Source: an uncultured Ignavibacteria bacterium
GTDB lineage: Bacteria; Bacteroidota; Ignavibacteria; Ch128b
Reading direction: 5' to 3'
DNA: 40,360 nucleotides
Assembly (NCBI GenBank): GCA_937944105.1
Contig: CALDZP010000045.1
Coordinates: 1-40,360 of the forward strand
The notes under the pieces were generated by a model. That model was given only the letters and a program-made list of their open reading frames with translations. It was not told the DNA's origin and made no database searches. Positions 1 through 40,360 of the stretch are shown in pieces. Made by a program: the position numbers and the translations under genes. Each line of letters starts with the position of its first letter. Within the stretch, counting starts at the first letter, position 1.

Positions 1-34
1 AATTTTCATTTTGCATTTTTATGCTTTTGTAAAG

Positions 35-114
35 GATTGCTTCGTCGTTTCACTCCTCGCAATGACAGCTACAAGGAACTGTCATTGCGACCCGCCAAAG
101 GCGGGGAAGCAATC
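35..114. repeat. hairpin-rich intergenic repeat, copy 1
   Basis: This copy folds as a three-way junction. An outer stem GATTGCTTC (35-43) pairs with GAAGCAATC (106-114). An inner 12-bp stem pairs 57-68 with 79-90. A third hairpin is CCCGCC-AAA-GGCGGG (91-105). The element is richer in G+C than its surroundings. Similar intergenic repeats are widespread in environmental bacterial genomes, which I state from general knowledge; no transposase is encoded here. The 5' flank (about 1-34) is also repeated before copy 3. Confidence 0.8.
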
Positions 115-165
115 TTTTGTAGTTGAGCTAATTAATTCTCAATTTGTTTGTATGCTTTTGTAAAG

Positions 166-245
166 GATTGCTTCGTCGTTTCACTCCTCGCAATGACAGC
201 TACAAGGGACTGTCATTGCGACCCGCCAAAGGCGGGGAAGCAATC
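166..245. repeat. hairpin-rich intergenic repeat, copy 2
   Basis: Nearly identical to copy 1, starting 131 bp downstream of it, with the same outer stem, 12-bp inner stem and GC-rich third hairpin. Apart from the core, the segment TATGCTTTTGTAAAG just upstream is shared by all three copies, so the duplicated unit is larger than the hairpin itself. Confidence 0.8.
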
Positions 246-297
246 TTTTCTGGTTACGGCAAAAATTTTCATTTTGCATTTTTATGCTTTTGTAAAG

Positions 298-344
298 GAT
301 TGCTTCGTCGTTTCACTCCTCGCAATGACAGCTAAAAGGGACTG
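298..344. repeat. hairpin-rich intergenic repeat, copy 3 (3'-truncated)
   Basis: Starts 132 bp after copy 2 and keeps the 5' half (outer-stem left arm and the Cys/Val-coding-like centre), but stops just after GACAGCTAAAAGGGACTG. The right arm and the GC-rich third hairpin are missing. The break coincides with the beginning of the broken repeat-protein reading frame at about 345, so the element probably inserted into, or recombined with, that gene. Confidence 0.7.
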
Positions 345-677
345 CTTAGTTCCAAAACAAGAATTGCGAAAAAGTTATTCGAATTCTTATGAAGCTTATG
401 ATAGAGAATATAACTATGGTTTAATACCAAAACGACGAATAAAAAAGATTTTTGGGGTAATTATGAAATTTATGATAAAGAATACAACTACGGTAAAAGC
501 CCAAAACAAAAAATTGAAAAAGGCTTTTGTAATGAGTATAAAGTCTATGACAAGGAATACAATTACGGAATCACACCAAAACAAACAATTAAAGAAAGTT
601 TTGATGGAACAATTGAGATATATGATAAAACTTACAATGATGGATTAACTCCTCACAAGGTTATCAAAAAGCGATAA
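345..677 (+). pseudogene. 3' remnant of a 25-residue tandem-repeat protein, 5'-truncated and frameshifted
   Basis: The segment encodes about four and a half units of a 25-residue repeat with the core YDKEYNYG followed by a PK(Q/R)-x-IK stretch. The first units are read in one frame (345-about 443). After an A6 run at 441-446 the remaining units continue in another frame and end at TAA 675-677. Adding one A in that run would restore a continuous frame. No start codon belongs to it: upstream codons come from the hairpin repeat. It is therefore a decayed gene end, or a gene end with a homopolymer sequencing error. The protein family is not recognised; Tyr/Asp/Gly-rich repeats suggest a structural or surface repeat protein, which is inference. 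Confidence 0.7.
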
Positions 678-713
678 TTTTATTTTAAAAAAGTTTTAAG
701 AGATTAGGGAAGT

Positions 714-744
714 TTTGAGAAAATATGGAAATTACTTATTTTTG
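714..744 (+). promoter_or_regulatory. Bacteroidota-type promoter of the initiator tRNA
   Basis: TTTG at 714-717 and TATTTTTG at 737-744 fit the primary-sigma consensus known from Bacteroidota (TTTG, about 19-21 bases, TAnnTTTG), with a 19-base spacer. The expected start of transcription, about 750, lies some 15 bases before the mature tRNA. The assignment rests on motif match and position only. Confidence 0.55.
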
Positions 745-766
745 TAAACAAAATTATGAAAAACAT

Positions 767-839
<73 letters not shown>

Positions 840-847
840 CAAAAAGT

Positions 848-873
848 AAAGCCGAATTTGATTCGGCTTTTTT
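848..873 (+). terminator. intrinsic terminator of tRNA-fMet
   Basis: GCCGAAT (851-857), loop TTG, ATTCGGC (861-867) form a perfect 7-bp stem followed by six T (868-873). It lies 11 bases past the tRNA end, as expected for a single-gene tRNA transcript. Confidence 0.9.
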
Positions 874-991
874 ATTTTAATATGGATTAGAATAAAACTA
901 TAAAATAAAATTAATCAAATGATAAACTTAATAAACGTTTGTGTAGTCAAAACTTTTGTTTAAGCCTGACGGAAAAATCTTATCTTAATTA

Positions 992-1756
992 TCAAACTAA
1001 AACTTCAAAAGATTTTAATAGAAAGGAAGTATAATCAGAATAATAGTTCTGAATTTTTACTTTGTTGTTTATCTTTTCAATAATCAAAGTGTCTACCAAT
1101 TCACCATTTTTCATCACACCAATTCGATTACAGAATTTTATCAAATATGGTATATCATGAGAAATACAAATTATAGTTGTCTTAAATTTTTGATTGATCT
1201 GAGTAAGAATCTTAATTAAATTAACCACTGCAACAACATCCTGCGAAGCGAAAGGCTCATCCAAAATCAAAATTTCAGGATTAAGCAAAAGTAATTTTAC
1301 AAGGGCAAGTCTTTGAAGTTGTCCTCCACTTAATTGTGAAGGATAATAACCCAAAATTTCATCACTGAGTCCAACTAAATTCAAAATTTCTTTTTTTCGT
1401 TTGAATAATTCATGTGGATTTACTTTTTTAATTTTTAATAATTCATTAAATGCTGAATCAATTTTTTGTAAAGGATCGTGTGAAGCCGAGTAATCTTGAA
1501 ATAAAAGCTGGATTCTGTGCTTTTCATCTATCCCGGAATAACTTTCATTGTGAATGAATTTTTCACCTGTTGTTTGTCTCTCAAGTCCAGCTATGACTTT
1601 AGCCAGAGTTGATTTACCTGAACCTGATTCACCTGTTATGCCGAAAATTTCTGCGTTATAAATTTCAAGATTTATATTTTTCAGAATCTCTTGATTTTGA
1701 TTTTTACCAACCTTAAGTGAGATATTTTTTAGTTTAAGAATTACATGTTTATTCAT
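992..1756 (-). CDS. ABC importer ATPase, OppF/DppF-like
   Basis: 254 aa. One nucleotide-binding domain of the peptide/nickel/oligosaccharide importer class. It hydrolyses ATP at the inner face of the membrane to drive the permeases. Visible motifs: Walker A GESGSGKST (42-50), Q-loop Gln87, signature LSGGQ (142-146), Walker B ending LDEP (165-168), switch His200. It is somewhat shorter than typical DppF proteins (about 320 aa) and lacks most of the usual C-terminal extension. The gene is second in a minus-strand pair: its ATG overlaps the TGA of the partner ATPase (ATGA at 1753-1756), so translation is probably coupled. It sits divergent from the binding protein and permeases, an unusual split for this transporter type. 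Substrate cannot be read from the ATPase. Confidence 0.9.
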   Translation of the reverse strand: MNKHVILKLKNISLKVGKNQNQEILKNINLEIYNAEIFGITGESGSGKSTLAKVIAGLERQTTGEKFIHNESYSGIDEKHRIQLLFQDYSASHDPLQKIDSAFNELLKIKKVNPHELFKRKKEILNLVGLSDEILGYYPSQLSGGQLQRLALVKLLLLNPEILILDEPFASQDVVAVVNLIKILTQINQKFKTTIICISHDIPYLIKFCNRIGVMKNGELVDTLIIEKINNKVKIQNYYSDYTSFLLKSFEVLV

Positions 1757-2529
1757 ACTTTTAATTGTTCGTATGATTTGAGAATGTTATGTAGCTCAAG
1801 GTTTTCATTATAACAAAAGAAACTTTTTTTATTTTCAAATATTTTCAATTCCCCATTATCTAAAAATGCAATCCTATCTGCGAATCTTTCTGCAATTGAA
1901 ATATCCTGTGTAATTAATATTAAAGTCCCTTTATCATTTCTAACATATTCATTAAAAATATTCAATAATTGATTAGCAATTGGTTTATCTAAAGCCGAAG
2001 TTGGTTCATCAGCGATTATAAGAGATGGTTTAGATGCAAGACACCTGACAGCAGATAGTCTCTGTAAAATTCCACCACTTAGTTCAAAAGGATATTTTTC
2101 CAGGATGACTTCATGATCTTCAAGATTGAGTTTTTTCATCAAGACAATAAAAGAATCAAAAGGGATGCTTTTTAATTCAGTTAATTCCTCGAATTGAGTC
2201 TTGATTTTCTTTACAGGATTAAAACTTGAAAAAGGATTTTGAAAAATATATCCAATTTCTTTTTGTCTAAGTAAATTTAATTCATTCTCACTTAATGATA
2301 AAATATTTAAACCATTAAATAAAATTTGTCCGGTTATATTGAAATGATTTTTATTTAATAAATTTGCAATTGAGAGAGAGAGAGTTGTTTTGCCTTGACC
2401 ATTTTTACCAATAATGACAAGAAATTCTTGCCCACTACACTCAAGATTGATTTTTTTTAAGATTAACTTATTCGGTTTTGTTGAAACAGATAGGTTTATT
2501 ATTCGAAGAATAAAATTTGAAGAAATCAT
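1753..2529 (-). CDS. ABC importer ATPase, OppD/DppD-like, with H-loop Gln
   Basis: 258 aa. Partner ATPase of the importer. Walker A GKNGQGKTT (41-49), Q-loop Gln97, signature LSGGI (150-154), Walker B ending ADEP (173-176). The switch (H-loop) position, where family members read ITHD, is ITQD here: Gln208, codon CAG at 1906-1908 on the minus strand. A single base change from His would explain it. In heterodimeric ABC ATPases one site is often degenerate, so the partner (which keeps His200) may supply the active site. That is inference. It is shorter than typical DppD (about 330 aa), without the long C-terminal tail. First gene of the minus-strand pair; it faces the binding-protein gene across an 85-bp divergent spacer. 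Confidence 0.88.
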   Translation of the reverse strand: MISSNFILRIINLSVSTKPNKLILKKINLECSGQEFLVIIGKNGQGKTTLSLSIANLLNKNHFNITGQILFNGLNILSLSENELNLLRQKEIGYIFQNPFSSFNPVKKIKTQFEELTELKSIPFDSFIVLMKKLNLEDHEVILEKYPFELSGGILQRLSAVRCLASKPSLIIADEPTSALDKPIANQLLNIFNEYVRNDKGTLILITQDISIAERFADRIAFLDNGELKIFENKKSFFCYNENLELHNILKSYEQLKV

Positions 2530-2614
2530 ATTAATCTTTTACATATTTCAAACTTAATATCAATATATTAAATTGGATACACAATATCATAATTTATCGG
2601 TTAGGAAATTTTAG
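2530..2614. promoter_or_regulatory. divergent promoter region of the Opp-like importer
   Basis: The 85-bp A/T-rich spacer must carry promoters for both halves of the transporter. On the minus strand TAAGTTTG (2549-2556 complement) matches the Bacteroidota -7 element and lies about 20 bases before the ATPase start, but no good TTTG partner is seen at the right distance. I find no clear element for the plus-strand gene. Confidence 0.3.
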
Positions 2615-4303
2615 ATGAAAAGGCCATTCTTATTTTCATTTCTCTTTGGAATTCTTGTGTTTATTATCATTTCCTGTAAATCGGAAAAAGATTTAAATGA
2701 GTTCAAGCCGGTTTATGGCGGTAATTTATTTATTGCAATTAAAAATGATATTGATTTTTTTAATCCTCTTTATTCAAATGATTTTTATTCTGGTTTAATA
2801 AACGATTTAATTTTTGGAGCATTAACGTATTCAGAATTTAATAGCGATTCAGGAAAGCTTATTTATTATCCTAATCTTGCTAAAGATTGGGAAATTTCTG
2901 ATGACAAAAAAAGCATTATTTATTTTTTAAAGACAAATTTAAAATGGAGTGATGGCGTTAAATTTTCTTCCAAAGATGTTTATTATTCTTATATACTGTA
3001 CACAAATCCAGAAGTAATGAGTGTAAGACAGGATGTAGAAAGATTTTTTATACATGATGTAGATGGGAAATTGAATCCATATAAGTCATTTCAAATTCTT
3101 AATGATTCTACAATAAAATTTAATTTTAGTTTTTCTGTTGAAGATCCACTTTTTGTAACAGGTCTTCCAATTCTTCCGGAGCACATATTTATTAAAATAC
3201 AAAAAGATAAAATACTAACTGATGAAATAAATACTAAACCAGTTGGAATTGGTCCATTTAAATTAGAAAATTATTTAAGACAACAACAAATAGTTCTTGT
3301 AAGAAATGATTCTGCCTATTATGATAGAATCCCCTTTATTGAAAAATTAGTATTTAAGGTTGTGCCGGATTATAATTCTCGTTTGAATCAATTGAAAAAT
3401 GGAGAAATTGATTTGATGACGGATATTCGTCCGGAAGATGCTGAGATTCTTAAAAATAAATTTAATTATATTCGAATTGAAGCCATTACAGGAAGAGATT
3501 ATGACTACATTGGTTGGAATAATTTAGATAACTATGCACTTAGTAAGTCAAAGTTCAAAATTATTAAGCCGCATCCACTATTTGGAGATAAAGAAATTAG
3601 ACTTGCTCTTTCAATGGCAATTAATCGACAGGAAATATTAAATGGATATTTTGGTGAATTTGCAAATCCAGCTATTTCCCCTATATCCCCAATTTTTAAA
3701 AATTTCTTAAATCTAAATCTTAAACCAATCCCATTTAATCCATTAGAGGCAAAAAAAATTTTCCAGAAAAAAGGGTGGAAGGATACAGATGGTGATGGCA
3801 TTATTGATAAAAACGGAATACCTTTCAGATTTAAATTAACCATTCCATCAGGTAAACCACATCGAGAATTTGCTGCTACAATTGTTAAAAATGATTTGAA
3901 AAAAATTGGTATTGACGTAGAAATTGAAAGACTTGAAAATTCTCTTTTCTTCTCTAATCTTTTTGAAAGAAAACTTGACGCATGGATTGCAGGCTGGACA
4001 ATTCCTCTTGATCTCGATCTTGAAGGATTCTGGGGTTCTGATTTGAACAAAAACTTTTTTAATGTATGTGGTTATCAAAATCCTGAAGTTGATAAAATTT
4101 TCGAGCAATTAAAAAAAGCAAATTCTTTCGAAGAAAAACGAAATCTAATCTTTAAGTTTCAGGAAATTATTTATTCTGATCAACCAGTTACATTTCTATA
4201 CTGGATTGATAATATTATAGGTTATAATAAAAAATTGAAAAATGTTAATTTCAATCCAGTTGCCTACACAAATAGAATCTGGGAATGGTTTATCGCTCAA
4301 TGA
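2615..4303 (+). CDS. ABC importer solute-binding lipoprotein, family 5 (Opp/Dpp-like)
   Basis: 562 aa. Extracytoplasmic binding protein that captures a ligand and delivers it to the permeases. A lipoprotein signal ends at the lipobox IISC (Cys21). The sequence shows the SBP_bac_5 pattern: a YGGNL start of the mature domain, a WSDGVKFSSKDV stretch, a GIGPFKL segment, and the RLALSMAINR helix. A DTDGDGIID loop near residue 391 is common in this family. Length is typical. Family 5 binding proteins bind oligopeptides, nickel, or in Thermotoga and relatives cello- and beta-gluco-oligosaccharides. Because beta-glucan genes lie downstream, an oligosaccharide ligand is possible, but the sequence does not decide it. 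It is first in the plus-strand operon and overlaps the next gene. Confidence 0.92.
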   Translation: MKRPFLFSFLFGILVFIIISCKSEKDLNEFKPVYGGNLFIAIKNDIDFFNPLYSNDFYSGLINDLIFGALTYSEFNSDSGKLIYYPNLAKDWEISDDKKSIIYFLKTNLKWSDGVKFSSKDVYYSYILYTNPEVMSVRQDVERFFIHDVDGKLNPYKSFQILNDSTIKFNFSFSVEDPLFVTGLPILPEHIFIKIQKDKILTDEINTKPVGIGPFKLENYLRQQQIVLVRNDSAYYDRIPFIEKLVFKVVPDYNSRLNQLKNGEIDLMTDIRPEDAEILKNKFNYIRIEAITGRDYDYIGWNNLDNYALSKSKFKIIKPHPLFGDKEIRLALSMAINRQEILNGYFGEFANPAISPISPIFKNFLNLNLKPIPFNPLEAKKIFQKKGWKDTDGDGIIDKNGIPFRFKLTIPSGKPHREFAATIVKNDLKKIGIDVEIERLENSLFFSNLFERKLDAWIAGWTIPLDLDLEGFWGSDLNKNFFNVCGYQNPEVDKIFEQLKKANSFEEKRNLIFKFQEIIYSDQPVTFLYWIDNIIGYNKKLKNVNFNPVAYTNRIWEWFIAQ

Positions 4304-5286
4304 AAAAGAATTTATTAAAGTTAGTTTTAAGAAGATTTTTAATTTCCTGTTTGATGATTTTTTTACTGATTGTAGCAGTTTTTTTTATGATGCATCTTTT
4401 GCCGGGAGAACCATTTCAACAATATTATTCCCCCAGACTTGGGAATGAACTCGCAGAGCAAATCAAATCAAAATTTGGGTTTGATCGTCCAGTTTCAGTA
4501 CAACTTCTTAAATGGATGAGAAATATATTGTCTGGTGATTTTGGATTTTCAATAGTTTATCAAAAACCGGTGATCGTATTAATTTCAGAATCAATTATAG
4601 TTACCTTATCAATTTCTTTATCATCTTTTATTTTACAAATTTTACTGACAATACCATCGGGACTTTTTCTGCTTAAACACGCAGGCAAAAAAATTGATTT
4701 TATAATTGACAAACTCGCATTGATCATTTATTCAGCCCCATCTTTTGTTGTAGCAATTGTATTAATTTATTTTGGTTCAATTTTAACTAATCTATTCCCA
4801 TCCTCACAACTTTTTTCTTACAATTACTACGAGATGACTACAACTCAAAAATTTTTTGATTTAATGCATCATCTAATTCTTCCAATATTAACTCTAACCA
4901 TAACATCAATGTCCTTTTCCATTCGATATCTTCGTCAAAATTTAATTGAAGCCAGCAATCAAGATTTTGTAGTTGCTCTTCGTGCAAGTGGAATTCCCGA
5001 AAACATACTTCGAAAAAATCATATTTTGCCAAATGCACTCATATCCTACATCACAATTTTAGGGTTAGAAATTGGTTCGCTTCTTAGTAAAACATTGATC
5101 ACTGAAATGGTTTTTTCATTACCTGGTATTGGAAGGCTGATGGTTGATTCAATTTTTTCAAGAGATTATCCCGTAATCGTTGCTTGTGTGATGATTTCAA
5201 GTTTGATGGTCATTTTTGGAAATTTAATAGCCGATTTATTGATATCCAGATTTAACCCAAAATCTTCTTATGAATTAGTTTCATAA
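4300..5286 (+). CDS. ABC importer permease, DppB/OppB-like
   Basis: 328 aa from ATG 4300; an in-frame ATG at 4285 would add five residues. I prefer 4300 because it overlaps the previous stop as ATGA (4300-4303), the usual coupling junction. Inner-membrane permease of the BPD_transp_1 family with an N-terminal membrane helix, a periplasmic segment and about five further helices. The cytoplasmic EAA coupling loop is visible (DFVVALRASGIPENILRKNH, which docks onto the ATPases) followed by the family's LPNAL. Length and topology are standard. It pairs with the DppC-like protein encoded four bases downstream. Confidence 0.92.
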   Translation: MKKNLLKLVLRRFLISCLMIFLLIVAVFFMMHLLPGEPFQQYYSPRLGNELAEQIKSKFGFDRPVSVQLLKWMRNILSGDFGFSIVYQKPVIVLISESIIVTLSISLSSFILQILLTIPSGLFLLKHAGKKIDFIIDKLALIIYSAPSFVVAIVLIYFGSILTNLFPSSQLFSYNYYEMTTTQKFFDLMHHLILPILTLTITSMSFSIRYLRQNLIEASNQDFVVALRASGIPENILRKNHILPNALISYITILGLEIGSLLSKTLITEMVFSLPGIGRLMVDSIFSRDYPVIVACVMISSLMVIFGNLIADLLISRFNPKSSYELVS

Positions 5287-5290
5287 GTTT

Positions 5291-6586
5291 ATGAAATCGA
5301 AAAAATTAAGAATTATTTTTATTTCTTACTTCTCTTTTCTTTTATTTTTAACAGTAATAAATATCAATAAAATTTTTGCGGGTATAAATTTTATTTATCT
5401 ATTGTTTATTTCAGTCTCTTTTAGACTTTCGTTAAGAGAAATTGATTTCATTCAAGCGACTTTTGTTTTAATTGCTTTGTTTGTGTTATCAACAATTTTC
5501 TTGCTTGTGAGCTTTAATATTTTACGATTAAAATTTATAGAGAGATTAATCAATAAAATGGAGAGTATAAATTTAGAATATTTTTCAGGTTTGATTCTGG
5601 CATTTTTTATGATAATAATTTCACTAACTGCACCAGTTATATCAGATGAGCCATCGTTTTATAAAGATGTTGCGATTACAAAATTGCTTCCACCATTTTC
5701 AAAGGTAAATTATGTTGTCAGGACGAACTTAAAAGGGAGTTTTACTGGATTAGAAGAAATCAAAAAGAAATTATTTGAAAACGAGGAAAAAGAAAGACGA
5801 ATATATTTCACAAAGATTGAATTTAAAGATACATTGGTTATAGTCCATAAAAACAAATTGAAAGAAACAATTCATATAAAAGAAATTGAAACTGTGAATA
5901 ATAAGCCGGTAATTTATTCTAAAATATTTTTTGCCGGAACAGATGAATTTGGTAGAGATATGTTAAGTCGAATAATTCATGGAGTTAGAATTTCCATTTT
6001 TATCGGTTTGTTAGCAGTGTTTATATCTTTTTTATTTGGTTCCGTTATTGGTTATTCATCAGGAATTATTGGAGGTGTGGTTGATGTTTTGTTAATGAGG
6101 TTAGTCGATTTCTTTCTTTCTTTCCCAATCTTATTTTTAGCGATTTTCTTGATTGCATTTGTTGGAAACTCTATTTTTCTTTTAATTATTGTGTTTGGTT
6201 TTTCTGGCTGGATGTATATTGCCAGAATTGCCCGGAATGAATCAATCGCTTGCATGAAAAGAGAATTTGTTCAGATGTTAATACTTGCTGGTCAGTCTAA
6301 AATAAAAATAATAACAAAACATATTTTACCAAATACTTTCTCATCAATATTGATAACTTTAATATTTCAAATGAGTAATGTGGTAATAGCAGAATCAGGA
6401 TTAAGCTTTTTGGGACTTGGAGTTCAGCCCCCAACTCCGACACTTGGAAATATTATAAAAAGTGGATATGAAAATTTATCGATCGCATGGTGGATATCTT
6501 TTTTGAGTGGGATAGCATTAATTACTGTTATTATCAGCTTTAATTTATTGGCTGAAGGTTTAAAAAATTATTATCACAAAAAATAA
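5291..6586 (+). CDS. ABC importer permease, DppC/OppC-like, with N-terminal extension
   Basis: 431 aa, against about 290-300 aa for ordinary DppC. The family hallmark GTDEFGRD, normally near residue 65, is at 216-223. The extra length comes from two or three additional hydrophobic segments within residues 8-76 and a charged segment of about 90 residues (119-210) between the next helix and the core. The core permease domain (about 225-428) has the usual helices, an EAA-type loop and a conserved GLSFLGLGVQPP motif near the end. The final TAA shares its last base with the ATG of the kinase gene (6584-6588), so transporter and kinase are translationally coupled. The role of the extension is unknown; an extracytoplasmic docking or sensing segment is speculation. 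Confidence 0.9.
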   Translation: MKSKKLRIIFISYFSFLLFLTVININKIFAGINFIYLLFISVSFRLSLREIDFIQATFVLIALFVLSTIFLLVSFNILRLKFIERLINKMESINLEYFSGLILAFFMIIISLTAPVISDEPSFYKDVAITKLLPPFSKVNYVVRTNLKGSFTGLEEIKKKLFENEEKERRIYFTKIEFKDTLVIVHKNKLKETIHIKEIETVNNKPVIYSKIFFAGTDEFGRDMLSRIIHGVRISIFIGLLAVFISFLFGSVIGYSSGIIGGVVDVLLMRLVDFFLSFPILFLAIFLIAFVGNSIFLLIIVFGFSGWMYIARIARNESIACMKREFVQMLILAGQSKIKIITKHILPNTFSSILITLIFQMSNVVIAESGLSFLGLGVQPPTPTLGNIIKSGYENLSIAWWISFLSGIALITVIISFNLLAEGLKNYYHKK

Positions 6587-9500
6587 TGATAATTAATTCA
6601 AGATATAAAGTTATTAAAAAACTTGGTTCGGGACGGAGCGATGTCTTCCTTGTGGAAGATTTAGAATTTGAGAATAGATTAATTGCATTAAAACTTATTT
6701 CAAAAGGTCAAATTACTCAGGATGAACTAAGTTCATTAAGAAATGAATTTAGATTATTAAGTGGTTTTAATCACCCAAATATTGTTCAGGTATATGAGTT
6801 TGATAGAATTTATTCATGTGATGATTCAACTTTCCTGAATTCATATTTCTATACTTCTGAATATATTTCTGGTAAAAATTTGATTGAATATTTTGAATCG
6901 CCTCTTAAACAATCAGATCTGGATAAATTTTATTACTGCTTGAAACAAATTTGTGAAGTGCTCTATTATATTCATCAATTAAATGTTATTCATTTTGATA
7001 TTAAACCCGAAAACTTTTTAATTGTTGAAACTTTTAATGATGAACCTTTATTGAAATTAATTGACTTTGGTTTTAGCACAACAACATTTGATAGTATAAA
7101 GGGTACACCAGCATATATCTCGCCAGAGTTGATATTAAAACAAAAAGTTGATTTTAGAACAGATCTTTACTCACTTGGTGCAACATTGTATCATGTAATA
7201 ACTGGAAAACCCCCATTTGAATCTTCGAACGAAGTTGATTTATTAAAACAACATCTTGAACAAATTCCACCTTCAATTGGAGATAATTTCCCTGAGTCCT
7301 TAAATCTAATTGTTCTTAAACTACTTTCAAAAAATCCAGATGATAGATTTAAAAATTCACTGGAAATATTAAAATATCTTCCATTTAAATTTCAAAAGAT
7401 TAAAAATATTTGGCCCCTACCAAAAATACTTTATTCGAGGAGAGATGAACTAAAAAAAATTCTTAAATTCTTTTCAGATGAAAACCTAGAATATGTTAGT
7501 TTGTTACTCCTTAGCGAAGAAGGAATGGGTAAATCCTTTTTAGTAAATAAAGTTATTGAATACCTCGATGATAATAATTTAGTTTATTTAATTATTAAAG
7601 GCGAAGAAAGTAAGATTTCTCATTATAATTTACTTTATTTACTGGTGAAGCAAATTGAGTTTATTCTTGTTCAAAAAAGAAAAATTGAGCATGAGGATTT
7701 AATAAAGAAAATAAATTTTGTTCTAAGTTTATTTGAAAAGTCAGAAAGTAGCATCGATTCATTTGAAAATTTGCGTAATTATATTGCCGAAATATTTATT
7801 GAGTTTGCCAGAAAAGTAAACTATGTTATAATTATTGATGATTTCAATTTACTTGATGAACCTACAAAGTCGTTTATTATTTATATATATCCATCTCTGA
7901 TGGATTTTAATGTAAAATTTTTGCTTAGTTCAAATTTGAAATTCATTCTTCAGAAGGAGGTTGAAAACTTTTCTCGCTCGATGGAAATTATTTTGACTCC
8001 GTTTACCGAAAAAGATATACATGAAATGCTTAAAAGTTGTTTTCACTTCGATTTTCCATATGAACCAGTTACAAAACTGATAGTGGAATATACAGATCTC
8101 TCTATTAAAGTAATCAATGAATTTTTGAACAATTTATTTGTAAGTGAAATACTCCAATTCAATGAAAATGGATTTATATTAAGGAATGATAAAATTGAAC
8201 CAGCATATTTTAAGAGGCAAATTGAGTCTATTCATCAGAAAAAATTTAATTTACTTACTACAATTCAAAAAGAAATAATTGAATACATTTCATTTCTTAT
8301 CCTACCGATTAAAATTAAATTATTAAGTGAAGCAATTACTTTAGATTATGAACGACTTAAAAACGAAATATTGCTTCTGGCATCATTCGGTTGGATAGAA
8401 TATTCTAAGTTAGATGAAACTGTTTTTATGTATAATAACAGTTTGAGAAATTATATAAACAGTAAATCTTCGCGAAGAAAGGAAATATGTTTAAGATTTG
8501 CAGAGTTGTTTGAATCCGAATCATTCCCAAGAAACATTATCGCTGAATATTTTAGTATGGCTGGTTATACTGAGAAAGCATTGGATGGTTACTTAAAAGC
8601 AGCTAAAGAAGCTGAAAATTTTTATTCTTTTTCAACAATGGAGAGTTACTTAAAAAAATGTCTTACTTTAGATTTAAATTCAGAAAAGATTCTGGAAATA
8701 AAATACCTGTTAACAAAATGTTATTTCAATCAGTCAGAATATAAAAATGCTGAGAAACTTGCTCAGGAATTGATTGAATTAATCACTTATGATGAAAGGA
8801 AGTTATATGATCTTTATCTAATTCTTGCAATTATTAAATATAAAATTGGTGAAATAGATCAAGCTTATGAATATTTTGACGAGGCGTACAGGTATGCTTT
8901 TACAGATGAACAGAAAATTGAAGTTGAGATTAATCAGATTAACCTGGAATTAAGTCAGGGAAACTTTGACCTTGTAAGAAAAAAATGCGAAAATCTTTTA
9001 AAGGAATATTCCAACTTGTTATCAGATAGAATGAGGGCTGCAATACTTAATAATCTTGGAATTTGTTACTCACAGCTGGGTTTATACAAAGAAGCAATCT
9101 CATATTTTAATGATGCATTTAGTTTGTACGAAAATGAAAAAAATATATTTAAGACTTCACAGCTATTTTTGAATTTAGGAAATATTTACAATTTAATTGG
9201 CAATAAAGAAAAAGCATTGGAGTATTGGGAAAAAGCACTTACAATCAATGAAAATGTTGGCAATTTATCTCAGAAGGCTACAATACTTAATAATATTGGA
9301 ATTTCATTTCTAGAGGAATTTAATTATGAAGATGCGCTTCGTTATTACATGAACTCAGAAGCGATATTTGAAAAAATTAATAATGTTTATGGAAAGAGTC
9401 TGACTTTATTTAATTTAGGTGAAACTAATTTTTTCTTATGCAATTATAGCGATGCGCTTAAATCCATAGATGAGGCAATTAATCTATCAAAAAAATTAGT

Positions 9501-10209
9501 TGATATTGAAGGTCAGTGTCTGGGATTGTTTTTAAAGGGATTAATATTTTATAATCTTAATGAAATCAATGCTTTGAAAGAAATAACTAAAGAATTATTA
9601 GCTATAATTGAAAGAAATAAAATTCAATCACTTTATTTACAAAACTATCTTTACCTTGATGGCCTTGTAAGTTTAAGTGATAATAAATATGAAGATGCTA
9701 TTAATAAACTTGAATTAGCCAGGGAAATATTTAGTGAAAGTGACAAAAGATATTATTACTGTCAAAGTTCAATTAATTTAATGTGGGCATATTTATATAA
9801 TGGAGATTATTTGAACCTTAAAAAAATTTATAATGAGCTAAGTAACAATAGTTTCTTCAAAAAAAATTATCAACAAAAAGCAGAAACTTTGCTAATACTT
9901 TCGGAAGCCTCTAAAAGACCAGGTAGCAACATGGAAAAAAATTCTTTTCATTATTGTAATGAAGCCTTGCAGCTTATAGAAAAAACTTATATAGGTGAAA
10001 TTACCTGGCAGGTTCTACTGGCTGTCGGCGAGGAATATTTAATTAAAGGCATAGTTTCTAAAGGTATAGACTATTTTTTGCAGGCTAAGAAGGTGATTAA
10101 TTTTCTTCTTTCCAAAATAAAAGAAAGTGAACATAAAAATTCATATCTTGAAAATATAAAACTTAAGAGATCACTGGATAAAATTAATAAAGTATTAAAC
10201 GGTATCTAA
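6586..10209 (+). CDS. Ser/Thr protein kinase - ATPase - TPR signalling protein
   Basis: 1207 aa, cytoplasmic, no membrane segment. Domains in order: PknB-like kinase (about 1-265), P-loop ATPase of the AAA/ORC type (about 283-500), winged-helix-like linker, then a long TPR superhelix (about 650-1195). Kinase motifs: glycine loop GSGRSDV, Lys36, Glu54, catalytic loop HFDIKPEN (136-143; HFD rather than HRD), DFG 160-162, GTPAYISPE (173-181). The ATPase has EEGMGKS (311-317) and a Walker B IIIDD (415-419). Family knowledge: such proteins act as stimulus-integrating kinases whose TPRs bind partners or ligands, comparable in layout to MalT-type sensors. Start codon overlaps the permease stop, tying it to the importer operon; the sigma-54-type activator follows 19 bases after its end. 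Phosphorylation target unknown; the adjacent activator is the obvious candidate (inference). Confidence 0.9.
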   Translation: MIINSRYKVIKKLGSGRSDVFLVEDLEFENRLIALKLISKGQITQDELSSLRNEFRLLSGFNHPNIVQVYEFDRIYSCDDSTFLNSYFYTSEYISGKNLIEYFESPLKQSDLDKFYYCLKQICEVLYYIHQLNVIHFDIKPENFLIVETFNDEPLLKLIDFGFSTTTFDSIKGTPAYISPELILKQKVDFRTDLYSLGATLYHVITGKPPFESSNEVDLLKQHLEQIPPSIGDNFPESLNLIVLKLLSKNPDDRFKNSLEILKYLPFKFQKIKNIWPLPKILYSRRDELKKILKFFSDENLEYVSLLLLSEEGMGKSFLVNKVIEYLDDNNLVYLIIKGEESKISHYNLLYLLVKQIEFILVQKRKIEHEDLIKKINFVLSLFEKSESSIDSFENLRNYIAEIFIEFARKVNYVIIIDDFNLLDEPTKSFIIYIYPSLMDFNVKFLLSSNLKFILQKEVENFSRSMEIILTPFTEKDIHEMLKSCFHFDFPYEPVTKLIVEYTDLSIKVINEFLNNLFVSEILQFNENGFILRNDKIEPAYFKRQIESIHQKKFNLLTTIQKEIIEYISFLILPIKIKLLSEAITLDYERLKNEILLLASFGWIEYSKLDETVFMYNNSLRNYINSKSSRRKEICLRFAELFESESFPRNIIAEYFSMAGYTEKALDGYLKAAKEAENFYSFSTMESYLKKCLTLDLNSEKILEIKYLLTKCYFNQSEYKNAEKLAQELIELITYDERKLYDLYLILAIIKYKIGEIDQAYEYFDEAYRYAFTDEQKIEVEINQINLELSQGNFDLVRKKCENLLKEYSNLLSDRMRAAILNNLGICYSQLGLYKEAISYFNDAFSLYENEKNIFKTSQLFLNLGNIYNLIGNKEKALEYWEKALTINENVGNLSQKATILNNIGISFLEEFNYEDALRYYMNSEAIFEKINNVYGKSLTLFNLGETNFFLCNYSDALKSIDEAINLSKKLVDIEGQCLGLFLKGLIFYNLNEINALKEITKELLAIIERNKIQSLYLQNYLYLDGLVSLSDNKYEDAINKLELAREIFSESDKRYYYCQSSINLMWAYLYNGDYLNLKKIYNELSNNSFFKKNYQQKAETLLILSEASKRPGSNMEKNSFHYCNEALQLIEKTYIGEITWQVLLAVGEEYLIKGIVSKGIDYFLQAKKVINFLLSKIKESEHKNSYLENIKLKRSLDKINKVLNGI

Positions 10210-10228
10210 ATTTTAATAAAAAAATAAA

Positions 10229-11596
10229 ATGGTAATCAAAATAATCAATTCTTCAAGTAAAACTGAGTCTATAGATTGGTTGTTTAAAACTTTAAAAGAT
10301 ACTGTTGTTCAAAATTTTAATTATGATAAGATAAATTTTGAAAATAGATCTGAACAAAGTTCGGATATCATAATTTTCAATATTGATGAGATAAACCTTT
10401 CATTAATTGAGTTGATAAAATCATTTCTAAACATTTACAACACAGATTATTTATTTTTTTCTTTTCATCATAGTTTATCAACTGAAATCTCTCAAATTAC
10501 CAGATTAGGTGTCCATAAAATTTATTTTTATCCAGAAGAAGAATTCTTATTAAGAAATGATGTTGCCGAATTTATTCAAAAATTAAGAGCCGATTTTGAA
10601 GCTAATTCAGTTAGAAATAGGTTATATAAGAAATTCAGTTTTGATAACTTAATTGGAAGATCACCTAATTTTACTGAGTGTATTGAAATTGCCAAACGCG
10701 TTTCAAAAAAAGGTGATGCAACTGTTTTACTTCTTGGAGAAACAGGAACAGGAAAAGAACTTTTAGCAAAAGCAATTCATTATAATTCACCTCGAGCAAA
10801 CGAACCTTTCATAGAATTAAATACATCTGCTATTTCTGAAAATCTTTTTGAATCTGAGCTATTTGGTTACGAAAAAGGGGCATTTACTGATGCAAAAGTT
10901 TCGAAACCTGGATTACTTGAAATAGCAGAAAATGGCACTGCGTTTCTTGATGAAATAGGCGATTTATCTTTTAATTTACAGGTTAAATTGTTAAGAGCGA
11001 TTGAAAACAAAGTAATAAAAAGGTTGGGTGGAATAAAAGATATACAAATCAATTGCAGAATAATTGCTGCAACCAATCAAAATCTCGAAAAACTTGTGGA
11101 TGAAAAAAAATTTAGAGCTGATTTATATTATCGTTTGAAAGTAGTATCTATTCATTTACCTCCTCTTCGTGAAAGAGTTGAGGATATAATCCCTTTAGCT
11201 GAACATTTTATTGATTTGTTTAATAAAAAGTATGATTCAAAAATTGAAGGTATTACGCAGAAAGCAAAAAGAATGTTGCTTCAATATTCCTGGCCTGGCA
11301 ATATAAGAGAGCTTTCTAATGTAATAGAAAGAGCAATTTTACTTTCTAATTCAAATTATATTTCTGAAAAGGATATACAACTTGGTCAAAGTTCTATTCT
11401 GACTACTATGAAAAAAAATATAATAGAGATAAAAGTCGAAATTGACAACGCAAAAATTGAAAAAGTTACTTATGAACTCGCTAAGGAAGTTCTTAAATTA
11501 GTGGATGGTAATAAAACTCAGGCTGCAAAAATTTTAGGAATCTCTCGTCCGAGCCTTATAAAAATTCTTAACGAAAGGAACACCAAATACCTGTAA
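10229..11596 (+). CDS. sigma-54-type transcription activator with degenerate receiver domain
   Basis: 455 aa. N-terminal receiver-like fold (about 1-120), AAA+ activator domain (139-370), C-terminal Fis-type helix-turn-helix (about 415-450). The AAA+ domain is complete: Walker A GETGTGKE (170-177), Walker B FLDEIGD (239-245), Arg296 and Arg302 in the arginine-finger region, WPGNIREL. Two departures stand out. The phospho-acceptor Asp of the receiver is Asn51 (AAT at 10379-10381) and the conserved Lys region is also lost. The sigma-54-contacting loop reads GAFTDA (217-222) instead of GAFTGA. The protein should bind DNA and remodel sigma-54 RNA polymerase, but not by a normal Asp-phosphorylation switch. 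Neighbouring Ser/Thr kinase or TPR protein may control it (inference). No ribosome-binding site is obvious. Confidence 0.92.
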   Translation: MVIKIINSSSKTESIDWLFKTLKDTVVQNFNYDKINFENRSEQSSDIIIFNIDEINLSLIELIKSFLNIYNTDYLFFSFHHSLSTEISQITRLGVHKIYFYPEEEFLLRNDVAEFIQKLRADFEANSVRNRLYKKFSFDNLIGRSPNFTECIEIAKRVSKKGDATVLLLGETGTGKELLAKAIHYNSPRANEPFIELNTSAISENLFESELFGYEKGAFTDAKVSKPGLLEIAENGTAFLDEIGDLSFNLQVKLLRAIENKVIKRLGGIKDIQINCRIIAATNQNLEKLVDEKKFRADLYYRLKVVSIHLPPLRERVEDIIPLAEHFIDLFNKKYDSKIEGITQKAKRMLLQYSWPGNIRELSNVIERAILLSNSNYISEKDIQLGQSSILTTMKKNIIEIKVEIDNAKIEKVTYELAKEVLKLVDGNKTQAAKILGISRPSLIKILNERNTKYL

Positions 11597-11902
11597 AAAT
11601 ATTTTACACTCTGATTGTTTTAAACTAATCTCCCTCTTAATTTCAAAGAGTTATTAGAAATATTTAAAGTTATTCGTTAATTAAAATCTCATGAAAACGA
11701 AAAAATTGTTTACGGGTCTAATAATTTTAAGCATGAAAGGAACTAAAAAAGAATAATAATATTATTTAACTGAACAATATTAGCCAGAATTCCTTCGATA
11801 AATATCATAAAAATTGAATTTTATATGAAAATTTGTGGTATAATTTTTGAGCCTCTAAATTTAACTAAAATAAATTTCAAACAAAAAAAACAGGAGAGTA
11901 TT
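11597..11902. other. 306-bp intergenic region upstream of the lipoprotein gene
   Basis: A/T-rich spacer. It holds a 21-codon open frame (ATG 11691 to TAA 11756) whose product looks like a truncated signal peptide, the GG-N10-GA element described separately, and a good ribosome-binding site (CAGGAGAG, 11891-11898) before ATG 11903. No terminator with a strong stem follows the activator gene. Confidence 0.5.
11837..11850 (+). promoter_or_regulatory. GG-N10-GA element 1 (candidate promoter)
   Basis: GGTATAATTTTTGA, 52 bases before ATG 11903. It differs by one base from the element before the MFS transporter gene. It could be read as a -24/-12 sigma-54-like site with GA in place of the usual GC, or as a TATAAT -10 box (11839-11844) with TTGAAT at 11814-11819, 19 bases upstream. 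The sequence does not decide between them. Confidence 0.4.
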
Positions 11903-12469
11903 ATGAAAAAATTTTATTTACCAATCGTTGTTGTGCTTTTTGTAAGCACACTATTAATAACCGGATGCCAGGAATCAATTTCACCTGTAGCACCAGTAGA
12001 TCAATCGATTACGCAGATAAAACAAGATAAAAATACTCCACCAGTAGGAGTAACTTTTCTGCGTGCAATAACCAATCCTAAACTAAATTCAATAAATACA
12101 GTTGTTACTGCAAGTGCAACATTAGAACCATCATCCGGTGGTGTTGTTGGAGGTAGTGAAACTTTTGGTAATTATGTATATATCCCTCCTTACACATTTA
12201 ATGAAACCACAACATTCACAGTTACTGCAGCTGATGAAGAATTTAGTTGGGTTGAATTTGGTCCATCGATGACTTTTAATGGTAATGTTGTTGTTACTCT
12301 TGATTTTAGTCGATTTGGTTTAACAAAGAAAGAAGCTAGAAAATTGAAAGTGTGGTATTATAACGAAAATGAAGGTAAATGGGAGAAAGTAAAAGGACCG
12401 TATTATTATTCAGAGACAAGTGTTACATTCTTTACAAATCATTTCTCACGATATGGATGGGGTAACTAA
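11903..12469 (+). CDS. exported lipoprotein with ZU5-like beta-sandwich
   Basis: 188 aa from ATG 11903, chosen because CAGGAGAG lies 5-12 bases upstream and the protein then starts with a lipoprotein signal peptide ending LITGC (Cys22). A longer frame from 11825 adds 26 residues without a signal. The mature part after a Pro/Gln-rich linker has the pattern GGVVGG...YVYIPP, FGPSMTFNGNV, LKVWYYNENEGKWEKV and FTNHFSRYGW, which resembles the ZU5-like domains found in many exported Bacteroidota and Ignavibacteria proteins. Its function is not known. It lies alone between the activator and the TPR/GAF genes with its own candidate promoter, so it may be a target or sensor of the signalling block (inference). 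Confidence 0.8.
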   Translation: MKKFYLPIVVVLFVSTLLITGCQESISPVAPVDQSITQIKQDKNTPPVGVTFLRAITNPKLNSINTVVTASATLEPSSGGVVGGSETFGNYVYIPPYTFNETTTFTVTAADEEFSWVEFGPSMTFNGNVVVTLDFSRFGLTKKEARKLKVWYYNENEGKWEKVKGPYYYSETSVTFFTNHFSRYGWGN

Positions 12470-12506
12470 TTAATTTGAGATAGATCATGATGAAAGGGTT
12501 TTGACA

Positions 12507-13757
12507 ATGAACAGAATTAAGAATTTTATAGATGCTTTGTTTGACCTTTCGATTAGGTTTTGTGGTGAAGAGGTAATAAATGATGTAAAAGAAATTTTGG
12601 GTCGAGCCGAGAAACTCGAGCTCGACCTTGCTTTAAAAATAAAAAAGGAAGACAGAGAAGAATTTACGAACATAGAGAATATTCGCATTCAATTTTACAC
12701 CGATAATCTATTAAGCTTTTGCAAAAATATTCTTAAAGAAGAATTATACCTGAATTATTTATTAGAACTTGGCGAAGTCTGTCTTTCTTTTGGTGAAATT
12801 TATTATGCCGAGAGCGTTTATTCGAGTCTTATAAATCTTGCTGAGAATAAGAATAAGTATAAACTACTTATCGCACAAGCATACTTTAATCGCGCTGAGG
12901 TTTTTGTCCGTTCAACAAAGTGGAGAAATGCAGAAAATGATTTAAAGAAATCCAAGGCACTGTATGATGAGAAGCGAGATAAAAAGGGACTTGCTAAAGT
13001 TAATAATTTAATAGGAATAATTAAGTCAGAGAAGGGGGCTTTGCAAAGTGCATACAAAAATTATGTTGATGCATTAAATATTTTTTCCAAAACAAAAGAT
13101 GAATTGTGGGTTGGTATTGTCGAAATGAATATTGGTAATTTAAGAACGATTCAATCGAAATGGGATGAAGCTTTCTCTCATTATAAGCGAGCCCTTGCTT
13201 CTTTTGAAAAACTTATGGATCTAAAAAGACTCGCTCTGGTCCGGCATAACATGGGATTGCTATTTAAGAACCGTGGTGAGTTAGAAGCTGCTCTTACTGA
13301 ATTTGACAGAAGTCTTGACTATGCTGTTGAAGCTAATTATTACCTTGCCAAAGGATTAGCTTATCTTGGCAAGGGAGATGTTTATGCTAAATTAGAAGAG
13401 TATGCTCTTGCAATTGAATATTGCAATAAGGCAATGGAAGTATTTTATAAAATTATGGATAAAGTTGGATTATCTGACAGTTATAAAATTAAAGGTGTTG
13501 TTCAAAGAGATATATCGAATCATGAAATTGCAGAAACTTACCTCCTCACCAGCTTACGTTTAAGCGAAGAGATTGAGAGCATATTAAATTTTGCTGAAGC
13601 ATCTTATGAACTGGGAATCCTATACAGGAAATGGAATAAACCGGATATGGCCCTGAAGTATCTTAAACTTTCTCAATCTTATTTTGCAAAAATAGGTGCC
13701 AGAGAAAATCTGGAGAGAGTTAAAATCATAATGGATAGAACAAATAACCCCAAGTAA
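12507..13757 (+). CDS. TPR-repeat protein
   Basis: 416 aa from ATG 12507; GAAAGG at 12492-12497 is well spaced for this ATG but not for the in-frame TTG at 12501. No signal peptide or membrane helix, so cytoplasmic. An N-terminal helical part (1-95) is followed by about eight TPR units (95-410). Typical units carry the G-x-x-Y/F-A pattern, for example near NIGNLRTIQSKWDEAFSHYK and LGKGDVYAKLEEYALAIEYC. The repeats resemble those of the upstream kinase, so it may be a detached scaffold of the same pathway. It lies 13 bases before the GAF/kinase-like gene, with AAAGGAAG between them, and surely shares its transcript. No enzymatic motif is visible. Confidence 0.88.
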   Translation: MNRIKNFIDALFDLSIRFCGEEVINDVKEILGRAEKLELDLALKIKKEDREEFTNIENIRIQFYTDNLLSFCKNILKEELYLNYLLELGEVCLSFGEIYYAESVYSSLINLAENKNKYKLLIAQAYFNRAEVFVRSTKWRNAENDLKKSKALYDEKRDKKGLAKVNNLIGIIKSEKGALQSAYKNYVDALNIFSKTKDELWVGIVEMNIGNLRTIQSKWDEAFSHYKRALASFEKLMDLKRLALVRHNMGLLFKNRGELEAALTEFDRSLDYAVEANYYLAKGLAYLGKGDVYAKLEEYALAIEYCNKAMEVFYKIMDKVGLSDSYKIKGVVQRDISNHEIAETYLLTSLRLSEEIESILNFAEASYELGILYRKWNKPDMALKYLKLSQSYFAKIGARENLERVKIIMDRTNNPK

Positions 13758-13770
13758 AGGAAGTATAATT

Positions 13771-15081
13771 ATGCGTTTCGCCGACTTTATATCTCAGCAA
13801 AATAAAATATATGATCTAAATGATGTTAACCAGAATATTAAGAATGATGATATGGAAATGATCTTAAATATCATTCAAAAAATTAATAACTCACTTGTTC
13901 TTGATGAAGTTCTAAATCTGGTTCTCATAAATGCAATTAGACTTGCAAAAGCAGATCGTGGTTTTTTACTCCTCCTGGATGACTCCAATGAATTGAGATA
14001 TAAAGTCGGCATGAATATTAATGGTGAATTTTTACCTGAAGATGAATTTGAGATAAGTCAAAGTGTTGTAAGAGATTCCTTTGAACTTGGTGAGTCTATT
14101 TGTATCGAAAGTGCAATCTCTGATAAAAATTTTCAGTCCCGTCAAAGTATATTAAATCTTGAACTCCAGACTATTATTTGTACACCTTTAATTACTAGCG
14201 GTGAAAAAATAGGCGCAATTTATGTTGATAGTAAAAAACTGATGAATATTAAAAAATCTGAAATTGTTAGAATATTTGAGATTCTTGCCGGTCATGCTGC
14301 CATTGCAATTCGTAATGCGAAATTATATCAAAGTCTTGATAAAGCATTTAATGAAATGCAAGAAATTCATGAAAGACTTATTAAAGCCGAAAGATTAGCT
14401 TTGAAAAAAGAAATTAATTCTCAGGTGGGGCAGGAAGTTCAAAATCTTGTTCATCTGGCTTTGCTTGAAAATGAAAGTGTTCTTAAGAAAATACAGAGAA
14501 TAAATGTTAATCAACCAATTGATAATGAAACTCTTCAACAACTTATTCAAAAATTAAATATTGCTTCTGAAAGTATTAGAAAAATTCAAAGATATTCACA
14601 AGCATTAATTGTTTCAACACGTTTTGAAACAACGAAAAAATCTGGTGATATTAATAAGACTATTAGAAATGTTGTCGGTTATATTAAAAAAACCAATAAA
14701 TTTAAAAATGTAACTTTTGAACTTAACATTGATAAAATTCCTCTAATTGAATATGACCATGAACAAATCGAACAGGTTATTATCAATTTAGTATCAAATT
14801 CGGTTGAAAAGAAATCTGATTGTCACATTAGAATTTCTACTTTTCATGATCAAGAAAATAACCTAATTATTGTTAAACTAAATGATAATGGACCGGGCAT
14901 TCCACCTGAAATTCAGAAACAAATTTTTCATCAACGTATTAATACTGGATATGAAGGCAGAGGTTATGGTCTTCTAATTGCAAAGAAAATAATTGATAAT
15001 CATAATGGTAAAATTTATTGTGTTTCTGAGCCCGGTAAGGGCGCAACATTTTATTTTTCACTTCCCGTTACTGTAAATTAA
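13771..15081 (+). CDS. GAF-domain histidine-kinase-like protein lacking the phospho-acceptor His
   Basis: 436 aa, soluble. A GAF domain (about 30-185) is followed by a coiled helix (185-240), a dimerisation-type helix pair and an HATPase_c domain (about 320-434). ATP-site motifs are good: N-box INLVSNSVEK (338-347), G1 DNGPGIP (372-378), G2 GRGYGLLIAKK (396-406). In the dimerisation helix the stretch AERLALKKEINSQVGQEVQN aligns without gaps to the usual AEK...AHEINN, and Gln221 (CAG, 14431-14433) falls at the autophosphorylated His. The next His, 228, is seven residues on. It may therefore be a pseudokinase, a dimerisation-regulated partner, or use another site. A TPR gene lies 13 bp upstream. 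The GAF ligand is unknown. Confidence 0.88.
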   Translation: MRFADFISQQNKIYDLNDVNQNIKNDDMEMILNIIQKINNSLVLDEVLNLVLINAIRLAKADRGFLLLLDDSNELRYKVGMNINGEFLPEDEFEISQSVVRDSFELGESICIESAISDKNFQSRQSILNLELQTIICTPLITSGEKIGAIYVDSKKLMNIKKSEIVRIFEILAGHAAIAIRNAKLYQSLDKAFNEMQEIHERLIKAERLALKKEINSQVGQEVQNLVHLALLENESVLKKIQRINVNQPIDNETLQQLIQKLNIASESIRKIQRYSQALIVSTRFETTKKSGDINKTIRNVVGYIKKTNKFKNVTFELNIDKIPLIEYDHEQIEQVIINLVSNSVEKKSDCHIRISTFHDQENNLIIVKLNDNGPGIPPEIQKQIFHQRINTGYEGRGYGLLIAKKIIDNHNGKIYCVSEPGKGATFYFSLPVTVN

Positions 15082-15410
15082 TATCAACAAAAATACATCT
15101 TGATTGAAAATTATTTTTTATTTCATTAAAACTTATCAAATAAAATTATCTTTATTGATTTGATATTGATGCATTTCGAGACAAAACTTTTATCACTTTA
15201 ATAATTAAATTTTATTAAAATAATAAATCCCAACCGTTAGAATTCCAATGAGTGTATAATTAAAACGATAATGAATTTTTTTAACCTTCAATTTTATCCT
15301 TGCAAAAAGTTTATTTTTATTGAGTTTACTGAATTTAGATTATCCAATTCCTGAATACCAAACATATAATATTAATCAATCATATCTAAGTTATACAAAA
15401 ATCCACTTTA

Positions 15411-15424
15411 GGCATAATTTTTGA
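15411..15424 (+). promoter_or_regulatory. GG-N10-GA element 2 (candidate promoter)
   Basis: GGCATAATTTTTGA, 34 bases before ATG 15459. Thirteen of fourteen bases match element 1 at 11837. It ends one base before the palindrome at 15426-15440, so that palindrome would cover the start of transcription if this is a promoter. Confidence 0.45.
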
Positions 15425-15425
15425 C

Positions 15426-15440
15426 TAATCGAAACGATTA
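15426..15440. promoter_or_regulatory. 15-bp palindromic operator candidate
   Basis: TAATCG-AAA-CGATTA, perfect 6-bp arms about a 3-base centre, located 18 bases before the MFS start. Its position between a candidate promoter and the ribosome-binding site suits a repressor site; sugar repressors of the LacI type favour sites with central ACGAT/ATCGT-like halves. No repressor gene is present in the window. Confidence 0.5.
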
Positions 15441-15458
15441 AAAAAACAGGAGTTTCGA

Positions 15459-16787
15459 ATGTCTACAGGAAATTTAAATTCTGTATCAATTCATTCATCA
15501 AATCAAAAAAATTATCTGCCAGAACTTACTATTTTAACTTCTTTATTTTTTATGTGGGGATTTTTGACATGTTTAAATGACATTTTGATACCTCATCTTC
15601 AGAATGTTTTCGAGCTAAATTATTTTGAATCAATGCTTGTTCAGTTCACCTTTTTTCTCGCATACTTTCTTGTTTCATTACCTTCAGGTTGGTTGGTTGA
15701 GAAAGTTGGTTATAAAAAAGGAATTGTGATTGGATTACTTACAGCGGGAATTGGAACATTAATTTTTTATCCTGCTGCAGGTCTAAGATCTTATCCGGTT
15801 TTTCTTTTTGCATTTTTTGTACTTGCTTCAGGAATAACATTACTTCAAGTTGCAGCAAATCCATATGTTACAATTTTAGGTAAACCAGAAACTGCATCTT
15901 CGAGATTAAATTTGACACAAGCATTTAACTCACTTGGAACAACAGTAGCACCATATTTTGGCTCTTTATTAATTCTTTCTAATGCAGTGAAAACAGCAGA
16001 AGAACTTGCTAAAATGAGTCCTGAGGAATTAGAAGCATATAAAGCCGCAGAAGCTGCTGCTGTGCAATATCCTTACCTTGGATTAGCAGCTGTTTTATTT
16101 ATTATGGCTGCAATATTTGCTGTAATAAAATTACCACAAATTGAAGCAAGCACTGTTCAATCTGCCGAAAACAATGGAATAAATTATGATGAATTACATG
16201 AAAGTGCCTGGGGTTACAAGCATCTGGTTCTTGGAGCGATTGGAATCTTTGTCTATGTTGGAGCTGAAGTTTCAATTGGAAGTTTTCTTGTTAAATATTT
16301 TGTTAACCTTGATAGGACAATGCTAGAAGTTGACGCAGGTAAAATGGTATCGTTCTATTGGGGTGGTGCAATGGTTGGAAGATTTATTGGGTCGGCTGTT
16401 CAACGAAAAATAAAACCGGGAACTGTTCTTGGTTTTAATGCAATTATGGCTTCAATTCTTGTTATTATCTCAATGTTAAGTAATGGAAAAGTTGCAATGT
16501 GGTCAATTCTTCTGGTGGGGTTATTTAATTCAATTATGTTTCCAACTATATTTTCGCTTGCAATTAGAGGACTCGGTAAACACACAGGTCAGGCTTCCGG
16601 AATTCTTTGCATGGCAATAGTTGGTGGTGCTGTAGTTCCTGTAATTCAAGGATTACTTGCTGATACTATAGGAATTCATCATGCTTTCATTCTGCCGGTT
16701 ATTTGTTATTGGTATATTGCATATTATGGATTTAAAGGCAGTATTCCGTCATTTGAAAAAGCACAACTTGCTATTGAGGTAGAATAA
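15459..16787 (+). CDS. MFS sugar transporter, FucP/GluP (glucose/galactose) family
   Basis: 442 aa, 12 predicted membrane helices. The first helix [16 protein letters not shown] and the stretch [20 protein letters not shown] are hallmarks of the FucP-type sugar:proton symporters; the glucose/galactose branch is the best fit. A soluble loop (about 185-205 and 225-245) separates the two halves, as usual. Starts at ATG 15459 with AGGAG (15448-15452). The stop TAA shares its last base with the ATG of the ROK kinase gene (16785-16789), so uptake and phosphorylation are translationally coupled. This strongly supports import of free glucose or a close hexose across the inner membrane. Likely regulated through the palindrome just upstream. 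Confidence 0.93.
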
Positions 16788-17749
16788 TGTCGATCAAAGT
16801 TGTTCTTGGAATTGATATAGGAGGTACAAATACGGTATTTGGATTAATTGATAAGGAAGGTAAAGATTATTTAGTAGATTCAATCCCAACAAATGGAAAT
16901 CTACCGCCTGATGATTTATTTAAAAGACTATTTATCCGAATAGATGAATTAATCCGACAGGCAGAAATTGATTTTGAAATTATGGGAATTGGCATTGGAG
17001 CACCCAATGCAAATTATTTTAAGAAAACAATCGAATATCCTCCAAATCTTAGTTGGGGATATGTGGAGCTTGAAGAATTTATTCGAAAATTTTACACGCA
17101 ACCATTTGCAGTAACTAATGATGCTAACGCAGCGGCATTAGGAGAAATGCACTATGGTGTTGCGAAAGGATTGAAAGATTTCATTGTTATAACTTTAGGT
17201 ACAGGTCTTGGTAGTGGAATTGTAGTTAATGGTAATTTAGTTTATGGTCATGATGGATTTGCGGGAGAAATAGGTCATACAGTAGTTTTTCCTGATGGAA
17301 GAGAATGCGGTTGTGGTAAAAAGGGTTGTCTTGAAACATATGTTTCGGCATCAGGAATTAAAAGAACCGTTTTTGAATTACTTTCCAGATACAATTATGA
17401 TAGTCGTTTTAGAAGATTATCTTTTGAAGAATTTGATGCAAAGATGATCACTCAAGCTGCCCTTGAAGGAGATAAAATAGCTTTGAAAGCGTTTGATTTT
17501 ACTGCTAAGGTTTTAGGGATGAAGCTTGCGGATGCAGTAGCTCACACCAGTCCCGAAGCTATCATTCTTTTTGGTGGACTTGCTAATGCAGGTGAATTAA
17601 TTACCACACCAACAAAGAAATATATGGAAGAATATCTTTTTCATGTTTTTAAGAACAAAGTAAAAATACTTAAATCTGAATTAAACGAAGGCAAATCAGC
17701 TGTACTTGGGGCAGCCGCATTGATATGGCATGAATTACTTAACAAATAA
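16787..17749 (+). CDS. ROK-family glucokinase
   Basis: 320 aa, cytoplasmic. Phosphorylates glucose (or another hexose) with ATP. Visible features: phosphate-binding GIDIGGTNT (8-16), the sugar-site NDANAAALGE, GTGLGSG for ATP binding, the EIGH motif, and the zinc cluster ECGCGKKGCLE with its Cys residues. The length is standard for bacterial ROK glucokinases. There is no N-terminal helix-turn-helix, so it is an enzyme and not a ROK repressor. It overlaps the transporter stop by one base. Exact hexose preference (glucose, mannose or N-acetyl sugar) is not fixed by sequence; glucose fits the transporter and the beta-glucan genes. Confidence 0.92.
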   Translation: MSIKVVLGIDIGGTNTVFGLIDKEGKDYLVDSIPTNGNLPPDDLFKRLFIRIDELIRQAEIDFEIMGIGIGAPNANYFKKTIEYPPNLSWGYVELEEFIRKFYTQPFAVTNDANAAALGEMHYGVAKGLKDFIVITLGTGLGSGIVVNGNLVYGHDGFAGEIGHTVVFPDGRECGCGKKGCLETYVSASGIKRTVFELLSRYNYDSRFRRLSFEEFDAKMITQAALEGDKIALKAFDFTAKVLGMKLADAVAHTSPEAIILFGGLANAGELITTPTKKYMEEYLFHVFKNKVKILKSELNEGKSAVLGAAALIWHELLNK

Positions 17750-17882
17750 AATTAGATTAATGGTTTTGAAGTTTTTAATAAATAATTTTTTTGTTCAAAG
17801 AAAAATAATTGAATTTCAAAAACATTAAAAATTGTTTGTGTTTTAAGTTGAATTAAGTTGTAATTCTTTTGAGGATTAGTTT

Positions 17883-17899
17883 TTTATCAAAATGATAAA
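17883..17899. promoter_or_regulatory. 17-bp palindromic operator candidate
   Basis: TTTATCA-AAA-TGATAAA, 7-bp arms about the same AAA centre as the palindrome at 15426. The shared core is ATC(G/A)AAA(C/T)GAT. It lies about 90 bases upstream of the candidate promoter of the symporter gene, so it would suit an activator or a looping site better than a simple roadblock. Confidence 0.35.
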
Positions 17900-17990
17900 T
17901 TGCTTTTATTAAAATTATAATCACAGAGTAGTTTGGTTTATAATATTCAAATAAATTCGATTTTTTTTACTCTAATCGTAATTTTTTGGT

Positions 17991-18004
17991 GGCATTATAT
18001 TTGA
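17991..18004 (+). promoter_or_regulatory. GG-N10-GA element 3 (candidate promoter)
   Basis: GGCATTATATTTGA, 29 bases before ATG 18034, two bases different from element 2. It also contains TATATTTG (17996-18003), an exact TAnnTTTG -7 box, but I see no TTTG at the matching upstream distance. Confidence 0.45.
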
Positions 18005-18033
18005 CTTCATCTATTTATTAAAGAAAATATTTT

Positions 18034-19668
18034 ATGATTGAAGCCTTTTCTTACATAGATGTAATAATTCTTCTTCTCTACTTTATTTTAATCCTAAGTT
18101 TTGGATTTTATTATTCTCAGAGAAATGATGATAATTTAGAAAGTTATTTTCTTGCTGGTAGAAATATTCCATGGTTTGTTGTTGGTATATCAATTTTTGC
18201 AACAAATATATCCAGTGAACATTTTATTGGTCTTGCTGGTGCTGGTTCTATGCGAGGGCTTGCAGTTGGTCAATTTGAACTAATAGCAATTTTCACTCTT
18301 CTTTTCCTCGGATGGTTTCTTGTTCCAATTTACTTCAAGGCAGGTGTAATCACTGTTCCCGAATTTCTTGAGATTGTTTTTGACCGTAGGATTAGAAAAT
18401 TCTTTGCTCTATTTTCAATAATAATTTATATTTTTACTAAAGTTCTGGTTTCACTTTTTGCTGCAGGTTTATTGTTTTACGATTTATTTGGGTTAAATAT
18501 TTACGCATCATCAATTTTAATTGTATTGATAACTGGTCTCTACAGTGTAATTGGGGGTTCAAGTGCCGTTATTAGAACACAATATATTCAGGGCATATTT
18601 TTAATATTAGGAGCATTAATACTCTCAATTTCGGGATTTATTGCTGTTGGAGGTTTTGAAGGAATTTATTCGAAAACACCACCTGACTTTTTTAGCATGT
18701 TTAAATCAATCTCTGATCCTGATTATCCATGGACAGGGATTGTTTTTGGGGCTCCGATCATCGCATTCTGGTATTGGTGTACCGATCAATATATTGTTCA
18801 AAGGCTTCTAAGCGCAAAATCCATTGATCAAGCTCGGAAAGGTAGTTTTTTAGCTGCTTCTTTAAAAATTCTTCCATTATTTGTATTAGTTTTTCCTGGT
18901 ATTTACGCTTCAATTTTATTTCCTGAGTCAAAGGGGGACGAAGCTTACTCTGTATTAATCTACAGCAATATTATTCCTCATGGTTTGAAGGGCTTTGTAA
19001 TTGCTGGTGTTCTTGCAGCGATAATGTCATCACTGGCAGCTGTTTTTAATACAATTTCTGTATTGTTCACGAATGATTATTATAAAATCCGATACCCTGA
19101 TGCAAATAATCGAAAATTAATTCTTGTTGGTCGACTTTCAACAACTGCAGCAGTTGTTATTGCCATTTTAATTGTTCCTTTTGTCAAAATAATTACTTCA
19201 CAAATTTATCTTTTCCTTCAGAGTGTTCAGTCTTTTGTTAGCCCTCCGATAACAGCAGTATTTTTATTTGGATTATTCTCAAAAAAAATGAGTCCTAAAA
19301 CTGCTATTATTACTTTGATAATCGGTGAAATGATAGGTATTTCTCGCCTAATTCTTCAATTATTGTTTGACAATGGTGTTTTATTAAATCCTTTTTTGGT
19401 AGATATTCTTAGAATAAACTTTTTACATTTTGCAATTTTTCTGTTTTTATTTTGTATCGTAATAATCAAAATTGGAAATGTATTTAGTGAAGCTGATAAA
19501 ACCGGAATTATAAAATTGATTAAATCTACGTGGTATGAAAGTTTAGAAGAAATTAAGTTTAACTTATTAAGATTAAGAATTAAGAAAGTAAAATCACTCA
19601 ATCTGAATTTTGTATTCTCAATTTTTATATTATTTGCTGTTATTATTTTATGGAGTGTATGGAATTAG
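18034..19668 (+). CDS. sodium/solute symporter, SGLT-type (SSS family)
   Basis: 544 aa with about 14 membrane helices. Sodium-driven uptake across the inner membrane. The N-terminal ESYFLAGRNIPWFVVG, FATNISSEHFIGLAGAG and the WYWCTDQYIVQRLLSAKS stretch are signatures of the sugar branch (vSGLT/SGLT-like) of the SSS family. The likely substrate is therefore glucose or a related sugar. The C-terminal 60 residues form a charged loop plus a last helix. The gene follows a 284-bp spacer with two candidate regulatory elements, and is followed by the CBM-array protein 43 bp downstream, so it may start the outer-membrane glycan operon. It gives the cell a second glucose route beside the MFS protein. 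Confidence 0.92.
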   Translation: MIEAFSYIDVIILLLYFILILSFGFYYSQRNDDNLESYFLAGRNIPWFVVGISIFATNISSEHFIGLAGAGSMRGLAVGQFELIAIFTLLFLGWFLVPIYFKAGVITVPEFLEIVFDRRIRKFFALFSIIIYIFTKVLVSLFAAGLLFYDLFGLNIYASSILIVLITGLYSVIGGSSAVIRTQYIQGIFLILGALILSISGFIAVGGFEGIYSKTPPDFFSMFKSISDPDYPWTGIVFGAPIIAFWYWCTDQYIVQRLLSAKSIDQARKGSFLAASLKILPLFVLVFPGIYASILFPESKGDEAYSVLIYSNIIPHGLKGFVIAGVLAAIMSSLAAVFNTISVLFTNDYYKIRYPDANNRKLILVGRLSTTAAVVIAILIVPFVKIITSQIYLFLQSVQSFVSPPITAVFLFGLFSKKMSPKTAIITLIIGEMIGISRLILQLLFDNGVLLNPFLVDILRINFLHFAIFLFLFCIVIIKIGNVFSEADKTGIIKLIKSTWYESLEEIKFNLLRLRIKKVKSLNLNFVFSIFILFAVIILWSVWN

Positions 19669-19711
19669 TCAACTTATTAAAAACAAATTAAAATAAAATA
19701 AGAGGTGAATT

Positions 19712-22204
19712 ATGAAAAAAGTTCTTAACCTTTTTGTTCTAATTCTGTTTTTTTCCTCGATTACTGTCTTAAAAGGACAGATAATTGAGAGTTTTGATAC
19801 GGATCTTTCTTTAGATAACACATGGCAGTTTTTACATGAAGGTCCACCAAGTAGAATTGATTATTCTTTGAATACAACTGATAAAGTTGAAGGTACAGGT
19901 TCGGCTCTGGTAAAATTTGTGATAGGTGCTCACCATGAATGGGGAAGTTTTGCACAACTTATAAAAACCTTACCTGCCGATGCTACGCCATGGGATTGGT
20001 CAATTTCTGATTCTCTTGCAATCTGGATAAAGGTCTTAAATCCACCTACAATCCCAACAAATATGGTTTTTCGTATTCACTTAAAGGATAGGCCAACTGG
20101 CGCATCTAATATTGAAGAGTGGATTTACCAGAATGATGTAATCCTTGATGCAACAACTGACTGGGTTGAACTTAGAGTTCCAATTAAAATTTTAGATTCT
20201 GATGGTAATTCTGATCCTAACGATCAAGGATTTGTATTATTCCCAGCAAATTGGGGTGGTTCTCAATTCTGGAATAATAAAAAGTTTGACGCAGATAAAA
20301 TCGTTGGTTTCAATATTGCTGCTGTAACTGCTGGATATACTCCAGGTCAGAATATTCCAGCTGATTCACTTGTTGTAATGTTTGATGGATTTAGAAGATT
20401 TGGTTTGAAGGCAGTACCTGCAGTAATTTTCAATGGTATGGCTTTTCCTAATCGTGTTGTACAGGTTTGGGCATGGGGTCAATCTGCAGTAGAGGTTGTA
20501 AAAGGCGCTGGTCTGGTTCCTAATTCAAATGCAATTAAGTGGACTCAAGGAGATGAATGGGGAAATGGTTGGACAGGATGGGGAGTTACAATTGATCCTC
20601 CTTTTAACCTTGCTGGTGCCTGGCAAAAAGATACCTGTCAGATTAAATTAAAATGTCCTGCTGGTACTGGTCCATTAAGAATTCAATTTGAAAGTGGTCC
20701 AAATGGGAAAGTTGGAAAAGTCTTCCAACCTATTGATGATGGTCAATGGCATACTTATTATTTCCCATTAAGAGAAATGGAATACCAGGATAACACCAAT
20801 AACTTTGATTCTTCTGCTGTAAATGTTGTTGGTTTAATGGCTCAAGCCTCTGGAGTTGCTGGAAGAGTTATCTGGATTACAGATTGGTGGACAGGTAACC
20901 CCGAATTTGATGTAATTCCGCCTAATCCTCCAACTGGAGTTCTTGCTATCGCTGGAACATATCAAAATATTATTACATGGCAAGATGTTCCAGGTGAAGT
21001 AGGAGAGAAATATAATATCTATTACAGCAAAAACCCAATTACTGACATTAATGCACCAGGAGTAGAAGTCGTTAAATTAGGTGTTGCAGAAAATAATCAA
21101 CTTATCGAGCATTTGCTATTTGCTCCTAATACAAATCAAAGTGTGACTTATTATTATGCTGTGACTTGTGTTGATGCAGCAGGTAATGAAAGTGAAGTTG
21201 GTGCAAACTCCGCACCAATTACAAATACAGCAAGAGGTATTGCTACAATTTCTTTAAATCCACCAACCTCAACGTTTAATGCTGATGGTGACTTATCAGA
21301 GTGGTTATCAATTAGACCATTTAGAATGTTCCCTTCGGACGGTACTGGTCATATTGTAACAAATACCACAATTGACGGCGATAATGATTGCTCTGCCAAT
21401 GCCTATGTTGCAGCTGATAATAATTATTTGTATGTAGCCTTTGATGTTAATGATGATGTTTTTGCTCCTTCTGGTAATCCATCCTCATGGTTAAACGATG
21501 CCCCTGATATTTTTATAGGATTATATAACTGGCATGGATTCCCTCATACAAATTATCAACGAGGTAATGAACCAGATTATCATATAAGATTTACTTTCGA
21601 TAGAATTTTAGGTGACGCTCCAAGTGGAACACTTGATACTCTAGGTCCTAATTATTATTTCGGACCAAAATTCCCAACAGGTTATGTGGTAGAAGCAAGA
21701 ATTCCGTGGACAGCACTTGCTGCATTAGGCAATGATGCATTATTTACTCCAGTTGAAGGCTTTAGAATCCCAATAGATTTTGCTATTAACGATCGCGACA
21801 ATGCTGCTGCAAGAGAAGGAATTCTAACATATTCACCTTACAATGAAGATCAATCATGGCGTGATGTTTCAAGATGGCTTTATACCTGGATTGGTAATCT
21901 ATGGGAACCAGTAGGTGTTGAACGAGACGATATAGTTGTGACCGATTATCAACTTTACCAGAACTATCCGAATCCATTTAACCCAACAACCGAAATTCAA
22001 TTTAGTCTACCAAAGAATAATTATGTAACATTAAAGGTTTATGATATTCTCGGTCGCGAGGTTGCTACTTTGATTGATGGAGAATTGCAACACGGTTTAT
22101 ACAAAGTAAGCTTCGATGCATCAAAATTAACAACTGGAGTTTATGTTTATAGGTTAACAGCTGGGTCCTTCAGTCAAACTAAGAAAATGATGTTTGTTAA
22201 GTAG
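19712..22204 (+). CDS. T9SS-secreted multi-CBM surface glycan-binding protein
   Basis: 830 aa. Signal peptide 1-22; two galactose-binding-like beta-sandwich modules (about 24-230 and 235-400) of the CBM4/9/11 kind, rich in Trp; fibronectin III (403-505); a CBM9/DOMON-like module (about 515-735); and a C-terminal Por secretion sorting domain (about 745-830, motif YQNYPNPFNPTTEI). No glycosidase motif is present. The layout indicates a protein displayed on the cell surface that captures glycan, a role filled by SusD/SusE/SusF-type proteins in Bacteroides. The module naming is by eye. AGAGGTG (19701-19707) precedes the ATG. Its end is followed by a strong hairpin, then the TonB receptor gene. 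Confidence 0.85.
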   Translation: MKKVLNLFVLILFFSSITVLKGQIIESFDTDLSLDNTWQFLHEGPPSRIDYSLNTTDKVEGTGSALVKFVIGAHHEWGSFAQLIKTLPADATPWDWSISDSLAIWIKVLNPPTIPTNMVFRIHLKDRPTGASNIEEWIYQNDVILDATTDWVELRVPIKILDSDGNSDPNDQGFVLFPANWGGSQFWNNKKFDADKIVGFNIAAVTAGYTPGQNIPADSLVVMFDGFRRFGLKAVPAVIFNGMAFPNRVVQVWAWGQSAVEVVKGAGLVPNSNAIKWTQGDEWGNGWTGWGVTIDPPFNLAGAWQKDTCQIKLKCPAGTGPLRIQFESGPNGKVGKVFQPIDDGQWHTYYFPLREMEYQDNTNNFDSSAVNVVGLMAQASGVAGRVIWITDWWTGNPEFDVIPPNPPTGVLAIAGTYQNIITWQDVPGEVGEKYNIYYSKNPITDINAPGVEVVKLGVAENNQLIEHLLFAPNTNQSVTYYYAVTCVDAAGNESEVGANSAPITNTARGIATISLNPPTSTFNADGDLSEWLSIRPFRMFPSDGTGHIVTNTTIDGDNDCSANAYVAADNNYLYVAFDVNDDVFAPSGNPSSWLNDAPDIFIGLYNWHGFPHTNYQRGNEPDYHIRFTFDRILGDAPSGTLDTLGPNYYFGPKFPTGYVVEARIPWTALAALGNDALFTPVEGFRIPIDFAINDRDNAAAREGILTYSPYNEDQSWRDVSRWLYTWIGNLWEPVGVERDDIVVTDYQLYQNYPNPFNPTTEIQFSLPKNNYVTLKVYDILGREVATLIDGELQHGLYKVSFDASKLTTGVYVYRLTAGSFSQTKKMMFVK

Positions 22205-22229
22205 AGAAGTAGAAAAATATTTTTTCATT

Positions 22230-22268
22230 TTCAAAGCGAGGTGGAATTTTTTCCGCTTCGCTTTTGAA
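22230..22268 (+). terminator. long imperfect hairpin after the CBM-array gene
   Basis: Arms 22230-22246 and 22251-22268 pair over about 17 bp with two G-T pairs and one bulged A, around a TTTT loop. The downstream tract is A/T-rich (ATTATTTAATTG) but not a pure T run. It may end or attenuate the transcript between the CBM protein and the TonB receptor genes, or protect the upstream mRNA end. Confidence 0.6.
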
Positions 22269-22314
22269 TTATTTAATTGTTAACTAAATAAATAAATCAT
22301 TCAGGATTTGAATT

Positions 22315-25038
22315 ATGAAAATTTACAATAAGCTGAATGAAATCCCGATTAAAAAAATTTTTGTGATAAGTTTACTGATAATATTTAATTTAAATAAATT
22401 AATTACTGCTGGGACAACAGGTAAGATTGTAGGAAAAGTTGTTGACGCACAAACAAATGAACCGGTTGTTGGCGCAAATGTTATTATTGAAGGTACTTAT
22501 CTTGGAGCTGCTGCCGGTATTGATGGTTTTTATTCAATCAATAATGTTCCACCGGGAAAATATAGATTAATTGCTTCCGCAGTTGGATATCAGAAAACGA
22601 TAATTGAAGATGTTTTAGTCAAAATTGATTTAACTACAAGAGTTGATATTAAACTCACCAGTTCAGTTATCCAGCTTGATAAAGAAGTAGTCGTTACATC
22701 TGAACGCCCACTTGTTCAGAAAGATTTAACTTCCACATCTGTTACAATTTCAAATGATGATATTAAAATGATGCCCGTTGAAAGCGTTAATAGGATAGTT
22801 AATCTTCAAGCAGGAGTAATTGATGGACATTTTCGCGGTGGAAGAGCAAACGATGTGGCTTATTTAATTGATGGGGTTATGGTTACAGATCCATTCAATG
22901 GCGGTTTTAATATCGAAATTGAAAATACATCAATTCGGCAAATGGAAGTAATTACTGGAACTTTTAATGCAGAATATGGTCAGGCTCTTTCTGGCGTGGT
23001 GAACATTGTTACGGAAAGTGGTTCGGATAAGTTTAAAACTGACATAAGTATTTATACAGGAAATTTCGTCACAACTCATACAGATATTTTTAGAAATTTG
23101 AACAAGGTAGATCGAATTTCTCAAAAAAATTTGCAAGTAACTATAAGTGGTCCATTAAAACCGTTCAAGAATCTTTATTACTTCTTAACGGGTAGATACT
23201 ATCACGATATTGGTCACCTTTACGGGAAAAGAGTTTATAATACCTGGGATGATGTTCCATATTATCCTAATCCATTTGATAAATCGATTTGGGTCCCAAG
23301 GAATACTGGGGATGGAGCGTACGTCCCAATGAATCCATTTACAAAATATTCAGCCAATGGAAAACTCACTTATGTTTTACCATCATTGTTACTTTCTTAT
23401 TCATTCTTCTATGATAATACAAGAAATAAATACTACGATCATTACTGGTCATGGACGCCAGATGGTATGATGACTCATTATGGAAATGATTGGATTAATA
23501 CTTTTCAAATGACCCATTATATTTCATCAAACACTTCACATAGCTTCAAGGTTACTTTTAATAATTATAATTTCAAAGGTTATTTATACGAAGATCCATT
23601 TGATCCAAGATATGTTGATCCAAGACAAGGTATATCACTTTCCAGTTATACATTTCGCTCAGGTGGGAATCAAGGTGGAAGATACAATAGATTTACAAAA
23701 TCTTATATTGCACAATGGTCAATTTCTTCTCAAGTAAGCAAAGAACATAAAATTGGCTCTGGTATTGAACTAAGGTATCATCATATTTATAATCATTATA
23801 GAGATTTAATTAATTTAACCGAAGGTCAAATTGATTCACTTGGTAATCCAATTTTTACTCCAGGTTATCCTGATAAAGGTACAATAACTGATCGGGGTTC
23901 ACACATTGAATATGTAAGGTTTCCATATGAAGCCTCTGCATATATTCAGGATAAAATGGAATATGATATAATGATTATTAATGCTGGAGTGCGATTCGAT
24001 TATTTTAACGCAAATGCAAAACTACCAGCTGATAAAAAGAATCCTACGAGAAATCCAAATTTCCCGGGTTATAACGAATGGGTTAAAGCAAAACCAAAAA
24101 TGCAAGTAAGCCCAAGACTAGGTGTTTCGTTTCCAATTACAGATAAAGGTATAATTAGATTCTCTTATGGTCATTTCTTTAAAATCCCTTCATTCGAAAA
24201 TTTATATGCCAATCCTGATTTTGTTGTCCAGCCTGGTAATGCTCTCAGTTCGATTATAGGTAATCCAGATCTAAATGCAGAGAAAAATGTAATTTATGAA
24301 CTTGGTTTACAACAAGTTTTGATGGAGGACTTAGCATTAAATACCTCTGTTTATTATCGTGATATTCGTAATTGGCTTGGTATGGAGATAGTGAATACTT
24401 ATGAGGGATTTAAATATGCAAGATTTATAAATCGAGATTACGCCAATGTTAGAGGATTAATAGTATCCCTTGATAAAAGATTTTCAAATTATTTTGGTGC
24501 AAAACTTGACTATACTTATCAAATTGCTGAAGGTAATGCTTCGGATCCTTATGCAGTTTATAATTATAACCAAACTAATCCTCCTATTGAGGAATCAAAA
24601 ACTGTTGTGCCATTAGATTGGGATCAAAGACACACATTAAATTTAAGTGTAACAGTTGGTATTCCTGGTAACTGGTCAGCTGGTTTAATCTTTCAATATG
24701 GTTCAGGTATGCCTTATACGGAGGATATTAAAATTTCTAGAGGAGTTAGATTTGAAAATGGAGGACGGAGGCCAACTTATTTTAATCTTGATTTAAGAGC
24801 TGATAAAAACTTAAAATTATTCGGAATAAATGTTTATACATATGCAATTATTTATAATGTTCTAGATATTAAAAACGAAGTAGGTGTTTACCCAACAACT
24901 GGTAGAGCGACAGCTGATTTAAATGTTAAATATGCTGGTGAAATTATTGGACTGAATACTATTGAAGAATATATTAAAAATCCAGCAATGTATTCAGCGC
25001 CAAGACAAATTCGTCTTGGAATTGGATTTCAATTGTAA
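22315..25038 (+). CDS. TonB-dependent outer-membrane receptor
   Basis: 907 aa. Hydrophobic signal region (about 15-32), carboxypeptidase-regulatory-like domain (about 36-115, GKVVDAQTNEPVVGANV), plug domain (about 125-235, with LIDGVMVTDPFNGG and EYGQALSGVVNI), then a beta-barrel ending in APRQIRLGIGFQL with the C-terminal aromatic-x-hydrophobic pattern. It imports a large substrate across the outer membrane using TonB energy. The CarboxypepD_reg-plug order is that of SusC-type receptors but it is shorter than most SusC proteins, and no SusD follows. Given the adjacent glucanases, beta-gluco-oligosaccharides are the probable cargo (inference). The next gene starts 18 bp downstream with GGGAG. 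Confidence 0.92.
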   Translation: MKIYNKLNEIPIKKIFVISLLIIFNLNKLITAGTTGKIVGKVVDAQTNEPVVGANVIIEGTYLGAAAGIDGFYSINNVPPGKYRLIASAVGYQKTIIEDVLVKIDLTTRVDIKLTSSVIQLDKEVVVTSERPLVQKDLTSTSVTISNDDIKMMPVESVNRIVNLQAGVIDGHFRGGRANDVAYLIDGVMVTDPFNGGFNIEIENTSIRQMEVITGTFNAEYGQALSGVVNIVTESGSDKFKTDISIYTGNFVTTHTDIFRNLNKVDRISQKNLQVTISGPLKPFKNLYYFLTGRYYHDIGHLYGKRVYNTWDDVPYYPNPFDKSIWVPRNTGDGAYVPMNPFTKYSANGKLTYVLPSLLLSYSFFYDNTRNKYYDHYWSWTPDGMMTHYGNDWINTFQMTHYISSNTSHSFKVTFNNYNFKGYLYEDPFDPRYVDPRQGISLSSYTFRSGGNQGGRYNRFTKSYIAQWSISSQVSKEHKIGSGIELRYHHIYNHYRDLINLTEGQIDSLGNPIFTPGYPDKGTITDRGSHIEYVRFPYEASAYIQDKMEYDIMIINAGVRFDYFNANAKLPADKKNPTRNPNFPGYNEWVKAKPKMQVSPRLGVSFPITDKGIIRFSYGHFFKIPSFENLYANPDFVVQPGNALSSIIGNPDLNAEKNVIYELGLQQVLMEDLALNTSVYYRDIRNWLGMEIVNTYEGFKYARFINRDYANVRGLIVSLDKRFSNYFGAKLDYTYQIAEGNASDPYAVYNYNQTNPPIEESKTVVPLDWDQRHTLNLSVTVGIPGNWSAGLIFQYGSGMPYTEDIKISRGVRFENGGRRPTYFNLDLRADKNLKLFGINVYTYAIIYNVLDIKNEVGVYPTTGRATADLNVKYAGEIIGLNTIEEYIKNPAMYSAPRQIRLGIGFQL

Positions 25039-25056
25039 ATAATCGGGAGTTAAAGA

Positions 25057-28000
25057 ATGCTTAGAAAAATTGTTTTTCTGGCTTTGTTTATCTTAATGGA
25101 ATTTTCATTTGCACAGGTTCCTTACCAAATTCAACTTTACCGTAATGAACCAAAAGGTAATATCCAATACCGTCGTGAAGGAATTATGGATGGGAATCAA
25201 ATTAGAACATTGTTTTATAACAATGGTGAAGTAGGTCAATGGCCTTATCAACCTTCTGGTGAATGGCCTAAAGGGTCAGGGCATTCTTACCTTGATGGTG
25301 TCTGCGTCTTAATTGCTTCTGAAGTTAGAGCTCCTGGAAATAATCAAATAATTCATCCACTTATAACCTCGTATCGAGAATGGATGGATAAAGATCCAGT
25401 GACGGGTGAAATATGGGGTCTTGAACCAATTCCAGGTTATGTTCACCCAAATTCTACTAAACCAGCAATTAATACAGACCCTAAAAGTTGGCCCTTGGTG
25501 TGGCCTGCTGCTTTAAATTTAACTCCAGAATGGAATGGTTACTGGTATGGTTATTTTGGTCGTGGTGTAATGAATTCTGATTTCGAAACTTTTTTTGTAA
25601 TGGACGATTCTCGAGATAAAGAGTTTACAAGACCACCTTTTCTATACTTTCCAATTGCAGCTGACTCTGATCGAGGGGGGTTGGGTTTAAGGGTTGAAGT
25701 AAGAGGTTTTCAATGGTCACACGTTCTGGCTGAAGATATAATCTTCTGGCATTATGATATAGTGAATATTTCTGATTATGATTATCCAACAACTGCTTTC
25801 GGATTTTATACAGATCCAGGAGTTGGTGGAACAGCGGATTCTGGTGATGATTGTGCTTCGTTTGATTTGAAACTTGATATTGCTTATTGTTATGATTGGG
25901 ATGGAATTGGACTCCCGGATTATTGGAAAACGGGTATGTATGGGTATGCTTATCTTGAAAGTCCAGGGAATCCATGGAACGGTATTGATGATGATGAAGA
26001 TGGTATGATAGATGAAAGAAGAGATGATGGTATTGATAATGATGGCGATTGGCAACCGTATTCAGATTTAAATGGTAACGGTAAGTGGGATCGTGAAGAG
26101 AATGAACCTTTGAATGATGATCTTGGTCGTGATGGTGTAGGCCCTTTTGATAGACAATATAATGGACCCGACGAAGGTGAAGGCGATGGGATCCCCACAG
26201 ATGGTGAGCCGAACTTTGATAAAACTGATAAGGATGAATCGGATCAAATTGGTTTGACAGCAGTGTCAATTTATCGACTGGGTGAAGGTGGAACTGGTGG
26301 TGGTTGGCCAAAAGATGATGAATCGATGTGGCTTAAGATGGTAGCAGGTACTTTTGATACATCATTACAACGTTCAAATATCTCAATGGTATTTTCTTCA
26401 GGTCCATTCCCTTTACTTAAAGGATTAAGAGAAAGATTCTCGATGGCACTTCTATTTGGCGAAAACTTAGGTGAACTAATCTTCAATAAAGAAACTGTTC
26501 AACAGATTTATAATGCAAATTATAATTTCTCCAAACCACCGTTGAAACCAAAGTTGACAGCTGTTCCTGGAGATGGGAAAGTATTTCTTTACTGGGATAA
26601 TATTGCCGAAGAATCAAGAGATCCATTTTTAGGTTATGAAGATAATGATCCAAGGAAAGGTTATAAAAAAGATTTTGAAGGTTATTTAATTTATCGAAGC
26701 CAAGAACCTGAATTTAATGATATAAAAATTATTACAGACTCAAAAGGTATTCCAAGATACTGGAAACCTATTGCGCAGTTTGATAAGATTGATGGAATTA
26801 AAGGTCCAGATCCAGTAGGGATAAATGGTGCTCATTTCTGGCGAGGAGATGATACTGGTTTACAATATTCTTATGTAGATACAGATGTTAAAAATGGGGT
26901 AACTTATTATTATGCTTGTGTTTCATATGATATGGGTGATCCCAACTTTGGTACTACCGGTCTTCAGCCAAGTGAATGCACAAAAATTATTACCGTTGAT
27001 TATGCGGGAAATGTTCAATTTGTTGATATAAATTGTGCGGTTGTAACTCCTAATGCTCCTGTTGCTGGTTATGTACCACCACAAATTCAGGGTGATACAA
27101 AAAGAGTCACTGAAGGGGTAGGAACAGGTAGTTTGCAATTTCATGTATATGATCCAAGAGTAGTTGAAGATAATGTACAGTATGAAATTGTCTTCAAATC
27201 TACTAATGATTATCCATTGTATAAAACACTCTCATATGACATTATTAAGATTAAAGGGACTACTGTAGATACCATTTTAGCCGTTGATTCAGCATATATT
27301 GGTCAAGGAAAAGTAAGTCCCCCATTTGATGGACTGGCACTGACAGTTATCAACGATACAGCAGTTACAATAATTGATTCACTTACCGGATGGTTAGTTG
27401 GCAAGAGTAATCTTTTAATGCGGGCTTTCCCAGACCAAACTCCAGTTCGTGGTGTGCCCTGGCCAGCAGATTATGAAATAACTTTCTATGATGGTCCAGC
27501 TGATACATGTTATTTATTTTCTCCTCCATTATACCGAAGATTTCCGGTTAACTTTAAAGTCTGGAATAAAACGGAACAAAAATATTGTAAGATTGCAGTT
27601 CAAGATCGAGATCAATCTCAATCGTTGAGTCCTGGTGATGTAATACAAATTCTTGAATTTAAAGATAAAGTGATCTCTCCAGCAAATGTTAGATTTGCCT
27701 GGAATATAACTTATAATTCTCCCGCTAACCCAAATGAAACCCCTATTTATCCAAAAGAAGGTGATAAATATGTAATAACAACGAGAAAACAATTCAAGAC
27801 TGGCGATAAATTTATTGTTTCGACAAAAGCTGCAACCACAGATAATTCACTTGCAAAATCACAATTATCCAGGATTGATGTTGTGCCCAACCCATATCTC
27901 GGTGCTGCAGCATGGGAAAAAAGAAATTTAAACACAACTGGTCGAGGTGAAAGGAAAATTGATTTTATAAATTTACCACAAAAGTGTACTATTCGTATTT

Positions 28001-28179
28001 ATACTTTATCCGGTCAATTAGTTAAAACTCTTTATAAGGATTCAAACTATCTTGATGGTACAATTTCCTGGAATTTAATTACAGATGATGGAATGGAAGC
28101 CGCTTATGGTGTTTATGTATATCATGTTGATGCACCAGGTATTGGAGAATACATCGGAAAATTTGCATTAATTAAATAA
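25057..28179 (+). CDS. large exported Asp-rich protein, TonB-receptor companion
   Basis: 1040 aa. Signal peptide ends near FSFAQ (20). No enzymatic domain is recognised. Residues 309-396 are very rich in Asp and Gly with repeated D-x-D/N-x-D/N-G motifs (GIDDDEDG, GIDNDGD, DLNGNGKWD), which resemble calcium-binding thrombospondin-3 or dockerin loops. A fibronectin-III-like part follows (about 505-640). The C-terminus (about 970-1040) looks like a FlgD-Ig or sorting-type beta domain (IRIYTLSGQLVKTL ... GVYVYHV ... GKFALIK), without the NPFNP motif. Sandwiched by 18 bp and about 15 bp between a TonB receptor and a PorV-like barrel, so likely an outer-surface subunit of that assembly. The exact role is unknown. 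Confidence 0.75.
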   Translation: MLRKIVFLALFILMEFSFAQVPYQIQLYRNEPKGNIQYRREGIMDGNQIRTLFYNNGEVGQWPYQPSGEWPKGSGHSYLDGVCVLIASEVRAPGNNQIIHPLITSYREWMDKDPVTGEIWGLEPIPGYVHPNSTKPAINTDPKSWPLVWPAALNLTPEWNGYWYGYFGRGVMNSDFETFFVMDDSRDKEFTRPPFLYFPIAADSDRGGLGLRVEVRGFQWSHVLAEDIIFWHYDIVNISDYDYPTTAFGFYTDPGVGGTADSGDDCASFDLKLDIAYCYDWDGIGLPDYWKTGMYGYAYLESPGNPWNGIDDDEDGMIDERRDDGIDNDGDWQPYSDLNGNGKWDREENEPLNDDLGRDGVGPFDRQYNGPDEGEGDGIPTDGEPNFDKTDKDESDQIGLTAVSIYRLGEGGTGGGWPKDDESMWLKMVAGTFDTSLQRSNISMVFSSGPFPLLKGLRERFSMALLFGENLGELIFNKETVQQIYNANYNFSKPPLKPKLTAVPGDGKVFLYWDNIAEESRDPFLGYEDNDPRKGYKKDFEGYLIYRSQEPEFNDIKIITDSKGIPRYWKPIAQFDKIDGIKGPDPVGINGAHFWRGDDTGLQYSYVDTDVKNGVTYYYACVSYDMGDPNFGTTGLQPSECTKIITVDYAGNVQFVDINCAVVTPNAPVAGYVPPQIQGDTKRVTEGVGTGSLQFHVYDPRVVEDNVQYEIVFKSTNDYPLYKTLSYDIIKIKGTTVDTILAVDSAYIGQGKVSPPFDGLALTVINDTAVTIIDSLTGWLVGKSNLLMRAFPDQTPVRGVPWPADYEITFYDGPADTCYLFSPPLYRRFPVNFKVWNKTEQKYCKIAVQDRDQSQSLSPGDVIQILEFKDKVISPANVRFAWNITYNSPANPNETPIYPKEGDKYVITTRKQFKTGDKFIVSTKAATTDNSLAKSQLSRIDVVPNPYLGAAAWEKRNLNTTGRGERKIDFINLPQKCTIRIYTLSGQLVKTLYKDSNYLDGTISWNLITDDGMEAAYGVYVYHVDAPGIGEYIGKFALIK

Positions 28180-28194
28180 GCGGAGTTGATAAAA

Positions 28195-29226
28195 ATGATG
28201 AAAAATATTTTTTATTCAGTTTTAATTTTACTGCCATTTGTCAGTATATTAACAGCGCAAACTTTTAAGACAAATGTTTCTAAAAGAGGAACAACGGCGG
28301 CAAATTTTCTTTCCATTGGTCAGAGTGCAAGAGCTATAGGTATGGGTTCGGCTTTTGTGGGTGTAGCTAATGATGTTAGTGCTATTTATTGGAATCCTGC
28401 CGGTCTTACTAAAGTAGAAGGTGGACAAATATTGGTTGATCATACAAACTGGATTGCAGGAACAAGTTATAATTTTCTCGCTGTTAGCTATAATACCGGT
28501 GATTATGGAACAGTTGGTGTAAGTTTTACTGGTTCTAATATTGGTGATATGAAAGTGACTACAATTGAAGAGCCATGGGGAACGGGCGAAGTTTTCTCTG
28601 CGACTGATATGGCAATTAGTATTGCATACGCTTTGCAATTAACAGATCGCTTTTCGATAGGATTTAATCCAAAATTTGTTTATCAAGGAATATGGAAGAT
28701 GAGTGCTACTGCCTTTGCTCTTGATATGGGTGTACAATATATAACGCCTTTTGATGATGCTATTCTTGCTATGGCTATCTCAAATTTTGGAACTGAAATG
28801 AGATTGCTTGGTCAATCTAATTTGGTATTGTATGATCCTGATCCGTTCACAACGGGTAATAACAATAAGATTCCAGCATATCTTGAAACAAAAGATTGGG
28901 CGTTACCATTAACATTTAGAGTTGGTGTAGCTTATAAACCACTTAGATCTACAATGCATAATTTAACCCTTGCTTTTGATGCTCTTCATCCAAGTGATGA
29001 TTATGAGTATGTTAACATAGGAATGGAATATGGATATCAAGATTTTCTGTTTATTCGTGGTGGGTATAAGACTTTGTTTCTTGATGATTCAGAAGAATCT
29101 TTCGCACTTGGTTTTGGGATTAAGAAAAATTTAATGGGAAATGTATCGCTAAAAGTTGATTATGCATATCAGGATTTTGGACGGCTGAATAATATTCAAA
29201 AATTTACCCTTACGGTTAGTTTCTAA
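28195..29226 (+). CDS. PorV/UPF0164-family outer-membrane beta-barrel protein
   Basis: 343 aa from ATG 28195; CGGAG (28181-28185) is well spaced for it, whereas an in-frame TTG at 28186 abuts that site. Signal peptide ends near LTAQ. The mature start GQSARAIGMGSAFVGVANDVSAIYWNPAGL is the hallmark of the family that includes PorV (LptO) and FadL-like barrels; I quote the core in two pieces only: ARAIGMGSAF and WNPAGL. The rest alternates as beta strands and ends FTLTVSF. PorV shuttles T9SS cargo to the attachment machinery; paralogues next to TonB receptors are of unknown role. Last gene of the receptor cluster, followed by a strong hairpin. Confidence 0.88.
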   Translation: MMKNIFYSVLILLPFVSILTAQTFKTNVSKRGTTAANFLSIGQSARAIGMGSAFVGVANDVSAIYWNPAGLTKVEGGQILVDHTNWIAGTSYNFLAVSYNTGDYGTVGVSFTGSNIGDMKVTTIEEPWGTGEVFSATDMAISIAYALQLTDRFSIGFNPKFVYQGIWKMSATAFALDMGVQYITPFDDAILAMAISNFGTEMRLLGQSNLVLYDPDPFTTGNNNKIPAYLETKDWALPLTFRVGVAYKPLRSTMHNLTLAFDALHPSDDYEYVNIGMEYGYQDFLFIRGGYKTLFLDDSEESFALGFGIKKNLMGNVSLKVDYAYQDFGRLNNIQKFTLTVSF

Positions 29227-29253
29227 ATGATTAATCTTTAATAACTGTTTGAT

Positions 29254-29281
29254 GCCCCGATTCACTTGTTTGAATCGGGGC
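29254..29281 (+). terminator. strong hairpin after the PorV-like gene
   Basis: GCCCCGATTCA (29254-29264), loop CTTGTT, TGAATCGGGGC (29271-29281): an 11-bp perfect stem, 28 bases after the stop codon. The tract after it (AATTTGTAAG) is only weakly T-rich. Its place between the receptor cluster and the hydrolase genes suggests a transcript end or processing point. Confidence 0.75.
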
Positions 29282-29345
29282 AATTTGTAAGAGCCTTTAA
29301 AATTTATGAAGTGGTCCTAAATAAAAAATTGAATAATAAAAACAA

Positions 29346-31193
29346 ATGAAAAAAGTTTTATATAAAATGTTAACCAAGCCATTTTATAACTTCCTCGCTA
29401 TATTTATAGCTTTGTATTTTTTGAGTTTTGGTGAAAATATTTCAGCAAAAGATTTTAAAGGAGCAGAATTTAGAACTAAACAACAATTTCTTTATGGTCG
29501 ATTTGAAGTTAGAATGAAATCAGCTTATCGCGAAGGTGTATTGTCATCTTTTTTTACTTATCATGAATTTTCTGGTGGAATTGAAAATTGGAATGAGATT
29601 GATATTGAAATTCTTGGCAGATATCCTAATGACATTCAGTTCAATACAATTACATCAGGACAGACAAATCATGTGAGTCATTATCCATTACCATTTTCTC
29701 CACACGAAGACTTTCATGTTTATGCGTTTGAATGGACTCCAAACTATGTAGCCTGGTTTGTTGATGGAATTGAAGTTTATCGACAAACAGGTCCTCATAT
29801 TGCAACATTAAATAAGCCACAAAAATTAATGATGAATATCTGGAATCCAGAAGCAACGAACTGGGCTGGGCAGTTTAATCCTGATGCGCTACCAGCATTT
29901 GCTTATTATGATTGGGTAAAATATTATCTATACACACCTGGCTCTGGAAATTATGGTACTAACAATAACTTTACTTTCTCCTGGTCTGATGACTTTGACT
30001 ACTGGAACACTTCTCGATGGGACAAGGCAACACATACATTCGTCGGAAATGGCTGTGATTTTATCCCTGAAAATGTTGTTATACGAAATGGGTATTTAAT
30101 TTTATGTTTAACGAACAGCACAAATATTGGTTATACTGATTTAAAAGGACCAGTTTTGTTCTCTGCTAAAGTCCATAATGGTAAAATCCTTGTTAATTTT
30201 TCTGAAGAGTTGGATGAGATTTCCGCTCAAACAAAATCGAATTATATTATTTACGGAGTTAGTGTTGATTCTGCAAAATTACTTTCTGACAGAAAAACTG
30301 TGGAACTTACTGTTTCAGGCTGGGATTTTATATCTCAAAAAACTTTAGTTGTATTAAACGTTAAAGATGATTGGAACCCTCCAAATGTAATGAGTCCAAA
30401 GGCAGTCACAATCATAACTCAAACACAATTTAATTTCCCATTAAAAATAAATTGTGGGGGTCCCTCTGTTCTTGGTTATTTACCTGAACAACAATGGACA
30501 ATTACATCTGATTATGGATCAATTGATGGGGGAAATGCAACTTATTCATTTAATATAAACAACACAGATGAAGATGAAATTTATCAATCAGAAAAATGGG
30601 GAATGACAACTTACCGAGTTAGACTTCCAAATGGTACTTATAGTATCAAATTAATGTTTGCTGAAAATTATCATAATCAAGCAGGTGCAAGGATTTTTGA
30701 TGTTTGGGTTGAAAATGAAAGGATACTCCAAAATTTTGATATTTATGCTTTAGTGGGGAGAAATACTGCCTATGTAAAACAAATAGATAATGTTAATATA
30801 CTTGATGGATATCTTGATATTTATTTTGTCACTCATAAAGATTATCCATTAATTAATGGTATTGTAATAAATTTAATTTCTCTGGGAATTAATGAAATAA
30901 ATTCAGAGCAAATAAATAAATTTTTTTTAGACCAGAATTTCCCCAATCCATTCAATGGGCAAACAATTATTAAATATTCAATTCATAAGCCAGATATTTA
31001 TTTATTCGGTTTATATGATATTCTCGGGAGAGAAATTTTTAGAAAAGAACTGGGCTACCTTCAAGAAGGTAACTATACCATTAAGTTAAATTTAAATGAT
31101 CTTAATGGATTAAAGCTCTCATCGGGAACATATATTTATTTTCTTAAAAACGATAACTCAATTCAGTTCAAAAAAATGTTATTAATGAATTAA
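29346..31193 (+). CDS. circularly permuted GH16 licheninase with malectin and T9SS domains
   Basis: 615 aa. Signal peptide 1-34; GH16 catalytic domain 35-257; SbsA/Big-type Ig-like domain (about 267-358); malectin-like carbohydrate-binding domain (about 365-512); T9SS sorting domain (524-615, QNFPNPFNGQT). The catalytic motif is EIDIE (84-88; Glu84 nucleophile, Asp86, Glu88 acid/base), the short E-x-D-x-E form typical of beta-1,3-1,4-glucanases (EC 3.2.1.73). Strand order is permuted: the piece that opens ordinary lichenases (FSWSDDFDYWNTSRW...HTFVGN, about 211-257) comes after the piece that closes them (AYYDWVKYY, 186-194). Fibrobacter succinogenes beta-glucanase has the same permutation, and the mature start AKDFxGAE and the YTPGxG linker match it. 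No ribosome-binding site is obvious. Cell-surface enzyme. Confidence 0.92.
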   Translation: MKKVLYKMLTKPFYNFLAIFIALYFLSFGENISAKDFKGAEFRTKQQFLYGRFEVRMKSAYREGVLSSFFTYHEFSGGIENWNEIDIEILGRYPNDIQFNTITSGQTNHVSHYPLPFSPHEDFHVYAFEWTPNYVAWFVDGIEVYRQTGPHIATLNKPQKLMMNIWNPEATNWAGQFNPDALPAFAYYDWVKYYLYTPGSGNYGTNNNFTFSWSDDFDYWNTSRWDKATHTFVGNGCDFIPENVVIRNGYLILCLTNSTNIGYTDLKGPVLFSAKVHNGKILVNFSEELDEISAQTKSNYIIYGVSVDSAKLLSDRKTVELTVSGWDFISQKTLVVLNVKDDWNPPNVMSPKAVTIITQTQFNFPLKINCGGPSVLGYLPEQQWTITSDYGSIDGGNATYSFNINNTDEDEIYQSEKWGMTTYRVRLPNGTYSIKLMFAENYHNQAGARIFDVWVENERILQNFDIYALVGRNTAYVKQIDNVNILDGYLDIYFVTHKDYPLINGIVINLISLGINEINSEQINKFFLDQNFPNPFNGQTIIKYSIHKPDIYLFGLYDILGREIFRKELGYLQEGNYTIKLNLNDLNGLKLSSGTYIYFLKNDNSIQFKKMLLMN

Positions 31194-31214
31194 AATGAAA
31201 TCAGGGGAAGAAAA

Positions 31215-33434
31215 ATGAAATTGATTTATATAATTTTTATAATTTTACCTCTGACACTCTTCTCTCAATCAAAAACAATTGAAGAGCGAGTCCAGGAATT
31301 ATTATCAAAAATGACCCTTGAAGAGAAAGTGGGGCAAATGACTCAAATAACGCTTCAAGTTGTTTCAAAAAAACAAGGGACAAAAAATCAGTTACATGAA
31401 TTAGACGAGAAAAAATTAGAGGAAGCTATTGTAAAGTATAATATCGGTTCTATCTTAAATGTTTATGATGTTGCTCATTCAATCGAATACTGGCATGAAG
31501 TAATTACTAAAATTCAAGATATCGCAACTAAGAAAACAAGACTTGGTATACCAATAATATATGGTATTGATGCAATTCATGGTGCTACTTATACAAAAGG
31601 TTCCACATTATTCCCACAATCTTTGGCTATAGCTTCGACATTTAATAAAGATATTGCAGAACGAATTGGAGAAATTACTTCTTTAGAAACACGAGCAAGT
31701 GGAATTCCATGGAATTTTTATCCAGTAATGGATTTAGGTCGTCAACCATTGTGGCCAAGATTATGGGAAACTTTTGGTGAGGATGTTTATCTGGCTCAGC
31801 AAATGGGGATGGCTTATATTAAAGGCGCTCAAGGTGATGATATAAGTCGACCAGATAAACTAGCAACCTGTCTTAAACACTATGTAGGATATAGTTTTCC
31901 TTTTAATGGTTTCGATAGGACACCAGCATATATGTCTGAAAGAACATTAAGGGAATATTTTCTCCCACCTTTTGAGGCTGGAATTAAAGCTGGTGCAAAA
32001 ACAATTATGGTTAACTCAAGTGAGGTTGATGGCATTCCAGGTCATGCAAATTATCATTTACTTACAGAAATTCTTCGGGGTGAATTGAAGTTTGATGGAT
32101 TTGTTGTCTCAGATTGGGAGGATATAAATAGATTACATACTAGAGATAGAATCGCTTCATCCTTGAAAGAAGCTGTAAAAATTGCGGTAATGGCTGGAGT
32201 TGATATGAGTATGGTGCCTTATGATTTTAGCTTCTATAATAATTTAATCGAACTGGTTAAAGAAGGTTCTGTTCCAATGTGGAGAATTGATGAAGCTGTT
32301 AGCAGAATTTTGAAAGTTAAATTTGAACTTGGTCTTTTCGAAAATCCTTATCCCTCTAAAGAACTTTTACAAAAGTTTGCAAGTGACGAACATAAACAAT
32401 TTAATCTTAAAGCTGCTCAAGAATCTATAATACTTGCTAAAAATGAGAAGAATATCCTCCCTCTGAGAAAAAATAAAAAAATATTTGTTACTGGTCCAAC
32501 TGCGAACAAACTTTCGGTTTTGAATGGAGGATGGACGATCACCTGGCAAGGCAATGAAGAGGAGTTATATCCACAAGAAAAAAACACAATACTTGAAGCA
32601 ATTAGATTAAAAATTGGTGACCAAAATGTTTTATATGAGGAAGGTTGTTCTTTTGATAAAGAGTTGAATTCAAATAAAGCAGTTCAAAAAGCAAAACAAT
32701 CAGATGTAATAGTTTTGTGTCTTGGTGAACCGGCATATTGTGAAACTCCTGGTAATATTAATGACTTAACACTTCCTGAAGCTCAACTCAATTATGCCAT
32801 GAAAATGATTTCAACTGGTAAACCAGTTGTACTTGTTTTAGTTGAAGGACGTCCGAGATTAATCACTAAAATTTTTGATAAAGTTCAAGGTGCAATAATA
32901 GCATTCCTTCCAGGTATGGAAGGTGGCAATGCAATAGCAGATATTCTTTTCGGTGAAGTAAATCCATCAGGAAAACTTCCAATAACTTACCCAAAATATC
33001 CTAATGCTATTGTTCACTACGACTATAAACCAATTGAATCTTATGATGTGAATAAATATGATCCACTACTTCCTTTTGGATTTGGATTAAGTTATACAAA
33101 ATTTTCTTACTCGAATATTAAAATTAATAAAACAGAAATAACAGAGGATGATGAGTTAGAAGTAAGTATAGATGTTACTAATAATGGCTCTATGAAAGGA
33201 AAAGAAGCAGTGCTTATGTACATTACCGATGTTTATGGTCAGGTTAGTCGACCAAATAAACAATTGAAAGGGTTTCAAAAGATTGAATTAAATCCTGGGG
33301 AAACAAAAACTGTAAAATTCCAAATAAATAAAGAACATCTTTCCTTTATTGGATTAAATAATAAAAGAATTGTTGAGCCGGGAGAGTTTATTATAACTAT
33401 AGGTGAACTTCAAAAAAAGTTTTATTTGAAATAA
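31215..33434 (+). CDS. GH3 beta-glucosidase, periplasmic
   Basis: 739 aa, BglX-like. Signal peptide 1-18, GH3 N domain (about 22-360) with KHYVGYSFPFNG and nucleophile Asp300 in FVVSDWED, GH3 C domain (about 395-600) with the GEPAYCETPGNINDL loop that carries the acid/base Glu, and a C-terminal fibronectin-III-like domain (about 640-735). There is no T9SS sorting domain, unlike its neighbours, so the enzyme should remain in the periplasm and release glucose from imported cello- or laminari-oligosaccharides. It follows the GH16 gene by 21 bp, with GGGGAAG before the ATG, in one operon. Confidence 0.94.
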   Translation: MKLIYIIFIILPLTLFSQSKTIEERVQELLSKMTLEEKVGQMTQITLQVVSKKQGTKNQLHELDEKKLEEAIVKYNIGSILNVYDVAHSIEYWHEVITKIQDIATKKTRLGIPIIYGIDAIHGATYTKGSTLFPQSLAIASTFNKDIAERIGEITSLETRASGIPWNFYPVMDLGRQPLWPRLWETFGEDVYLAQQMGMAYIKGAQGDDISRPDKLATCLKHYVGYSFPFNGFDRTPAYMSERTLREYFLPPFEAGIKAGAKTIMVNSSEVDGIPGHANYHLLTEILRGELKFDGFVVSDWEDINRLHTRDRIASSLKEAVKIAVMAGVDMSMVPYDFSFYNNLIELVKEGSVPMWRIDEAVSRILKVKFELGLFENPYPSKELLQKFASDEHKQFNLKAAQESIILAKNEKNILPLRKNKKIFVTGPTANKLSVLNGGWTITWQGNEEELYPQEKNTILEAIRLKIGDQNVLYEEGCSFDKELNSNKAVQKAKQSDVIVLCLGEPAYCETPGNINDLTLPEAQLNYAMKMISTGKPVVLVLVEGRPRLITKIFDKVQGAIIAFLPGMEGGNAIADILFGEVNPSGKLPITYPKYPNAIVHYDYKPIESYDVNKYDPLLPFGFGLSYTKFSYSNIKINKTEITEDDELEVSIDVTNNGSMKGKEAVLMYITDVYGQVSRPNKQLKGFQKIELNPGETKTVKFQINKEHLSFIGLNNKRIVEPGEFIITIGELQKKFYLK

Positions 33435-33498
33435 TTTGCTTAATATAATAATAAACTATAAAATTAATCTCATTCACAATTAAAAATTTTTTTAAATT

Positions 33499-35499
33499 AT
33501 GGGAGGATTTGTGTTTTCTCGGGTATCATTCTTATTAACCTTCGCTATTTTATTTTTCCTTTTTTCTATAAAATCTGACGCAGTTGGTTTTCTTAAAGTA
33601 AATGGTAAAAAAATAATTGACGGCACTGGTCAAGAATTTTACTTGAAAGGAATGGGGCTTGGTGGATGGCTTTTGCAGGAAGGTTATATGTTACATACAT
33701 CAGGATTTGCTAATGCTCAATGGCAAATTAGACAAAAAATTGTTGAATTAATTGGTGAAGCAAACACGGAGATATTTTACGAAACATATAGAAAGAATTT
33801 TATCAGAAAGATAGATATTGATTCAATTAAAGCATGGGGATTTAATTCTATTAGATTACCTTTTCACTGGAATTTATTTGCTACAAATACAAATCCACCT
33901 CAGTTTATAAATAAAGGATTTGAAATTATTGACTCACTTCTTTCATGGTGTGAGGCAAATCAGATTTATCTTATTCTAGATATGCACGCTGCTCCGGGTG
34001 GTCAAAGTGATGAAAACATTAGTGATTATAATCCCGCATATCCATCTTTATGGCAAAGTGAACAAAATAAGGATTTAACTGTAAAAATTTGGCGAAAAAT
34101 TGCAGAACGATATAAGGATAAGGAATGGATAGGGGGATATGATCTATTAAATGAACCTAAATGGAACCTACCACCAAATAATCAACCTTTAAGGGATTTG
34201 TACATTAGAATTACAGATACAATTAGAGCTGTTGATACAAATCACATTATCTTTATTGAAGGTAATTGGTTTGCAACCGATTTTACTGGTCTTACTCCTC
34301 CCTGGGATAATAATATGGTTTATAGTTTTCACAAGTACTGGAATTCAAATGATCAGGGATCTATACAATATCTTTTGAATATAAGAAATGAATTTAATGT
34401 ACCGCTCTGGCTTGGTGAAAGCGGAGAAAATTCAAATAAATGGATGGTTGATTGCGTGGAATTGATGAGACAAAATAATATCGGGTGGTGCTGGTGGACT
34501 CATAAAAAAATTGAAACGATTGCAGGACCTTTATCTGCAGTTATGTCCCCGTTTTATAAAACATTACTTGATTATTGGAGAGGTTCTGGTCCTAAACCAA
34601 GTTCAACTTATGCTTATAATGCATTAATGATGCAAGCAGAAAACTTAAAACTTGAATTATGTGAATTTAGAAAAGATTTTATTGATGCATTGATGCGACA
34701 GCCAGGAAATACTCAAACTAAGCCTTATAATGAAAATTTAATTCCAGGTATCGTTTATGCTACCGAATATGATATGGGAAAATTAAATTATGCTTATTAT
34801 GATGTAGATTATCAAAATGTTGGTGGTGGTATATGGAATAATGGCGGTAAATTTCGAAACGATGGAGTTGATATTGAGTATTGTACTGATTTTACTTCAA
34901 ATGGATATAATGTCGGATGGATTCAAAACGGTGAGTGGCTTAGATATACGTGTAACATAACACAGGCTGGGATTTACAAAATTAAAATTAATGTTGCGTC
35001 AATGAATTCTAATGGACAAATTCTTTTAAGACTTGATGGTGTTCCTCTTGGTGGATTAATATCAGTTCCAAATACAAATGGGTGGCAAAACTGGCAATTA
35101 ATAGAATTGAATAATGTTTATCTTCCTGCGGGTATCCATCAACTTGAAGCAAGATTTTATACAGGGGGCTTCAATCTAAGTCATTTTGAATTTGAATTGT
35201 TATCTACAGATGTTAACGAAGAGAAATTAAGACCTAAAGATTTTAATTTGTATCAGAATTATCCAAATCCTTTTAATTCTAAAACTGCTATAACTTATTC
35301 AATTCCAAGCAGTGGTTACGTTAAGCTTAAACTCTATGATTTATTAGGGAATCAAGTTTTATCAATAGTTGATGAATACAAAAAACCAGGAACTTATATT
35401 GAAGAACTTGATTCAACTTCATTAACAAGTGGTACTTATTTTTTACGGTTAGATTCTGGTAATAAGTCAATGGTTCGAAAGATAATGGTAATGAAATGA
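33499..35499 (+). CDS. GH5 beta-glucanase with CBM6 and T9SS sorting domain
   Basis: 666 aa from ATG 33499. GGAGG at 33502-33506 lies inside the frame and four bases before an in-frame GTG at 33511, so translation may truly begin at GTG 33511. Signal peptide to about 28; GH5 domain (about 30-365) with SIRLPFHWN, acid/base Glu219 in LLNEP, YSFHKYW (275-281), nucleophile Glu307 in WLGESGE. Then a CBM6-like domain (about 412-568, with YDVDYQN, WIQNGEWLRYT and HFEFE) and a sorting domain (581-666, YQNYPNPFNSKT). Likely a surface endo- or exo-beta-glucanase; the DMHAAPGGQ stretch recalls exo-beta-1,3-glucanases, but specificity is not settled. Overlaps the CotH gene by four bases. Confidence 0.92.
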   Translation: MGGFVFSRVSFLLTFAILFFLFSIKSDAVGFLKVNGKKIIDGTGQEFYLKGMGLGGWLLQEGYMLHTSGFANAQWQIRQKIVELIGEANTEIFYETYRKNFIRKIDIDSIKAWGFNSIRLPFHWNLFATNTNPPQFINKGFEIIDSLLSWCEANQIYLILDMHAAPGGQSDENISDYNPAYPSLWQSEQNKDLTVKIWRKIAERYKDKEWIGGYDLLNEPKWNLPPNNQPLRDLYIRITDTIRAVDTNHIIFIEGNWFATDFTGLTPPWDNNMVYSFHKYWNSNDQGSIQYLLNIRNEFNVPLWLGESGENSNKWMVDCVELMRQNNIGWCWWTHKKIETIAGPLSAVMSPFYKTLLDYWRGSGPKPSSTYAYNALMMQAENLKLELCEFRKDFIDALMRQPGNTQTKPYNENLIPGIVYATEYDMGKLNYAYYDVDYQNVGGGIWNNGGKFRNDGVDIEYCTDFTSNGYNVGWIQNGEWLRYTCNITQAGIYKIKINVASMNSNGQILLRLDGVPLGGLISVPNTNGWQNWQLIELNNVYLPAGIHQLEARFYTGGFNLSHFEFELLSTDVNEEKLRPKDFNLYQNYPNPFNSKTAITYSIPSSGYVKLKLYDLLGNQVLSIVDEYKKPGTYIEELDSTSLTSGTYFLRLDSGNKSMVRKIMVMK

Positions 35500-37151
35500 A
35501 AACAATTTTGTCACTGTTTATAGCAATAACTTTGATTGATTTTTGTTTTGCTCAGAATGTAAATTTTTCTTCATCAAATCTTCCAATAATCGTGATAAAT
35601 ACTCTTGGGCAAGAAATTCCAAATGAATATAAAATTAATGCAAGAATGGGAATTATTTTTAATGGTGATGGTAATAGAAATTATCTAAATGATCCTTTTA
35701 ATCATTATAATGGATGGATTGGAATTGAATTACGTGGATCAAGTTCTTTAACATTTCCTAAAAAATCTTATGCAGTTGAAACAAGAGATTCTACCGGTAA
35801 TGATATTAATGTTTCTCTCTTTGGCTTTCCATCTGAATCTGACTGGGTTTTTCTGGGACCTTATAACGACAAAACCTTAATTCGTGATGCACTAGCCTAC
35901 AAATTAGCAAGAGAAATGGGTAGATATGCATCTAGATTTAAATTCTTTGAACTTGTAATTAACAATGAGTATAAAGGTGTTTATCTATTACTTGAAAAAA
36001 TTAAAAGAGATGCAAACAGAGTTAACATCAAAAAATTAACTCCTTCTGATACTACAGGTGATGCTTTAACCGGAGGATATATAATTAAAATTGATAAACT
36101 CGATGGCGAAAATAACGATGGCTGGTATTCTAATTTCAAGCCATTCCCTCAAATTAATGCAAAAATTTTTTACCAGTATCATTATCCAAAACCTGATGAA
36201 ATTGTTGAGGTACAAAAAAATTATATTAAGTCATTTATTTATTCTTTTGAATCTGCAATGAATAGTCCTTATTATTCTGACTCGATAGTTGGTTATCCAA
36301 AATATATTGATGTGAATTCTTTTGTAGATTACATTCTTGTAAACGAACTTGTAAAAAATATTGATGCCTATCGCTTGAGTACATTCTTTTATAAGGATAG
36401 AGATAGTAGAAATCCAAAATTATTTGCTGGACCGGTGTGGGATTTTAATCTGGCTTTTGGTAATTGTGATTATTACCAGGCTTATAATTCCAGTCAATGG
36501 TATCTTGAACACGTTTCTGATTACTCTAATATTCCTGTTTGGGAAAATTTTTTCATTCCATTCTGGTGGAAAAAAATTTTTAATGACCAAAACTTTCAGA
36601 AAAAATTCCGTCAGAGATGGATTGAATTAAGAAACACTGTCTGGATTAACGAAAAAATTATTCAAACAATTGATTCACTTGTTAATTTACTTGAAGAATC
36701 CAGAGTAAGAAATTTCCAGAAATGGCCAGTGTTGGGACAATATATCTGGCCTAATTATTACGTGGGACAAACTTATGAAGATGAAATCAATTATTTAAAA
36801 AATTGGTTATTGAATCGTATTATATGGATGGATTTACAATTGTTAACTGATGTCGAAAATGAAAAATTTTCTGAGAATGATTTTGAGGTTGTTCTTTATC
36901 AGAACTATCCCAATCCATTTAATCCCATTACTAATATTAGATATTCAATAAAAAAAACAAATCATGTTTTAATCAAATTATTTGATGTAATAGGGAATGA
37001 AGTGGCTGTATTGGTTGATGAAATTAAAAATCCAGGAGTTTACGAAATTCAATTAAATGCAACCAAATTCAATTTAAGCAGTGGAACTTATGTTTATCAA
37101 TTGAAGTCGGGGGAGTTTACAAAAACAAATAAATGTATTCTTCTCAAATAG
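35496..37151 (+). CDS. secreted CotH-like (putative kinase) protein with T9SS sorting domain
   Basis: 551 aa. Signal peptide 1-20; CotH domain (about 28-440) with ELRGSSSLTFPKKSYAVE split by the family's conserved Lys, a second block KGVYLLLEKIKRD (160-172), GGYIIKIDK, and the metal/catalytic block GPVWDFNLAFGN (312-323). A sorting domain follows (468-551, YQNYPNPFNPITN). CotH of Bacillus phosphorylates spore-coat proteins, and CotH domains occur in clostridial and fungal cellulosome components. Here the protein is exported to the cell surface. ATG overlaps the GH5 stop (ATGA, 35496-35499), so both are made together. A role in modifying or anchoring the surface enzymes is inference. Last gene of the hydrolase operon; the opposite strand follows. 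Confidence 0.9.
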   Translation: MKTILSLFIAITLIDFCFAQNVNFSSSNLPIIVINTLGQEIPNEYKINARMGIIFNGDGNRNYLNDPFNHYNGWIGIELRGSSSLTFPKKSYAVETRDSTGNDINVSLFGFPSESDWVFLGPYNDKTLIRDALAYKLAREMGRYASRFKFFELVINNEYKGVYLLLEKIKRDANRVNIKKLTPSDTTGDALTGGYIIKIDKLDGENNDGWYSNFKPFPQINAKIFYQYHYPKPDEIVEVQKNYIKSFIYSFESAMNSPYYSDSIVGYPKYIDVNSFVDYILVNELVKNIDAYRLSTFFYKDRDSRNPKLFAGPVWDFNLAFGNCDYYQAYNSSQWYLEHVSDYSNIPVWENFFIPFWWKKIFNDQNFQKKFRQRWIELRNTVWINEKIIQTIDSLVNLLEESRVRNFQKWPVLGQYIWPNYYVGQTYEDEINYLKNWLLNRIIWMDLQLLTDVENEKFSENDFEVVLYQNYPNPFNPITNIRYSIKKTNHVLIKLFDVIGNEVAVLVDEIKNPGVYEIQLNATKFNLSSGTYVYQLKSGEFTKTNKCILLK

Positions 37152-37357
37152 GGGTTGCCTCAAGAATGTTATTATAAATTTGATCAGGAATCTAATCTTA
37201 GAATTATGATATAAAATGACAAATGGCAAAAATCATATTTATATATAATTCTTTCTAAAACTCACCATAAATAAACCTTAAAACAAAAATAGATTTTTAA
37301 TAAAGTGATAAAAAATTACCAGAATATGACTCAATTAAACGGAGATTAGTTGTTTTT
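37152..37357. other. 206-bp convergent intergenic region
   Basis: Separates the ends of the hydrolase operon and the argS operon. A/T-rich. AGAATTAT (37200-37207) is repeated inverted as ATAATTCT (37245-37252), a weak candidate for a two-way terminator. Nothing else is seen. Confidence 0.3.
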
Positions 37358-38983
37358 TTACATTCTTTCTGGTGCTTTTATCCCGAGAATTGATAATCCA
37401 TTTTGTAGGACAATTTGAGTTGCCTTGCACAATGCAAGTCTTGCTGAAGTTAATTCCTCGGTCTGACCCAGGACTCTGTGCTCGTGATAAAATTTGTGAA
37501 ATAATTCGGCAAGTGTGTGTAGATAGGATATTAAAATTAGTTGATCAAAATTTTGAGCTGATTTGAGAACAACATCTGGAAATTCAAGGATGTGTTTAAT
37601 TAAATCGATTTCTTCTTCGGTGTTAAGCAAATCATAATTATTACCAGTTTCTTTCCCTTCTTCTTTTGCCAGTCTTAATATACCACATATTCTCGCATGA
37701 GCATATTGAAGATAGAATACGGGATTTTCATCAGTTTGTTTTTTAGCAAGACCAAGATCAAAATTTAAATGGCTGGAAATTGATCTCATTAAAAAGAAAT
37801 ATCGAACTACATCAGGACCAACTTCATCAATGAGTTCATCAAGTGTAACGAAATTAGCTTTACGAGTTGACATTTTTACAACTTCGCCGTCTTTTACAAT
37901 TGTAACGAATTGATGAATTAAGACTTTAACTTTTGATGTATCGTAACCAAGAATTTTAAGTCCAGCCAGTACATCTGGGTATGTTGCCATGTGATCGGAG
38001 CCAAAGACATCAACCATCAAGTCATAGTTCCTCTTGAACTTTTCAATATGGTAAGCAATGTCAGGTAACCGATAAGTTGGTTCTCCTGTGCTTTTAACAA
38101 TAACTTTATCCTGTTCCATTCCAAGTTTAGTTAGAGCAAGCCACAATGCCCCGTCCTTTTCGTAGCAAAACCCTTTTTCCTTAAATGCGTTAATTACTTC
38201 TTCTATTTTATGAGTTTCGTAAAGTGAATTTTCGTTGTAGTAATTATCAAAGTGAATTCCCAGCCTGTTGAGAGTTTTATTGATATCATTGAAGATTTCT
38301 TTTTCTGCTACTTCCTTAAAGTATGAAAGATCTTCAGAGTCTTTTAATTCATCTTTTTTCTCTTCATAGATTTTTTTTGCTATATCAATAATGTATTCAC
38401 CCTGATAATAATCTTCAGGAAAATTAATTTTTTCTCCAAGTAACTCAAGGTATCTTAAACGAACAGAATCGGCGAGAACGCGCATCTGTCTTCCAGCATT
38501 GTTAAAATAATATTCTCTTTCGACTGTGTAACCTATTGCCGATAAAAGATTAGCAATAGTATCTCCAAATACAGCATTTCGGCCATGCCCTACTGTTAAT
38601 GGTCCCGTAGGATTTGCAGAAACAAATTCTACTTGAGCTTTTTTGCCAGAATATTTTGATGATTTTCCATAGTTGGTTTGTTCCAGAAAAACTTTATTTA
38701 ACGATTTTGCAATGAATCCTTTTTTGAATTTGAAGTTAATAAATCCATTACCCGCAATCTCAATTTTTTCGAGAGCATTTTTAGAGTCGTTTAAATTGTT
38801 AACGATTTGATTTGCTATTTCCTTAGGTGAAGTTTTTAATTTTTTGGCTAATAGAAATGGATAATTTGTTGAATAATCTCCATGTTCTTTTTGTTTTGGA
38901 ATTGTTAGAATTACTTCGTCAACATTAACAAAATTTAGTTTCGATTCAAGTTCTTTAAATATTTGATAGAGATAATCTCTCAT
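37358..38983 (-). CDS. argS: arginyl-tRNA synthetase
   Basis: 541 aa, cytoplasmic. Charges tRNA-Arg. Arg_tRNA_synt_N domain (about 1-90), class I catalytic core with VEFVSANPTGPLTVGHGRN (HIGH-type loop, here TVGH at 130-133) and EREYYFNNAGRQM, the KMSTRKA loop that replaces KMSKS, and the DALR anticodon-binding domain ending LGIKAPERM. Length is normal for bacterial ArgRS. It is the last gene of a minus-strand operon, six bases after rsfS. Confidence 0.97.
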   Translation of the reverse strand: MRDYLYQIFKELESKLNFVNVDEVILTIPKQKEHGDYSTNYPFLLAKKLKTSPKEIANQIVNNLNDSKNALEKIEIAGNGFINFKFKKGFIAKSLNKVFLEQTNYGKSSKYSGKKAQVEFVSANPTGPLTVGHGRNAVFGDTIANLLSAIGYTVEREYYFNNAGRQMRVLADSVRLRYLELLGEKINFPEDYYQGEYIIDIAKKIYEEKKDELKDSEDLSYFKEVAEKEIFNDINKTLNRLGIHFDNYYNENSLYETHKIEEVINAFKEKGFCYEKDGALWLALTKLGMEQDKVIVKSTGEPTYRLPDIAYHIEKFKRNYDLMVDVFGSDHMATYPDVLAGLKILGYDTSKVKVLIHQFVTIVKDGEVVKMSTRKANFVTLDELIDEVGPDVVRYFFLMRSISSHLNFDLGLAKKQTDENPVFYLQYAHARICGILRLAKEEGKETGNNYDLLNTEEEIDLIKHILEFPDVVLKSAQNFDQLILISYLHTLAELFHKFYHEHRVLGQTEELTSARLALCKATQIVLQNGLSILGIKAPERM

Positions 38984-38989
38984 TCTCTT

Positions 38990-39364
38990 TTATTTCCCCA
39001 CTTCAATATTTTCATAATCTGTTTTTACTTTTTCCAGTTTTGCATCGGACCATAACTTTTCAAGTTTATAAAAATCTCTTGTGAGTGGATGAAATATATG
39101 AACGACTACATCAACATAGTCAATTAAAATCCATGTATTGGCTAATTCTCCTTCAATATGCCAGTAATGAATTCCTTTTTTAGCAAGTTGTTCTATAATG
39201 TTATCTTTAATTGCTTTAATATGTTGTTCAACATTTCCAGAACAGATAACAAAAAAATCGGTAATTGATGAAATTCCTCTTAAATCGAGAACTACAATAT
39301 TTTCACCTTTTTTCTCTAAAATTTGTTCAATGATTAAGTTTTTTAAATCTTCGCTATTTACCAT
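38990..39364 (-). CDS. rsfS: ribosomal silencing factor RsfS
   Basis: 124 aa. Binds ribosomal protein uL14 on the large subunit and blocks subunit joining in starvation. The core is typical: LDLRGISSITDFFVICSG, a helix with KAIKDNI, then WILIDYVDVVVHIFHP and the final FYKLEKLWSDA. Its ATG overlaps the end of the LytR_C gene by seven bases (39358-39364), and argS follows. Confidence 0.96.
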   Translation of the reverse strand: MVNSEDLKNLIIEQILEKKGENIVVLDLRGISSITDFFVICSGNVEQHIKAIKDNIIEQLAKKGIHYWHIEGELANTWILIDYVDVVVHIFHPLTRDFYKLEKLWSDAKLEKVKTDYENIEVGK

Positions 39365-39804
39365 TTAATTTCTCTATTTAATTTTTGATAATCTTCACCT
39401 ATTACAATAGTTATATCTGTTAATTCAAAATCTTTTATTTCACTTTTAATTTGATTTGGATCAATTTTTAGGATTCTCGTTACTCTTCTAATTACCTTTT
39501 TATCTCCAAGATGATCAATTATAAATGTTTTTTTAACATCACGAGATGAATAGTTACCATGAATAACGACATCAAAATTTTTAGTTCTTAAAAAATCACT
39601 GAGCTTTTTAGCAAGACCATCAACTTGGGTTCCATTTAAGACTTTAACTTGAATTATCCTTCCGGTAGGATTTTGATCTTCAATTTCCTCATCGGATTTC
39701 TGTAAAGAAAGATAGAGGTTAAAAAAAATAAAAATCAAGAAGAGACTCAGAATAAAAAGAGTTATATTAAGAAGTGTATTTTTTGTTCTTAAAGAGCCAG
39801 CCAC
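39358..39804 (-). CDS. membrane-anchored LytR_C-domain protein
   Basis: 148 aa. One N-terminal membrane helix (about 11-31) and an extracytoplasmic LytR_C domain (about 47-140, IIQVKVLNGTQVDGLAKKLSDFL). This domain is found at the end of LytR-CpsA-Psr enzymes and as a stand-alone protein in many bacteria, often beside rsfS. Its function is not established; a link to the cell envelope is assumed. Overlaps rsfS and lies 26 bases after the upstream gene. Confidence 0.88.
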   Translation of the reverse strand: MAGSLRTKNTLLNITLFILSLFLIFIFFNLYLSLQKSDEEIEDQNPTGRIIQVKVLNGTQVDGLAKKLSDFLRTKNFDVVIHGNYSSRDVKKTFIIDHLGDKKVIRRVTRILKIDPNQIKSEIKDFELTDITIVIGEDYQKLNREIKW

Positions 39805-39830
39805 TTTGTTAGGATTTTTCCCTCTTGTAT

Positions 39831-40346
39831 TTATCTTCCCAGATACCAGTCGTTAAAACCTACATCATCATAACGATACCAGTTGTTATAATATCTATAG
39901 TAAGGATTCATTAAGTAATATGAAGTGGGCAAATTTCTGAATTCTAAGTTAATGAATGTATTATCGCTTGGTCTCCAGTTAAGTGCAGCACGAGAAATGT
40001 AAATTCCGTTAAATTGATTTTGATATTGTTTACCAAATGAATTGAATGGCGAATGAGTTAAACTTATATCAACCTGCATTGTGAGAGGATCAGAAATTTT
40101 GTAGAACATTGAATTTGTATAAACGCCAAGAGCAAGACTTTGTTTACCAAATGTCATATAAGAAAAGTTGTAAGAGTGAGTCATTTTGAAATTTTCCGGG
40201 TTAAAGAAACCAAAAAGTAAATTACCTGTTTTAGGGGCTAACATAGCACTACCAACATTAACATCTTGCGGTAATTGATTTTTTAATTGGGCTGAAATTA
40301 TACCATATGTCAAGAGAAATATGATAAATAAATTTTTGATTTTCAT
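39831..40346 (-). CDS. exported, probably outer-membrane-associated protein of unknown function
   Basis: 171 aa. Signal peptide ends near IISAQ (20). The rest is rich in aromatic residues and alternates polar and hydrophobic residues, as in beta-barrel or outer-membrane proteins; a Tyr/Asn-rich tail (about 143-165) precedes the end. No family is recognised. GAGAGG at the right end of the window (about 40355-40360) serves as its ribosome-binding site, so the gene is complete. It heads the LytR_C-rsfS-argS operon as far as can be seen. Confidence 0.75.
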   Translation of the reverse strand: MKIKNLFIIFLLTYGIISAQLKNQLPQDVNVGSAMLAPKTGNLLFGFFNPENFKMTHSYNFSYMTFGKQSLALGVYTNSMFYKISDPLTMQVDISLTHSPFNSFGKQYQNQFNGIYISRAALNWRPSDNTFINLEFRNLPTSYYLMNPYYRYYNNWYRYDDVGFNDWYLGR

Positions 40347-40360
40347 TTTTTAATCCTCTC

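Follow-up and report, generated by a model that had tools for sequence, protein, structure and literature searches.

Among proteins with the fold of glycoside hydrolase family 16 (GH16), the glucanase of Fibrobacter serves as the textbook case of natural circular permutation. This 1,3-1,4-beta-D-glucanase of F. succinogenes (Fs) is represented in the PDB by entries 1MVE, 1ZM1 and 3AXD (Tsai et al. 2003, as cited in PMC2395249). None of the open-access papers that we found cited a natural permutant other than the Fibrobacter enzyme, and nothing on a wider natural permutation in GH16 was found in that literature, which is weak evidence. Here we describe a protein of an uncultured Ignavibacteria bacterium, encoded in a stretch of 40,360 nucleotides (the window), that has the same swapped block order, and we show that it is not a rarity confined to itself and Fibrobacter.

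The window protein and its parts

The protein is encoded by an intact open reading frame (ORF), whose parts are as follows.

29346..31193, + strand: whole ORF, 615 aa, permuted GH16 licheninase-malectin protein with a type IX secretion (T9SS) domain, predicted to be secreted
29346..29447, + strand: putative signal peptide, residues 1-34, from a hydrophobic stretch in the sequence
29448..29927, + strand: B block, residues 35-194, which carries the active site and corresponds to the C-terminal two thirds of ordinary lichenases
29595..29609, + strand: catalytic E84-I-D86-I-E88, aligned with Bacillus E105/D107/E109
29928..29978, + strand: linker LYTPGSGNYGTNNNFTF, residues 195-211, bridging the former C- and N-termini
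29979..30116, + strand: A block, residues 212-257, corresponding to the N-terminal part of ordinary lichenases
30117..30440, + strand: region between GH16 and malectin, about 108 residues, Ig-like by eye
30441..30863, + strand: malectin domain, residues 366-506 (Pfam, E 6.5e-28)
30939..31178, + strand: T9SS C-terminal sorting domain, residues 532-611 (TIGR04183, Pfam)

A preliminary description of this DNA had placed the permuted module at residues 35-257 (bases 29448-30116), and both ends are right. It had also proposed fusion to Ig-like, malectin and T9SS domains. The malectin domain was found by Pfam, and the sorting domain scored above the TIGR04183 cut-off (29.6 bits against 23) and marginally below that of Pfam PF18962 (26.6 bits against 27). 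The Ig-like assignment is softer, as residues 258-365 had no Pfam match above cut-off.

Swapped block order

Pfam PF00722 (GH16) matched residues 32-176 to profile positions 24-165 with 116.5 bits (cut-off 22). Profile HMMs of the two blocks each gave one match in the ORF: block B (AKDF...DWVKYY, approximately residues 35-194) with 276 bits and, after it, block A (SWSDDFD...LCLT, approximately residues 212-257) with 93 bits. Thus, B precedes A in one ORF without another half, as in a permuted licheninase of the Fs type. In BLAST alignments with ordinary-order homologues, the two segments were swapped; for example, residues 30-194 of the window protein aligned to L031 126-294, and residues 199-256 to L031 64-124. 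A phmmer search of the PDB aligned Fs-glucanase 2-231 in one piece with residues 32-258 (E 9e-59), and the engineered permutant 1CPM in one piece with residues 38-258, whereas natural Bacillus lichenases matched residues 33-193 only, with their own residues 55-211. The BglS equivalog profile NF047856 scored 167.3 bits, below its cut-off of 300, and only over profile positions 78-234 of 237; a partial score below cut-off is what is expected of a permuted relative.

The preliminary description had named an N-terminal GH16 half upstream, restoring the ordinary order, as evidence that would speak against permutation. No second A or B half was found when both block HMMs were run over the window, and the ORF directly upstream encodes a PorV-like protein. 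An assembly artefact was also considered and rejected: more than 100 non-redundant sequences showed the same order, among them some on long single contigs (such as G236:C1, G124:C1 and CP070707.1).

Structural model

An AlphaFold2 model of the module, built from 36 homologues, had a mean pLDDT of 97.4 and a pTM of 0.92. Foldseek, which aligns in sequence order, matched the model to Fs-glucanase (1MVE) over its full length (TM 0.94, 227 columns) and, with 225 columns each, to the engineered permutants 1CPM (TM 0.86) and 1CPN, whereas the match to ordinary lichenases was partial (TM approximately 0.62, only about 155 columns). This is the pattern predicted by permutation, and it answers the doubt, raised in the preliminary description, that the strands might be connected in the ordinary GH16 order. 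The superposition on Fs and Bacillus lichenases that had been suggested there agrees, at the level of a predicted structure, with permutation. Block HMMs, BLAST, phmmer and the model together confirmed the description of the GH16 domain as circularly permuted like that of Fibrobacter.

Distribution of permuted forms

A scan of GTDB genomes gave 294 loci that encode a relative, and all of the 80 loci kept were permuted; they came from Ignavibacteria, Melioribacter-type, Calditrichota, Neomarinimicrobiota and KSB1 genomes. Full-length permuted matches in whole-genome samples were counted from the tables. Permuted copies were present in 29 of 297 genomes of Bacteroidota (in the GTDB sense, including Ignavibacteria), 20 of these 29 being in the class of the window; in 56 of 199 Neomarinimicrobiota genomes (one copy a fragment at a contig end); in 17 of 40 Calditrichota genomes; and in 26 of 82 from the KSB1-type phylum (one copy cut by a contig end). 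Among Bacteroidales, 6 of 299 genomes had a permuted match. No plasmid-borne permuted copy was found: 174 PLSDB records had a GH16 match, none over 80% of the query.

Over all loci scanned, 166 ORFs had the order BA and 17 the order AB; no ABA or BAB ORF, the transitional duplicated form, occurred among them. Three genomes (G305, G573 and G281) carried an ordinary-order homologue and a permuted copy on one contig. On G305:C8, the ordinary gene lay at 57078-57719 and the permuted one at 86673-87335. On G281:C420 (locus L032), the permuted gene (5987-6682) and the ordinary one (13793-14485) lay approximately 7 kb apart, and the permuted licheninase was extended at its N-terminus by about 270 residues. 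Neomarinimicrobiota genomes had permuted GH16 genes in tandem pairs (e.g., G507:C12 15416-17936 and G369:C21 3851-6365), with one protein of about 600 aa with a long tail and the other of about 370 aa with a short tail.

Origin of the permutation

Permuted sequences were returned to ordinary order in silico before trees were built. Fibrobacterota were represented by Fs alone, in a sequence that agreed with the PDB chain throughout the printed part of the phmmer alignment; the Bacillus 2AYH sequence was identical to its PDB chain at every residue. In the tree of 83 rows, the permuted rows stood together except for two intruding long-branch sequences of ordinary order (L185 and L186); holding the permuted rows together cost 1.9 log units and was not rejected (p-AU 0.44). 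Without the long branches, the permuted rows formed one clade (98/89), and so they did with the B block alone, from which linker and junction columns were left out (98/95). The first tree had been inspected before the long-branch rows were dropped, and the high clade support therefore applies to the reduced set alone; in the reduced sets, the permuted forms and Fs shared a common ancestor. Within the permuted family, Fs paired with L030, an enzyme from Bacteroidales, in all three trees (support 100/99, long branches). Joining this pair to the Bacillus-type enzymes was rejected (p-AU 0.04). The window enzyme fell in a clade of Ignavibacteria, its nearest relatives being Ignavibacteria enzymes with 78-91% identity.

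These trees, of the kind proposed in the preliminary description, support a single origin of the permutation, and in them the Fibrobacter enzyme is a side branch of the family. The alternative of independent permutations in Fibrobacter and in the Ignavibacteria-type family draws on the fact that protein engineers picked the same break point (1CPM starts at residue 59), which indicates that this site tolerates new chain ends. We nevertheless consider it very unlikely in view of the single permuted clade, the YTPGxGxxG linker motif common to both, and the rejected placement of Fs and L030 with the Bacillus-type enzymes. The earlier preference for common descent over a second permutation was therefore borne out. 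The gene-transfer link with Fibrobacter that had been attached to it was not. Horizontal transfer of the permuted enzyme from Fibrobacter to the window gene or its lineage, or the reverse, would accord with the 43-44% identity and the shared motifs, but it is hardly credible when the nearest relatives of the window enzyme are from Ignavibacteria, Fs stands beside a Bacteroidales enzyme, and hundreds of permuted relatives from Ignavibacteria, Calditrichota, Neomarinimicrobiota and KSB1 lie between the two. The Fibrobacter line may itself have received the enzyme from a relative.

Active site and predicted substrate

A further alternative concerns the substrate. The catalytic EIDIE at residues 84-88, reported earlier as intact, was confirmed in position by alignment and has the ExDx(x)E form of GH16; its E, D and E were invariant in 59 of 59 permuted rows. 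The equivalents of Bacillus lichenase E63, R65, F92, Y94, W103, E105, D107, E109, N182, W184 and W192 were conserved, and the window enzyme retained most lichenase subsite residues. Licheninases have an ungapped ExDxE strand, and laminarinases are of the ExDxxE type; the strand of the window enzyme is ungapped. Judged by these residues, the enzyme is predicted to have licheninase activity (EC 3.2.1.73). Its main substrate might instead be a different one, such as laminarin or some other glucan of marine or plant origin, leaving it a GH16 hydrolase that is only related to licheninases; its malectin and T9SS tail, its marine homologues and the Ile at the position of Bacillus Y123 could suggest this. 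We regard this as improbable: the licheninase subsite residues and the ungapped strand are retained, and Fs carries the same Ile yet is a 1,3-1,4-glucanase according to its PDB titles.

Tail architecture and locus

The same tail extended over at least 250 residues in 86 of the 107 non-redundant permuted proteins, indicating that the fusion is old and stable. As first described, the tail is absent from the Fs enzyme, but it is not peculiar to the window protein. The GH16 gene lies among the following genes.

22315..25038, + strand: TonB-dependent receptor (TBDR), same locus
25057-28179, + strand: 1040-aa protein, between the TBDR and the PorV-like protein
31215..33434, + strand: GH3 beta-glucosidase-type enzyme, next gene after GH16
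33499..35499, + strand: GH5-CBM6-T9SS protein, same locus

A CotH-kinase-domain protein with a T9SS tail (35496-37151, + strand) stands at the end of this glucan locus. The order TBDR, 1040-aa protein, PorV-like protein, GH16, GH3, GH5 was kept in many Ignavibacteria, and the first three were conserved in Neomarinimicrobiota and Calditrichota as well. An inverted repeat (GCCCCGATTCA-cttgt-TGAATCGGGGC, 29251-29287) between the PorV-like and GH16 genes resembles a terminator, and transcription of GH16 may thus begin separately.

The 1040-aa protein had no Pfam or PDB sequence match. Its AlphaFold2 model (pLDDT 79.6) matched no fold convincingly and was weakly similar to T9SS PorZ and to sandwich domains of GH94/GH149. 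Homologues of it (30-91% identity) were encoded at 54 of the 86 loci that surround permuted GH16 genes, across several phyla. Where SusD is not seen, it may act as a conserved partner in glycan uptake or secretion.

Proposed origin and role

We are confident in the overall reading of the window protein as a naturally permuted GH16 endo-1,3-1,4-beta-glucanase, derived from a single permutation, fused to malectin and T9SS domains and predicted to be secreted and to act on mixed-linkage glucan. The chain starts at the loop before the strand bearing AEFRT, and the short linker YTPGxGxxGTxNNF, a motif common to the permuted family and already noted as YTPGxG in its likeness to Fs, joins the old C-terminal strand to the old N-terminal strand, so that a re-ordered chain gives the same jellyroll and active site. 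The route was probably duplication and fusion followed by trimming, which is a guess because no duplicated intermediate was seen. The lineage of this one permutation now extends across Ignavibacteria/Bacteroidota, Calditrichota, Neomarinimicrobiota, KSB1 and Fibrobacter. In its main branch, the enzyme continues into a beta-sandwich-like region, a malectin domain, which probably binds sugar, and a T9SS sorting signal, by means of which it would cross the outer membrane. Outside the cell, it would cut mixed-linkage glucan, and the neighboring GH5 and GH3 enzymes and the TBDR would finish and import the products.

Tentatively, the permuted licheninase may be a widespread subfamily form of the Fibrobacter-Chlorobi-Bacteroidetes group and nearby phyla, derived from one ancient event and standing beside ordinary-order paralogues in some loci; on this reading, selection seems to have favored the new chain ends, perhaps for the position that they give the C-terminus in the malectin/T9SS fusion. 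As the known Fibrobacter case is now one branch of a large family, the origin of the permutation becomes testable. More than 100 non-redundant natural permutants, with ordinary relatives on the same contigs, offer a direct test of when and how it arose, and the same set allows testing whether it changed stability, secretion or activity.

Comparison with known systems

Ordinary-order licheninase-like proteins from the same phyla (L031, L136, L183 and L189) share both blocks with the window enzyme at 36-47% identity and have RWxxATHTF-type A blocks, but they have the order A-B and lack the YTPGxG linker. Bacillus lichenases (2AYH, 1GBG and 3O5S; NF047856 BglS) share the fold class, active site and subsite residues, with 43% identity over the B block; they differ in their ordinary block order, and about 155 residues can be aligned in sequence. 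The engineered H(A16-M) variant cpA16M-59 (1CPM and 1CPN) has the same permutation point and is collinear over the whole module (TM 0.86), although it is man-made and lacks the natural linker. Fs-glucanase shares the permuted block order, break point, linker motif, fold and catalytic residues (43% identity, TM 0.94); unlike the window protein, it has no malectin/T9SS tail and forms a separate branch beside a Bacteroidales enzyme.
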